From Flavobacterium sp. BFFFF1 (GTDB taxonomy: Bacteria; Bacteroidota; Bacteroidia; Flavobacteriales; Flavobacteriaceae), in contig NZ_NKJE01000019.1 in NCBI RefSeq assembly GCF_002256285.1, forward strand, positions 1 through 64,000: a stretch of 64,000 nt of DNA. Reading direction: 5' to 3'. The notes under the pieces are model-generated. The model was not told the DNA's origin. It did not search any database and saw only the letters and a program-made list of their open reading frames with translations. How positions within the stretch are numbered: position 1 is the stretch's first letter; each line of letters begins with the position of its first letter. Shown here one piece after another: positions 1-64,000 of the stretch. The position numbers and the translations under genes were made by a program.

Positions 1-845
1 ATCATATCGTTGCCGAAAAATACGTTACCGGCTTCAATAAAGATTCCAAAATCCTGGGCTGGTCCATGACCAAAAGCATCACTGCCACGATGTTCGGGGT
101 GCTGCAAAAACAAGGCAAAATGGACATTAATAAGCCGGCGCCCATCGCCGACTGGCAACAGGACAAACGCGCCAAAATCACGATTAACGATTTACTGCAC
201 ATGAACAGCGGCCTGGAATGGGAAGAAAATTATGAGAAAATCTGCGACGCCACTCCCATGCTTTTCCAGGCTGAAGACATGGGAAAGGTACAGCTGGAAA
301 AGCCAGCGATTTTTGAACCGAACGCCCATTGGAACTACTCCTCGGGAACTACGAATCTGCTGTCGCGTATTTTGCGAAACCAGTTCAAAACCCATCAAGA
401 ATACTTAGATTTCTGGTATGGTGCCTTTATTGATAAAATCGGAATGAACTCTATGATTGTCGAAAGCGATATGGCCGGTAATTTCGTCGGATCTTCGTAT
501 GGCTGGGCAACGACAAGGGACTGGGCGAAATTTGGTTTGCTTTACCTGCACAAAGGAAACTGGAACGGCGAACAGCTTTTTGACAAAAGCTGGGCCAAAT
601 ATGTAGCCACGCCAACCCGTGATTCTCATGGCCGATATGGTGCGCATTTCTGGCTGAATGCCGGCGGGAAATATCCTGACGCGCCGAAGGATTTGTATTC
701 CTGCAATGGATTTCAGGGGCAGATGATTTTTATCATTCCGTCAAAAGACCTGGTGATTGTCCGGATGGGTTTAACCGACGATAATACGTTTGATTTTAAT
801 AATTTCCTGAAAGGGATTTTGGGGAGTTTTACGACAAATCCCTAG
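1..845 (+). CDS. Serine hydrolase, class C beta-lactamase / penicillin-binding-like (5' truncated by window edge)
   Basis: Frame stays open upstream of the ATG at 66 (HIVAEKYVTGFNKDSKILGWSMTKSIT); SMTK matches the SxxK catalytic motif; C-terminal YSCNGFQGQ..IP.KDLVIVRMG typical of the family. Confidence 0.85.
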   Translation, partial: HIVAEKYVTGFNKDSKILGWSMTKSITATMFGVLQKQGKMDINKPAPIADWQQDKRAKITINDLLHMNSGLEWEENYEKICDATPMLFQAEDMGKVQLEKPAIFEPNAHWNYSSGTTNLLSRILRNQFKTHQEYLDFWYGAFIDKIGMNSMIVESDMAGNFVGSSYGWATTRDWAKFGLLYLHKGNWNGEQLFDKSWAKYVATPTRDSHGRYGAHFWLNAGGKYPDAPKDLYSCNGFQGQMIFIIPSKDLVIVRMGLTDDNTFDFNNFLKGILGSFTTNP

Positions 846-938
846 CCCCGCCCCGAAGCGTCGGGAGCAGCGGGCATCCTTTTCCTGCTTCTTTAGCATG
901 AAAAAGATACAGCATACAGCGGGATTAAACTCCTGAAA
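845..938 (+). repeat. Dispersed intergenic element, copy A
   Basis: Shares CGG(G)CATCCTTTT and GAAAAAGATAyAGC with copy B near 52.8 kb. Confidence 0.55.
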
Positions 939-944
939 AAAAAA

Positions 945-2261
945 TTACAAATCAAATCCCAGGTTTACGCCCAGCTTTGTCGCGATAATCTTGTTGATGC
1001 GCTGCTTCAGTTCCGGGATGCGGACACTTTCAATGACTTCATTCGAAAACGCATACATCAACAATGCCTTGGCTTCTTTCTTTGGGATGCCGCGCGCCTG
1101 CATGTAAAACATCGCGTTTTCGTCGAGCTGGCCAATCGTGCAGCCATGCGAACATTTTACATCATCGGCGAAAATCTCGAGTTGCGGTTTGGCGTTGATT
1201 GTTGCTTTGTCGCTCAGTAAAATGTTGTTGTTCTGCTGGAACGCATCGGTTTTCTGGGCTTCTTTCTCTACGAAAATCTTACCGTTAAAAACACCTGTCG
1301 CGCTGTCATTGAGGATGCATTTGTAATTCTGGTGGCTTTCACAATGCGGTGTCGCGTGGTTGACCAACGTATAATGATCGACCAGTTGCTTGCCGCCGAT
1401 AATCGTAATGCCCTTTAATGTGCTGTCTATGCCTTCGCCGAAGTGGTAGAAATTCAGGTTATTTCGTGTAATGTTTCCGCCGAAAGAAAACGTATGGACA
1501 GCAACGCGCGTCGACCGTTGTTGTGAAATATAGGTATTGTCAATCAGGTTCGCCGACATCAGGTCGTTCTGGATCTTGTAATAATCGACATTGGCATTTG
1601 GTTCTGCGAAAATCTCCGTCACTGAATTTGTCAACACCGGATTCTCATACAAGCTTTGGTGCCTTTCGATGATTTGCACCTGCGCATTTTCGCCGACCAC
1701 AATCAGGTTTCTCGGCTGAACCATTAACGCATTTTCTTTTCCTGTTGAAAAATAAATAATCTCAATCGGTTTTTCAACGACTTTGCTTTTAGGGATGTTG
1801 ACATATGCGCCCTCGTTGGCGAAAGCCGTGTTCAACGATGTTAACGATTCCTCTCTATTGGCAATTTTATTGAAATATTTTTCGATAACTTCCTTGTATT
1901 TCGGCTTATTCAATGCTGATGACATCAAACAAACATCCAGTCCGTCATGGGTCGTGGATGACAAGAACGAGCTGAAAACGCCGTCTACAAAAATGACTTT
2001 ATAAGTGTCGATTTCGTGCAGGAAATATTTTTTCACCTCACTGAATTCGATTGCATTTTCGCTTTTCGGGAAGACCGAGAAATCATTTTTCAGGATGGAA
2101 TTCAGCGACGTATATTTCCAGGCTTCCTCTTTTTTGGTCGGGAAACCTTTGTGTTCAAAATTCTTAATGGCCGAAGTGCGGATGTCATGCAGCGCTGAAT
2201 GCACATCAATCCTTTCTTCGAAGGCCATGAAGGACGATATGAGTTTTTCTTTTAGTTCCAT
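945..2261 (-). CDS. sufD: Fe-S cluster assembly protein SufD
   Basis: 438 aa; SufD-like C-terminus (CSHGCTIGQLDENAMFYMQARGIPKKEAKALL); adjacent to sufC and sufB. Confidence 0.95.
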   Translation of the reverse strand: MELKEKLISSFMAFEERIDVHSALHDIRTSAIKNFEHKGFPTKKEEAWKYTSLNSILKNDFSVFPKSENAIEFSEVKKYFLHEIDTYKVIFVDGVFSSFLSSTTHDGLDVCLMSSALNKPKYKEVIEKYFNKIANREESLTSLNTAFANEGAYVNIPKSKVVEKPIEIIYFSTGKENALMVQPRNLIVVGENAQVQIIERHQSLYENPVLTNSVTEIFAEPNANVDYYKIQNDLMSANLIDNTYISQQRSTRVAVHTFSFGGNITRNNLNFYHFGEGIDSTLKGITIIGGKQLVDHYTLVNHATPHCESHQNYKCILNDSATGVFNGKIFVEKEAQKTDAFQQNNNILLSDKATINAKPQLEIFADDVKCSHGCTIGQLDENAMFYMQARGIPKKEAKALLMYAFSNEVIESVRIPELKQRINKIIATKLGVNLGFDL

Positions 2262-3004
2262 TACGCCTCGATTTCCTGTTTAATCCAATCATACCCTTTT
2301 TCCTCGAGTTCGTACGCGAGTTCTTTTCCGCCTGATTTTACGATTTTTCCATCGTATAAAACGTGTACAAAATCAGGAACGATATAATCCAGAAGCCTTT
2401 GGTAGTGTGTAATTACAATCACAGCATTGTCGGCACTTTTTAATTTGTTCACCCCGTTGGCAACAATCCTTAATGCATCAATGTCCAGTCCTGAATCGGT
2501 TTCATCGAGTATCGCTAATTTTGGCTCCAACATCGCCATTTGGAAAATCTCGTTACGCTTCTTCTCTCCGCCGGAAAATCCTTCGTTTAAAGACCTGGAC
2601 AAAAATTTGCGGTCGATTTCAAGCAATTCTGATTTCTCACGGATCAGTTTCAACATTTCATTCGCCGGCATTTCGTCTTTGCCGTTCGCTTTACGCGTTT
2701 CGTTGATGGCCGTTTTCATGAAATTGGTTACGGACACACCCGGAATTTCAACAGGATACTGAAACACACCTTTGTGCGCGCGCGCTTCCGGAGCCAATTC
2801 TGAAATATCTTCGCCATCGAGTAAAATCTGCCCGTCGGTTACTTCGTAATCTTCCTTTCCGGCAATGATTGATGCGAGCGTACTTTTCCCGGCGCCATTC
2901 GGCCCCATAATCGCATGCACCTCACCGGCATTGACGGTTAAATTAATTCCTTTTAATATGTCTTTGTCTTCTATTGAAGCTTGGAGGTTTTTGATTTGTA
3001 ACAT
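2261..3004 (-). CDS. sufC: Fe-S cluster assembly ATPase SufC
   Basis: Walker [10 protein letters not shown], signature [11 protein letters not shown], Walker [13 protein letters not shown]. Confidence 0.97.
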
Positions 3005-3042
3005 GGAAATTTGAAAATTTGAAAAATGAGAGAATTTGAAAA

Positions 3043-4491
3043 TTATCCGACCGAGCCTTCTAATGAAATCTCAAGCAGTTTTTGCGCTTCAACGGCAAAT
3101 TCCATTGGTAATTTATTGAGAACGTCTTTACTGAAACCATTCACAATCAGCGCGATGGCTTTTTCAGTAGGAATACCGCGCTGGTTGCAATAGAAAACCT
3201 GGTCTTCCCCGATTTTGCTGGTTGTAGCCTCGTGCTCTATTTTCGCTGTCGTATTTTTGCTTTCGATATATGGGAAAGTATGTGCGCCGCAGCTGTTACC
3301 CATCAATAAGGAATCACATTGTGAAAAGTTCCTGGCATTATCAGCACGTGCGCCAATCTGAACGAGTCCGCGATAGCTGTTCTGGGATTTTCCGGCAGAT
3401 ATTCCTTTGGAGATAATGGTCGATTTGGTGTTTTTACCAAGGTGAATCATCTTTGTACCTGTATCCGCCTGCTGGTAGTTGTTGGTTACCGCAATGGAAT
3501 AAAATTCACCTACCGAATTGTCGCCTTTCAGCACGCAGGAAGGATATTTCCAGGTTACAGCAGAACCGGTCTCCACTTGCGTCCAGGAGATTTTGGCGTT
3601 TTTTTCACACAAGCCACGTTTGGTAACAAAGTTGAACACGCCGCCTTTACCTTCCTTGTTTCCGGGATACCAGTTTTGGACCGTAGAATATTTGATTTCG
3701 GCATCATCGAGTGCTATAAGTTCAACAACTGCAGCGTGCAATTGGTTTTCATCACGGCTTGGTGCGGTGCAGCCTTCAAGATAAGAAACATAACTTCCGG
3801 CATCAGCGATCACCAAAGTCCGCTCGAACTGTCCTGTTCCGGCCTGATTAATACGGAAATAGGTAGAAAGTTCCATCGGGCAGCGAACGCCTTTTGGAAT
3901 ATAACAGAAAGAACCGTCAGAAAAAACCGCCGAATTCAACGCGGCGTAAAAATTGTCTTTCTGCGGAACGATGGTGCCAAGATATTTTTGCACCAATTCC
4001 GGGTGTTCTTTAATCGCCTCCGAAATAGGGCAGAAAATAATGCCTTTTTCAGCTAAAGTCTTTTTGAATGTTGTCGCTACCGAAACCGAATCTACGACAA
4101 TATCCATAGCGACATTGTTCATCATTTTCTGTTCGTCGATTGAAATCCCTAACTTTTTGTACATCGCCAGCAGTTCAGGATCAACGTCGTCAAGCGTTTT
4201 GGAAGGGTCGACTTGTTTTGGCGCGGAATAATATGAAATCGCCTGAAAATCCGGCTTTTCATAATGCACGTTTGCCCATGTTGGCTCCGTCATTTCAACC
4301 CAGGCACGGAAGGCCTCAATGCGCCAATCGGTCATCCATTGTGGTTCGTCTTTCTTTTTGGAAATGGCACGAACGATGTCTTCATTCAGCCCAATGGGAA
4401 ACGTCTCGGATTCTAAGTCTGTGTAAAATCCGTATTCGTACTCTTTATTTTCGAGTTCAATTTTTAAATCGTCCTCTGTGTATTTTGACAT
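3043..4491 (-). CDS. sufB: Fe-S cluster assembly protein SufB
   Basis: 482 aa; typical SufB sequence ([41 protein letters not shown]). Confidence 0.97.
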
Positions 4492-4497
4492 ATTTTA

Positions 4498-4525
4498 GTC
4501 GAAAGTTGAAAGTCAAAAGTCGAAA
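4498..4525 (+). repeat. Four tandem 7-bp units GTCGAAA-like, just upstream of sufB
   Basis: gtcgaaa gttgaaa gtcaaaa gtcgaaa. Confidence 0.9.
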
Positions 4526-4633
4526 GTGGTGACCACTTTGTAATTTAACTTTCTGAATTATTAGTTAACATTTGCCAATCTTTTTGACTTTAGCTCCGTT
4601 CGGCTGCGTCGGGGATTTTCTTTATACGTTAGA

Positions 4634-4963
4634 CTAGAGCGAAAACGATTCTCCGCAACCACAAGTCCTGCTGGCGTTTGGGTTATTGAAAACGAAACCT
4701 TTGCCATTCAATCCGCCTGAAAACTCTAGAACAGTTCCTGCCAGATAAAGAAACGACTTTTTCTCCACTGCGATGCGTACCTGGTTGTCTTCAAATACCT
4801 TATCCGTTTCACCAAGTTCCTTGTCAAATTTCAATTCATAAGACAAACCGCTGCAACCGCCGCTTTTCACGCCTACCCTGACATAATCTTTCGCCGCATC
4901 AAAACCATCGTCTTTCATCATCTCAACGATTTTTCTGCTGGCAGAGTCTGATACTTTTATCAT
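4634..4963 (-). CDS. HesB/IscA/SufA-type iron-sulfur carrier
   Basis: 109 aa with conserved Cys motifs GVKSGGCSGLSYELKF and SRTCGCGESF. Confidence 0.93.
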   Translation of the reverse strand: MIKVSDSASRKIVEMMKDDGFDAAKDYVRVGVKSGGCSGLSYELKFDKELGETDKVFEDNQVRIAVEKKSFLYLAGTVLEFSGGLNGKGFVFNNPNASRTCGCGESFSL

Positions 4964-4993
4964 CGCTAATTATATTTTGTCTAAATTAATGTG

Positions 4994-5001
4994 CAAAGAT
5001 A
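4994..5001 (-). promoter_or_regulatory. Bacteroidetes-type -7 box (TATCTTTG) upstream of the IscA-like gene
   Basis: Reverse strand reads TATCTTTGCAC about 31 nt upstream of the start; matches TAnnTTTG. Confidence 0.6.
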
Positions 5002-5149
5002 TTACATTTAAAACTTTTTGCCCTATCGGCTAACATTTTTATAACGAATACAAGCATAGAATTTGGTTATGCTTTCGCAATTGAAATATAGATTTACTAA
5101 ATTGCGGGGGTCTTTTGAGACTTTAGAAAACTTTAAACTTTAAACCAAA

Positions 5150-6007
5150 ATGAAGTTATATCCAATCGAAGCCGGAAATTTTAAACTTGATGGCGGCGCG
5201 ATGTTTGGCGTAGTGCCAAAAACCATCTGGAACAAAACCAATCCAGCGGATACAAACAACCTGATAGATATTGCGGCGCGCTGTTTACTTATCGAAGACG
5301 GCGACCGTTTGATCCTGATTGACACCGGAATGGGCGAGAAGCAATCGGAGAAATTTTTTGGCTATTATTCGCTTTGGGGCACCCATTCATTAGACAAATC
5401 ATTGGCGAAATATGGCTTCCATCGCGACGATATTACCGATGTTTTCATGACACACCTTCATTTTGACCATTGTGGCGGTAGTGTCCAATGGAATAAAGAC
5501 CGGAGCGGCTATGAACCGGCTTTCAAAAATGCAAAGTTCTGGTCAAACGAAAACCACTGGCAATGGGCCACGAAACCAAATCCCCGGGAAAAGGCTTCGT
5601 TTTTACCTGAAAACATCTTGCCGATGCAGGAAAGCGGGCAGCTGCACTTCATTCAAAAGCCGGAAAATGATTTCGTAGCCGACTCGGAATTGGGGTTTGG
5701 GATATTTTTTGCGGATGGCCACACTGAAAAAATGATGCTTCCGCAGATAAAATACAACGGTATTACAATTTGCTTTCCAGCTGATTTGTTGCCTACTGCG
5801 GGGCACATTCCGCTTCCTTATGTAATGGGTTATGATACCCGGCCTTTAATGACCATGCCTGAAAAAGAAAAATTTCTGAAAACAGCCGCCGACAATCATT
5901 ACTATCTATTTCTTGAACACGATGCCCATAACGAGATTATTACTGTTGAAAACACGGAAAAAGGCGTCCGGCTGAAAGAAGTTTTTAAATGCGATGATTT
6001 GCTGTAA
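5150..6007 (+). CDS. MBL-fold metallo-hydrolase
   Basis: HLHFDHCGG metallo-beta-lactamase motif plus downstream metal ligands (FADGHTEKMM, LEHDAHNEI). Confidence 0.9.
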   Translation: MKLYPIEAGNFKLDGGAMFGVVPKTIWNKTNPADTNNLIDIAARCLLIEDGDRLILIDTGMGEKQSEKFFGYYSLWGTHSLDKSLAKYGFHRDDITDVFMTHLHFDHCGGSVQWNKDRSGYEPAFKNAKFWSNENHWQWATKPNPREKASFLPENILPMQESGQLHFIQKPENDFVADSELGFGIFFADGHTEKMMLPQIKYNGITICFPADLLPTAGHIPLPYVMGYDTRPLMTMPEKEKFLKTAADNHYYLFLEHDAHNEIITVENTEKGVRLKEVFKCDDLL

Positions 6008-6193
6008 CCTATTTAGTTTGCACATGCTATTATAGCTGGTACGCTTGAAGACCTATTGATTTCCCCGAAAAGAAACAATTCCTGAAAACGCTTTTCTGAG
6101 GACGCGACCGCAGAGGCCTTGCGGGTCATCGTAAAACAACTAAACCTTCGCTAAAAGAAAGTTAATTGTTAATCGGAAATGCTATTCTTGAAT

Positions 6194-6201
6194 TACTTTT
6201 G
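6194..6201 (+). promoter_or_regulatory. -7 box TACTTTTG upstream of the S8 peptidase
   Basis: TAnnTTTG match 26 nt before the ATG at 6228. Confidence 0.4.
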
Positions 6202-6227
6202 AGCCGTTTCAAAAAATTATTTTCCAT

Positions 6228-7817
6228 ATGAAAACATTGAAGTCATTCTGGCTTTTAGCCTTTTCGCTCGCGCTGGCACTACCTGCGTCAGCACAAACTC
6301 CGACAAAATACTTTGGTAAAAAAAGTCCGCTTGCTGAAACGGAGCTGCAAAGATGGAGCCATCTTGATCTCGTTAAAGATAGTGTGCCGGGAATGAGTGT
6401 TGACCGGGCTTACGCGCAACTTTTAAAAAATAAAAAAGGAAAGCCCGTAATTGTAGGCATCGTTGATTCAGGAGTCGATATCGAACACAACGACCTGAAA
6501 AATGTCATCTGGACAAACAAAAAGGAAATACCGGGAAACGGAATTGACGATGATAAAAATGGTTATGTCGATGATATCCATGGCTGGAATTTCCTTGGAA
6601 ATGCCGTCAACGAGAATCTCGAAATGACCCGAATTGTACGTGCTGGTGACGATGGGTCTCAGACCTATAAAGATGCAAAAGCGGAATTGGATGGAAAAAT
6701 AAAAAAGGCAAACGCGCTAAAACCTACCGCCGACATGCTTTATGCCGCCCACAAGATCGTGAGCGAATACCTGAAGAAAGACAATTACACGATTGACGAC
6801 CTCAAAAGCATTCAGACTACAGACCCCGCGTTGAACAGAAGTATCAGAACAATGATTGGCATGGCGCGTCAGTCGGGACCTGGATTTGTTAGTGAGGTCA
6901 CCGAATATAGAAAATACGTATATGACCAGCTTGACTATAACCTGAATACCAATTTCGACGGAAGAAAAGTAGTTGGAGATGACCCAAACAACATAAAAGA
7001 AAAGTCATATGGGAACAACATTGTTTATGGTCCCGACAAGGAAGAAGCACTGCACGGAACCCATGTTGCCGGCATTATCGCGCAGGAACGGGGCAATGGA
7101 TTAGGCGGTGATGGCATTGCTAATAATGTTCAGATCATGGCAGTACGCGCGGTTCCTAATGGTGACGAATATGACAAAGACATCGCCCTTGCGATTCGCT
7201 ACGCTGTTGACAACGGCGCGAAGGTGATCAACGGCAGTTTCGGAAAAAGCTATTCTCCGCACAAAGAATGGGTTTACGACGCGATAAGATATGCTGAGAA
7301 AAAAGATGTGCTGATTGTCCACGCCGCCGGAAATGATTCTGAAGACATCGATGTAGAAAGCAACTTTCCGAATGATTCTAAAGACAACAAAACCGAATAT
7401 GCTGACAATGTCCTGACAATCGGGGCAATCGACGTAACCTATGGCGATAAACTTGTAGCTGACTTTTCGAATTACGGAAAGACAAACGTCGATGTGTTCG
7501 CACCTGGAGTTCAAATTTATGCGACCGTGCCAAACAACAAGTTCAAATTCGAACAGGGGACGTCAATGGCTGCTCCAAATGTTGCGGGAGTTGCAGCGCT
7601 AATCCGTTCTTACTACCCTGGACTCTCTGCGAAACAGGTAAAACACATCATCATGGATTCCGGAACAGCAATCGATGAGGACGTAAATGTTGGTACAGAC
7701 GGGGATAAAAAGCCATTTTCTTCTTTGTCGAAATCCGGAAAGATCGTAAACGCATATAACGCGCTGATCATGGCAGCAAAATTATCAAAAGGAAAGGCTA
7801 AAAAGCTAAATGGCTAG
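6228..7817 (+). CDS. S8 family serine peptidase (subtilase), secreted
   Basis: Signal peptide; triad motifs IVDSGVDIEH, GTHVAGIIA, GTSMAAPNVAG. Confidence 0.95.
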   Translation: MKTLKSFWLLAFSLALALPASAQTPTKYFGKKSPLAETELQRWSHLDLVKDSVPGMSVDRAYAQLLKNKKGKPVIVGIVDSGVDIEHNDLKNVIWTNKKEIPGNGIDDDKNGYVDDIHGWNFLGNAVNENLEMTRIVRAGDDGSQTYKDAKAELDGKIKKANALKPTADMLYAAHKIVSEYLKKDNYTIDDLKSIQTTDPALNRSIRTMIGMARQSGPGFVSEVTEYRKYVYDQLDYNLNTNFDGRKVVGDDPNNIKEKSYGNNIVYGPDKEEALHGTHVAGIIAQERGNGLGGDGIANNVQIMAVRAVPNGDEYDKDIALAIRYAVDNGAKVINGSFGKSYSPHKEWVYDAIRYAEKKDVLIVHAAGNDSEDIDVESNFPNDSKDNKTEYADNVLTIGAIDVTYGDKLVADFSNYGKTNVDVFAPGVQIYATVPNNKFKFEQGTSMAAPNVAGVAALIRSYYPGLSAKQVKHIIMDSGTAIDEDVNVGTDGDKKPFSSLSKSGKIVNAYNALIMAAKLSKGKAKKLNG

Positions 7818-7841
7818 ACGGCAACTAATGTAACCATGAGG

Positions 7842-7876
7842 AAGCCTGCAAATATTTTTTATATATTGGCAGGCTT
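7842..7876 (+). terminator. Hairpin AAGCCTGC...GCAGGCTT followed by a moderately T-rich stretch
   Basis: 8-bp perfect inverted repeat 25 nt after the S8 peptidase stop. Confidence 0.45.
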
Positions 7877-7901
7877 ATTCGTTTTATCTAATTCGCAGCT
7901 A

Positions 7902-9776
7902 ATGAAAAAAGAAATCATTTTCGCCATCTTATGGCTCACCGTAATTAATACCTACGCACAAAAAAATTCGGGCTACTGGCAACAGCACGTCAATTACAAG
8001 ATGGACGTATTCATGGACGTTTCCAATTACAATTACAAAGGTTCGCAAAAACTGGTGTATACCAACAACTCGCCAGACACCCTAAAACGCGTATTTTTCC
8101 ATTTGTATCCTAATGCTTTCCAACCGGGCAGCGAAATGGACGCACGCATTCAGAACATCAAGGACCCCGATGGCCGTATGGTGATCAAAACTAAGGTCGA
8201 CGGCAACGAAATAAAAACGAGCCGCATTAAGAACCTGAAGTCGGATGAAATCGGATTTTTAAATGTGACTGATTTTAAACAGGATGGTAAAGCTGCCTCG
8301 GCAAAAACCGTCGGCACAATTCTCGAAGTCACACTGGCAAAGCCTATTCTACCCCATAAAAAGACAACATTTACCTTAAATTTTAACGGCCAGGTTCCGG
8401 TACAAATCAGGCGTTCCGGCCGCAATAATGCCGAAGGCGTCGAATTATCCATGTCGCAGTGGTATCCAAAAATCGCCGAATTTGACTTTGAAGGCTGGCA
8501 TGCAGATCCTTACATTGCACGCGAGTTCCACGGCGTTTGGGGCGATTTTGACGTAAAAATCACCATCGATAAAAATTATATTTTAGGAGGAACGGGTTAC
8601 CTTCAAAATCCAAATGAAATTGGTTATGGTTATGAAGAAAAAGGAAAAAAAATAAAAAGGCCAAATACCCCAACATTGACCTGGCATTTTAAAGCGCCAA
8701 TGGTACATGATTTTACCTGGGCCGCCGATAAAGATTACATCCATGACATCGCGCAGGTCCCAAATGGCGCCACGATTCATTTTCTTTATAAAAACAATCC
8801 GAAAATCATCGAAAACTGGAAAAAACTACAGCCAGAAACGGTCAAAGTGATGGAGTTTTACAATGATTTTGTTGGGAAATACCCTTACAAACAATACGCT
8901 GTAATCCAGGGCGGCGACGGCGGGATGGAATATGCAATGTGTACCCTGATTTTAGGCGAAGGGAAATTCGACGGGCTATTAGGGGTCACCACACACGAAC
9001 TCGGCCACTCCTGGTTTCAGCACATCCTCGCATCAAACGAAAGCAAGCATGGCTGGATGGACGAGGGATTCACATCGTTTATTGAAGACAGCGCGTTAAA
9101 TATGCTGGCGGCTAAACCGGTTGACAATCCGTTCCTACCGTCATACAACAGCTATATCAACATGGCCAATTCAGGAAAAGAACAGCCGCAGTCAACCCAC
9201 TCAGACCGATTTGACGAAAACCGTGTTTACAGCATCACCTCCTACAGCAAAGGCGAAGTATTTCTCGCGCAATTGGGATACCTTATTGGTAAGTCAAATC
9301 TCGAAAAAACGTTAAAAAAATATTTTGCGGATTTTAAATTTAAGCACCCCACTCCAAACGACATCAAACGCACTGCGGAGCGCGTATCAGGAGCCAATCT
9401 GGACTGGTATCTCACCGATTGGACAGCAACCACAAACACGATTGACTATGGTATAAAAGAGGTAAGGGACCTAAACGGATCTACTTCTATTTCCTTGGAA
9501 AGGATTGGCAGAATGCCTATGCCGATAGACCTCACTGTAACTTACATTGATGGAAGGACAGAGAATTTCTATATTCCGCTGCGAATGATGAGTTTTACGA
9601 AAGAAAATGAAACTCCTTTGGTTAAACGAACCACGCTGCCTGACTGGGCATGGGCCTATCCCACCTTTGAATTTGAAATCCCCGCCGCTAAAAACACTAT
9701 AAAAAAGATTGAAATTGACCCTACCGGATTTATGGCCGACATCAAACGTGAAAACAATATTTATGAACTGAAGTAG
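7902..9776 (+). CDS. M1 family metallopeptidase, secreted
   Basis: HELGHSW..(18)..E zinc motif (TTHELGHSWFQHI...WMDEGFTSF). ATG at 7902 gives a signal peptide; the ORF track start at 7836 lies in a hairpin. Confidence 0.9.
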   Translation: MKKEIIFAILWLTVINTYAQKNSGYWQQHVNYKMDVFMDVSNYNYKGSQKLVYTNNSPDTLKRVFFHLYPNAFQPGSEMDARIQNIKDPDGRMVIKTKVDGNEIKTSRIKNLKSDEIGFLNVTDFKQDGKAASAKTVGTILEVTLAKPILPHKKTTFTLNFNGQVPVQIRRSGRNNAEGVELSMSQWYPKIAEFDFEGWHADPYIAREFHGVWGDFDVKITIDKNYILGGTGYLQNPNEIGYGYEEKGKKIKRPNTPTLTWHFKAPMVHDFTWAADKDYIHDIAQVPNGATIHFLYKNNPKIIENWKKLQPETVKVMEFYNDFVGKYPYKQYAVIQGGDGGMEYAMCTLILGEGKFDGLLGVTTHELGHSWFQHILASNESKHGWMDEGFTSFIEDSALNMLAAKPVDNPFLPSYNSYINMANSGKEQPQSTHSDRFDENRVYSITSYSKGEVFLAQLGYLIGKSNLEKTLKKYFADFKFKHPTPNDIKRTAERVSGANLDWYLTDWTATTNTIDYGIKEVRDLNGSTSISLERIGRMPMPIDLTVTYIDGRTENFYIPLRMMSFTKENETPLVKRTTLPDWAWAYPTFEFEIPAAKNTIKKIEIDPTGFMADIKRENNIYELK

Positions 9777-9792
9777 ACTTCATTCGTAGCCT

Positions 9793-9828
9793 AAAAAAAA
9801 CTCCCAGTGCACATTGGGAGTTTTTTTC
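9793..9828. terminator. Bidirectional intrinsic terminator
   Basis: AAAAAAAACTCCCAGTGCACATTGGGAGTTTTTTT. Confidence 0.85.
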
Positions 9829-10091
9829 TTTAATGCCAGCGCATTAAAATATATAGTTATTCGCTTTTTCCGGCAGTTGTTTCTTCAACTCGCGAATAGT
9901 GCTTCCTTTTCCATATTCCAAAGATAACACATTGGTTTCCAATTATATTTTCACAATTCCAATCAATATTTATAGGATTTAACACCCGTTTTTGGTTTTA
10001 CATTTCACATCAAAAGCTTATCAAAGAGAAATTTTGAAAAAACGAAGACCTTAAATCACTAGTTTTATTCGTTGTAACCAATACCATAATC

Positions 10092-12557
10092 ATGCGCCAT
10101 TTTGCTTTCCTGCTTTTATTCGTTCCCGCTACGCTTTTTTCCCAGATTTATAAGAATCCTAAGGCTTCCGAAGATGACCGTGCCAACGACCTGCTTTCGA
10201 GGATGACACTTGAAGAAAAAATCGATTACATCGGCGGTTACAAGGATTTCTACATCCGTGGCATGGCAAGATTTGGCCTTCCCGAAATTAAAATGACGGA
10301 TGGACCAGTCGGAACACGAAATTACGGCCCAACTACCGCCTACCCTGCCTCCATTTTAGCCTCAGCAACCTGGGACACTACGTTGGCCTACCGTTTTGGC
10401 GAGGCGCTGGGAAAAGACGCCAGGGAACGCGGCGTACACATTCTACTGGCGCCCGGCGTGAATATTTACCGGTCGCCCATGAACGGCAGAAACTTCGAAT
10501 ACCTTGGCGAAGACCCATTCCTTTCCGGAAAGATGGCCTCCAACTATATTCAGGGCGTGCAAAGCCAGCACGTTGTGGCGACGGTTAAACATTTTGCAGC
10601 CAACAACCAGGAGTGGGACAGGAATAATGTGAGCTCTGACATGGATGAACGCACCTTACGTGAAATATACCTCCCTGCATTTAAGATGGCGGTTCAGGAA
10701 GGAAAAGCCGGTGCAGTGATGAACAGTTACAATCTTGTAAATGGCCAACATGCCACGCAGAACGGCCACCTGAACAATGACATCCTTAAAGGCGAGTGGC
10801 AATTTGATGGCATGCTGATGTCTGACTGGGTGGCCACATATGACGGTGTTGGCGCGGCGAGTGGTGGCCTGGACCTGGAAATGCCTTCAGGCGCGTTCAT
10901 GAATAGGGAATCGCTTTTGCCTGCCATTAAGTCCGGAAAGATTCCGGAATCTGTTATTGATGATAAAGTCAGACGGATTTTAAGGATCATTTTCCGTTTT
11001 GGATTTTATGACAATGCCTATGTCGCGTCCGAAACAAAACCAAATGCTGAAAATGCACAGGTCACCCTGGATCTTGCCCGAAACGGAATCGTGTTGTTAA
11101 AAAACGACTCAGCCATACTTCCGCTGAAAAAAAGCATAAAAAGCATCGCTGTGATTGGTCCGAATGCAAAGCAATGTGTCGCCGGCGGTGGAAGTTCATA
11201 CACCACGCCTTTTGAGTGCGTTTCATTGCTTGACGGCATCACAAAATATGACAAGTCTATCAGCGTAAAGTATTTTGCCGGGGCCGTCCCGCCGATGGAA
11301 GAGTACATCACACAGTCGCCTTTATTTATTAGTGCCGATTCTAAAACAAAAGGCTTAAAAGCAGAATATTTCCTAAACCAGAATCTGAGCGGCTTGCCTT
11401 TTCTGAAAAGGAATGAAGCCGAAATAAACCACAATTGGAGTGATGCCACAAAGGATGAAGGCATTCCCGCAGACCACTTTTCTGCGCGTTACACCGGTAC
11501 TATCCGCCCGGAAAAAACCGCGGTCTATAAACTTGCAGTACGTGGAGATGACGGCTATAATCTTTTTGTCGATGGTAAAACAGTGATTGATATGTGGGCA
11601 GATCATGCGTCCACTTTGAAAACTGTCGAGCTGTCACTCGAAGCCGGAAAAACCTATGATGTCAAACTTGAGTATTACGAGAATGCCGGCGACGCACAAA
11701 TTGAATTTGCCGTGTATCATGAAGTAATTGATTTCACTGAAGCTGAAAAAATGGCTGCTTCCGCAGATGTTGCTATCGTATCGGTTGGATTCGACAACAA
11801 TTCTGAAGGCGAAGGATTTGACCGCAGTTTTGAGCTGCCGCCCTATCAGGAAGAATTAATTAATGTTGTTGCTAAGGCGAATCCGAATACCATCGTTGTG
11901 CTGAATGCTGGCGGAAATGTGTACATGCAAACCTGGCTGCCCCATGTAAAAGGACTGCTACATGCTTGGTTTCCGGGTCAGGAAGGCGGCACTGCGGTTG
12001 CAGAAATCCTTTTCGGCAAGACAAATCCGTCCGGGAAATTACCGGCAAGCTTTGAAAAAAAGTGGGAAGACAACCCAACGTATAACAACTATCATGATCC
12101 GGATGGTGATAAAAAGGTGTTTTACGGCGAAGGGCTGAACATTGGTTACCGTTATTTTGATCGGGCGGCGGTAAAACCGGAATTTCCGTTCGGATTCGGG
12201 CTTTCGTACACCACTTTTGCTTATTCTAACCTAAAGATAACGGGTTCAGGAACAACCTTTACGGTTACATTTAACATTAAGAATACCGGGGAAATCGCCG
12301 GAGCCGAATCAGCTCAGGTATATGTACACCAAAATGTGTCGCCGGTCGAACGTCCGTTTAAAGAACTGAAAGGTTTTGCAAAAGTGTTCCTGAAAGCCGG
12401 CGAAAGCAAAACCGTCTCTGTAACATTAGACGCAAACGCATTCTCTTATTTTAAAACCGAAAAAAATGCATTCGGGTATGACGCCGGAAAATTTAATGTC
12501 TTAGTCGGTGCCTCTTCCGAAGACATCAGGCTGGAAGAAACGATTCAGGTGAAATAA
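10092..12557 (+). CDS. Glycoside hydrolase family 3 (beta-glucosidase-like) with inserted PA14 domain
   Basis: GH3 motifs (VKHFAANNQEWDRNNVSSDMDERTLREIYLPAF, GMLMSDWVATYDG); PA14-like KGLKAEYFLNQNLSG...DDGYNLFVDGKTVID; C-terminal Fn3-like domain. Confidence 0.93.
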   Translation: MRHFAFLLLFVPATLFSQIYKNPKASEDDRANDLLSRMTLEEKIDYIGGYKDFYIRGMARFGLPEIKMTDGPVGTRNYGPTTAYPASILASATWDTTLAYRFGEALGKDARERGVHILLAPGVNIYRSPMNGRNFEYLGEDPFLSGKMASNYIQGVQSQHVVATVKHFAANNQEWDRNNVSSDMDERTLREIYLPAFKMAVQEGKAGAVMNSYNLVNGQHATQNGHLNNDILKGEWQFDGMLMSDWVATYDGVGAASGGLDLEMPSGAFMNRESLLPAIKSGKIPESVIDDKVRRILRIIFRFGFYDNAYVASETKPNAENAQVTLDLARNGIVLLKNDSAILPLKKSIKSIAVIGPNAKQCVAGGGSSYTTPFECVSLLDGITKYDKSISVKYFAGAVPPMEEYITQSPLFISADSKTKGLKAEYFLNQNLSGLPFLKRNEAEINHNWSDATKDEGIPADHFSARYTGTIRPEKTAVYKLAVRGDDGYNLFVDGKTVIDMWADHASTLKTVELSLEAGKTYDVKLEYYENAGDAQIEFAVYHEVIDFTEAEKMAASADVAIVSVGFDNNSEGEGFDRSFELPPYQEELINVVAKANPNTIVVLNAGGNVYMQTWLPHVKGLLHAWFPGQEGGTAVAEILFGKTNPSGKLPASFEKKWEDNPTYNNYHDPDGDKKVFYGEGLNIGYRYFDRAAVKPEFPFGFGLSYTTFAYSNLKITGSGTTFTVTFNIKNTGEIAGAESAQVYVHQNVSPVERPFKELKGFAKVFLKAGESKTVSVTLDANAFSYFKTEKNAFGYDAGKFNVLVGASSEDIRLEETIQVK

Positions 12558-12670
12558 AACGCCTGAAACAAAAGCGTTGGTTTTGCGTTTTGGAATCAGT
12601 GTAAAAAAAGCAATAATTTCCTGTTTTAAAATCGGATTTTGTAGCTTTACAACCTGTAAAAAGACCCAAA

Positions 12671-13081
12671 ATGAAATTATTGAAATCTTTCGCTGTCTGT
12701 TTATTTTTAGTGTTGGCAACCCAAAACACCGTCGCACAAACCTATCGGTTTAAGGCCACAAGTTTCAGCCTGGTTGAAAAAAACGAAGACGGTACCTGGG
12801 GAAAGTGGACCGAGCCTGAGGAATCAACCGTTGTCATCACGCTCGACGGAAAAAAAGACCGGATCGTTATTGGCTCCAAAGAGCTCCAGGTTTATAAAAT
12901 CATGAGCTATGGTGAAAAAATCGTCAGCGGTGACGACGAAACGATTCCGTTAAACTGCATGATGCTGGATGGAAGGGCTTGTACGATTTTGATCATCACC
13001 CGAAAAAGTCAGGGAAACCGCAAGCAATTTTATGTCAATTTCGAAGACGTGAAATTCGTTTACAATGTGTATGTGAACTGA
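12671..13081 (+). CDS. Secreted hypothetical protein
   Basis: 136-aa ORF with signal peptide (MKLLKSFAVCLFLVLATQNTVAQ). Confidence 0.65.
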   Translation: MKLLKSFAVCLFLVLATQNTVAQTYRFKATSFSLVEKNEDGTWGKWTEPEESTVVITLDGKKDRIVIGSKELQVYKIMSYGEKIVSGDDETIPLNCMMLDGRACTILIITRKSQGNRKQFYVNFEDVKFVYNVYVN

Positions 13082-13699
13082 TTAAAGCGGGACTGCAACT
13101 CCGAATTCTACATTCGCGGTATTGAATCCGGCGTTGGAACTCTGGAGCCCGGCATTTGAAATATGCCTCAAATTCGGCCGGAAATCCACACTGAATTTTT
13201 TAAATTTATAAGACATTCCCAGGGAGAACACGTCCGAGAAAGCGAAACCTTTGGAAAGCCTTTCCGTTTCTGTATCGGTAATCATCGGTCCGACGCTTCC
13301 CATGGCATACACATTGAATTTTGGTGTAACCTTGTAGCGCACCTGGAATCCCACGCCAAGCACATACTCGCGAATGTCTTTTAACTTCGTAAAAGCTTCC
13401 CTTTTTTCCTCAAAATCCGGCTCATCAGGTGTTACAAAATATAAATTTAACAGCTGGTGTGTGGCAAAATTGATTTCAGGCTGCAGTACAATCACATAGG
13501 TGAAATGTTTTGTTTCGCTCAATTGCCAATATAACTGCCCTTTGATATAATGATTAGTGTAAGTATAATCTGTGTTTTTAATTTCATCTCCGAATCCGTA
13601 ATTTAATCCTACCTGCATCGGGTGTTTTTTATTTTCCTGTGAAAAAACGCTAACTGAAATAAAAATCGACAGCAATAAAAATCGAAATTGTTGATGCAT
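13082..13699 (-). CDS. Putative outer-membrane beta-barrel protein
   Basis: Signal peptide, alternating aromatic/hydrophobic strand pattern, terminal VEFGVAVPL. Confidence 0.65.
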   Translation of the reverse strand: MHQQFRFLLLSIFISVSVFSQENKKHPMQVGLNYGFGDEIKNTDYTYTNHYIKGQLYWQLSETKHFTYVIVLQPEINFATHQLLNLYFVTPDEPDFEEKREAFTKLKDIREYVLGVGFQVRYKVTPKFNVYAMGSVGPMITDTETERLSKGFAFSDVFSLGMSYKFKKFSVDFRPNLRHISNAGLQSSNAGFNTANVEFGVAVPL

Positions 13700-13767
13700 A
13701 TTATGGGTTTATTGGTGGTCCGGATAAAAGTACTTAAATTTTAAACACGATCGTAAACATGGTTTTG

Positions 13768-13775
13768 TAACTTTG
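13768..13775 (+). promoter_or_regulatory. -7 box TAACTTTG upstream of rnpA
   Basis: TAnnTTTG match ending 18 nt before the ATG at 13794. Confidence 0.5.
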
Positions 13776-13793
13776 AGCCATAAAAAATATTTC

Positions 13794-14195
13794 ATGGATT
13801 TCAGCTATCCGAAGAAGGAAAAACTCAAAAGCAGGACGACGATAGATTTGCTGTTTTCGGAAGGGAAGTCGGTATCAAAATATCCGCTGCGGCTGGTATA
13901 CATTCCGATAAATGCTGTTGATGGGAGTGAACCATTGTTTAGCGCCGGGGTATCGGTTGGCAAAAAATATTTTAAAAAAGCGGTAGACCGCAATTACTAC
14001 AAACGCGTTTTGAGGGAAACATATCGTTTAAACAAACACATCCTTACTGAAAACCTGAAAACTCCTTATGCTTTTATGCTTTTTTACCAGACGAAGGACA
14101 AGCTCGATTACCATCAGATCAATGTGAAGATGGTTCAATTGCTGGAAAAATTCCACGCGCAGGTAGATCCCGGCACTCAAAATTCTCAGACGTAA
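13794..14195 (+). CDS. rnpA: Ribonuclease P protein component
   Basis: RnpA pattern (KSRTTIDLLFSEGKSV, SVGKKYFKKAVDRNYYKRVLRETYR). ATG at 13794 preferred because the track's TTG start (13773) overlaps the -7 box. Confidence 0.9.
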   Translation: MDFSYPKKEKLKSRTTIDLLFSEGKSVSKYPLRLVYIPINAVDGSEPLFSAGVSVGKKYFKKAVDRNYYKRVLRETYRLNKHILTENLKTPYAFMLFYQTKDKLDYHQINVKMVQLLEKFHAQVDPGTQNSQT

Positions 14196-14334
14196 TAATA
14201 CCGTCTCTTTTTCGTTATTAAATACCTCAAATTAATGGCACCTGCCTCTTTTATTTGGTGTTTTATTACTATTTTAGTCGCCCCTGATCTTCTTCCGGAA
14301 GACTTTTGGATAACAATTAACTTGCTTACATAAA

Positions 14335-15972
14335 ATGCGTAAATATTTTAAAAGAAAATATGTCCTCACGGTTGTTGCAGCTGGATTTCTTTACATTGGC
14401 GCGAGTTTCAAAGATGACTTTTTTGAAATTGCAAAACAGATAGAAATTTTTACTGAGGTTTTCAAAACAGTCAACATGAATTATGTTGATGAGACCAACC
14501 CTGGTGAAATGATGGATAAAGCCATCAAAACCATGCTTGCCGACCTCGATCCGTACACCAATTATTTTAATGAGCAGGATGTGCTTAAATTTAAGATCAA
14601 CAGCACGGGCGAATATACGGGCATTGGCGCCATCATAACAAGAAAAAATGGCCACGTCATTATTAAAGAACCTTACAAAGGTTATCCCGCTGACAAAGCC
14701 GGATTAAAGGCAGGAGACGAAATTGTGCAGATTGGTGACATCATGCTCGCCGATTACAAGGATGATGCATCACAGTTGCTAAAGGGCAGTAAGAATGCGA
14801 AATTCGATATCAAATTTAAACGACAGGGAAAAATCAATTCAACGCAATTGGTGCTTGATGAAGTCGACATCAAAGCGGTACCTTATTTCGGAAAAATAGA
14901 TGACAAAACCGGCTATATTGTGCTTTCACAATTCAATAAGAAAGCATCATACGAAACCAAAGAAGCCCTCGAACAGCTGAAGCGCGATGGTGCACAGCGG
15001 ATTGTGTTGGATTTAAGAGGCAACCCTGGAGGACTGTTGGGCGAAGCCGTGAACATCTGCAATTTATTTGTGCCTAAAAACGAAGTGATCGTCACGACAA
15101 AATCGAAAGTTGAGAAACACAACAACATCTACAAGACTTCGAAAGACCCGGTAGATCTTGACATTCCTTTGGTCGTCATTGTTGACGGTAAAAGCGCGTC
15201 GGCATCTGAAATCGTTTCCGGCGCTTTGCAGGATCTTGACCGCGCAGTGATTATTGGCAGCAGGAGTTTTGGAAAAGGACTCGTACAAAGGCCTATTGAC
15301 CTCACCTACGGCACCCAGGTGAAAGTAACGATTTCCCGTTATTACACGCCTTCCGGCAGGTGTATCCAGGCTTTGGATTACAGCCATAAGGATGCTGACG
15401 GCAAAGCCATCCGTACCGATGCTTCCAAATACAACGCTTTTAAGACCCGGAAAGGCAGGACGGTTTATGACGGAGGCGGAATCCAGCCTGACGTTGAGCT
15501 TGACGAAACCAAACTCAGCGCCATTACACAGGCATTGCAGAAGAATGATGCGATTTTCGACTATGTTACCGCGTATTACTATAAAAACCCAAATCCCGGC
15601 GATAAAATCCCGACGCTTACGGATAGTGACTATGCCGATTTTAAACAATTTCTGAAAGCTCAGAAAATCACCTATGAAACTGAGACTGAAATTGCACTGA
15701 AAAAGACCCTGGAAGCAGCAAAGAAGGAAAAGCTTGATGAGAGCATTACCGCAGAATACCAACAATTGCTGGCCTCGTTACAGAAATCAGAAGACGCACA
15801 ACTGACACTTTACCAGAAAGAAATCAGGAAACTTATCCTTGACGAAATCATTATGCGCTACCAGTACAAAGAAGGTTTGTACCAATATTACACCAAAAAT
15901 AATTCCGAAATAAAGAAAGCAGTAGCCCTTTTGGACAACACATCGGAGTATAATAAAATACTGAAAAAATAA
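14335..15972 (+). CDS. S41 family C-terminal processing peptidase
   Basis: PDZ domain; DLRGNPGGLLGEAV, VDGKSASASEIVSGALQD, GSRSFGKGLVQ. Confidence 0.95.
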   Translation: MRKYFKRKYVLTVVAAGFLYIGASFKDDFFEIAKQIEIFTEVFKTVNMNYVDETNPGEMMDKAIKTMLADLDPYTNYFNEQDVLKFKINSTGEYTGIGAIITRKNGHVIIKEPYKGYPADKAGLKAGDEIVQIGDIMLADYKDDASQLLKGSKNAKFDIKFKRQGKINSTQLVLDEVDIKAVPYFGKIDDKTGYIVLSQFNKKASYETKEALEQLKRDGAQRIVLDLRGNPGGLLGEAVNICNLFVPKNEVIVTTKSKVEKHNNIYKTSKDPVDLDIPLVVIVDGKSASASEIVSGALQDLDRAVIIGSRSFGKGLVQRPIDLTYGTQVKVTISRYYTPSGRCIQALDYSHKDADGKAIRTDASKYNAFKTRKGRTVYDGGGIQPDVELDETKLSAITQALQKNDAIFDYVTAYYYKNPNPGDKIPTLTDSDYADFKQFLKAQKITYETETEIALKKTLEAAKKEKLDESITAEYQQLLASLQKSEDAQLTLYQKEIRKLILDEIIMRYQYKEGLYQYYTKNNSEIKKAVALLDNTSEYNKILKK

Positions 15973-16787
15973 TGCTGAAGGTTTTAAGGTTGCTTCCGTT
16001 TTTTATTTTCGCTACAATCCATGCCCAGGAAGAAGTTGTCCAGTCTGTTTATTTTCAGAGCAGCAAATACAATTTAAATGAAAAGCAGGCCAAAGAAGTG
16101 GTGGATTTCATCAAAAAAACCGATTCGACACGCATCGAATCCGTTCAGATTTTCGGTTATACCGACGATTTAGGTAAGGAATCTTACAACAGGAAACTCT
16201 CGACAAACAGAGCCAATACGATTAGGGATAAGCTTATTGAGCAAGGCATCAAAAATAAGATTATTGTAACAATAGAAGGCAAAGGCCGCATCCTTATCGA
16301 TGATGATATTGTCGATAATTTACCGGAAGTGCGCTCTAAAAACCGGCGCGTCGATGTCGTTTTAAACCTTAAACCGTTGCCGGCAATAGAACTTCCGGGT
16401 TTCTTTACGACCATCCAGAAAAAACACGTCATCGGAGATCATATTTATCTGGAGAACCTACTGTTCGAACGCGGCAGCAGCAAGCTTACGTTTAAATCGA
16501 AAACCGACCTTGATAAATTGGCAAAGTTACTATTGAAGTACAAGAATCTGGAATTTGAGATTCAAGGGCACGTTTGCTGTACACCACCCTACCAAAAAGA
16601 AGCGATCGACCGTGATACTAAGAAACGGCAGCTTTCCCAAAATCGTGCAGAAAGCGTCTATAAGTACCTAATTTTGAAGAAAATTGCCAAAACACGGATG
16701 ACTTTCAAGGGGTATGGAAATACCGTTCCACTCGGTAAAGGCCAGGAATATGACCGTCGGGTTGAATTGGTAATCACCAAAATCTGA
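15972..16787 (+). CDS. OmpA-family protein with two OmpA-like domains
   Basis: Two OmpA-like segments (GYTDDLGKESYNRKLSTNRANTI; GHVCCTPP...LSQNRAESVYKYLI...RRVEL); start overlaps the upstream stop. Confidence 0.85.
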   Translation: MLKVLRLLPFFIFATIHAQEEVVQSVYFQSSKYNLNEKQAKEVVDFIKKTDSTRIESVQIFGYTDDLGKESYNRKLSTNRANTIRDKLIEQGIKNKIIVTIEGKGRILIDDDIVDNLPEVRSKNRRVDVVLNLKPLPAIELPGFFTTIQKKHVIGDHIYLENLLFERGSSKLTFKSKTDLDKLAKLLLKYKNLEFEIQGHVCCTPPYQKEAIDRDTKKRQLSQNRAESVYKYLILKKIAKTRMTFKGYGNTVPLGKGQEYDRRVELVITKI

Positions 16788-17626
16788 TGCGCGCCGCCAC
16801 GCTCTTACTGTTATTTATTTTCATGACGTCTTCTGCGCAGGAGCAGGCTGAATTATCGGTTTACTTTGATTCGGGCAGCCATTCCCTGTCGCTTCAGGAA
16901 AGTGAAAAGATAAAATCCTTTTTTACCTCAGACACAATTTCCATCAACAATATCGCTGTAAGTGGGTATTGTGATGACATCGGGAACGGGGCAGACAATC
17001 TTTTGTTATCAGAAAAACGGGCAGCAACAGTGTCAGAATATATTTTGTCATTGACCGATAGCGCAGGGCTTGAGCAATCCGGTAAAGGAGAGTTGCCTTT
17101 AACGCCATCCGCAAACGCCGATCACCAACGTGAACTCCATCGAAAAACAGTAATAAATGTTTCTTACTCAATAAAACCCAAAACAGCTGTCGTTGTTTCA
17201 CCGCCAAAAGATGAAGTTGACCACTATATTGGGTATAAGGAATTAACCGAACCATTGGCCGAGGGTGATAAATTAATCCTTCGGCGGTTACAATTTATCA
17301 GTAGCACGACGACATTTGAATCACCAGAAATTGCTGAGTCCGAATTGAACGAATTCGTGGACTATCTAAAAAGAAACCCACAGACACGTTTCGAAATTCA
17401 GGGCCACGTTTGCTGCATTACAAAATCATTTTTTGACGCCCGTGATATTTACACCGGCAAAAACAACCTTTCAGCAGCAAGGGCGAAAAGGATTTATGAC
17501 TATTTTATCGAAAAAGGGATTGCTGCATCAAGAATGACCTATCAGGGATTTGGGCGGAAATTCCCGAGGGAAGGCGTGCAGGAACGGATGAATAAAAGGG
17601 TTGAAATAATCATCACACAAATCTAG
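16787..17626 (+). CDS. OmpA-family protein, paralogue of the preceding gene
   Basis: Same architecture (GYCDDIGNGADNLLLSEKRAATV; GHVCCITK...LSAARAKRIYDYFIEKG..KRVEI); TGATG overlap with the previous gene. Confidence 0.85.
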   Translation: MRAATLLLLFIFMTSSAQEQAELSVYFDSGSHSLSLQESEKIKSFFTSDTISINNIAVSGYCDDIGNGADNLLLSEKRAATVSEYILSLTDSAGLEQSGKGELPLTPSANADHQRELHRKTVINVSYSIKPKTAVVVSPPKDEVDHYIGYKELTEPLAEGDKLILRRLQFISSTTTFESPEIAESELNEFVDYLKRNPQTRFEIQGHVCCITKSFFDARDIYTGKNNLSAARAKRIYDYFIEKGIAASRMTYQGFGRKFPREGVQERMNKRVEIIITQI

Positions 17627-18087
17627 CCGCGGACCATCCGGATATGCGGAATATCATCTTCAAGATACACGTCGCTAATGGCCCTGAAACCGTTGTTCTC
17701 ATAAAATCTTTGCAGATATAACTGCGCAGAAATCATGATCTTATTGTCGCTGAAGTATTTCGAAATTCCAGCGATGGATGCTTCCATTAATGGATAACCC
17801 CATTTCCGATCGCGGTATTCCTGGTCAATTACGACTCTTCCTATCGATGCCCATTCAAAATAGTCTCCCGCTTTAAACAAACGCGAATGCGCGACAATTT
17901 TCCCATTGTACGCACCAATTACATGGAGTGCCTTTTGGTCTTTGTTATCAAGGTCCTGGTAAATACAATTTTGTTCGATAATGAAAACCGACTCCCGAAG
18001 GCGAAGCAATTGGTAAAGTTCGGACACGGAGAGTGTATCAAACGCCTTAATGGTGAATTGTAAATCCATACTTTTTATTTTTCGCAT
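17623..18087 (-). CDS. GNAT family acetyltransferase (ElaA-like)
   Basis: LSVSELYQLLRLRESVFIIEQNCIYQDLDNKDQKALHVIG and IGRVVIDQEYRDRKWGYPLM. Confidence 0.88.
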   Translation of the reverse strand: MRKIKSMDLQFTIKAFDTLSVSELYQLLRLRESVFIIEQNCIYQDLDNKDQKALHVIGAYNGKIVAHSRLFKAGDYFEWASIGRVVIDQEYRDRKWGYPLMEASIAGISKYFSDNKIMISAQLYLQRFYENNGFRAISDVYLEDDIPHIRMVRG

Positions 18088-18121
18088 AAAAAAACCCTGA
18101 TAAATTGACTCTACCAGGGTT
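18088..18121 (-). terminator. Intrinsic terminator of the LysM transglycosylase gene
   Basis: Reverse strand ACCCTGGTAGAG...TTATCAGGGTTTTTTT. Confidence 0.75.
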
Positions 18122-18141
18122 TCCTCTATATTTTAATCGAA

Positions 18142-20145
18142 TTAACCGTTGATTTTAAGTTTCATTCCCGGCCTTAAATTGTTACCGCTGATGCCGTTCC
18201 ATTTCTTGATGTCGGAAACGGTAACACCAGGATACTTTTGTGCAATGGTAAAAAGTGAATCGCCTTTCTTAACAAGGTAATGACTTTGCCTGATCGCATT
18301 TTCCTTTTTTACCCTCGCAGCCACCTGGTTGTCATCAGACTCTATTTTCATAATGGTTAACTTACTGCCCAATTGCACATTGCTATCAGTCATGTTGTTC
18401 CATTCCTGAAGCTGCGCTACGGTTACGCCATTCTTTTTTGCGATAGCGCCCAGGTTGTCCCCTTTCTGCACGACGTAATATGTCGGGGTCATTCCAGCCG
18501 ACTCTTCCTTAAGGTCCTCGACAGCCTTCCTGTTGATCTTAAGTTTTGTATCGAGCAACACATTGGTATCTTCCATATTGTTCCAGTCTTTCAACTCGGC
18601 AATAGTCACACCGTATTTTTTTGCAATGGTACTCAGGTTATCCCCTTTCTGCACGGTGTAAAACTCTGGTGTCTCCGTCGACTCAGCCGCCTTAGGCTCT
18701 CGTTGTGAGGCAGCGACTGTTTTTTCTTCCTTCGCTGCAGCCAACTTCGTCTCTTTCTTCACATTAGCCGCAATGGCTTCATTTTCTGAAACGACGATCC
18801 TTAATTTCCTTCCGAGTGGTGCGTTATTACTTTTCAGCCTGTTCCATCGCTTAATATCCGAAACCGTCACACCATATTTCGAAGAAATTTCACTTAAATT
18901 ATCCCCTCTCCTTACGGTATGGTATTTGGTGCGGGATCTGGGCGTCATCGTAGAATCTGCGGAAGCGATTGCTGTAGAATCCCTGGAAGTATTCATGCGG
19001 ATACGATCAATGAATGGCCTTTCGCGTTTTTCATTTTCATGTGTCACGTAGGCATAGACTTTATCTTCATTAGAAGCAAACATTGCAATCTTCTCCGCAG
19101 GCAACCTCAGGAAGTGACTTACATTAGCATAATAAGGTATCACGTTCATCTTATACGAAGGGTTCAGCAATTGCAATTGCGCTACGGGAACATCCAAGAG
19201 ATCAGACAACTGCTTGAAAGTAATCTGCTGTTTAATCATAATGGTGTCTGTGGCAAAATGCTTGATTATGGCGCGATTAGGAACAATTCCGTGTTCTTTA
19301 TGGTACGTATAAATGTACATCGTTGCCAAGAATGCCGGCACATATCCCTGCGTTTCCTTCGGAAGGTTTTTCCGGATATTCCAAAAATTCTGTTGGCCTC
19401 CGGAACGGCGTATGGCTTTGGCCACATTTCCTGGTCCGGAATTGTAAGACGCTAAAACGAGGTCCCAATCGCCAAAGATCTTATACATATTGCTCATGTA
19501 TTGCGCCGCCGCATCACTTGCCTTCTGCGGATCGCTTCTTTCGTCTACATACGAATCAATGTTCAGGTTGTACTGTTTCCCAGTTTGGTACATGAATTGC
19601 CATAATCCGGTTGCTCCAACACGGGAAACGGCTTTTGGATTCAACGCCGACTCGACGATCGCAAGATACTTGATCTCCAACGGCACGTTTTGTCTGGCAA
19701 GGGACTCTTCAAACATAGGAAAGTAATATTCAGAAATGGCCATGAGCCTTTCGTACGATTTCTTCCTGTTTTTAAGGAATGACTTGATGATGTTTTCCAA
19801 TCCCTGATTCCACTCAATATTGAATGGCGATTTCGCATCCATTTCCTTCAACCGTGCTTTCAGCAATTCTGTTGGCAATTCGTAATCTACCTTCTGGTCA
19901 AGATTGATGTTCTTGATGTCTGCAGAAAGGTTGTCAAATAAATCGAGGTTGGTCAGTTCCTTCATCCACAGGCTGTCTACGCAAGACGCAACGGCATCCC
20001 TTCGGAATGTAGATTTAATAGAATCTAAATAGGAAATTTTAATTTGAGGTTTCAGCAGATTAGCTGCTGTTTTGGTTGTGTCCTGGGCAAATATTGTTCC
20101 CGACACCAACAGGAGAGCAGATAAGGTGATGTTTTTTATATTCAT
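18142..20145 (-). CDS. Lytic murein transglycosylase with C-terminal LysM repeats (MltD-like)
   Basis: SLT fold (YLAIVESALNPKAVSRVGATGLWQFMYQTGKQYNL) and four LysM repeats (VRRGDNLSEIS, VQKGDNLSTIA, VQKGDNLGAIA, VKKGDSLFTIA). Confidence 0.93.
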   Translation of the reverse strand: MNIKNITLSALLLVSGTIFAQDTTKTAANLLKPQIKISYLDSIKSTFRRDAVASCVDSLWMKELTNLDLFDNLSADIKNINLDQKVDYELPTELLKARLKEMDAKSPFNIEWNQGLENIIKSFLKNRKKSYERLMAISEYYFPMFEESLARQNVPLEIKYLAIVESALNPKAVSRVGATGLWQFMYQTGKQYNLNIDSYVDERSDPQKASDAAAQYMSNMYKIFGDWDLVLASYNSGPGNVAKAIRRSGGQQNFWNIRKNLPKETQGYVPAFLATMYIYTYHKEHGIVPNRAIIKHFATDTIMIKQQITFKQLSDLLDVPVAQLQLLNPSYKMNVIPYYANVSHFLRLPAEKIAMFASNEDKVYAYVTHENEKRERPFIDRIRMNTSRDSTAIASADSTMTPRSRTKYHTVRRGDNLSEISSKYGVTVSDIKRWNRLKSNNAPLGRKLRIVVSENEAIAANVKKETKLAAAKEEKTVAASQREPKAAESTETPEFYTVQKGDNLSTIAKKYGVTIAELKDWNNMEDTNVLLDTKLKINRKAVEDLKEESAGMTPTYYVVQKGDNLGAIAKKNGVTVAQLQEWNNMTDSNVQLGSKLTIMKIESDDNQVAARVKKENAIRQSHYLVKKGDSLFTIAQKYPGVTVSDIKKWNGISGNNLRPGMKLKING

Positions 20146-20349
20146 ATTTACGTTTTTATCGTTTTTGCATGAAGGGGCTCATGTGCTCAAAAACTTCAAT
20201 TCGTTTCATTAAATTGTTCCTGTAAAAGAACGTACAATGTCAAAATGCTATATTTCAAACCATTGCAATTGCAAACATAGTAATCTTATAACAAAGTCCA
20301 CTTAACATATAACTTAAAATTATGTGAAAAATTGTTAATTGTGATTTCA

Positions 20350-21537
20350 CTAATCCAGTATGGCCGCGATTCCGGGAAGCGTTTTTCCTTCTAACATTTC
20401 AAGCATAGCGCCACCTCCCGTAGATACATAGCTCATTTTTGATTCCAATCCGAATTGTTTGACAGCCGATACGGAATCTCCTCCACCCACCAATGAAAAC
20501 GCACCATTTTGCGTCGCCTCATCGATATAATGACCGAGTGCGATTGTCCCTTTTGCGAAAGGTTCCATTTCAAAAACCCCGAGCGGACCGTTCCAAAGAA
20601 TGGTCTTGGACGCTAAAATTACCTTCCTGAATATTTCCAATGACTTGGGTCCCGCATCCAGACCCTGCCATCCATCGGGGATTTCGCGTACGTCAACAAT
20701 CTTAGTATGGGCATCCTTAGAAAAAGCATCTGCCGCTACTACATCTACCGGAAGGTGTATCTGGACATTTTTGGCTTTGGCTTTTTCCAGAATCTCTAAC
20801 GCCAGGTCCAGTTTGTCGTCCTCGCAAATCGAATCTCCAATTTTTCCACCCAGCGCTTTTATAAAAGTAAATGTCATTCCACCGCCTATAATCATATGAT
20901 CCACTTTATCGAGTATGTTCTCAATAACCGTAATTTTGGATGACACTTTACTGCCGCCCAAAACTGCCGTAACCGGCTTTTCGGAATCTTTTAAAACCTT
21001 GTTGAGGCTTTCGATCTCCTTTGCCAACAATGCCCCAAAACACTTGCTGTCCGGGAAAAACTGGGCGATGATCGTCGTTGAGGCGTGGGCGCGGTGTGCC
21101 GTACCAAAAGCGTCATTTACATACACATCTCCAAGAGAGGCGAGTTGCTTCGCAAAATCTACATCGCCTTCTTCCTCTTCCTTGTGGAAACGCAGGTTTT
21201 CAAGCATCAGTACTTCACCTGGCTTTAGCTCTTGCGCGGCGGATTTTGCCTTATCACCAATGCAGTCTTCAACAAATTTGACCGGTGTCCCTAAAATTTC
21301 AGAAGTCTTATCAACAATATGCTTCAGCGAATATTTTTCTTCTACGCCTTTCGGCCTGCCCAAATGCGACATCAGTATAACGCTTCCACCGTCGGATAAA
21401 ATCTTGTCGATGGTTGGCTTTGCTGCCTCGATACGGGTGTCATCGGTTACATGGAAGTTTTCATCCAGTGGCACGTTAAAGTCGACGCGGATGAGTGCTT
21501 TTTTATCTTTAAAATTAATGTCGTTCAGGGTTTTCAT
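20350..21537 (-). CDS. pgk: Phosphoglycerate kinase
   Basis: [43 protein letters not shown]. Confidence 0.98.
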
Positions 21538-21574
21538 TATACTTGGTTTCGTTTGTTGGTTTTTTTTAGCTGTG

Positions 21575-21582
21575 CAAAGATA
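21575..21582 (-). promoter_or_regulatory. -7 box TATCTTTG upstream of pgk
   Basis: Reverse strand CCGTATCTTTGCACA about 38 nt upstream of the pgk ATG. Confidence 0.6.
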
Positions 21583-21899
21583 CGGTTTTTTGCCAATGAA
21601 TATGCTTAAAGAGCCTGTCTACAGGCTTATTACATCAGCGCAATCGATATCATTTCTAATTTTAAAAGGAAAGCCCCGCGGGGGAGCGGAGCTTTGCCTA
21701 ACCAAAAAAACCTTAAAATCACGAAATTACTTTACAAGCATTGCTGCTTTGGTAAAAGTGACACAAAGGAAAGTGAATCACATGCTCTCTGAAAATTAAT
21801 GAGGTAAATACTCAAAAGTTGGCGGTAAAAAAGTTAAAATCCAATTTTGGCACCTTGACCGCCCGGCAGTCCATCTTTTAAAAAGCAGAAGTCATCAAA

Positions 21900-21932
21900 A
21901 ACAAAAAACGGCCTGCCGAAGCAAACCGTTTC
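21900..21932 (-). terminator. Intrinsic terminator with UUCG tetraloop, downstream of the M24 peptidase
   Basis: Reverse strand AAACGGTTTGC-TTCG-GCAGGCCGTTTTTTG. Confidence 0.8.
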
Positions 21933-22067
21933 TCAAAAACTATTTATCTTAAAATCTAAATCGGTCAAATCTAAAAAAATTTCTGATACGTTTTATAAAT
22001 ATGGGGCCTTTATTTAAAACTATTATTTAAAAATCCGCAGACTTGTGCACTAAAATCACGAGTTGTC

Positions 22068-23360
22068 CTACGTATTCATCAGGCTTTCAATTTCATCGGC
22101 TTCAATCGGAATGTTGCGCATCAGATTAAACGGTTCGCCTTTCTCCTGAACCACAACATTATCCTCAAGCCTGATGCCAAATCCTTCGGCCGGAATGTAA
22201 ATTCCCGGTTCTACTGTAAAGACCATATTCGCTTTCATGGGTTCATGCAGCAAACCGTAGTCATGCGTATCTAATCCCAGGTGATGCGATGTGCCGTGCA
22301 TGAAATACTTTTTGTATGCCGGCCAGTCCGGATTTTCATTTTGAACGTCTGCCTTGTCGATCAGTTTCAGCCCGAGCAGTTCTGACGTCATCAATTTACC
22401 GACTTCAACGTGGTATTGTTTCCATAAGGTTCCCGGAACCAACATTTTGGTGGCTTCGTTTTTTACGCGTAAAACGGCATTGTACACTGCCTTCTGCCTG
22501 TCTGAATATCTCCCGGATACCGGAATCGTACGGGAAAGATCGCTGGAATAGTTGGCATATTCGGCGGCGACGTCAAGCAGAATCAAATCTCCCGCCTTAC
22601 ATTGCTGGTTGTTTTCGATATAATGCAATACGTTGGCATTATTCCCGGATGCAATAATGGGTGTGTAGGCAAAACCCTTGGAGCGATTGCGGACAAACTC
22701 ATGGATCAGCTCGGCTTCGATTTCATATTCCGTGACATTTGGTTTGACAAACGACAACAGCCTGCGGAAGCCTTTCTCGGTAATGTTACAGGCCGTTTGC
22801 ATCAGGTCGATCTCTTCGCTTTCCTTTACAGAACGGATGCGTTGCAAAATCGGGTTGCTTTTCGCCACGGCATGCGCCGGATATTTTTCCTTCCACCATT
22901 TTACAAAACGGGCTTCCCTGGTTTCGGTCTCTACGGACTGACGGTAATGTTCATTTGTATTGATGTACATCGTTTCAGCATACGTCATCAACTCAAATAG
23001 GATTTTTTCAAAGTCCTGAAGCCAATAGACGGTTTTAATTCCGGACACTTCAAACGCGCGTTCCTTCGTCAGTTTTTCACCTTCCCAAATCGCAATGTGC
23101 TCGCTCGTTTCTTTCAGGAATAAAATTTCCTTTTGATGTGCATAAGGTGCATCGGGAAACAATACCAAAATGCTTTCTTCCTGGTCTACGCCTGATAAAT
23201 AAAAAATGTCCCGATGCTGGGCGAAGGGCAAAGTCGAATCAGCGGAAACTGGGTAAATGTCATTCGAATTGAATACGGCAACGCTGTTCGGTTTCATCTG
23301 CGCGGTAAACTTGGTGCGGTTTTTTATAAAAAGATTACGGTCAATCTGGTGGTATTTCAT
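22068..23360 (-). CDS. M24 family aminopeptidase P
   Basis: N-terminal AMP_N domain; metal-ligand motifs DLILLDVAAEYANYSSDLSRTIP, MHGTSHHLGLDTHD, TVEPGIYIP. Confidence 0.95.
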   Translation of the reverse strand: MKYHQIDRNLFIKNRTKFTAQMKPNSVAVFNSNDIYPVSADSTLPFAQHRDIFYLSGVDQEESILVLFPDAPYAHQKEILFLKETSEHIAIWEGEKLTKERAFEVSGIKTVYWLQDFEKILFELMTYAETMYINTNEHYRQSVETETREARFVKWWKEKYPAHAVAKSNPILQRIRSVKESEEIDLMQTACNITEKGFRRLLSFVKPNVTEYEIEAELIHEFVRNRSKGFAYTPIIASGNNANVLHYIENNQQCKAGDLILLDVAAEYANYSSDLSRTIPVSGRYSDRQKAVYNAVLRVKNEATKMLVPGTLWKQYHVEVGKLMTSELLGLKLIDKADVQNENPDWPAYKKYFMHGTSHHLGLDTHDYGLLHEPMKANMVFTVEPGIYIPAEGFGIRLEDNVVVQEKGEPFNLMRNIPIEADEIESLMNT

Positions 23361-23407
23361 TTTTTTAGTGGTTAGTAGTTGCCTATCGGCAATCGTTATT
23401 TGCTATA

Positions 23408-23415
23408 CAAAGCTA
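23408..23415 (-). promoter_or_regulatory. Promoter TTG-N17-TAGCTTTG upstream of the M24 peptidase
   Basis: Reverse strand TTGTTGTTTTTTAGTTTGAGTAGCTTTG. Confidence 0.6.
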
Positions 23416-23450
23416 CTCAAACTAAAAAAACAACAACCAGCCAAATGGCG

Positions 23451-24047
23451 TTATTTTATATTTTTACGGATGCGGCTCATGTGCCGGTCAGAAATCCCCA
23501 AAAATGAGGAAAGATAATGCAGTGGCACTTCCTGTAAGAGTTTCGGCTCGGTCTGCAGCAATTTTTTATAACGCGCTTCCGGCGTCATGGTCAGCAGGTC
23601 GATGCGGTAATCATCGATCAGGCAGATTTGCTTTTCGATTAAATTATAGTATGCGCGGTGAAAAGCGCTGTTGTGTTGGATAAGGTACTTAAACGCATTC
23701 AGGTCCACCACATACAAGCGACAGTCGGAAATGGCCTTTACGCTTTTGCGCGAAGGTTCCCGGCGTAAGAAACTATTCAGCGAGGTGGTAAACGAATGCC
23801 GCAGAGCGAGATAAGTTGTCACTTCGTTTTCGGAAATCAGTATCGCATGTTGTAAAATCCCGCTTTCAATAAAGCAGAAATACGGGCAGATGCCACCTTC
23901 TTTTACGAGAAATTCATTCTTTTTCAGCGTCAAAACGGTAAACGCGGCGCTTGTGGCCTGAAGCTGCGCAGAAACCTCCAGTGAATTTTCACCGATAAAT
24001 TGCTGCAAAGCGTTTAGAAAAATTTCTGAAGCGTCCTGTTTGTCCAT
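23451..24047 (-). CDS. Crp/Fnr family transcriptional regulator
   Basis: cNMP-binding-like fold (LKKNEFLVKEGGICPYFCFIESGIL) and C-terminal HTH (LHYLSSFLGISDRHMSRIRKNI). Confidence 0.88.
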   Translation of the reverse strand: MDKQDASEIFLNALQQFIGENSLEVSAQLQATSAAFTVLTLKKNEFLVKEGGICPYFCFIESGILQHAILISENEVTTYLALRHSFTTSLNSFLRREPSRKSVKAISDCRLYVVDLNAFKYLIQHNSAFHRAYYNLIEKQICLIDDYRIDLLTMTPEARYKKLLQTEPKLLQEVPLHYLSSFLGISDRHMSRIRKNIK

Positions 24048-24072
24048 AACACAAAGCTAGCCATTTTCCGGC

Positions 24073-25407
24073 TTATGGAATCCATTTGTAATAACGCGCA
24101 CCGATCAGGTTCGGATGCTCCTTTTCTATGCGTTCCAGAATCCATTCGGCTTTGGGTTGCCGGACACTTTGCTTTTGTTCCTTCTTGTGCAGTGCTTCAT
24201 AGGTCAGAAAATCAATTTCCACACTTTGTTCCAAAGTTTCAAAAAGCTTTACCAAACCAATAGCGGCCTTCCAATTTGGCTGAATTGTACCTTCAAAAAC
24301 CTTTGATTTGGAACCGCTGCCGTATGCCATAAAACCAAATGTTGCGCCCGAAATCTCGCCATCGGAATCATAAAAATGGCAAAGTGTGGAAAGCAGGCCC
24401 ATAAATATAGAGCCGGTGTACAGATTCCCTATTAACGAAGACGCTCTTTCCGCAGGCTGTAATTTAGTTGCCACAAAATCAAGATAGGCTGCTGATTTCG
24501 CTATTGATTTTAAATCGTCGGGAGATGTGCCCGGGTTGGCATCCAGCGCGTAAATCTCAGGAAGCATTCGACGTCCCTGAAACGAGTATGGCAGGTGCAT
24601 GATAATACTGCGCCAGGAATTGTAAAGCGGCCCTTCACGCCTACTCATCTCTTTTAACCGAAAATAAGCAGTGCGCGTGCGGTCCATATAACATTGGTTG
24701 GAATACTGCCCGTCAAAAACCGGCTGGTCTTTGTGGATTTCGATTTCAGCTTCAAGATTCCCGAACCATTCCTCATTATCCGCTTTTTTGATAATTTCCG
24801 ATTTAGCAATGGTCCGATAGGGTTTAAAAAAGTCATAAACACCCTTTGTATCCACCGCCCAATCCTGCGAAAACGAAATGATCTTTGGATCTGACGACAC
24901 GAGCATGGCCACCGCGCCCGCACCCTGCGTATATTCACCGGTAGAATTCAGGTCGTATTTTGCAACATCTGTACACACGACAATCGCCTTTTTATCCGGG
25001 TTTAACCGAACGAAATCAATACAGTTTTGGAGCGCATCCACGCCACCAATACAGGCAAAGGTAAAGTCGACCACATCACAATGGCCCAGACTGCCTTCGC
25101 CGAACTGCTGCTCCATCAACGAAACCAGGAATGAGGCAATCGGTTTAGAGTTGTCAATACCGCTTTCTGTTCCGACATAAATACGCGAAATGGATTTTGG
25201 ATCCGCTTTGCTTTGAAGCATTAGTTTCGTCAACGCATTGGCCCCAAAAACCACGGTGTCCTGATGCACATCCGGTAAAGTCATTTTTAAAAGGCCAAGG
25301 CCATTTTCGAGTTTTTCAGGTTCAATCCCACGCGCCTCAGCAAAGGATTTTATACGTAAATGTATTTTGGCAACATCAAACGCGATGGCGTCAATTCCGA
25401 TAGTCAT
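24073..25407 (-). CDS. mvaS: Hydroxymethylglutaryl-CoA synthase family protein
   Basis: IYVGTESGIDNSKPIASFL, VDFTFACIGGVDALQNCIDF (active-site Cys), ATFGFMAYGSGSKSKVFEG. Confidence 0.85.
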   Translation of the reverse strand: MTIGIDAIAFDVAKIHLRIKSFAEARGIEPEKLENGLGLLKMTLPDVHQDTVVFGANALTKLMLQSKADPKSISRIYVGTESGIDNSKPIASFLVSLMEQQFGEGSLGHCDVVDFTFACIGGVDALQNCIDFVRLNPDKKAIVVCTDVAKYDLNSTGEYTQGAGAVAMLVSSDPKIISFSQDWAVDTKGVYDFFKPYRTIAKSEIIKKADNEEWFGNLEAEIEIHKDQPVFDGQYSNQCYMDRTRTAYFRLKEMSRREGPLYNSWRSIIMHLPYSFQGRRMLPEIYALDANPGTSPDDLKSIAKSAAYLDFVATKLQPAERASSLIGNLYTGSIFMGLLSTLCHFYDSDGEISGATFGFMAYGSGSKSKVFEGTIQPNWKAAIGLVKLFETLEQSVEIDFLTYEALHKKEQKQSVRQPKAEWILERIEKEHPNLIGARYYKWIP

Positions 25408-25583
25408 AGTTCTATTTTTGGAGGAGTAAAATTACAATTAATGAACGTCGATACTTTCAAAAACATATTTGCCGAATCACTTTTACGGATATCAAAATTC
25501 TGTACGAAGTAAATTACCAATTATTCAAAAAATATTTTTAAAAAGGCATTATAATGGTTATTTTAGCGTGATAACCTTTTCGA

Positions 25584-26441
25584 ATGCCGATGAAACAACT
25601 TATAAATCTTGTCTGTGTCCTTTCTATATTCACATCTGCTGCCCAGCAGAAGCCAGCCTACCGGATTGTTGACAAAAACGGAAAGCAAACTACCTACGCC
25701 AAACTCGTTAAGGCGGCGTCAAATTCCGAAGTGGTGTTGTTTGGCGAATTTCATGACAATGCCATTGCACACTGGCTCGAACTGGAGCTTACAAAAGATC
25801 TCGCGCAGCGGAAAAAACTTGTTTTAGGCGCAGAAATGCTTGAAGCTGACAACCAAAAGCAGCTGGACCAGTATCTTAAAGGTGAAATCGATGATAAAAA
25901 ACTTGACAGTACCGCCCGGCTTTGGCCTAATTTCAAAACCGATTATAAGCCGTTGGTGGATTTTGCAAAAGAGAAAAACATTCCGTTTATCGCAACCAAC
26001 ATTCCGCGCCGCTATGCCAGCCTCGTCTATAAAAAAGGTTTTGAGGCCTTAAGTGGGCTGACAGCTGAAGAAAAAACCTGGATGGCCACTTTGCCAATTG
26101 CGTACAACGCCAATTTGCCGGGCTATGTAAAAATGGTTCAGGAAATGGGCGGGCACGGAGGAGAAAACCTTCCAAAGTCGCAAGCAGTAAAAGACGCCAC
26201 CATGGCTTACTTTATCTTTAAAAACATAATCCGGGATGCTGTTTTTCTACATTATAATGGTGCTTACCACAGCGATTACTTTGAAGGCATTTCCTGGTAC
26301 CTGAAACGAAGCGACGCAACACTGAAAATATTGACGATTTCGACGGTGACCCAAACCGATATTTCAAGGCTTGACACCGAAAATCTTTTGAAAGCAGACT
26401 TCATTATCGTCGTTGATGAGGACGTGACAAAAACCTATTGA
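25584..26441 (+). CDS. ChaN-family (haem-binding uptake-like) protein, secreted
   Basis: VVLFGEFHDNAIAHWLELELTKDL and PFIATNIPRRYASLVYKKGFEAL. Confidence 0.85.
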   Translation: MPMKQLINLVCVLSIFTSAAQQKPAYRIVDKNGKQTTYAKLVKAASNSEVVLFGEFHDNAIAHWLELELTKDLAQRKKLVLGAEMLEADNQKQLDQYLKGEIDDKKLDSTARLWPNFKTDYKPLVDFAKEKNIPFIATNIPRRYASLVYKKGFEALSGLTAEEKTWMATLPIAYNANLPGYVKMVQEMGGHGGENLPKSQAVKDATMAYFIFKNIIRDAVFLHYNGAYHSDYFEGISWYLKRSDATLKILTISTVTQTDISRLDTENLLKADFIIVVDEDVTKTY

Positions 26442-26504
26442 GTTCAACACTTTATATTGATTATAAATAAGCCTAAAATGATTGTGGCAAATACCAAATA
26501 CCAC

Positions 26505-26512
26505 TATTTTTG
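26505..26512 (+). promoter_or_regulatory. Promoter TTG-N20-TATTTTTG upstream of the sdh operon
   Basis: TTG at 26482 and TATTTTTG at 26505. Confidence 0.6.
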
Positions 26513-26542
26513 TATGATTTTTAAAAACAATTAACCTGACTT

Positions 26543-27208
26543 ATGGCACAAACTGCACTATTAAAGTCCTCCATTGCCAGGAAAGTTGCAATGGCACTTT
26601 CCGGAATGTTCCTGGTCCTATTTTTAGGACAGCATTTTTTCATAAATTTTACTTCCGTTTTTGGTCCTGACAATTTCAACGCCATTTCCCAATTCATGGG
26701 GTATAATCCATTGGTTCAATACATTATCCAGCCGATTTTGATCTTTGGCATTGTATTCCACTTCATTATGGGTATTTACCTTGACATCCAGAACAAAAAT
26801 GCAAGACCCATAAAATATGCGAAAAATAACGGCGCTGCCAATGCATCGTGGGCTTCCAGAAATATGGTGCTGACAGGGCTAGTCGTATTGGCATTTTTAG
26901 GATTGCACTTTTACGACTTCTGGGTTCCGGAAATTGCTTACAAATATGTGTCCGTCAATGAAATCGTCACAGACAGGTATTACGATGAATTGGTACATAA
27001 ATTCCACGATCCGATCCGGACCGGAATCTACTGCTTGTCATTTGCCGTTTTAGCGGTGCATTTGTGGCATGGCTTTGCCTCCTCTTTTCAATCCGTTGGC
27101 TTTAGCAATAAATACTCTCGCGGATTGAGCAAATTCGCCTATGCTTTTGCCGTAATCGTACCCTTAGGATTTATTTTCATCGCTTTGTTTCACCACTTCA
27201 ATCATTAA
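26543..27208 (+). CDS. sdhC: Succinate dehydrogenase cytochrome b subunit
   Basis: Membrane protein with conserved His; SIARKVAMALSGMFLVLFLGQHFFINF; followed by sdhA and sdhB. Confidence 0.95.
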   Translation: MAQTALLKSSIARKVAMALSGMFLVLFLGQHFFINFTSVFGPDNFNAISQFMGYNPLVQYIIQPILIFGIVFHFIMGIYLDIQNKNARPIKYAKNNGAANASWASRNMVLTGLVVLAFLGLHFYDFWVPEIAYKYVSVNEIVTDRYYDELVHKFHDPIRTGIYCLSFAVLAVHLWHGFASSFQSVGFSNKYSRGLSKFAYAFAVIVPLGFIFIALFHHFNH

Positions 27209-27220
27209 TATCATTTCATA

Positions 27221-29221
27221 ATGGCATTAGATTCAAAAATACCAGAAGGTCCTATTTCTGAGAAATGGACACACTATAAAGACCACATCAACTTAGTTAA
27301 TCCAGCCAACAAGCGTAATCTCGACATTATCGTTGTTGGGACGGGACTGGCGGGAGGCTCCGCAGCGGCTACGTTGGCAGAACTGGGTTATAACGTAAAA
27401 GCTTTTTGTTTCCAGGATTCCCCACGTCGTGCGCACTCGATTGCAGCACAGGGCGGAATCAACGCTGCGAAAAACTACCAGGGTGATGGAGACTCTACTT
27501 TCCGTCTTTTCTACGATACTGTGAAGGGGGGCGATTATCGGGCTCGCGAAGCAAATGTGCACCGTCTTGCAGAGGTTTCAGCGAATATTATTGACCAATG
27601 CGTTGCCCAGGGCGTTCCTTTGGCACGTGAATACGGCGGATTATTGGACAACCGTTCTTTTGGTGGTACTTTGGTTTCACGTACCTTTTATGCCAAAGGA
27701 CAAACCGGACAGCAATTGCTGCTCGGTGCTTATTCCGCAATGAACCGCCAGATTGGCCGTGGAAAAATTAAGATGTTCAACCGCCATGAAATGCTTGATT
27801 TGGTCATTGTAAATGGCAAAGCCCGCGGAATCATTGCGCGGAACTTAGTCACCGGAGAAATCGAAAGGCACTCAGCACACGCAGTGGTCATCGGTTCCGG
27901 AGGATATGGAAACGTATTTTTCCTTTCCACAAATGCAATGGGCAGTAATGCCACCGCAGCCTGGAAAATCCATAAAAAAGGAGCGTTTTTCGCCAATCCG
28001 TGCTACACACAAATTCACCCAACCTGTATTCCTGTTTCAGGCGATCACCAGTCAAAACTGACATTAATGTCCGAATCTTTGAGGAATGACGGAAGAATAT
28101 GGGTGCCAAAATCATTGGAAGACGCCAAGGCAATCCGTGAAGGCAAAAAGAAACCAACCGATTTAACCGAAGACCAAAGGGATTACTACTTAGAAAGAAG
28201 GTATCCTGCTTTTGGAAACCTTGTGCCACGTGACATTGCGTCGCGCGCCGCAAAAGAGCGTTGTGACGCCGGTTTCGGAGTAAACAAAACAGGTGAGGCT
28301 GTATACCTCGATTTTGCTTCGGCGATTGAGCGATACGGCAGAGACCAGGCAAGGATCAAACATTTGGATGAAAATGATGCTGCTTTGGTGAAAAAATTAG
28401 GAACAGAAGTCGTGGCAAGCAAATACGGAAACCTGTTCCAGATGTATGAAAAAATCGTTGACGAAAATCCATATGTGACCCCAATGATGATTTACCCGGC
28501 GGTACACTACACCATGGGTGGAACCTGGGTTGATTACAACTTAATGACTACGATTCCGGGCTGTTTCTCTATCGGAGAATCCAACTTCTCTGATCACGGG
28601 GCCAACCGCCTCGGAGCCTCTGCCCTAATGCAGGGATTGGCCGATGGTTATTTCGTTTTACCATATACAATCGGTGACTACCTTGCTCCGGATATTAAAA
28701 TGGGCAAAATTCCCACGAATACACCGGAATTTGACGAGGCTGAAAAAGCGGTTCGCGATCAATTGGAGAAATTCATCAACAACAACGGCAGCCATTCTGT
28801 AGATCACTTCCACAAGAAATTAGGAAAAATCATGTGGAATAAAGTGGGTATGGCACGTAATGCAAAAGGACTAACGGAAGCCATTTCAGAAATTGCCGCA
28901 CTGCGCGAGGAATTTTATAAAGACGTAAAAGTTCCGGGAACAATCAACGGTTTCAACCAGGAATTGGAAAAAGCGATGCGCGTAGCCGATTTCCTTGAAT
29001 TGGGAGAATTGTTCGCCAAAGATGCCTTACACCGAAATGAAAGCTGCGGCGGGCATTTCCGTGAAGAATACCAAACCCCTGATGGCGAAGCACAGCGTGA
29101 CGACGAAAACTTCGCGTATGTTGCTGCCTGGGAATACAAAGGCAAGCCTAGTGACGCGGTTTTGCACAAAGAGCCGCTCGTTTTTGACAATGTGAAACTG
29201 GTACAAAGAAGCTATAAATAA
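27221..29221 (+). CDS. sdhA: Succinate dehydrogenase/fumarate reductase flavoprotein subunit
   Basis: FAD motif [61 protein letters not shown]-type motif. Confidence 0.98.
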
Positions 29222-29310
29222 GATATTAGATGTGAGCAATTAGAATTGAGATAAGACAGCTTTAGTTCTCTCCTCAATTCTCACCTCTAAATATTCAATA
29301 CTATTAAGTT

Positions 29311-30057
29311 ATGAAACTTACACTTAAAATATGGCGTCAGAAAAACGCCCAGGATAAAGGAAAAATGGTCGATTATCCAATCGATGGTATCGAACCTGAC
29401 ATGTCTTTCCTCGAAATGCTTGACGTACTCAACGAAGGGCTTATTAACAAAGGTGACGATCCCGTATCGTTTGACCACGACTGCCGCGAAGGAATTTGTG
29501 GCATGTGCTCCCTTTTTATCAATGGAGAAGCACATGGTCCGGATCGTGCTGTAACCACCTGCCAATTGCATATGCGCATGTTTAAAGATGGCGATACCAT
29601 TTACATCGAACCGTTCCGCGCGAAAGCCTTTCCGGTAATTAAAGATTTGGTGGTCGACAGAAGCGCTTTTGACCGCATTCAGCATGCCGGTGGGTTTATC
29701 TCCGTAAATACATCCGGAAATACAATTGATGCGAATACGATTCCAATCCCTAAACACGATGCCGACCGTGCGTTTGATGCGGCCACCTGTATTGGTTGTG
29801 GCGCCTGCGTCGCTTCGTGCAAAAACTCCTCGGCCATGCTATTCGTTTCTGCAAAAGTTTCCCAGTTCGCCTTATTACCCCAGGGTAAAGTCGAGGCGGC
29901 AGACCGCGTATTGAATATGGTGCGCCAAATGGATTCAGAAGGTTTCGGGAATTGCACCAATACCGGTGCCTGCGAAGTGGAGTGCCCAAAGGGAATTTCT
30001 CTGGAAAACATCGCCAGGATGAATCGCGAATACTTATCGGCGAGCCTGAAAGGATAA
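29311..30057 (+). CDS. sdhB: Succinate dehydrogenase/fumarate reductase iron-sulfur subunit
   Basis: [49 protein letters not shown]. Confidence 0.98.
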
Positions 30058-30095
30058 AAGACATTATAAGTTGGCAAGTCTTGCCATCACTCAGT

Positions 30096-30124
30096 AACCG
30101 CGTTCATTTGGATGCGGTTTTTTT
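30096..30124 (+). terminator. Intrinsic terminator after sdhB
   Basis: AACCGC-GTTCATTTGGAT-GCGGTTTTTTTT. Confidence 0.7.
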
Positions 30125-30294
30125 TATGGCGTTGCCTTCGGCCAGACTTTTCGCTGTATCTTTTTTTGTCACCGAACTGGGATAAAAAACATTCCGATAA
30201 CAAAAAAAAGGATGCCGATTCTCCAGAATCTTCGGGACTAACGCCGTTTTCCCAAATTGATAAATCCGTATATTTGGGAACCAAAACCTTTTCC

Positions 30295-33111
30295 ATGAAG
30301 TTTTCGCTTTCCCTCGCCTTCCTTTTCACATTCCCGGCCATGTTCGCCCAGCAGCCATCACAATTCGTAAACCCTTTAATCGGTACCGGAGGCCATGGAC
30401 ACACTTTCCCCGGCGCAACATTACCATTCGGCATGGTACAGCTATCACCGGACACCAGAATCGACGGAAGCTGGGACGGTTGTTCCGGATATCATTATTC
30501 AGATAACGTGATTTACGGCTTTTCACATACCCACCTCAACGGTACCGGCGTGTCTGATTTCGGCGACATCATGCTGATGCCCACAATGGGAGAACCGTCA
30601 CTGGTTAATACAGCATATTCATCCGCTTTTTCTCACAATACCGAGAAAACTTCAGCAGGATTTTATGCCGTAAAACTCGAAAAAGACAATATCGATGTCG
30701 CGTTAACCACCACCAACAGGGTTGGTTTACACCAATACACATTCAATAAAGACGGACAGGCAAACATTATCCTCGATTTAAACCATCGCGATAAGCTGCT
30801 GATGGGCGAAGTGCGTGTTATCAATAAAAAGACCATTGAAGTGTTGAGAAGAAGCGAAGTGTGGGCCCGCGATCAGTATGTTTACGCACGCATCGAATTC
30901 AGCAAACCGATGAAAATCACCAAAGTCAATAACAATGCGTTTGCACCAGCCAAAACCACGGATAAATTTTTCGCAGGCAGCTTATTGGCGCTGAGTTTCT
31001 CCAAAGAGGTAAAAAAAGGAGACAAAATTTTAATCAAAGTATCAATTTCACCTACGGGCTACGAAGGTGCTGAAAAAAACATGTCGGAGCTCAAAGGCTG
31101 GGATTTTGAGAAAACAAAAAAAAGCGCCGAAACCACCTGGAACAAAGAACTATCAAAAATCGAAGTAACTTCCGGCGATAAAAATAAGAAAACAATCTTC
31201 TATACAGCATTGTATCATACGATGGTGCAGCCGAACATTGCGCAGGACGTAGACGGCAAATACCGTGGCCGTGATAACGAAATCCACACCGCCGTTGGTT
31301 TTGATTATTATTCGGTATTCTCGCTTTGGGACACGTTCCGTGCAGCGCATCCGTTGTACACATTAATTGAAAAGAAACGCACCGCCGACTTCATCAATAC
31401 GTTCATCAAACAGTATGAGCAAGGCGGCAGATTGCCTGTCTGGGAACTGGCGTCTAATGAGACTGATTGCATGATTGGCTATCATTCTGTTTCGGTAATT
31501 GCCGATGCGATGGTCAAAGGAATTTCAGGATTTGATTACGAAAAAGCCTTTGAGGCCGCAAAGCACAGTGCGATGCTAAACCACCTTGGTTTAGATGCCT
31601 ACAAAAAAAATGGTTTTATCGCGATTGACGATGAACATGAAAGCGTCTCCAAAACACTCGAATATGCTTACGACGATTGGTGTATCGCACAAATGGCGCT
31701 GATCCTGAACAAGCCAAAAGACTACAGCTATTTTGAAAAACGCTCGCAAAACTGGAAAAATATTTTTGACAATAAAACCGGGTTTATGCGGCCAAAGAAA
31801 AACGGCGGCTGGGAAACCCCTTTTGACCCACGCGAAGTGAGTAACAATTTCACCGAAGGCAATTCCTGGCAATACTCCTTTTTCGTGCCGCAAAACATCT
31901 GGGGCATAATCCGCGCCTACGGTGGCGCTGATAAATTTGAAGCCAAACTTGACGAAATGTTTGCCGCGCCTTCCGCAACGACCGGGCGCGAGCAGGTGGA
32001 TATCACAGGATTAATCGGTCAATATGCGCATGGTAACGAGCCAAGCCATCATATGGCCTACTTGTACAATTACGTCGGAAAACCGGAAAAGACGGCAAAA
32101 AAAGTAGACTTTATCCTCAATAATTTCTACAAAAACGCGCCTGATGGACTGATTGGCAATGAAGACTGCGGCCAGATGAGCGCATGGTATGTTTTAAGTT
32201 CAATGGGTATTTACGCGGTCTCGCCGGGATACCCGAAATGGAGTGTTACGGAACCAAATTTCGAAATCATAAAAGTAAATTTCGAAGACGGTACATCAGC
32301 AAGTATTTCAAAACACTTGGGAATCAGTTACATGGAAACATTTGGCATTTTAGACGCCAAAAGAGATCTTGGTAAAGGCGCTGCATCGGTAATAAACATC
32401 ACACCGGTTCCTGTTTTTAATGCAAAAGCAAAGACATTTTCTGATAAAATGCAGGTTGGCATCAATGCTAACGATGGGGAAGACAAGGTCTTTTACAATA
32501 TCCAAAACGCGAAAACCAATAATTCCGCTTTCAAACCCTTTATAGGACCGTTCGACATCGAGGAAAGCAGTACGGTGAGCGCTTACACCATAAGAAAAGG
32601 CGTTTCCAGCGACACGATTTCAGCACAATACTTTAAAAAACCGAACAATTACACCGTAAACATTATCTCCAAATACAACAGCCAGTACAATGCCGGCGGA
32701 CCTGACGGACTAATCGATCGTGTATTCGGCAATGAAAACTGGCGCAAAGGCGACTGGCAGGGTTATCAATCTCAGGATTTCGAGGCGGTTATAGATCTGC
32801 AGGGCAAAAGAAGGGTTTCTGAAGTTTCAGCAAATTTCCTCCAGGATTCCCGTTCATGGATTTTGATGCCGGTTAAAGTAGACTTTTATACCTCTGACGA
32901 CAACATCAATTTTACGCTGGTAAAAACGATTGACAATACACTCGATCCCAAAATCTCAGAAACAAAAATTATAGATTTTAAAAGCGCCATTGCTCCCGCG
33001 ATTACACGCTATATTAAGGTTAAGGCATATAATTATGGCCCGCTTCCAGAATGGCATCAGGGTTATGGCGGGGATGCTTTTATTTTCGTGGATGAGATTA
33101 CTGTAAAATAG
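30295..33111 (+). CDS. GH92 family glycosyl hydrolase (alpha-mannosidase-like) with C-terminal F5/8 type C-like domain
   Basis: FVNPLIGTGGHGHTFPGATLPFGMVQLSPDT; LPVWELASNETDCMIGYHSVSVIADA; GNEPSHHMAYLYNYVGKP. Signal peptide supports ATG 30295. Confidence 0.93.
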   Translation: MKFSLSLAFLFTFPAMFAQQPSQFVNPLIGTGGHGHTFPGATLPFGMVQLSPDTRIDGSWDGCSGYHYSDNVIYGFSHTHLNGTGVSDFGDIMLMPTMGEPSLVNTAYSSAFSHNTEKTSAGFYAVKLEKDNIDVALTTTNRVGLHQYTFNKDGQANIILDLNHRDKLLMGEVRVINKKTIEVLRRSEVWARDQYVYARIEFSKPMKITKVNNNAFAPAKTTDKFFAGSLLALSFSKEVKKGDKILIKVSISPTGYEGAEKNMSELKGWDFEKTKKSAETTWNKELSKIEVTSGDKNKKTIFYTALYHTMVQPNIAQDVDGKYRGRDNEIHTAVGFDYYSVFSLWDTFRAAHPLYTLIEKKRTADFINTFIKQYEQGGRLPVWELASNETDCMIGYHSVSVIADAMVKGISGFDYEKAFEAAKHSAMLNHLGLDAYKKNGFIAIDDEHESVSKTLEYAYDDWCIAQMALILNKPKDYSYFEKRSQNWKNIFDNKTGFMRPKKNGGWETPFDPREVSNNFTEGNSWQYSFFVPQNIWGIIRAYGGADKFEAKLDEMFAAPSATTGREQVDITGLIGQYAHGNEPSHHMAYLYNYVGKPEKTAKKVDFILNNFYKNAPDGLIGNEDCGQMSAWYVLSSMGIYAVSPGYPKWSVTEPNFEIIKVNFEDGTSASISKHLGISYMETFGILDAKRDLGKGAASVINITPVPVFNAKAKTFSDKMQVGINANDGEDKVFYNIQNAKTNNSAFKPFIGPFDIEESSTVSAYTIRKGVSSDTISAQYFKKPNNYTVNIISKYNSQYNAGGPDGLIDRVFGNENWRKGDWQGYQSQDFEAVIDLQGKRRVSEVSANFLQDSRSWILMPVKVDFYTSDDNINFTLVKTIDNTLDPKISETKIIDFKSAIAPAITRYIKVKAYNYGPLPEWHQGYGGDAFIFVDEITVK

Positions 33112-33153
33112 TCAAAAGTCGAAAGTCAAAAGTCGAAAGTCGAAAGTCGAAAG
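33111..33153 (+). repeat. Six tandem 7-bp units GTC(G/A)AAA
   Basis: gtcaaaa gtcgaaa gtcaaaa gtcgaaa gtcgaaa gtcgaaa g between GH92 and the amidohydrolase gene. Confidence 0.95.
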
Positions 33154-33176
33154 AAATAGAAAATGGAGTCTGTATC

Positions 33177-33941
33177 ATGAAAATAGCTTTAATGCAATCA
33201 TCATTGGCCTGGGAAAATGCTGAAACCAACAGGAAGCATTTCGAAGAACAAATCAGTGGGATTAATGAAGATATAGATTTAATCGTTCTTCCTGAAATGT
33301 TTACAACGGGTTTTTCCATGAAACCTCGGGACATTTCAGAAACCATGGATGGTGAAACGGTCCATTGGATGAAAGATTTGGCAAAAGCTAAAGACGCCGC
33401 AATTACGGGAAGCGTGATCATCACTGAAGAGGGCCATTTTTACAACCGTTTGCTCTTTGTTTTGCCTTCCGGAGAAATCTACACCTATGACAAGAGGCAT
33501 TTGTTTTCGCTCGTTGGTGAAGACCGGATATATACGAAAGGGGCTAACCGCTTAATCATTGACTACAGGGGATTTAAAATTTGCCCATTGATATGTTATG
33601 ACCTTCGCTTTCCTGTTTTTTCAAGAAATACCGACCATTTTGATCTGTTGCTGTATGTGGCCAATTGGCCGAAACCGCGTATGGCAGCGTGGGACATTTT
33701 ACTTCAGGCACGTGCCATCGAAAATATGTGCTATACTATTGGCGTAAACCGCGTCGGCGAAGATAATAACGGCCTCGAATACGCGGGCCATTCTCAGGCA
33801 TTTGATTTTCTTGGAAATTCCTTAACAACCATCTCTGAAAAAGAAACGGTCCTGATTGCGACATTGGAAAAAGGACAGATGCTGGAAGTACGCAGCAAAC
33901 TACCATTTCTCAACGATCGGGATGATTTCATTATTTTATAA
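33177..33941 (+). CDS. Nitrilase-family amidohydrolase (omega-amidase-like)
   Basis: DLIVLPEMFTTGFSM (Glu), YDKRHLF (Lys), ICYDLRFPVF (Cys). Confidence 0.93.
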   Translation: MKIALMQSSLAWENAETNRKHFEEQISGINEDIDLIVLPEMFTTGFSMKPRDISETMDGETVHWMKDLAKAKDAAITGSVIITEEGHFYNRLLFVLPSGEIYTYDKRHLFSLVGEDRIYTKGANRLIIDYRGFKICPLICYDLRFPVFSRNTDHFDLLLYVANWPKPRMAAWDILLQARAIENMCYTIGVNRVGEDNNGLEYAGHSQAFDFLGNSLTTISEKETVLIATLEKGQMLEVRSKLPFLNDRDDFIIL

Positions 33942-35558
33942 TTACCCTCCCAAATCGACATCCTCGTTGACGTCCCAGTTAGACCGTACCTCTAACGGCG
34001 TACCAAAATAAATAACGTCTTCAGGCTGTGTCTTCTCAAGAAAGTTTCCCGGATCCCATTGCCTGTTTTTATTGGCATCATAAATGACCCGCAACACAAA
34101 TTTATTGGGCTCCAGCCCGAGGAATTCAACTGTAGAGGCACTTTCTGAATATTCTTCAGCAAGCACTTTTCCTATTTCGTCCGTAAGTTGCACCATCACG
34201 GGGAACTGCTTGACATTTTTGAGGTTAATGATCAGGTTCCCATATTCAGACGACTGCTTTGTAGACAAACGGTAATCCAGCGAGTCGTTTGCCTTATCGA
34301 ACAAATCAGTCAAAGCACCCGGCAATACGGATATTGCATACTTTTGTTCGGGTTCCCTGTTAAAACGAAATTTCAGCTGCTGCAGAAATGCGTCGTATTC
34401 AGTTTTAAATGGCACTGCCTTGTTATTCAGATCAAGCACGGTAATTCTTGTAGTGTCAATCTTAACCAGGGGCGTTACCGATTTAAGGCTAAATTCCTGT
34501 CTCGGATGAATGGTCCCATTTATAGACGGGCTGATACTGAGCGAGTCCGTTTTCTGGCTTTTCAGTTTCACAAAAAAATCCTTTGCAAAATTGTCTTTTA
34601 CTACGCTCACCGCAATCGAATCCGCTTTTACCGGTTTAAACCAAACCTGAACCGAGTCTTTGTCGGGCATTTGAGTCACAATAGACGGTAGCATTTCGTC
34701 GCCGTTTTTTAATGTGGCTTTAATATTCCTTGGATCCCCCTCATAGCCCATGATTAAACGGCCGCCGGCTGCCTGTGTCGGCTTTAGTGCTTTAAATGAC
34801 GGAATTTGTTTGGATAATTTCAGTGCGTAACGCTGCGCTGTGGGAATGGTAATGGGTTCACTGTAAAAACCCAACTTGTCTTTTTTAGGGTCGAACTTAT
34901 AATTTGCTACAACATCCTTTAACGCTACAAGCAGGTACTTCCCTGCTTTAATATTTTCAATCCTGAACGTGGAAAGGCTGTCTAAGGTATTGGTGACGTA
35001 TCTCGGCTTTTCTTTATAAATAATCGAATCGTTGTATTCCTCATCCATTTCATACAACATCACATTTACAAAATTATCCGTTTTGGTTTCGAGAGCGTCC
35101 TGGATCGTCCCCTCAATCTTTAACGAATCAATGTAACTCCCGGTAGAAAACACATATTTAAACTGCGACACGGGATTCCCTTCGTTGTTGTCCTGAATGC
35201 TCTGCCCGAAATTCAGGCTGTAAGTGGTATTTTCTTTTAACGTATCTGTCAGGCGGATCGAAATGAATTTACTGGCTACGGTAGGTGTAATGTCAGGCGT
35301 GCTGGCCATCGGAGGCGAAACGACAAGCTGTTTGTTCACATCCTTTAATTTCACGTACTCGTCAAAATACAATTTTATCGTTTTGCCTTTAAAATTGACC
35401 GAACCATTCCTTGGCTCGCTCAGTTGCAGTACCGGTGCAATCGTGTCCTTGGCGCCTCCTGTAATCGTGCCCCGCTTCGCGCAACCCACAATCGCTAAAC
35501 CCAGTAGTAAAAACAATAAAGGAAATCTCTTTTTCAACGCATATAATTTAACTGTCAC
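33942..35558 (-). CDS. Lipoprotein with SbsA-type Ig-like domain
   Basis: Lipobox LAIVGC; DTIAPVLQLSEPRNGSVNFKGKTIKLYFDEYVKLKD. Confidence 0.85.
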   Translation of the reverse strand: MTVKLYALKKRFPLLFLLLGLAIVGCAKRGTITGGAKDTIAPVLQLSEPRNGSVNFKGKTIKLYFDEYVKLKDVNKQLVVSPPMASTPDITPTVASKFISIRLTDTLKENTTYSLNFGQSIQDNNEGNPVSQFKYVFSTGSYIDSLKIEGTIQDALETKTDNFVNVMLYEMDEEYNDSIIYKEKPRYVTNTLDSLSTFRIENIKAGKYLLVALKDVVANYKFDPKKDKLGFYSEPITIPTAQRYALKLSKQIPSFKALKPTQAAGGRLIMGYEGDPRNIKATLKNGDEMLPSIVTQMPDKDSVQVWFKPVKADSIAVSVVKDNFAKDFFVKLKSQKTDSLSISPSINGTIHPRQEFSLKSVTPLVKIDTTRITVLDLNNKAVPFKTEYDAFLQQLKFRFNREPEQKYAISVLPGALTDLFDKANDSLDYRLSTKQSSEYGNLIINLKNVKQFPVMVQLTDEIGKVLAEEYSESASTVEFLGLEPNKFVLRVIYDANKNRQWDPGNFLEKTQPEDVIYFGTPLEVRSNWDVNEDVDLGG

Positions 35559-35612
35559 AAAATAACGATTATATTTAGTGTTGGCGAAATGTTTTAAGAA
35601 AATTATGGCTGG

Positions 35613-36296
35613 TCAGGAATGGGTAATTGCCATCGTAACAATACTTAATTTCGCGCCCGGGATTTTCAGGATCGCCCTCCCGCAGGCTTCGAGCGTAGCG
35701 CCGGTTGTGAGCACATCGTCGATCAACAGGAAGTGCCTATTGTGGTGGTGTTCCGTATCAATGACGTCAAAAACATGTTCAGTGTTATAAGCGCGTTGCA
35801 CCAGATTCTTCTTCGACTGCGTTTCAGAATATACTTTTCGGATCAAAATACCGCTATCGTAATCTACCTGCAGCTTTTGGGCCAACGCCTTTCCAAAAGT
35901 TGTCACCTGATTAAACCCGCGCTGTCGCATTCTCTTCTTATGTAATGGTACGGGCACAATCAGGTCAATTTGGGCATTACGTAAAACGGACTTTAAGTCT
36001 TCACCATACCAAAGACCGATCACTGTCCCGATTTCCTCATGACCGCGGTACTTTAGGCTATGGATCATTTCCTGTACAATTCCCTTTTTATGAAAATATA
36101 AAAATGACGAGGCATGCTCCAAAGGAAGGCGCCCATAAAATTTCTTCACCACTTCATTTTCCGGGTTATTGTAAAATTCTGTGAGTGGCAGTTCATGGCG
36201 GCAAACCGTACAAATCACATATTCGTGCTGCAACAGCAGACTTTTGCAACCGCAGCATACCTTAGGAAATAGGAGATTAATGAGAAGTTTAAACAT
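35613..36296 (-). CDS. ComF family protein (phosphoribosyltransferase-like)
   Basis: Zn-ribbon CCGCKSLLLQHEYVICTVC; HKKRMRQRGFNQ; LLIDDVLTTGATL. Start set at MFKLLINLLFP. Confidence 0.9.
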   Translation of the reverse strand: MFKLLINLLFPKVCCGCKSLLLQHEYVICTVCRHELPLTEFYNNPENEVVKKFYGRLPLEHASSFLYFHKKGIVQEMIHSLKYRGHEEIGTVIGLWYGEDLKSVLRNAQIDLIVPVPLHKKRMRQRGFNQVTTFGKALAQKLQVDYDSGILIRKVYSETQSKKNLVQRAYNTEHVFDVIDTEHHHNRHFLLIDDVLTTGATLEACGRAILKIPGAKLSIVTMAITHS

Positions 36297-36457
36297 CGTC
36301 GGGAATTTTGCTGTTAAAAATAATGAAGCCCAAAACTTCATTTTACGTATAATCCGTAATTTTTCTTAAATAAATTATTGGAAACCCAACCCTTAAATCA
36401 AAAGCCAAAGATTAACCTCATTTTTATTCCCGTTGCTTTATTATTAAGAAAAACTGC

Positions 36458-36465
36458 TATTTTTG
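36458..36465 (+). promoter_or_regulatory. -7 box TATTTTTG immediately upstream of glyS
   Basis: TTG at 36433 and TATTTTTG at 36458; ATG at 36473. Confidence 0.55.
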
Positions 36466-36472
36466 CACCACT

Positions 36473-38017
36473 ATGGCAAAACAGGAAGATTTATTTAAGA
36501 ATGTGGTTTCGCACGCAAAGGAGTACGGTTTTATTTTTCCGTCCAGCGAAATCTACGATGGTTTGAGCGCAGTATATGATTACGCGCAAAACGGTGTCGA
36601 ACTGAAGAAAAACATCCGCGAATATTGGTGGAAATCAATGGTACAGATGCATGAGAATATCGTAGGCCTTGATGCCGCAATCCTGATGCACCCCACTACC
36701 TGGAAAGCTTCCGGACACGTCGATGCCTTTAACGACCCGTTGATTGACAACAAGGATTCTAAGAAAAGATACCGTGCCGATGTCCTTATAGAGGATTACG
36801 CCGAAAAACTGAACCAAAAAGCTGAAAAGGAAATCGAAAAAGCGGCCGCCCGTTTTGGCGCATCTTTTGACCGGGAACAATATACCACGACCAATCCACG
36901 TGTGATGGAATACCTGGCGAAAAACAGGGAAATCCTTGAACGGATGGGCCGCTCCTTAGGTTCCGGCGACCTCGAAGATGTAAAAAATCTGATTGAAGAG
37001 CTCGAAATCGCAGACCCAGAAACCGGTTCCCGCAACTGGACTGATGTAAAGCAATTCAACCTAATGTTTGGGACGAAGTTAGGCGCTTCCGCAGAAAACG
37101 CTATGGACTTATACCTGCGCCCGGAGACGGCACAGGGAATTTTCGTAAACTTCCTGAACGTACAGAAGTCCGGCCGTATGAAGATTCCGTTTGGGATTGC
37201 ACAAACCGGAAAAGCGTTCCGTAACGAGATCGTTGCGCGGCAGTTTATCTTCCGCATGCGCGAATTCGAACAAATGGAAATGCAGTTCTTCGTAAAGCCC
37301 GGAGAGGAAATGAAATGGTACGAATATTGGAAAGAAACCCGTTTAAACTGGCATTTATCGCTTGGTTTGGGCAAACAAAACTACCGTTTCCACGACCATG
37401 AAAAACTCGCGCATTATGCCAATGCCGCTGCCGATATCGAATTTAACTTCCCGTTCGGATTCAAGGAATTGGAAGGCATTCATTCCAGGACCGACTTTGA
37501 TTTAAAAGCCCACGAAGAATTTTCAGGCAAGAAAATGCAGTATTTCGATACCGAGGAAAATAAGAATTATACGCCATACGTGGTGGAAACCTCCGTAGGT
37601 CTTGACCGTATGTTCTTAGCGGTGTTCTCCAATTCCTTAAAAGAAGAAACTTTAGAAGATGGCTCCGTAAGGACCGTATTGCAATTGCCATCCGTATTGG
37701 CACCGACAAAAGCAGCCGTATTGCCGTTGGTGAAAAAAGACGGGCTGCCTGAAATTGCACGCAACATCATCGAAGAACTGAAATGGGACTTCAATATGGC
37801 CTATGATGAAAAAGATGCTGTTGGGCGTCGTTACAGAAGACAGGATGCTTTAGGCACACCGTTTTGTATCACTGTTGATCACCAGACACTGGAAGACAAG
37901 ACCGTAACCATACGCCACCGCGACAGCATGAAACAGGACCGTGTGGCCATTTCGGAATTGAAATCCATCATTGAAAATGAAGTTTCGATGAAAAACTGGT
38001 TATTGAAAATGAAATAA
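36473..38017 (+). CDS. glyS: Glycyl-tRNA synthetase (single-chain class II)
   Basis: GFIFPSSEIYDGLSAVYDYAQNG; LYLRPETAQGIFVNF; AFRNEI; VETSVGLDRMFLAV. Confidence 0.97.
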   Translation: MAKQEDLFKNVVSHAKEYGFIFPSSEIYDGLSAVYDYAQNGVELKKNIREYWWKSMVQMHENIVGLDAAILMHPTTWKASGHVDAFNDPLIDNKDSKKRYRADVLIEDYAEKLNQKAEKEIEKAAARFGASFDREQYTTTNPRVMEYLAKNREILERMGRSLGSGDLEDVKNLIEELEIADPETGSRNWTDVKQFNLMFGTKLGASAENAMDLYLRPETAQGIFVNFLNVQKSGRMKIPFGIAQTGKAFRNEIVARQFIFRMREFEQMEMQFFVKPGEEMKWYEYWKETRLNWHLSLGLGKQNYRFHDHEKLAHYANAAADIEFNFPFGFKELEGIHSRTDFDLKAHEEFSGKKMQYFDTEENKNYTPYVVETSVGLDRMFLAVFSNSLKEETLEDGSVRTVLQLPSVLAPTKAAVLPLVKKDGLPEIARNIIEELKWDFNMAYDEKDAVGRRYRRQDALGTPFCITVDHQTLEDKTVTIRHRDSMKQDRVAISELKSIIENEVSMKNWLLKMK

Positions 38018-38044
38018 TTCATTTATTTTAATAATATTTGGGCC

Positions 38045-39340
38045 ATGAGAATTGGCCCTTTTTTATGTCTTGTCCTTTCGGTTTTTGGCTTTTGCCAAAT
38101 GGCCGCACAGGATTTGCCTATAGACACCACTGACACGGGCTATCGCACCGAGCTGGAAACGCTTTTCCTAAAACGCACTGCCGCTACCAAAGCCGTACTG
38201 TCCAAAATCGACAACCGGCAGGTACGCCGCGAGGTCCTTGAAAGCTATACGGAACACGCGGGAGAATTCCTGGAACTGATCCAAAAAGGCGTCTTTATTC
38301 GGGATAAGAAATATTCAGGCCTACTGGAAAACATCCTCGAAAAAATAAAACACGCCAATCCCGACCAGCATTTTGACGACATGAAACTCCTGATTGCCGC
38401 CAGCAACAATTCGAATGCCTATAACATCGGTAACGACTTTGTCGTGTTCAATCTGCCCATCATCTTTGATATTGTCAATGAATATGAACTCGCTTTTATC
38501 CTAAGTCATGAAATGGCACACCAAAAACTGAACCATGTCCTGCAATCCTTGGTCCGCAGCAAGGAAATCAGCAATTCTGACGAAGTAAAATCCAGGACCA
38601 GGGCGATCGCACGGCAGAAGTACAACCAAGGAAAACAGGCATCCGAACTCTACAAGCAAATCATTTACGGCAGCCGCGAAGAAAGCCGTAAAAAGGAGGT
38701 ACAGGCCGATTCACTGGGCTATATATTCTTTAGCAAAACGTATCCTGATTACAGGTACCAGGCCGTAAAAACGCTCGAAGTCTTAAAGAATATCGACACC
38801 CCAAAAGATTCATTGTTGTTGGCCGATTACCAGGAAATTTTTGCAAAACACCAGTTAACCTTCAAACCGGAATGGATTGCCGATGGTGAAAACCACTACA
38901 GCTACCAAAAGGACAAGTCATGGAACGTTGACTCGTTACGCACCCATCCCAACTGCGATCAACGCATCGTTTTCCTGAAGGAACGCTTTAAAATTAACGA
39001 CAGCGATGTGAAGGATGTCAGCCCGGCAACTTTCCAAGACCTGAAAAAAGACAGCGCCAGCGAGTATATCTTCGCACTGTATTTTATCGAGGAATATGGC
39101 GAATCGCTTTACAACACATTATTATCCCTGAAAAAAAATCCCGATGATGCGTTCCTGAAAAAAATGCTGCACGATAATTTGTTGAAGATCAGCATCGCCC
39201 GAAATAATTTCACCGCCAACAAATATGTCAGGACCGAAGATCCCGAGTATTCAGACAGTTACAACCGCTTCCTGCGATTCGTCGGAAACCTTAGAAAAAG
39301 CGAACTAAACCAAATTATAGAAACATTTAAACAACCATGA
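38045..39340 (+). CDS. M48 family metallopeptidase (secreted)
   Basis: Signal peptide; AFILSHEMAHQKLNH zinc motif; EVQADSLGYIFF. Confidence 0.9.
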   Translation: MRIGPFLCLVLSVFGFCQMAAQDLPIDTTDTGYRTELETLFLKRTAATKAVLSKIDNRQVRREVLESYTEHAGEFLELIQKGVFIRDKKYSGLLENILEKIKHANPDQHFDDMKLLIAASNNSNAYNIGNDFVVFNLPIIFDIVNEYELAFILSHEMAHQKLNHVLQSLVRSKEISNSDEVKSRTRAIARQKYNQGKQASELYKQIIYGSREESRKKEVQADSLGYIFFSKTYPDYRYQAVKTLEVLKNIDTPKDSLLLADYQEIFAKHQLTFKPEWIADGENHYSYQKDKSWNVDSLRTHPNCDQRIVFLKERFKINDSDVKDVSPATFQDLKKDSASEYIFALYFIEEYGESLYNTLLSLKKNPDDAFLKKMLHDNLLKISIARNNFTANKYVRTEDPEYSDSYNRFLRFVGNLRKSELNQIIETFKQP

Positions 39341-40884
39341 TGAGAAAATTACTATTGCTTTTATTTTTCGTAACAAGCGTGACGGTTTCGGCACAGACCA
39401 CAAAACTAAGCGCACTTTCCAGCGCCGATTTCCTGAGTTCAAAAATCGTCTATGACGACAACGGCAACGATGTCTACGGCTATTTCCTGCTCTATCAAAA
39501 AGACAAAAAAAGCAAGGGTAATTTTGAGCTCGAATATGTATTGCTTGATAAGAACCTGAATAAAATGGCATCCGGAACGTTTGCGCAGCAGCGCGCCACC
39601 TCCATGTTCGTCGATTTTACGACGGAACTGCTGTACGTGAAAAAACTCGGCGACAAGATTTACTTCAGCCTTGGTGATGTCATGAAGGGTTATGAGGACA
39701 TTTACGATATGTTCGGGTTGTACGGCTTAAGAACATTGGACCTCAAGGATTTCAAGGTTTCTGAAGTCACGTATATGCGTAATTTCGCGCCTGCTTACGG
39801 CGATATTACCAAAATGAAACGAAAGGAAATGGACGAATTTCAATACATGAAGCCGACGCAGAACAACGGATTTGTCGTATTTGAAGAATCGGTAATGGAC
39901 ATTTCCATGCGCGTCTTTATGGGTAAAAGAAATGCCAGGAACATCCGGAAATTCCGCTTTTACGACATGGACCTGAAGGAGAAATGGAGTTATGAATACA
40001 AGGAAACCGGTGACAAGTCCTTTTATGAATACAACTATTTCGGGGGTGAAGGCAATGACATGGTGTTTTTCAAGGAATTTTATGAGAAAGCGAGCGACCG
40101 CCACAGCGACATTTCGTATGAATTCTTTGATGTACAGAGCGGAAAAAAGAAATTTGAAATCCGTGTAAACGATACACAAAACCTGCTGCGCGTCAGGAGG
40201 ATACTGTTTGAGGAAAACAAGGTGATCGTTTTTGCTGCAACGAACGATTTCAACAACAAGGATAACTTTGCAGCGGACAAGATTACGGGCTACGCTAAAA
40301 TCACTTACGACCGCGCTACAGGAAAAGAGTTGGGCAGGAGCTATTTCAAATGGGAGCAACTGGCTGACAAACTGGAAATCGATGCCTACGGAAAGATTAA
40401 GTCTTATGGTTTCATCCACTTCCTGGACTACAAACGCACGACGGACGGCAAAACGATCGTCATCGGCGAAGGCTTTTCGGTTAAGGGTGGTTCTGAAATC
40501 CGCGACCTGTTTACGTTTGTTTTTGACGACAACATGAAATTGGTCGATTACCAGGTTATCAACAAACTTAAAAACGGGGTACCGGCAATCGGTTACGGAA
40601 CGTACCTGCAGTCCATCGGAGCATTTGATTATATGTATTCGCAAAAGCTTCCCGGCGATGGCTATGTCTTTTATTATGCCGACAATGAAAAGAAATCAAA
40701 GAAAAATCCGTCATGGGTACTGGGGATTGTGACGTATGTCGATGGGGCTTTCAGCACCCAGAAGGTGACACTGACCACCCAAAAAGGCCAAATCTATCCG
40801 CTAAAGGCCAAAAACGGTTACATCTTACTGCGCGAAGACACCGATAAGGATTCGGAATTGCGCCTTGAGAAAATCAACTACTAA
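39337..40884 (+). CDS. Uncharacterised secreted protein (paralogue A)
   Basis: 515 aa, signal peptide; homologous along its length to the next gene; ATGA overlap with the M48 gene. Confidence 0.8.
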   Translation: MMRKLLLLLFFVTSVTVSAQTTKLSALSSADFLSSKIVYDDNGNDVYGYFLLYQKDKKSKGNFELEYVLLDKNLNKMASGTFAQQRATSMFVDFTTELLYVKKLGDKIYFSLGDVMKGYEDIYDMFGLYGLRTLDLKDFKVSEVTYMRNFAPAYGDITKMKRKEMDEFQYMKPTQNNGFVVFEESVMDISMRVFMGKRNARNIRKFRFYDMDLKEKWSYEYKETGDKSFYEYNYFGGEGNDMVFFKEFYEKASDRHSDISYEFFDVQSGKKKFEIRVNDTQNLLRVRRILFEENKVIVFAATNDFNNKDNFAADKITGYAKITYDRATGKELGRSYFKWEQLADKLEIDAYGKIKSYGFIHFLDYKRTTDGKTIVIGEGFSVKGGSEIRDLFTFVFDDNMKLVDYQVINKLKNGVPAIGYGTYLQSIGAFDYMYSQKLPGDGYVFYYADNEKKSKKNPSWVLGIVTYVDGAFSTQKVTLTTQKGQIYPLKAKNGYILLREDTDKDSELRLEKINY

Positions 40885-40902
40885 AAAGACGCCGCCACTC
40901 CA

Positions 40903-42438
40903 ATGAAAAAAATCGTAATGCTATATCTATTGGCGGTAAATGTCTGCTCCTTTGCACAAACTGCAAAGCTTAGTGCGCTTTCTAACAACAAATTCCTTGC
41001 GTCAGAAATTGTCTATGATGAAAATGGCGATGATGTTTATGGCTATTTCCTGCTGTATGACGCGGGCGATGAAAGCAAGGGGATGTACCGATATGAATAT
41101 GTATTGCTGGATAAAAACCTGAACAAGATGGCATCGGGGGACTTTTTGCAGGAAAGGGTTGATTCGATTTCCATCATGGCCGACTATGTGACCACTAAAC
41201 CCCTGTACGTGATGAAGAGGGGCGAATTCTTGTATTTTAACTTTCCCGACACCATCAAGGGCGATGAGATCATGTATTCCTTAAGGACCCTTTCCCTGAA
41301 AGATTTCAAGGTTTCCGAACCGACATACATCAGGAACAATTCCCGGGTCCAGCAAAACGTCGGGCGATTTAAACGGAAGGACATGGAAGAATTTCAATAC
41401 CTCGTCCCTACAAAAAATGGCGGCTTTTTAGTTTATGACGAAACGCTCATGGACGCTTCTATGCGTATTTTCATGGGTAGGGGTGCTGCCAAAACCGTAA
41501 AGTGCTTCCGTTTTTTCGATGTGGATTTAAAGGAAAAATGGCGGTTCGAATATGATCATTCCGATGAAAATACCTACTACGATTATTACTACCTCAACGG
41601 AGGTGGAAACGACATGGTCTTCGTAAAATCGCAATTCCAAAAATCCGGAAATAAACGTAAGACACATGAATATGAAGTTATTGATGCACAAACCGGCATT
41701 AAAAAATTCAGCTTAAGCTCATCCGACCCACAAAACCTGTTGCGCTTCAAGAAATGGATCTTTGAGGACGATAAAATCGTTATTTATGCTGCCATCACCA
41801 ACTTGAATGACAAAGATGTCTTTTTGGATAAGGAAGTAATGGGATATGTTAAAATCATGTTTGACAGGAAAACTGGAAAGGAACTCGGAAGGGATTATTT
41901 CAGGTGGACGGATCTCTCTGATAAGTTCCCCATCGATGCGTTCGGTAAAATTAAAGACTATGGCTTCATACAGTTTTTAGACTTTAACCGCACAACGGAC
42001 GGAAAAACGATTGTTATCGGAGAAGGATATTCAAAAGAGCGCAACTCCATAATCAAGGACTTATTCGTTTTTGTATTTGACGACCAAATGAAAGTAGTGG
42101 ACTACCACAAGGTTGAAAAACACCAAAACGACGGACCGATCAGTGCGCATGGCGGATACCTTCAGCAAATCGGTGCATTCGACTACATGTACTCCCAAAC
42201 GCTACCCGGCGGCGGTTCTGTGTTCTATTATACGGATAACGAAAACAAATCGGTTCGTAAACCGTCGTGGGTTTTAGGCGTCATCACCTATTCCGAAAAT
42301 AAGTTTGATTTTCAAAAAGTTACCTTAACCACCCAAAAAGGCCAAATCTATCCGCTAAAGGCCAAAAACGGTTACATCTTACTCCGCGAAGACACCGATA
42401 AAGATTCGGAGTTGCGGCTTGAGAAAATCAACTACTGA
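40903..42438 (+). CDS. Uncharacterised secreted protein (paralogue B)
   Basis: 511 aa, signal peptide; shared blocks DENGDDVYGYFLLY, YVLLDKNLNKMASG, RTTDGKTIVIGEG, QIGAFDYMYSQ. Confidence 0.8.
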   Translation: MKKIVMLYLLAVNVCSFAQTAKLSALSNNKFLASEIVYDENGDDVYGYFLLYDAGDESKGMYRYEYVLLDKNLNKMASGDFLQERVDSISIMADYVTTKPLYVMKRGEFLYFNFPDTIKGDEIMYSLRTLSLKDFKVSEPTYIRNNSRVQQNVGRFKRKDMEEFQYLVPTKNGGFLVYDETLMDASMRIFMGRGAAKTVKCFRFFDVDLKEKWRFEYDHSDENTYYDYYYLNGGGNDMVFVKSQFQKSGNKRKTHEYEVIDAQTGIKKFSLSSSDPQNLLRFKKWIFEDDKIVIYAAITNLNDKDVFLDKEVMGYVKIMFDRKTGKELGRDYFRWTDLSDKFPIDAFGKIKDYGFIQFLDFNRTTDGKTIVIGEGYSKERNSIIKDLFVFVFDDQMKVVDYHKVEKHQNDGPISAHGGYLQQIGAFDYMYSQTLPGGGSVFYYTDNENKSVRKPSWVLGVITYSENKFDFQKVTLTTQKGQIYPLKAKNGYILLREDTDKDSELRLEKINY

Positions 42439-42456
42439 TTGTCGTTTCAAAACAAT

Positions 42457-42485
42457 AAAAGGCTTTCCGATTGGGAGGCCTTTTT
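42457..42485 (+). terminator. Intrinsic terminator after paralogue B
   Basis: AAAAGGCTTTCC-GATTG-GGAGGCCTTTTT. Confidence 0.75.
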
Positions 42486-42791
42486 AATACTATGGCTTCC
42501 CGATCTCTGCAGTAACATGTCAATTCAGCACTTAAAACTGAAACTTTAACAAAATATCCGGATTTCCCGTATTGAAGACATTTCGCTATTTCGTAGGGAC
42601 CGCAATGTCCCCTTCCCTGAAGGCAAAGTACAATTTCCGCCCGACATATCTTTACGCGAAATCCATACTTTTTCTTAAATTAAGATGAGAGGCTATGCCA
42701 CTTATGACTACAGGATAATAGCAGACCATAGAAAACGAACCAACCGGAAAGCGCTTGTAGTTAAACCTTAATCTGAAGTCACTGCTTTCCC

Positions 42792-42917
42792 CACGGAAGT
42801 GCAACCTGCCGACACGGAAGCATTCGACTTTGACACGGAAGCATTTGTCGGGCAGACGGAAGCATTTGTCGGGCAGACGGAAGCATTTATATTTCACACG
42901 GAAGCATTCATCAGGGC
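42792..42917 (+). repeat. Six-unit 21-bp tandem array, consensus sACGGAAGCATT + 9 variable bp
   Basis: Units start at 42792, 42813, 42834, 42855, 42876 and 42897; all contain ACGGAAG; units 3 and 4 differ only at base 1. Confidence 0.95.
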
Positions 42918-42994
42918 ATGTTTATGGCTTCCCACCCGAAAAAAACCTTTTCCTTCAGCACGTTGCCCCTAACCGAAGTATTTTCACAAACGGA

Positions 42995-45900
42995 TTACTT
43001 TTGGCTTTGGCCCTTTGGCGTTCCTCCAGCGGATAAAAACTGCCCGCTCAACGCATCATAGACCAGTAGCAGGTCATTTGAATGCCCCTCGTCATCGAAA
43101 AATTTTTCCCACGTGCTTAAGGGCTCCCAGATGCAGGTGCCCTTGCCCCTGCCGTTGGCTACTTCAAATCCAATTTTGTTAACCTCACGCTTCAATTGGG
43201 AATATTCCACCACAATCAGATCTTTGTTGTAACACGCCGCCAGGTCATTCATATTGTCGCGCAAATCGTCCAGCGTCCCGTGCCATTTGGGGTAATAAGA
43301 CAGTCCAATCACGTCAAAACGCGCGCCGCGCTTCAGCATTCCGTCCAGATACTCCACACATTCATGGTTTTGTCCGCCCAGCGCGAGGTGCAGCATCACC
43401 GGGGTTTTCGGGTCTACCGATTTTACCGCAGCGGTACCGGCCTTGAACAACTGTGCCATGCCATCCGGGTTGTTTACATTGCCATCCGGCCAGACGAGCC
43501 CGTGGTTAATTTCGTTGCCCACCTGCACCATATCGGGTAAGGTACCCTGTGCTTTTAATTCCGTAAGAACCCGAACGGTGTAGTCATACAACGCCTTCTT
43601 TAGCGCTTCGAAAGACAGGTTTTCCCACGCCTCCGGCTTGTACTGCTTGCCCGGATCAGCCCAATAGTCGCTGTAATGGAAGTCCAGCAACAGTTTCATA
43701 CCAGCAGCTTTCACACGCTTGGCCATGGCTTTGGTATTTTCAAGATCGCAAAAACCCTTCCCAGGTGAATAGCCCTTCGCGGTAGCGGGATTGTTGAAAA
43801 TCCTAAGGCGGACATAATTCATTCCGTGGTCTTTCAGGATCTGTATCGCATCCTTTTCTACCCCTTTATCCGAAAATTTCATGCCGCGCGCTTCGAGCTC
43901 CGGAAGGAAAGAAATGTCTGCGCCTATCATTTTGTCAATAGTAACCGCGTTCAAGGCAGCGCCTTTCAGCTCATACTTTTGATCCACCGTAACCACGGCC
44001 GCTTTTTGCGGAAGAACCGTCACAATGTCTGTCGACCCGGTGTATAAGCCTGCCGCTTTTGCGTCAAAATGGATCAGCCCCTCTGTTTTCCCCGACTGTA
44101 CGATGACCTGGCATTTGCCGTTGAATAGGGAACGCTGCCAGGCGCCGTCCGGACATTGGTCCGGCTCATGGCTGCTCGGGTCGCCATTACCTACCCCAAT
44201 GATCTTCGCATCGCCGGTTAGGTAAAACCGGATCATATTGTCGGCATCAGGCACTTCGCGGCCTTCCCGGTCTACTGCCGAGATATTAATCACGGTAACG
44301 TCTTTTCCGTCGGCCATCATCGTCGTTTTATAAGGTGTCATCACCACTTCCACCGCGGATCCGGTGGTCTCGACGGAAGCGGTGAGTTTTTTGCCTTTTT
44401 TATACGCGACAGCTTCCAGTTTTCCAGGCTGGTACTGTACCGTCCAGTTCAGGTGCCCATTGCGGGGCATGTCCTTTTTGCCAAGGGTCTTGCCATTCAG
44501 GAACAATTCGACGTTGTCGGCATTGGAGTTCACCCAAACTTCCACATCGTCATTCGGTTTGTCCCAATGCCGCTTGTCCGGCCAGTTCCAATGCGGGGAA
44601 ATGTGCAGTACATCTTTATCGGTCCACCAGCTTTGGTAGTAGTAATAGATGTTTTTTGGAAAACCACAGACGTCCATGACCCCGAAATGTGAGTTCACAT
44701 TCGGCCATTTATATGGGGTCGGTTCCCCGCGGTAATCCAGGCCTGTCCAGATAAAACCCCCGAGCCAATAGTCGTTTTCGGCGGCGAGTTTCCACCAGTC
44801 TTCCGCCTTACTGGCCCACCATGGCGCCGTAATGTCCTGGTCCGGGACATACGCACGGATGGTGTCTTTTTCATAAATGCCTCTCGTGGTCACGGTGCTG
44901 CCCATCTCTGTCCCCAGCAACGGTTGGTCAGGATGGTCTTTGTGGTAGGCGGCCACATCAAACTGCCGGTAGTTGAATCCGCGCACGGGAATTACCTCGT
45001 TGACGCCTTTAAAGACATTCGGGAGGTCAGCGGCATAAGTACTGGTCCGTGTCGGGTCATATTGTTTTTGTTGTGCCAATAGCGTCTGGGCAATTTTCCG
45101 CCCTGTATCATTGGCCTGTATCATCCCTTCCTCATTGCCGATGCTCCAAAGAAATACAGAAGCGTGATTGCGGTCTCGTTTTAACAGTCTGGTGAACTGG
45201 TCCCTTGATTCCTTGCCGCTGTTCAGCAAACGCTGCTCATCGAGGACCAGCATCCCCAGTGAGTCGCAGGCGTCAAGCAGTTCCGGCGTCGGGGCATTGT
45301 GGCTTGTGCGGTACGCATTGCTGCCCATGTTTTTCAACAGGTTGATGCGGTAGTATTGCAGGTAATCCGCCAGTGCACTGCCCACACCGGCATGATCCTG
45401 ATGGTTGTTCGTGCCCTTGATCTTCACGTTTTTCCAGTTCAGGAAGACGCCCTCTTTGCGGATTTCAATATGGCGGAAGCCAAATTTCACCGTCTTGGAG
45501 TCCGTTGCTTTCCCGTTTTGGGTAACTTCAACCACCACGCGGTACAGGTAGGGATTTTCCAGTGACCAAAGTATGGGTTGGGGCACGTTAATGGTTTGTG
45601 TAATGGTCATTTCACCATTCACGTCCAGCGTAAAGTTTTCAGGCTTTGAGCGGCCAACGACTTTGCCGTTTCGGTCTTTTAAATAGGCCGTTACCGCGGC
45701 GGTGGAAGCCGTGAAATTTTCGTTGATCACTTCCGTACGGACGGTTAAGGTTGATTTTCCCGGTGTCACATCTGCGGAAGCGAAAACGCCATCGTTCTTG
45801 ATATGCAGGTTTTTAAAACTGTTCAGCCATACGTGGCGGTAAATGCCGGCGCCCTCATAAAACCAGCCTTCGTATTGTGTGGCATCGACCCGCACGGTAA

Positions 45901-46423
45901 CGACATTGTCGCCGTCAAAGTTCAGGACATCGGTAATGTCATAGTGTTCGCCTACGTAGCCGCTTTTGTTGTTGCCCAGGTAAAATCCGTTGACCCAAAT
46001 GTTCGCATCGCGGAAAATCCCATCGAACTGCAGTTCAAACCGCTGCCCGTCCTGAGGCTTTGCCACCGTAAAATGCTTGCGGTACCACCCGATACTGGTT
46101 TCGGGAAACAATCCGCCGACGGGCTTGTACCCGTGCGACTGTACATCAAAGTTGTCTACATTGACAAATGGAAGGTGGACCGCCCAATCGTGCGGCAGGT
46201 CTACTTTTGCCCATGCCGTATCGATAAACTTCGGATCGATTGCGGTGCCGGCGCCCTTTCCTGACTTGGAAAAGACCGTGGCGATGGAATAATTAAAATC
46301 TTTTTCGGCATTCGCAGCATGTCCAAAATGGAACTTCCACCCCTCGTCAAAATTGAGGTGGGTGCGCTGGGAAACGGAGCTTATGGAAAAGCAAAGGCAA
46401 AGGGATAAAATAAAGTACCGCAT
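42995..46423 (-). CDS. GH2 (beta-galactosidase-like) - GH53 (endo-beta-1,4-galactanase-like) fusion, secreted
   Basis: 1142 aa. N-terminal GH2: DDNHQDHAG-type region, VFLWSIGNEEG, PLLGTEMGSTVTTRG. C-terminal ~345 aa GH53: GADISFLPELEARGMKF, NYVRLRIFNNP, LLLDFHYSDYWADPGKQ, VQVGNEINHGLVWPDG, VIGLSYYPKWHG, VVEYSQ. Confidence 0.92.
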   Translation of the reverse strand: MRYFILSLCLCFSISSVSQRTHLNFDEGWKFHFGHAANAEKDFNYSIATVFSKSGKGAGTAIDPKFIDTAWAKVDLPHDWAVHLPFVNVDNFDVQSHGYKPVGGLFPETSIGWYRKHFTVAKPQDGQRFELQFDGIFRDANIWVNGFYLGNNKSGYVGEHYDITDVLNFDGDNVVTVRVDATQYEGWFYEGAGIYRHVWLNSFKNLHIKNDGVFASADVTPGKSTLTVRTEVINENFTASTAAVTAYLKDRNGKVVGRSKPENFTLDVNGEMTITQTINVPQPILWSLENPYLYRVVVEVTQNGKATDSKTVKFGFRHIEIRKEGVFLNWKNVKIKGTNNHQDHAGVGSALADYLQYYRINLLKNMGSNAYRTSHNAPTPELLDACDSLGMLVLDEQRLLNSGKESRDQFTRLLKRDRNHASVFLWSIGNEEGMIQANDTGRKIAQTLLAQQKQYDPTRTSTYAADLPNVFKGVNEVIPVRGFNYRQFDVAAYHKDHPDQPLLGTEMGSTVTTRGIYEKDTIRAYVPDQDITAPWWASKAEDWWKLAAENDYWLGGFIWTGLDYRGEPTPYKWPNVNSHFGVMDVCGFPKNIYYYYQSWWTDKDVLHISPHWNWPDKRHWDKPNDDVEVWVNSNADNVELFLNGKTLGKKDMPRNGHLNWTVQYQPGKLEAVAYKKGKKLTASVETTGSAVEVVMTPYKTTMMADGKDVTVINISAVDREGREVPDADNMIRFYLTGDAKIIGVGNGDPSSHEPDQCPDGAWQRSLFNGKCQVIVQSGKTEGLIHFDAKAAGLYTGSTDIVTVLPQKAAVVTVDQKYELKGAALNAVTIDKMIGADISFLPELEARGMKFSDKGVEKDAIQILKDHGMNYVRLRIFNNPATAKGYSPGKGFCDLENTKAMAKRVKAAGMKLLLDFHYSDYWADPGKQYKPEAWENLSFEALKKALYDYTVRVLTELKAQGTLPDMVQVGNEINHGLVWPDGNVNNPDGMAQLFKAGTAAVKSVDPKTPVMLHLALGGQNHECVEYLDGMLKRGARFDVIGLSYYPKWHGTLDDLRDNMNDLAACYNKDLIVVEYSQLKREVNKIGFEVANGRGKGTCIWEPLSTWEKFFDDEGHSNDLLLVYDALSGQFLSAGGTPKGQSQK

Positions 46424-46501
46424 TGGAAATCGTTTGGTTTTGGGTAAAGGTAACGATTTCGAATGCGGCTGTTTTTAGATACCGACCAGTTTTAGAACGG
46501 A

Positions 46502-47065
46502 TTAGAACCGGTAGCCAAGGTTTAAGTCACCCCGGAAAATGGCGTCGGGCATGGCATCCGAGTTGCCCAGTGTGCGCCCTACTCCTACCAAAACCTCAAA
46601 AACGAAACCGGTACGGTTGATCCATTTTTTGCCAAGGGAAAGCCCCAGCGCAGCGGCGTTATATTTCACTGAATTGCTGTCGTAGTAGTCATTCGTCGTG
46701 TTCCGGCCTGAACTGTATTTGGCAAAGCCTTCCACGAAAAAACCTTTGGCGCCAAACTCCTTCGTCTCCTGGAAATAGAAACGCGCAAATGGCGTTACCG
46801 AAAAATCTTCATAATAGTCGTTGCCGGAATCAAGGTTTCCGAGCAGCGAAACCCCATAGGTAAAATCCTTGCTTTGGATGTATTCATACGTCCCTTCAAA
46901 AATAGGTCCGGCAAGCAGTTTGATCGCACCGATCTTCACTTCATGCTTTCGGGAAAAAATGTCTGCCCTTTCTTCCTGTGCATAGGAGATACAAGTAGCG
47001 AGTAAAAACAGCGTAATAATCTTTTTCATAGGTAATGGTTTTCTTTTTTTGAGATAAACGTACAC
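46502..47065 (-). CDS. Putative outer-membrane protein, uncharacterised
   Basis: 187 aa; inferred signal peptide starts at the internal Met (MKKIITLFLLATCISYAQ); terminal NLGYRF. Confidence 0.7.
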   Translation of the reverse strand: MYVYLKKRKPLPMKKIITLFLLATCISYAQEERADIFSRKHEVKIGAIKLLAGPIFEGTYEYIQSKDFTYGVSLLGNLDSGNDYYEDFSVTPFARFYFQETKEFGAKGFFVEGFAKYSSGRNTTNDYYDSNSVKYNAAALGLSLGKKWINRTGFVFEVLVGVGRTLGNSDAMPDAIFRGDLNLGYRF

Positions 47066-47072
47066 TTTTATT

Positions 47073-47663
47073 TTAAATTGTCAGTGCGTGCAATCGGGAA
47101 ACATATTTCCCGATGACGTCAAACTCAAGGTTTACCCTGGTTCCGATTTGGAAGTCCTTAAAATTGGTATGTTCATAGGTGTACGGGATAATCGCCACGC
47201 TAAAGCTGCTGTGGTGCGAGTTGACTACGGTGAGGCTTACGCCGTTTACCGTGATGGATCCTTTTTCAATGGTGATGTTGTGTAGCGCGGGATCGTATTC
47301 AAACGTATAATACCAACTACCATTAGCATTTTCGACGGCGGTGCAGGTCGCGGTTTGGTCTACGTGCCCCTGGACGATATGTCCGTCGAGTCGGTCGCCG
47401 AGTTTCATCGCGCGTTCGAGGTTCACGGCATCACCTTCCTTCCAGTCGGTCAGGTTTGTTTTATCGAGCGTCTCGCGGATGGCAGTTACGGTGTATTCAT
47501 CGTTGTTGATTCCGACAACCGTCAGGCAGACGCCGTTGTGTGAAACACTTTGGTCAATCTTCAGTTCATGGGTGATCGGTGCGGAAACGGTGATGTGGAG
47601 GTTGTCATTTTCTTTTTTCAGTTCGCGGATGACGCCTATTGATTCAATAATTCCTGTAAACAT
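47073..47663 (-). CDS. ribE: Riboflavin synthase (alpha chain)
   Basis: MFTGIIESIGVI; VSHNGVCLTV; GSITVNGVSLTVV repeated-domain signature. Confidence 0.97.
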   Translation of the reverse strand: MFTGIIESIGVIRELKKENDNLHITVSAPITHELKIDQSVSHNGVCLTVVGINNDEYTVTAIRETLDKTNLTDWKEGDAVNLERAMKLGDRLDGHIVQGHVDQTATCTAVENANGSWYYTFEYDPALHNITIEKGSITVNGVSLTVVNSHHSSFSVAIIPYTYEHTNFKDFQIGTRVNLEFDVIGKYVSRLHALTI

Positions 47664-47680
47664 TTGTAGTTTATTTTACT

Positions 47681-47688
47681 TAGATTTG
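47681..47688 (+). promoter_or_regulatory. -7 box TAGATTTG upstream of pdxA
   Basis: TAnnTTTG match 26 nt before the ATG at 47714, in the ribE/pdxA divergent gap. Confidence 0.45.
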
Positions 47689-47713
47689 CAGTTCAAAATT
47701 AGCGATAAATACC

Positions 47714-48760
47714 ATGAAAAAAGCAGAAAATATCATCGTCGGCATTTCCATCGGGGACCTGAACGGAATCGGGAGCGAAATTGTGCTCAAGACTTTCGAG
47801 GACAGCCGCATGCTGGAAATGTGTACACCAGTGATATTTGCTAACGTAAAGACGCTATCGCATTTGCGCAAAAGTTTTGAATCGACCGCGCCTTTTCACG
47901 GCATTGACAAACTCGAACAGGTATTGACGGGAAAAATCAATGTGCTGAATGTGTGGCGTGAAAACATCGAACTGGCCTATGGCGTGAATGATCCTGTTGT
48001 CGGGGAATATGCGATAAAGTCGTTTGTCGCTGCCACGAATGCGTTAAAAGATGGCGGAATCGATGTTTTGGTCACCGCACCTATAAATAAGTATAACATC
48101 CAGTCTGAAGAATTTAAATTTCCCGGACATACCGATTATCTGGCCAAAGAACTGGAGGGCAATGCCCTGATGCTGATGGTGCATGACAAACTTCGGGTTG
48201 GATTGCTGACAGACCATGTTCCGGTCAACGAAGTGGCGTCACATTTGACCGAGGCGCTGATCAGGCAGAAAATCGAAACCGTAAGGCAGTCGTTAATCCA
48301 GGATTTCAGCATCAACAAACCAAAGATTGCGGTTTTGGGGCTGAATCCGCATGCGGGCGACGGCGGTGTCATCGGGAAGGAAGACGAAATGATTATCCGT
48401 CCGGTGATTAAAAGAATGTTTGAAAAAGGGACGATGGTTTTCGGTCCGTATCCTGCCGATGGATTCTTTGGCAGCGGGCAATACGAGAAGTTTGACGCGG
48501 TGATTGCCGCGTATCACGACCAGGGACTGGTGCCTTTCAAGACGCTTTCGTTTGGTAACGGGGTAAACTATACGGCGGGATTGAACAAAATCCGGACGTC
48601 TCCCGACCACGGCACCGCTTATGATATCGCCGGGAAAGACAAAGCCGACTTTAATTCGTTTAAGGAAGCCGTTTATCTGGCCATTGACATTTATAACGCG
48701 CGGCACCAATACGCGGAAATCAGTAAAAAACCGCTGAAAACAAAGGAAAAGCACTTATAA
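47714..48760 (+). CDS. pdxA: 4-hydroxythreonine-4-phosphate dehydrogenase
   Basis: GISIGDLNGIGSEIVLK; TAPINKYNIQ; FPGHTDYLA; LGLNPHAGDGGVIGKE; YHDQGLVPFK. Confidence 0.97.
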   Translation: MKKAENIIVGISIGDLNGIGSEIVLKTFEDSRMLEMCTPVIFANVKTLSHLRKSFESTAPFHGIDKLEQVLTGKINVLNVWRENIELAYGVNDPVVGEYAIKSFVAATNALKDGGIDVLVTAPINKYNIQSEEFKFPGHTDYLAKELEGNALMLMVHDKLRVGLLTDHVPVNEVASHLTEALIRQKIETVRQSLIQDFSINKPKIAVLGLNPHAGDGGVIGKEDEMIIRPVIKRMFEKGTMVFGPYPADGFFGSGQYEKFDAVIAAYHDQGLVPFKTLSFGNGVNYTAGLNKIRTSPDHGTAYDIAGKDKADFNSFKEAVYLAIDIYNARHQYAEISKKPLKTKEKHL

Positions 48761-48783
48761 ACAAAAAAATGTTTATAACCCTT

Positions 48784-48811
48784 TTGTTATTACGATAAAT
48801 TTATATCTTTG
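48784..48811 (+). promoter_or_regulatory. Promoter TTG-N17-TATCTTTG for the DUF177-rpmF-fabH-acc cluster
   Basis: TTG at 48784-48786 and TATCTTTG at 48804-48811. Confidence 0.7.
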
Positions 48812-48834
48812 CACACCCGTTTTGAATTTCAGGA

Positions 48835-49401
48835 TTGGGTCAAATTGAGGTTACGATGAAAAAGCTGAATGAGTTCTTGATTCCTTTTATAGGATTAAAG
48901 TTAGGAAAACACCAATTTGAATATCAAATAGATAAAACGTTCTTTGCCGCTTATGAATATGATGACTTTGAAAGCTGCGACATTAAGGTAAATGTGGTGC
49001 TGGAAAAGAAAAGTACGATGCTTGAGCTGAATTTTAAGCACAAGGGTACGGTGCATGTTCCCTGTGACCTGACGGGCGAAATGTTTGATTTGACCGTAAA
49101 AGGAAAATTGAGGCTTGTGGTGCAGTTTGGGGAGGAATTCAACAATGACAATGAAGAGTTGCTGATCCTACCGCACGGAGAACACCAGATTGACATTTCG
49201 CAATACATTTATGAAATGATTGTATTGTCGATTCCGCTGAAAAGGGTGCACCCAGGCATTAAAGATGGCACATTGCAATCAGAAGCATTGGACAAGCTCA
49301 GGGAATTGAGCGTCAAGGAAATGAAGAAGGCAGAAGAAATAAAAGAAGAAAATACAGATCCCCGATGGGACAAATTAAAGCAACTATTAACGGATAAATA
49401 A
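48835..49401 (+). CDS. DUF177 / YceD-family protein
   Basis: Directly upstream of rpmF; EMIVLSIPLKRVHP and TDPRWDKLKQLL. Confidence 0.88.
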   Translation: MGQIEVTMKKLNEFLIPFIGLKLGKHQFEYQIDKTFFAAYEYDDFESCDIKVNVVLEKKSTMLELNFKHKGTVHVPCDLTGEMFDLTVKGKLRLVVQFGEEFNNDNEELLILPHGEHQIDISQYIYEMIVLSIPLKRVHPGIKDGTLQSEALDKLRELSVKEMKKAEEIKEENTDPRWDKLKQLLTDK

Positions 49402-49410
49402 TATAGTAAA

Positions 49411-49605
49411 ATGGCACATCCTAAAAGAAAAATCTCCAAAACAAGAAGAGATAAGAGAAGAACTCACTACAAAGCAACCGTTGCAACAATCGCTACATGT
49501 CCTGTAACAGGAGAAGCACATTTATACCACAGGGCTTACTGGCATGAAGGGAAAATGTATTACAGAGGACAGGTTGTTATTGACAAATCAGTTGCTGCTG
49601 CCTAA
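49411..49605 (+). CDS. rpmF: Ribosomal protein bL32
   Basis: [22 protein letters not shown]. Confidence 0.98.
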
Positions 49606-49629
49606 TAATTTTTCGGTATAAAAGATACG

Positions 49630-49655
49630 AACTCTCACCTGGTGAGAGTTTTTTT
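49630..49655 (+). terminator. Hairpin terminator after rpmF
   Basis: AACTCTCACCTGGTGAGAGTTTTTTT. Confidence 0.8.
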
Positions 49656-49757
49656 GTTGGGCCAAATTTTACAAATAGCCTTGGCAACAGCATCAGGTTA
49701 TGAATTTTTTTTGTAATTTCCACCTCTTTTAAAACTTCTGTTTTTGAAAGAAAATAA

Positions 49758-50756
49758 TTGAATCCTATGAACACAATAACAGCCGCGATTACAGCAGTTG
49801 GGGGCTATGTCCCGGATTTTGTACTGTCTAATAAAGTACTGGAAACCATGGTTGATACCAACGACGAGTGGATCACTTCCAGGACCGGTATTAAAGAAAG
49901 AAGGCTGCTGAAAGGAGAAGGCCTTGGCACTTCTTATCTCGCTATAAAAGCGGCAGAGAACCTTTTCTCCAGAAAAAATATTAATCCGGCGGAGATTGAC
50001 ATGGTGATTGTTGCCACCACCACTGCCGATATGCCTGTGGCTTCTACCGCAGTATATGTTGCCACACAAATTGGTGCCGTAAACGCTTTCGCTTATGATT
50101 TGCAGGCGGCATGTTCCGGTTTTTTATACGGAATGTCAACCGCTGCGGCGTATATCCAGTCCGGACGTTATAAAAAAGTACTGCTGATTGGTGCCGATAA
50201 AATGTCATCGATTATTGATTATACAGACAGGGCCACCTGCATCATCTTTGGGGATGGCGCAGGTGCCGTTTTGTTTGAGCCAAACCATGAAGGCCTTGGA
50301 TTGCAGGATGAATACCTGAGATCAGACGGAATCGGAAGGGAATTCCTTAAGATTGATGCGGGCGGGTCTATCCTCCCTCCATCAAAAGAAACAGTCGAGA
50401 ACAGGCAGCATTATGTTTTCCAGGATGGAAAAACGGTATTTAAGTATGCGGTTTCCGGCATGGCTGATGTCAGTGAGAAAATTATGGAACGCAATGGATT
50501 GTCCAAAGACGACGTGGATTTCCTTGTAGCGCACCAGGCGAATAAACGGATTATTGATGCGACGGCCTCAAGAATGGGTGTCGATGAAGAAAAGGTTTTG
50601 GTCAACATTCACCGCTACGGCAACACGACTTCAGGTACGCTGCCATTGCTGCTGAGTGATTTCGAAGACCGGTTTAAAAAGGGCGATAACCTGATATTTG
50701 CCGCGTTCGGCGGTGGATTTACTTGGGGATCGATTTACCTAAAATGGGCATATTAA
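49758..50756 (+). CDS. fabH: Beta-ketoacyl-ACP synthase III
   Basis: SRTGIKERR; DLQAACSGFLYG; FLVAHQANKRIIDA; GNTTSGTLP. Confidence 0.97.
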   Translation: MNPMNTITAAITAVGGYVPDFVLSNKVLETMVDTNDEWITSRTGIKERRLLKGEGLGTSYLAIKAAENLFSRKNINPAEIDMVIVATTTADMPVASTAVYVATQIGAVNAFAYDLQAACSGFLYGMSTAAAYIQSGRYKKVLLIGADKMSSIIDYTDRATCIIFGDGAGAVLFEPNHEGLGLQDEYLRSDGIGREFLKIDAGGSILPPSKETVENRQHYVFQDGKTVFKYAVSGMADVSEKIMERNGLSKDDVDFLVAHQANKRIIDATASRMGVDEEKVLVNIHRYGNTTSGTLPLLLSDFEDRFKKGDNLIFAAFGGGFTWGSIYLKWAY

Positions 50757-50786
50757 AACAAACGATAAACTAAAACGACTAATATT

Positions 50787-51281
50787 ATGGATTTAAAAGA
50801 AATTCAAAGCCTGATTAAATTTGTGGCCAATTCAGGAGTTGCTGAAGTGAAGCTGGAAATGGATGATGTGAAAATCACAATCAGGACGACTTTGGAAGGC
50901 AATGCACATGAAACCACTTATGTTCAGATGCCTGCACAAAACATGCTGCAACAAGCTGCACCGCAACAACCGTTGCCACAAGCTCCCGCTGCCGCTCCGG
51001 CTCCTGCCGCTGCTGCTCCAGTTGCAGACGAATCTTCAAAATATATTACAATCAAGTCGCCAATCATCGGTACTTTCTACAGAAAACCCGCTCCGGATAA
51101 ACCTATGTTTGTAGAAGTGGGTTCGTCTATTAAAAAAGGAGATGTGCTTTGCGTCATCGAGGCGATGAAACTTTTCAACGAAATCGAATCGGAAGTTTCA
51201 GGTAAAATCGTAAAAATACTGGTAGACGATATGTCGCCCGTTGAATTCGACCAACCTTTATTCTTAGTAGATCCATCTTAA
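50787..51281 (+). CDS. accB: Acetyl-CoA carboxylase biotin carboxyl carrier protein
   Basis: Ala/Pro linker and biotinylation motif [13 protein letters not shown]. Confidence 0.97.
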
Positions 51282-51378
51282 TAATTAAGAATTAAAAATT
51301 ATAAATTACGATTAAAGGTGTAATGCCGTCAATTGTAATAATTTGAAATTTAAAATTCCTAATTTAAAATTTATAAAG

Positions 51379-52725
51379 ATGTTTAAAAAAATACTAATAG
51401 CAAATCGTGGTGAGATTGCACTTCGTGTCATCAGGACCTGCAGGGAAATGGGTATCAAGACGGTAGCCGTATATTCTACTGCCGATGCAGAGAGCCTTCA
51501 CGTTAAGTTTGCTGATGAAGCGGTCTGTATCGGGCCTCCTCCAAGCAATTTGTCTTACCTTAAAATGTCCAATATTATCGCTGCGGCAGAAATCACCAAT
51601 GCTGATGCGATCCATCCAGGCTATGGCTTCCTTTCAGAGAATGCCAAATTCTCGAAAATCTGTCAGGAGCACGGTATAAAGTTCATCGGGGCCTCTCCTG
51701 AAATGATTGACCGTATGGGTGATAAGGCTTCCGCCAAATCGACTATGATTGCCGCTGGAGTGCCTTGTGTACCCGGTTCAGTCGGGATTTTGGAATCGTA
51801 TGAGCAGGCTTTGCAACTGGCTAAGGAATTCGGTTTTCCAGTCATGCTAAAGGCTACCGCCGGAGGTGGTGGAAAAGGAATGCGTGCGGTTTGGAAAGAA
51901 GAAGATTTGTTGAAAGCCTGGGAAAGTGCGCGTCAGGAATCTGCTGCGGCTTTCGGGAATGATGGCATGTACCTTGAAAAACTGATTGAAGAGCCAAGGC
52001 ATATTGAGATTCAGGTTGTCGGTGATTCTTATGGAAAAGCCTGCCACCTATCGGAAAGGGATTGTTCTGTCCAAAGAAGGCACCAAAAGCTGACGGAAGA
52101 AACACCATCGCCGTTTATGACCGATGAACTTCGTCTCAAAATGGGTGAAGCGGCTGTAAAAGCGGCAGAATATATTAAATATGAAGGTGCCGGAACGGTA
52201 GAATTCCTTGTGGACAAACACCGCAACTTCTATTTCATGGAAATGAATACGCGTATCCAGGTAGAGCACCCAATTACCGAGCAGGTGATTGATTATGACC
52301 TGATCCGTGAGCAGATCTTAGTAGCTGCTGGTGTGCCGATTTCTGGTAAAAACTATTTACCGCAACTGCACGCCATAGAATGCCGCATCAATGCGGAAGA
52401 TCCTTACAACGATTTCCGTCCTTCTCCGGGTAAGATTACGACCTTACACACGCCTGGAGGACACGGTGTCCGTTTGGACACGCATGTGTATTCCGGCTAT
52501 TCTATCCCACCGAACTATGATTCGATGATCGCGAAGTTAATCACGACGGCGCAAACACGCCAGGAAGCCATCAATAAGATGAAAAGGGCGCTGGATGAAT
52601 TCGTAATTGAAGGCATCAAGACGACAATCCCGTTCCACAGGCAGTTGATGGATGATCCAAGATATGTCGCCGGAGATTATACAACGGCGTTTATGGATAC
52701 TTTTAAAATGAACGATCCAGAATAA
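51379..52725 (+). CDS. accC: Acetyl-CoA carboxylase biotin carboxylase subunit
   Basis: [51 protein letters not shown]. Confidence 0.98.
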
Positions 52726-52730
52726 ATAAG

Positions 52731-52757
52731 AAACCCGCTGTAAGGCGGGTTTTTTTA
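52731..52757 (+). terminator. Intrinsic terminator after accC
   Basis: AAACCCGCTGTAAGGCGGGTTTTTTT. Confidence 0.85.
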
Positions 52758-52802
52758 TCGATTCCATTTGTGGATTATTGTATGATTATTGAACTCTTCG
52801 GC

Positions 52803-52944
52803 TAAATCGCTACTGGCCTGAGGGATGGAAGCGGCATCCTTTTTTGAGGCACCCTTCGGCCTCGCTCAGGGTGACAACACCGGCGGTCCGGGCGGCGAAA
52901 AAAAGATATAGCGGACAGCCCGACGCTGTTGCACTAGCGATTTA
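52803..52944 (+). repeat. Dispersed intergenic element, copy B, bounded by 10-bp inverted repeats
   Basis: TAAATCGCTA (52803-52812) and TAGCGATTTA (52935-52944) enclose GCGGCATCCTTTT...GAAAAAAAGATATAGCGGACAGC; nested CACCCT...AGGGTG hairpin at 52850-52873. Confidence 0.65.
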
Positions 52945-53074
52945 TTTTTAGAGAGATCGTTCCGCAACAGGGGCGCGCCCACATTAAAAGCATTCGGTGG
53001 ACAGTAGCAGTTGGCAGTAAAGAAGTCGTCATTACCGTACAAACTGCCTACTGAGACTGAGACTGCCTACTAAC

Positions 53075-54979
53075 TTAAAGCGTCTCTTTTAACCACTTAT
53101 AAAATTCCCGCTGCCATACCATGCCGTTTTGCGGCTTTAACACCCAGTGGTTTTCTTCAGGCAAATACAAGAAACGGCTTTTGATGCCACGAAGCTGTGC
53201 TGCCTGGAATGCTTCCTGCGCCTGGCCGATGGGCACCCGGAAATCCTTACCGCCCTGAATGATCAGAATCGGCTTGTTCCAATTTTGGACAAAATTGGCC
53301 GGATTGAATTCGTTGTAGGTTTTTTGCGCTACGGCATTGTCTTTTTCCCAATACGCACCGCCGAAATCCCAGTTGTTGAAGAACACTTCCTCAGTCGTGC
53401 CGAACATACTTTGGGTATTGAATACGCCGTCGTGCGCGATAAACGTCTTGAAACGGTTGTTGTGGATGCCCGCAAGGTAAAACACAGAGTAACCGCCGTA
53501 GCTCGCGCCTACGCAGCCCAAACGGGACTTGTCAACGTATGGTTCTTTAGCGACATCGTCAATCGCAGCAAGATAGTCTTTCATCACCTGGCCACCCCAG
53601 TCTTTGGAGATTTGCTCATTCCATTCCACACCATGTCCGGGCATGCCGCGGCGGTTTGGCGCGACAACTACATATCCATTGGCGGCCATGAGCTGAAAAT
53701 TCCAGCGGAACGAATAAAATTGCGTCAATGCAGATTGTGGGCCGCCCTGGCAATACAACAGTGTTGGGTATTTTTTAGACGGATCGAAGTTCGGCGGGAG
53801 GATCACCCAAACCAACATTTTTTTGCCATCGGTGGTGGTGACGTATCGTTTTTCCGTTTTGCTTAGGGAGAGTTTCGAATAGACCGCGTCGTTAACATGC
53901 GTCAGTTGTTTCCAGGTTTTCTTCTTCAGGTCAAACGAAAAAATATCTGCAGCATGGTTCATGTCTGTCCTCGTCAGGATGATGTTGTCGCCGGAGAACC
54001 CAACCAAACCTGACACGTCGAAGTTGCCATCGGTTACTTGGTTTACGGTGATTGCGATTTTCGTCAGTCCCGGAAAATTGACTTCGAACAATTGTAATGT
54101 GCCATCAATTGGCGCCTGGAAATACACTTTTTTCCCATCGGGGCTCCAAAGAAAGCTCTCGACAGTACCATCCCAATTCGCAGTAAGGTTTATTTTCATG
54201 CCTTTAAAATCGACGATGATGTCGTTCTTATCGGCTTCATAACCATCGCGTTTCATCTGCAGCCAGCTAAGACTGCCTGAAGGTGAGAATTGCGGTGCAA
54301 CATCATAGCCTAAATTGCCTTCGGTACGGTTGATTGTTTTGCCTGTGGCGAGATTGTATTCGTAGATGTCCGTATTGGTTGAAACGGCGTAGGCTGTTCC
54401 CGATTTCTTCTTGCAGACATACAATATGCTCTTGCCATCCGGCGCCCAGATGTAGTCTTCGTCTCCGCCAAAAGGCTTTTGCGGGGAATCGAACAATTCG
54501 TCCTTCATGATGTCGTAGCCTCCAGCTTCTGCTATTTTGGTTTCCTTATAAAAGACATGGTTGTATTTGCCTTCATTCCAGGTATCCCAATGGCGGTAAT
54601 CGAGGCCGTCGTAAATCTGTACATCCGATTTTTCGAGTTCAGGATAGAAGTCCTTGCCGTGAACGTTTTGCAGTTTCACTTCTTCGCTGTAGATCATATG
54701 TTTTTTATCGGACGAAATGTTCTTGTCGTTTAAAAGTGATTTGTAATCTGTAACTTCTACAGCCGGGCCGCCCGAAACGGGAATACTGTAATATTTCGAA
54801 TTGGATTTATTTTCTTCGACAGATGGGTACGATACTTTGTATATGATGCTTTTGGCGTCCATTGAAATACCGAGTGGCGTCACCCTTCCCAGTTTCCAAA
54901 GGGTTTCCGGTGTCATGACGGATTGTGCAGCGGCAGTTGCGCTCATGATGATCAGCGTTAAGAATAAGATTTTTTTCAT
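53075..54979 (-). CDS. S9 family peptidase (acylaminoacyl/dipeptidyl-peptidase-like), secreted
   Basis: Beta-propeller N-terminus; GCVGASYGGYSVFYLAG nucleophile; QGGKDFRVPIGQ; ENHWV. Confidence 0.93.
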   Translation of the reverse strand: MKKILFLTLIIMSATAAAQSVMTPETLWKLGRVTPLGISMDAKSIIYKVSYPSVEENKSNSKYYSIPVSGGPAVEVTDYKSLLNDKNISSDKKHMIYSEEVKLQNVHGKDFYPELEKSDVQIYDGLDYRHWDTWNEGKYNHVFYKETKIAEAGGYDIMKDELFDSPQKPFGGDEDYIWAPDGKSILYVCKKKSGTAYAVSTNTDIYEYNLATGKTINRTEGNLGYDVAPQFSPSGSLSWLQMKRDGYEADKNDIIVDFKGMKINLTANWDGTVESFLWSPDGKKVYFQAPIDGTLQLFEVNFPGLTKIAITVNQVTDGNFDVSGLVGFSGDNIILTRTDMNHAADIFSFDLKKKTWKQLTHVNDAVYSKLSLSKTEKRYVTTTDGKKMLVWVILPPNFDPSKKYPTLLYCQGGPQSALTQFYSFRWNFQLMAANGYVVVAPNRRGMPGHGVEWNEQISKDWGGQVMKDYLAAIDDVAKEPYVDKSRLGCVGASYGGYSVFYLAGIHNNRFKTFIAHDGVFNTQSMFGTTEEVFFNNWDFGGAYWEKDNAVAQKTYNEFNPANFVQNWNKPILIIQGGKDFRVPIGQAQEAFQAAQLRGIKSRFLYLPEENHWVLKPQNGMVWQREFYKWLKETL

Positions 54980-55020
54980 TTTGAAGTTGTTTTCAGGGTC
55001 TAAAAGTAACGATTTATTCC

Positions 55021-55052
55021 AAAAAAAAAGCCGCCCCGAAGGACAGCCTTTT
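55021..55052 (-). terminator. Intrinsic terminator of the metzincin gene
   Basis: Reverse strand AAGGCTGTCC-TTC-GGGGCGGCTTTTTTTTT. Confidence 0.75.
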
Positions 55053-55070
55053 CATTTTTAACCCAACCTA

Positions 55071-58000
55071 TTATTGTTTTACAAACCTTTTTACAGTTGT
55101 TTTTCCTTCGTTGCTCACTTCAAGCAGGTACGTTCCGGTATTGATGTTAGAAACATTGATCGTCCCGTTCTCAATTTTTCCCTGAGCTACTAGTTGCCCC
55201 AACGTATTGATAACGCGGAAATCTGAGCCTTCTTTTACATTAGAAACATTCAATTGACCGCCTGTAACCGGATTAGGGTACAAGCTCATCGTCACTGATG
55301 GCGCGTCATTCATTTCAATTTCTTTAGCCGTAGAAGTGATGTTTATGGTGTAATCTTCCACCTGCCCATAAGAGAAAGCTTCACAGGCCGTCGGCACACC
55401 ACTGTACTTCATGGAAACCCTCATTCGCGTAGCGCCTAAAGTAGCTGTACCAGGAATGGTAATGCTTCCCGAAGCAGGAGTCGCAGTAGAAGCCGCTTTG
55501 GTAAATACGGTTTCTCCAGCATCTGCAAAATCGCCATCCTGATTGTAATCAATGAAAACTGCATAACCTTCGCTGTAAACAGTGCTGGTCCATGCTGGTG
55601 TAATGGTGATGGTGTAAGCTGTTCCGCGTACGGCACTAGTGGATTGTGCTGTAAAATTCTCATATCCGGCAGTACCTGTAGAGGTGTTACTGATCGTGCC
55701 AAACACCACTTTGCCAATTTTCTCGTCTGCAGTACTGTTCCCCTGTGAGGTACAATATGTGACTGTTCCTGCCAGTGTCGTTACACTGACAGTATTGCTC
55801 GCAGCAGAAACGTTTCCTGCGGCATCTTTGGCTTTAACCGAGAATGTATAGGCTGTTGCAGCAGTAAGTCCGGTAACGGCATAAGACGTTGTGGCTACAG
55901 TGGCTTTTAATGTGGCACCCTGATACACGTCATACCCTGTTACACCCACATTATCTGTGGAAGCGGTCCAACTTAAGTTTGTAGCGGTTTGTGTCGTGCC
56001 TGAAGCGGTCAAGGTTGTTGGCGCTGTTGGTGCTGCAGTATCGGCTGAACCTGCCTGTATGTTTACAGTATAATCTTCAACTTGTCCATAAGAGAATGCC
56101 TCGCATGAAGTTGGGACTGCATTATATTTCATCGATACCCTCATTCTGGTGGCGCCCAAAGTTGCAGTAGCAGGCACTGTAAACGATCCGCTAACCGGCG
56201 TCGTAGTTGATGCTGCCAGGGTCCAAACCTGTTCTCCTGCATCAGCAAAGTCACCGTCTTTGTTATAATCGATCCACACACCATACCCTTCAGGATAAGC
56301 AGTGCTTGTCCATGTCGGCGTTACTGTAATGGTGTAGGCTGTATTTTGAGAAAGATTCGTTGAAACTGCTGTAAAATCAGTATAACCTGTTCCGCCAGTT
56401 GAAGCGTTGTTGATGGTCCCCAGCTGCACGCGTCCGATTAACTCGTCGGCCACGCTGCCGCCTTGTGAAGCACAATATGAAATTACAATCGCAGATGTTG
56501 TTACGTTAACCGTATTGCTTGCAGTCGAAACATTCCCTGCGGCGTCTTTAGCAACCACATAGAAAGAATAAGCTGTTGAAGCGGTCAATCCGGTTACGGC
56601 ATAAGTTGTCGTTGTGACAGATGCTTTAAAAACACCTCCTTGATACACATCATAACCTGTTACACCAACATTATCCGTAGAAGCAGTCCAGGAAAGGTTT
56701 GTCGTTGTTGCGGTTGTTCCTGATGCAACAAGCGATGTGGGTGCAGAAGGCGCCGTGGTATCGGTTACAGGTGCTAAAGTAGTTACATTCGCCGTATTAC
56801 TTACTGCAGAAACATTTCCGGCAGCATCTTTGGCTTTCACGGTAAATGCATACGCAGTTGAAGCGGTTAATCCAGTTACAGCATAAGAAGTAGTGGTTAC
56901 AGAAGCTTTCAATACGCCATTCTGATACACATCATAACCGGTTACTGCAACGTTATCCGTAGATGCAGTCCAGGAAAGATTAGTCGTGGTCTGTGTGGTT
57001 CCTGATGCAGCCAATGCGGTTGGCGCAGTTGGTGCAGTGGTATCAGTTGAACCAGCAGTTATGGTAAAGTTTGTATTCGATACATCAAAGAATATGTGGT
57101 TCGTTCCTTTGATCATGATCCTGTTTGTCGTGCCCGGAGTGTTTGGAATCGTAACAGCCTGTGTGCCGTCGTTTGGTGTAGCAGCCAACAATGTGCTAAA
57201 AGTACTTCCGCCATCTGTAGACAATAAGATGTCAACATTTGCACAGTTTACCCCATTAGCGGTTGTTCCTGCAACAGACCATGTAACGGTTTGCGAAGAA
57301 TTTCCGGCATATGAAACCGCGGTATTTGGTACCGTAACAGCAAATGGTCCGGCAGTTGCATTAACCGTAACAATCATGTCATCACTATTGTTTCCGGACC
57401 CTCCTGCCCTATTGTCACGGACAGTCAGCCTGAAGTTTTGTGTTCTTGCCACAGACGACAGCGCTTCCACGGTCAATTCGCTTCCGGCAGTGGTTGTAGC
57501 ACCGGTTAAGACGGAAGACATTTTTGGGAAGTAACGCACATTGGATGTTGTTGGGTTGTATGAACGGTAGTTTACGCCGCTCGTCTTAGTAGCATTGGGC
57601 GCAGTAGCATTCGTTTGTGAATCAAACTGTTCCCAGCAATAGGTCAAAGCATCGCCATTGGCATCAGTTGCGGAACCTGTAAGCATGAAAGGCGTGCTTT
57701 TAGGAATCGTATAGTCCAATCCGGCGTTAACCACTGGAATTGCATTTCCAGTCGCGGTATTCACCGAACATGTTTTTGCCTTAATGTTGTTAGTAACCTG
57801 TTGGATACTTACCGCATGAAAATACGGGTCAGAATGCGGCTGGATATCCAGCGTCGTAATGCCCGCATAGCCCATAATAGTAGAACCACTTCCAGGCTCC
57901 ATTTGGACACCTGTTCCTTCATTGCTGTGTGTAAAGGTATGGTTGGCGCCAAACTGGTGGCCCATTTCGTGTGCTACATAATCTACATCAAAGTTGTCCC

Positions 58001-59015
58001 CGGACGGAATTCCATCTGCCGGCGACGTAAATCCACTTCCTTTTCCGAGCGGCACAGAAGCCGTCGGGTTAGTACAAACGCATCCAATACATCCTGCATT
58101 TCCTCCGCCACCGGATGCACCAAATAAGTGTCCGATATCATAGTTGGCATTGCCAATATTGTTCGTCAATGCAGTCTGTAATTCCTGGTTCCATGCGCCT
58201 CCCGACCCTGCAGTAGCAGCAGAATAAGGGTCTGTAGAAGCGCTGGTATAAATTACGGTATCGGTATTTGCAATCAACACCATTCTTGCTGAAAAATCCT
58301 TTTCGAAAATACCGTTGACACGTGTCATCGTGTTGTTAATGGCTGCCAAAGCCAATGCTTTTGTTCCGCCGAAATAGGCAGTATATTCTCCTGTTACTGA
58401 CATTGCGAGACGGAACGTCCTCAAAAGTGCATCGTCGGCATTAGGTCTTAAGGCTGAAGGTGATGCCATGTCTTTCGATACCTTATCGATCAGCCGGCAC
58501 TCAAACTTTGTCAGCGAGGCGATTTTGTCTGATTTGCGATAAACCGCATACGAACTTAAGTCTTTTGTATACGGCTCAATAAAGGTCGCAGATTTATCCG
58601 CGTAAAGCACCATACTCTCAAACCCCAGTGGAGAGATACTGAAATAGGCCGTCGTGGAAGAATCCGTCATGCTGATCCCGATATAGGATTTAATGTCAGG
58701 ATATTTTGCCTCCAGCGCAGGATCCATGTTGGAATTCAGGAAGACCTTAAATTGCTCCATCTTCCCATTGGCATCGGGAATGGCAATCAGGACTCCGGAC
58801 TGGTTGCCGGCTTTTCTCGCTACAGCACCAGATAAAGAATTTTTTAATCGGTTTACATCTAGCGAAAACAACCTGGGATTAATCAGGTTTGTCTTGTTTT
58901 CAGCGATAACCGCATCAGCTTTCCGAATTGTGTTTTCCCAGACATTCTGACCTGACTGTGCAAACGAAAAACTGGAGATTGCCAGAAAAGCAATCGAGAG
59001 TAGTTTGTTTTTCAT
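55071..59015 (-). CDS. Secreted reprolysin-like (M12B-type) metallopeptidase with Fn3, GEVED and T9SS type A sorting domains
   Basis: VAHEMGHQFGANHTF zinc motif; three Fn3-like repeats (LSWTASTDNVxVTGYDVYQ); two GEVED-type domains (VWIDYNKDGDFADAGEQV, VFIDYNQDGDFADAGETV); C-terminal SLYPNPVTGGQLNVSN...GTYLLEVSNEGKTTVKRFVKQ. Confidence 0.93.
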   Translation of the reverse strand: MKNKLLSIAFLAISSFSFAQSGQNVWENTIRKADAVIAENKTNLINPRLFSLDVNRLKNSLSGAVARKAGNQSGVLIAIPDANGKMEQFKVFLNSNMDPALEAKYPDIKSYIGISMTDSSTTAYFSISPLGFESMVLYADKSATFIEPYTKDLSSYAVYRKSDKIASLTKFECRLIDKVSKDMASPSALRPNADDALLRTFRLAMSVTGEYTAYFGGTKALALAAINNTMTRVNGIFEKDFSARMVLIANTDTVIYTSASTDPYSAATAGSGGAWNQELQTALTNNIGNANYDIGHLFGASGGGGNAGCIGCVCTNPTASVPLGKGSGFTSPADGIPSGDNFDVDYVAHEMGHQFGANHTFTHSNEGTGVQMEPGSGSTIMGYAGITTLDIQPHSDPYFHAVSIQQVTNNIKAKTCSVNTATGNAIPVVNAGLDYTIPKSTPFMLTGSATDANGDALTYCWEQFDSQTNATAPNATKTSGVNYRSYNPTTSNVRYFPKMSSVLTGATTTAGSELTVEALSSVARTQNFRLTVRDNRAGGSGNNSDDMIVTVNATAGPFAVTVPNTAVSYAGNSSQTVTWSVAGTTANGVNCANVDILLSTDGGSTFSTLLAATPNDGTQAVTIPNTPGTTNRIMIKGTNHIFFDVSNTNFTITAGSTDTTAPTAPTALAASGTTQTTTNLSWTASTDNVAVTGYDVYQNGVLKASVTTTSYAVTGLTASTAYAFTVKAKDAAGNVSAVSNTANVTTLAPVTDTTAPSAPTSLVASGTTATTTNLSWTASTDNVGVTGYDVYQGGVFKASVTTTTYAVTGLTASTAYSFYVVAKDAAGNVSTASNTVNVTTSAIVISYCASQGGSVADELIGRVQLGTINNASTGGTGYTDFTAVSTNLSQNTAYTITVTPTWTSTAYPEGYGVWIDYNKDGDFADAGEQVWTLAASTTTPVSGSFTVPATATLGATRMRVSMKYNAVPTSCEAFSYGQVEDYTVNIQAGSADTAAPTAPTTLTASGTTQTATNLSWTASTDNVGVTGYDVYQGATLKATVATTSYAVTGLTAATAYTFSVKAKDAAGNVSAASNTVSVTTLAGTVTYCTSQGNSTADEKIGKVVFGTISNTSTGTAGYENFTAQSTSAVRGTAYTITITPAWTSTVYSEGYAVFIDYNQDGDFADAGETVFTKAASTATPASGSITIPGTATLGATRMRVSMKYSGVPTACEAFSYGQVEDYTINITSTAKEIEMNDAPSVTMSLYPNPVTGGQLNVSNVKEGSDFRVINTLGQLVAQGKIENGTINVSNINTGTYLLEVSNEGKTTVKRFVKQ

Positions 59016-59234
59016 AAATATTTTAGTTTAGGTTTGGGGTATTAGTAAAAATTTAACAACCCAAATATAAAATATTAAACCATTCTCGAGACAAATTTTA
59101 TAACAAAATTTTCAACAAACGTTACTAATTTAACAATTGTGCCGTGTCTATTGGTTTTTACAATGTTATTTTTTACCTGCATTTGTTTTTATACCGAAAG
59201 CAAAAAAGCTATTTTTATAAAAATTTTCACCCTT

Positions 59235-60347
59235 ATGGATTTAAGCTTCTGGGAGCGCAGCACTTGGTTTGGCGAAGTGGATTATACCATCGTCGGCAGC
59301 GGCATTGTTGGACTTCATGCCGCATTGAGGCTGCGGGAACGCTTTCCCGAATCCAAAATTCTAATTTTAGAGAAGGGTATGCTTCCACAGGGTGCAAGTA
59401 CAAAAAACGCCGGATTTGCCTGTTTCGGCAGCCTTTCGGAAATCATTGATGACCTCAAGATACACACGGAAGAAGAAGTCGTCAGCCTAATTCAAAAAAG
59501 ATGGTGCGGTTTACAATTGCTCCGTAAAAGGCTGGGCGACTCCATTATCGACTTCAGGCCTTTTGGAGGGTATGAACTGTTTTTAAAGGATGATGACACT
59601 AGCTTCAATGAAGCACAAACCCGTATGCCTTTTATAAATGAAATTTTGAAACCCATTTTCAAGTCGGCCGTTTTTACAAAGGAAGTCGATCGCTTCGGAT
59701 TCCGGCAAACCAATGCGTATTTGTTCTTCAATCCATATGAGGCGCAGCTTGACACTGGAAAAATGATGCAGGCTTTATTAAGAGCAGCTATTGCTGAAAA
59801 TATTCTCATCCTGAACCAGCAAACCGTAACCTCTTATCATGAATCTTCTGGAGGTGTTGAAGTCACATTGGGAGATTTCAGCTTTCGCACCAAAAAATTG
59901 TTGTTCGCCACAAACGGATTCGCGTCCGAAATTACCGAAGGCGCCGTGAAACCTGCGCGCGCACAGGTTCTTATTACCAAGCCGATTCCAGGCCTGGATA
60001 TCCGCGGCACATTCCACCTGGACAAAGGATATTACTATTTCAGGAACATCGGCGAACGCATATTGCTGGGAGGCGGAAGAAACCTCGACTTTGAAGGTGA
60101 AACCACGACCGAATTTGGCCTGACGGAAAAAATACAAAACCGGCTGGAGCAATTATTAAAAGAAGTAATTTTGCCTGGGCACGATTTTGAGATTGAACAC
60201 CGCTGGAGCGGCATTATGGGAATGGGATCCAGTAAAACCCCTATTGTTTCCCAACTGTCAGAACACGTTTACTGCGGCGTCCGTATGGGCGGCATGGGCG
60301 TGGCAATCGGCAGCCTCATTGGAACAGAATTAGCAGACCTGGTATAA
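59235..60347 (+). CDS. NAD(P)/FAD-dependent oxidoreductase (DAO family)
   Basis: YTIVGSGIVGLHAALRLRERFPESKILILEKG dinucleotide fold. MDLSFWERS start preferred over the track start at 59139. Confidence 0.88.
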   Translation: MDLSFWERSTWFGEVDYTIVGSGIVGLHAALRLRERFPESKILILEKGMLPQGASTKNAGFACFGSLSEIIDDLKIHTEEEVVSLIQKRWCGLQLLRKRLGDSIIDFRPFGGYELFLKDDDTSFNEAQTRMPFINEILKPIFKSAVFTKEVDRFGFRQTNAYLFFNPYEAQLDTGKMMQALLRAAIAENILILNQQTVTSYHESSGGVEVTLGDFSFRTKKLLFATNGFASEITEGAVKPARAQVLITKPIPGLDIRGTFHLDKGYYYFRNIGERILLGGGRNLDFEGETTTEFGLTEKIQNRLEQLLKEVILPGHDFEIEHRWSGIMGMGSSKTPIVSQLSEHVYCGVRMGGMGVAIGSLIGTELADLV

Positions 60348-60350
60348 TAC

Positions 60351-61100
60351 ATGGCAACAAAAATTACAAAACGAAAACCGGCAAAAGCCAAAGACCATAA
60401 ACCTGTAAAGAAACAAACGCGATTCCGGAAAATCATGCGCCTGTTGTTTAAAGCCATGTTGTGGTTTTTTGGACTTAGCATCTTCTCGGTCATCATTTTT
60501 AAATGGGTGCCGGTGCCTTTTACGCCGTTGATGATCACGCGCAGCATTGAACAAAAATGGAATGGAAAAGAAATGGTCTGCAAGCACGACTGGGTACCCA
60601 TTGAAGACATCTCCATCAATATGCAAAAAGCAGTGATTGCCAGTGAAGATGCAACGTTTATGAAACATAACGGATTCGACTTCAACGCCATGCAAAAAGC
60701 AATGAAAAACAACGAAAAAGGCAAAAGGATTCGCGGCGGCAGTACCATTTCACAGCAAACCGCTAAAAACGTGTTCCTTTGGCAGGGACGCAGTTATATC
60801 CGCAAAGGATTCGAAGCATATTTTACAGTACTGATCGAACTGATTTGGGGCAAAGAACGCATTATGGAAGTTTACCTCAACAGCATAGAGATGGGTGATG
60901 GCATTTATGGCGTAGAGGCTGCTTCGCAATATTGGTACAAGAAAACCGCGCAAAACCTATCCAAACGCGACGCTGCAGGAATTGCGGCCATTCTGCCAAA
61001 TCCACGAAAATTTAAGGCCAGTAATTCCTCTTCAAAAATTGAGTTGCGAAAATCCCGTATCGTACGGCACATGCAATATGTTGGCAAATTAGACTACTAA
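60351..61100 (+). CDS. mtgA: Monofunctional biosynthetic peptidoglycan transglycosylase
   Basis: GT51 motifs: AVIASEDATFMKHNGFD, RGGSTISQQTAKNVFLW, RIMEVYLNSIEMGDGIYGVEAA. Confidence 0.93.
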   Translation: MATKITKRKPAKAKDHKPVKKQTRFRKIMRLLFKAMLWFFGLSIFSVIIFKWVPVPFTPLMITRSIEQKWNGKEMVCKHDWVPIEDISINMQKAVIASEDATFMKHNGFDFNAMQKAMKNNEKGKRIRGGSTISQQTAKNVFLWQGRSYIRKGFEAYFTVLIELIWGKERIMEVYLNSIEMGDGIYGVEAASQYWYKKTAQNLSKRDAAGIAAILPNPRKFKASNSSSKIELRKSRIVRHMQYVGKLDY

Positions 61101-61101
61101 G

Positions 61102-62043
61102 ATGCGGAATCCCTTCCTGTTTTTGATTTTCTTTGCGATCATCGGTGTTGGCCAGACGCGGCCTGCAGAAATTGGGCTTGTTCTGGATAATGATTTGTAT
61201 GTATCAACGGTTAGTGACCGGTATTATACCAACGGATTTGAAATTTTTTACAAATACCTGAACAAAACACAACCGGAAATGGTGGCCAAAAGGATTTCTG
61301 AATTTCGCCTTGGGCAGTACATCTACAATCCTTACAACATTGTGGCATCAGACATCGCAAGGAATGACCGGCCATTCGCGGGCTACCTGTTTGGAAGTTT
61401 CGGCGTGCATACATTTTATAAAAACGAATCGGTGCTAAAACTGGATTTCCAGGCCGGATATGTTGGTCCCAATGCCTTTGGCCGCGAAATGCAGGAATTC
61501 TTCCACAATTCTTTCGGATACATTGCTGTTCAGGGCTGGGAACTGCAAATCAAAAATGCGTTGGCGCTTCAGGTGAATGCTACCTATTCCCATAAGATCG
61601 CGAATGCCATCAGCAGCAGCTTCAATGATTTCCACGCTTCCGCAGAAGTCAAGGCGGGTACTGTCAATACGAATATTTCCCTGGGGCTAACCTCGCGCCT
61701 CAGCTTAAAGCCGTTGCTGCCGATTTACGATTCGAATTTATACCACGCGGCCCTAAACAACGATAAAAGCGTTTTCAAAAATCAAAGTGAATATTTTCTG
61801 TTTCTTTCGCCGCACGTGCAGTACCAACTATACGATGCCACAATTCAGGGAAGCCTGTTCAATGACAACAGCCCGGTGACTTATGCTGTGCAGCCTTTCC
61901 GGTTTAATGCTGAAGCCGGATTGAAATACCGAAAGGGCAAGTGGGATCTTTCGTATGTGTTCGTGTATCGTGGAAAGGAAGTCATGCGTGACGGCGTAAA
62001 AGGATTTATTTACGGGTCGATTACGCTTGGCTATTTTTTATAA
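61102..62043 (+). CDS. LpxR-family (DUF2219) outer-membrane lipid A deacylase-like protein
   Basis: LVLDNDLYVSTVSDRYYTNGFEIFYKY; NDRPFAGYLFGSFG; barrel-like C-terminus. Confidence 0.85.
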   Translation: MRNPFLFLIFFAIIGVGQTRPAEIGLVLDNDLYVSTVSDRYYTNGFEIFYKYLNKTQPEMVAKRISEFRLGQYIYNPYNIVASDIARNDRPFAGYLFGSFGVHTFYKNESVLKLDFQAGYVGPNAFGREMQEFFHNSFGYIAVQGWELQIKNALALQVNATYSHKIANAISSSFNDFHASAEVKAGTVNTNISLGLTSRLSLKPLLPIYDSNLYHAALNNDKSVFKNQSEYFLFLSPHVQYQLYDATIQGSLFNDNSPVTYAVQPFRFNAEAGLKYRKGKWDLSYVFVYRGKEVMRDGVKGFIYGSITLGYFL

Positions 62044-62072
62044 TAAAAAAATCCCGGGAATTCCGGGATTTG
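62044..62072. terminator. Bidirectional terminator between convergent genes
   Basis: AAAAAAATCCCGGGAATTCCGGGATTT. Confidence 0.75.
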
Positions 62073-62089
62073 AATATATCTTTTGTTGT

Positions 62090-64000
62090 TTAAACCTTCG
62101 GCAGTGATTTGAACCCCATATTGTACAAAGTAAACGCCTGGATATCGGCAGCTTCCTCTATGGTCTTTGATACTGGTTTTCCTGCTCCATGCCCGGCATT
62201 GGTCTCAATCCGGATCAACACGGGGTTTTCACCGGTTTGTTTGTCCTGTAACTCTGCAGCAAATTTAAAACTGTGTGCAGGCACCACACGGTCATCATGG
62301 TCGCCTGTTGTAACAAGGGTCGCAGGGTATTTCACGCCTTTTTTTACATTATGGACTGGTGAATATCCTTTAAGATATTTGAACATTTCTTTAGAATCCT
62401 CTGCGGTTCCATAATCGTAAGCCCAGCCAGCACCCGCGGTAAACGTATGGTAACGAAGCATATCCATAACGCCGACAGCTGGCAGCGCCACTTTCATCAA
62501 ATCCGGACGTTGCGTCATCGTCGCCCCGACAAGCAATCCTCCATTTGACCCGCCTCTAATCGCCAGAAAATCCGACGCCGTATATTTCTTTGCGATTAAG
62601 AATTCTGCAGCAGCAATAAAATCGTCGAACACATTCTGCTTTTTCAGTTTCGTGCCATCGTCATGCCATTTTTTACCATACTCGCCGCCACCGCGCAAAT
62701 TGGCAACCGCATATACGCCTCCCATTTCCAGCCATACCGCATTGGCAATGCTGAATGCAGGTGTCAGGCTAATATTAAAGCCCCCGTATCCGTATAGTAT
62801 TGTTGGGTTTTTTCCGTCAAGCTGCACCCCTTTTTTATGGGTGATGATCATCGGCACTTTTGTACCATCCTTAGAGGTATAAAACACCTGTGTCGATTCA
62901 AAATCATCCACGTTGAAATCAATTTTTGGCCTGTCATAAATAGTCGAGGCGCCGGTTTTTGGATTAAAACTGTAAATCGTTCCCGGCGTAATATAATTGG
63001 TGAAAGAATAATACAATTGTACTTCTTGTTTCTTACCGCCAAAACCACTGGCTGTTCCCAGGCCAGGCAGCTTAATTTCCCGGATCAGCTTACCATTCAG
63101 GTCAAATTGCTTTACCTGTGTGATGGCGTCTTTCATATAGTTGGCAAAAATGTAACCGCTCCCGGTTGTTGGGGTAAGCACATTCTCGGTTTCAGGGATT
63201 ACCTCGTGCCATTTTTTTAACTGTGCCGTACTGGGATCTACCACGACAATCCTCTTATTCGGCGCTTCCAGATTTGTTGTCAGGAACACTTCCGAACCCA
63301 CGTTATACAGATAATCGGTATCGGTATCAAATCCAGTAATAATGGGCAGAATCGGACTGTTTGGTTTGGTAAGGTCCTGCATGTACAATTCGTTTCCTGA
63401 AGTGGAATTTGCCGCTGAAATAACCAGGTAATTTTCATCTTCGGTTACTTCTCCGCCCACGTAGCGACGTTTTTCCTTCTCTCCAAATACAATCCGGTCC
63501 TCTTTCTGGGGCTTTCCAAGCTCATGGAAATACAGTCGGTGCTGGTCCGTCTTTGCCGACAACTCGCTGCCTTTAGGCTTTTCGTAGCTGGAGTAATAAA
63601 AACCGCGGTTGCCAAGCCAGGAAATGCCGCTAAACTTTACGTCTACGAGTTGGGCTTCAAGCATTTTCTTCGTAACTGCATCCAGTATCGTAATTTTATT
63701 CCAGTCGCTGCCTGCCTCGGATGTCGAATAGGCCACGCGCGAACCGTCCTTCGAAAATCCAACTACCGCAAGAGAAGTCGTTCCGTCCTTGGAAAATGTA
63801 TTTGGATCCAGGAAAACCTCTTCCTTTCCGGATAGGTCTTTCCGGTACAAAACACTTTGGTTCTGCAGTCCATTATTTTTGTAATAATAGGTGTAATTGC
63901 CTTCTTTAAACGGCGCCGAAATCTTCTCATAATTCCAAAGCTTTTCCATCCTAGCCTTTATCGTGTTGCGAAATGGAATGGCCGCCAAATAATCAAACGT
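62090..64000 (-). CDS. Prolyl oligopeptidase family (S9A) peptidase (5' end beyond window)
   Basis: [45 protein letters not shown]. Frame stays open to 64000 ([15 protein letters not shown]), so the track start at 63988 is an artefact of the edge. Confidence 0.93.

Follow-up and report, generated by a model that had tools for sequence, protein, structure and literature searches.

Plasmid partition centromeres and iterons, for example ParR/parC, are helically phased direct repeats which lie beside the gene of the protein that binds them. In the type III toxin–antitoxin systems ToxIN, AbiQ, and CptIN a small protein gene is preceded by a tandem repeat array (the repeat RNA). Imperfect tandem repeats are also found in the BrickBuilt MITE of Porphyromonas gingivalis, which has units of 23 nt corresponding to about two helical turns, many intergenic copies, and a conserved tail (PMC4596501).

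The window that was analyzed here, i.e., the whole stretch of 64,000 nucleotides from Flavobacterium sp. BFFFF1, contains a tandem array of a comparable appearance. The earlier note had described it from the letters alone as six head-to-tail 21-bp units between two convergent 3′ ends, with an exact 11-mer on both sides, and all of these elements are present exactly as claimed. The parts of the region are as follows:

40903–42438, plus strand: left neighbor gene of 511 aa, 3′ end toward the array
42491–42501, plus strand: left 11-mer TATGGCTTCCC, directly 3′ of a terminator-like hairpin
about 42531–42690, no strand assigned: decayed, MITE-like dispersed repeat, an element of ∼140–150 bp with 20 other copies in the same genome (L005–L008, L028–L043)
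42792–42917, plus strand: tandem array of six 21-bp units, each with the core (C/G)ACGGAAG(C) and a variable part
42899–42933, plus strand: terminal inverted pair of the array, with the last-unit core CGGAAGC (42899–42905), CATCAGGGCAT (42909–42919), exactly 7 nt, and the inverted core GCTTCCC (42927–42933)
42995–46423, minus strand: right neighbor gene of 1142 aa, 3′ end toward the array

The units start at 42792, 42813, 42834, 42855, 42876, and 42897, and TRF agrees with this reading (42812–42908, period 21, 82% matches; 42835–42888, 100%). The array is the sole period-21 row of TRF in the 64 kb, and when 650-bp tiles over the whole window were inspected for any period of 12–60, only two tiles, both over the array, had a self-match of at least 55%. 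The variable parts of the units are 9–14 bp long and often identical from unit to unit. By its appearance the right neighbor gene codes for a glycoside hydrolase. The left neighbor has a tandem paralog (39337–40884, 515 aa), and the near-identical 3′ ends of both genes (96% over 109 bp) suggest gene conversion between them. Elsewhere the window contains a Flavo-1 RNA (RF01705, 52 bits, 52811–52929, plus strand) and AGTCGAA 7-bp tandem repeats at 4497–4527 and 33110–33153.

The 11-mer TATGGCTTCCC occurs exactly twice in the window, with 0.01 occurrences expected for that chosen 11-mer, and it had been proposed that the enclosed ∼420 bp could be a small mobile element with a target duplication. 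This proposal had to be given up. By BLAST against the own genome the segment is composed of two independent dispersed repeats, the MITE-like copy on the left and the 21-bp array on the right. The right-hand 11-mer (42923–42933) includes the array's inverted tail, a direct repeat of this kind is absent at all other arrays of the genome, and the left 11-mer is most likely coincidental. We call the left element MITE-like because its alignment has the terminal inverted repeats TTAACAAAATATnCGG...CCGTA and TTACGG...TTTTTCTTAA and its better copies reach out to TTGTCCTAAAATAA. No full-length match to it was found in the 60 relatives searched; the three matches obtained there are a stretch of 36–38 bp (query 15–55) outside the element. 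The two hairpins and GCCCGACA, which had been noted inside the ∼420-bp segment, do exist but lie inside this separate element, which is unrelated to the array system and merely enclosed by the 11-bp repeat.

The array is not confined to this site. Related arrays are found in the same genome on the contigs C14, C2, C36, C13, and C22, a BLAST search with the C14 array retrieved G031 at 2e-15 as well as others in the genus, and a covariance model comprising two units and the tail detected related arrays in 22/400 Flavobacterium genomes (the model was built including the window sequence, so that the window's own score proves nothing). Seven of the 40 array loci adjoin a gene of 231 aa, which is divergent from the array. 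This gene is rare in the genus (13/300 genomes), and nearly every copy of it has 21-bp repeats upstream, often with quite a different unit. The linked gene family is the main point of this report and lay outside what could be seen from the window sequence alone.

By scanning 85,462 species genomes we obtained 80 relatives of the linked gene. They occur in Flavobacterium and Chryseobacterium and, further afield, in Sunxiuqinia, Chitinophagaceae, Ignavibacteria, and a Kapaibacterium MAG, the last of which has many copies. An unbiased period scan (12–60 bp, 650 bp upstream) could be applied to the 76 relatives with enough upstream sequence, and a period of 21 or 42 was the best one in 71 of them (50 loci at 21 and 21 loci at 42), compared with 5/661 other windows from the same loci. 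Fisher's test gives a p value of about 2e-86 for this linkage, which is uncorrected for the relatedness of the loci and only indicative. The period is constant, and the unit sequences are wholly different between the loci. The similarity of the units rises with the identity of the proteins (r = 0.72, against 0.01 in the reverse-strand control). At less than about 50% protein identity the units are no longer related to one another, with the period still kept. Additional copies of the gene in G411 are also linked to arrays, and one gene copy in G001 (L187) contains three stop codons and has no array. In one branch the array lies downstream of the gene, again with a period of 21/42 (L316 at C8:17374 of the own genome and L307 in G286). 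No conserved neighbor gene of the linked gene was found at all, and no viral relatives were found. These data show that across Bacteroidota and relatives a gene for a protein of ∼215–230 aa and an exact 21-bp array form a two-part genetic element, with the array usually directly upstream of the gene's promoter. We found no description of this pairing, of the family name, or of 21-bp repeats in Bacteroidetes in the open-access literature and, as far as this literature shows, the partnership is previously undescribed.

By sequence score the linked gene is not a member of the NCBIfam family PQLLE (NF052641; the C28 gene scores 21.9 bits and the C2 gene gives no match at a curated cut-off of 80 bits), and it is a remote relative of this family. 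Arrays are also present beside PQLLE members above the cut-off and beside other remote relatives. Four longer relatives of 318–392 aa (L196, L202, L297, and L298), most of which have 21-bp arrays, are extended at the C terminus by a region resembling a beta or Fn3-type domain. The protein model is all-helical (pLDDT 89), and the protein is composed of repeated halves as judged by hhalign (E 3e-5, 72% probability), i.e., it contains an internal duplication. It has no match in Pfam, in PADLOC, or among PDB sequences, the fold search gave nothing significant, and no transposase or nuclease signature was found in it. A Bacteroidetes-type promoter motif is located between array and gene on the gene strand at 20/68 loci (9.7 expected), which points to a promoter of the gene's own, and on the array strand this motif is not enriched (5 vs. 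9.8 expected).

The window array itself has no adjoining linked gene, its neighbors being the 511-aa and 1142-aa genes, and is thus an orphan. Its unit is similar to the array of the C2 gene (0.63) and less so to the arrays of the C28 gene (0.45) and C18 gene (0.42). Over the own-genome orphans C49, C14, C36, C13, and C22 the values are 0.53–0.72 to the C2-gene array vs. 0.37–0.45 to the arrays of the C28 and C18 genes, and the C28-gene array has orphans of its own on C9 and C41. In G178 two orphans match the array of one gene and not that of the other, and in G286 an orphan looks like the array that follows the gene L307 when the two are compared by eye. As the orphans match the array of one gene only, the arrays fall into cognate sets, each of which belongs to a single gene. 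Every gene copy has a unit sequence of its own, and for some of them additional orphans with this unit occur at other places in the genome; the window array is such an orphan and belongs to the gene at C2:26987–27667.

In Flavobacterium the arrays end with CAGGGCAT, followed by exactly 7 nt and the inverted core. This inverted core varies together with the unit core (83.6% of the cells are paired); the covariation score was equalled in 1/500 shuffles and is mostly due to one base pair. The last unit and the tail are almost identical among the orphans of the own genome, and the copies share no flanks past the tail. Across the gene-linked arrays an inverted repeat in the tail is present in 10/68 cases (3.4 expected), and as a universal feature it is unsupported outside mainly Flavobacterium and Sunxiuqinia. 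A strong polarity of array decay was likewise considered and turned out to be weak only (27 vs. 18 arrays). Several Flavobacterium genomes have an array and no detectable linked gene, thus arrays persist without it.

At many loci of other Flavobacterium species (L138, L143, L144, L146, L151, L158, L160, L162, and L163) the array is followed on its 3′ side by a promoter TATATTTG, a conserved stretch ending in GTT, and then varied accessory genes, which carry a complementary RYYYAAC box and an attC-like site on their 3′ side. These genes are predicted to be integron-type cassettes with no recognizable integron integrase; the cut-off of TIGR02249 was reached in 0/40 genomes tested. At orthologous array sites of two species (L141/L145 and L143/L146) different accessory genes follow, suggesting that accessory genes are exchanged at the site that follows the array. 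The unit number also differs between L141 and L145 (G383 vs. G433). The condition under which the earlier note would have counted as refuted does not hold, because of this difference and because the array recurs at further loci of the same genome and in further species. A role as promoter elements for the genes that follow them applies to the arrays at many loci in other Flavobacterium species, but not at four of the five C2-type orphans of the own genome, which sit between convergent genes.

Among the readings of the array listed in the earlier note a multi-site protein-binding array is now the leading mechanism. We suggest, with a probability of about 45%, that the array is bound as DNA with one protein per two helical turns. 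The linked protein would recognize its cognate repeat with about one protomer per 21 bp, i.e., two helical turns, which would place all sites on one face of the DNA. The resulting nucleoprotein array might control the linked gene's own promoter, and the protein might bind or maintain the orphan arrays in trans. The constant period despite unrelated units suits such a helical phasing. Nevertheless, DNA binding is our reading of a protein without any significant match to a known sequence family or fold, the arrays persist in several Flavobacterium genomes without a detectable gene, promoter control makes no sense at four of the five C2-type orphans, one branch has its array on the downstream side of the gene, and the tail hairpin with its covariation in Flavobacterium might also speak for RNA. 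More tentatively, we propose a new kind of gene–array system, in which a helical protein maintains its private 21-bp array and seeds it across the chromosome, with the unit sequence free and the two-turn period fixed.

The spread of orphans which carry the unit of one gene copy, agree almost completely in their last unit and tail, and mostly sit at convergent-gene sites also fits a mobile or amplifying element whose protein is a mobility or amplification factor and whose orphans are nonautonomous copies, all the more as tandem repeats followed by a tail are also known from BrickBuilt (PMC4596501). We consider this rather unlikely, as the orphans of the own genome are without target duplication or terminal repeats and share no flanks beyond the tail, and the protein is without the signature of a transposase or nuclease. 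A noncoding RNA is regarded as another unlikely reading, in the specific form that the array is transcribed to a repeat RNA of ∼200 nt which is bound by the helical protein as in type III toxin–antitoxin systems. The combination of an array with a single small gene, the patchy distribution (13/300 genomes) with many copies in some genomes, and the Flavobacterium tail hairpin with its pair-preserving change would agree with this. On the contrary, the array strand is not enriched in promoter motifs, the inverted tail is not general, the fold of the window tail is no more stable than those of shuffled sequences (z −1.0 and −0.6), the window array has no Rfam match, the protein is outside Pfam and PADLOC, and the units diverge within an array.

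The divergence of the units and the arrays kept without a gene in some genomes would be expected of a plain degenerating minisatellite without function, which had been the conservative alternative. The array is more than an isolated, decaying minisatellite, and the 21-bp period bound to one gene family across phyla (71/76 vs. 5/661) together with the cognate sets makes a functionless repeat very improbable. Least credible is a gene with coding heptad repeats, 21 bp being seven codons (e.g., NASVSQF repeats on the minus strand). The C2-gene array is open for 111 aa in the direction of the gene; however, there are 108 open frames over the arrays vs. 95 expected under column shuffling, a period-3 signal is absent in 59 arrays, and the frame of the window array reaches a stop after five codons. 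With no frame kept under selection and no third-position variation signal this candidate was rejected, and the original description of a noncoding array of repeats plus variable segments holds. The DNA-binding array stays our preferred reading. What matters beyond it is that in several bacterial groups a single gene family, whose function is unassigned, goes together with an array in which the period is fixed and the sequence free, and that stray cognate arrays exist as well. This association is strong and directly testable. It offers a way into a protein superfamily that has no name so far, and it poses the question of how a protein remains matched to a repeat that changes so fast and what role the array plays.

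Of the described systems, BrickBuilt and type III toxin–antitoxin systems come nearest in architecture, but defining features of both that were examined are absent here. The array shares with CRISPR a repeat plus a variable part, but the whole unit is just 21 bp, the variable parts are 9–14 bp and not unique spacers, and searches of Pfam and PADLOC assign the linked gene to no Cas family. Like type III toxin–antitoxin systems it combines a single small protein gene with tandem repeats upstream of it; here, however, the units are more diverged, the array strand has no promoter signal, and the protein, all-helical in the model, has no Pfam or PADLOC match to a described toxin family. The phased direct repeats beside a protein gene, with a putative binding of the protein, resemble ParR/parC and iterons, whereas the present system is chromosomal, with no motor gene, no conserved neighbor, and a protein without a known DNA-binding fold. 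With BrickBuilt, from the same phylum, the arrays have in common imperfect tandem units of about two helical turns, many intergenic copies, and a conserved tail (PMC4596501). They differ in the unit of 21 bp instead of 23 bp, in the lack of terminal inverted repeats and target duplication at the copies of the own genome, and in the link to a protein gene family, which the BrickBuilt text, as read here, does not describe (PMC4596501). The PQLLE family (NF052641), for which the papers found describe neither a function nor an array, differs in that the Flavobacterium genes score below its cut-off; nevertheless, it is the remote superfamily of the linked gene, and the PQLLE members tested carry 21-bp arrays as well.
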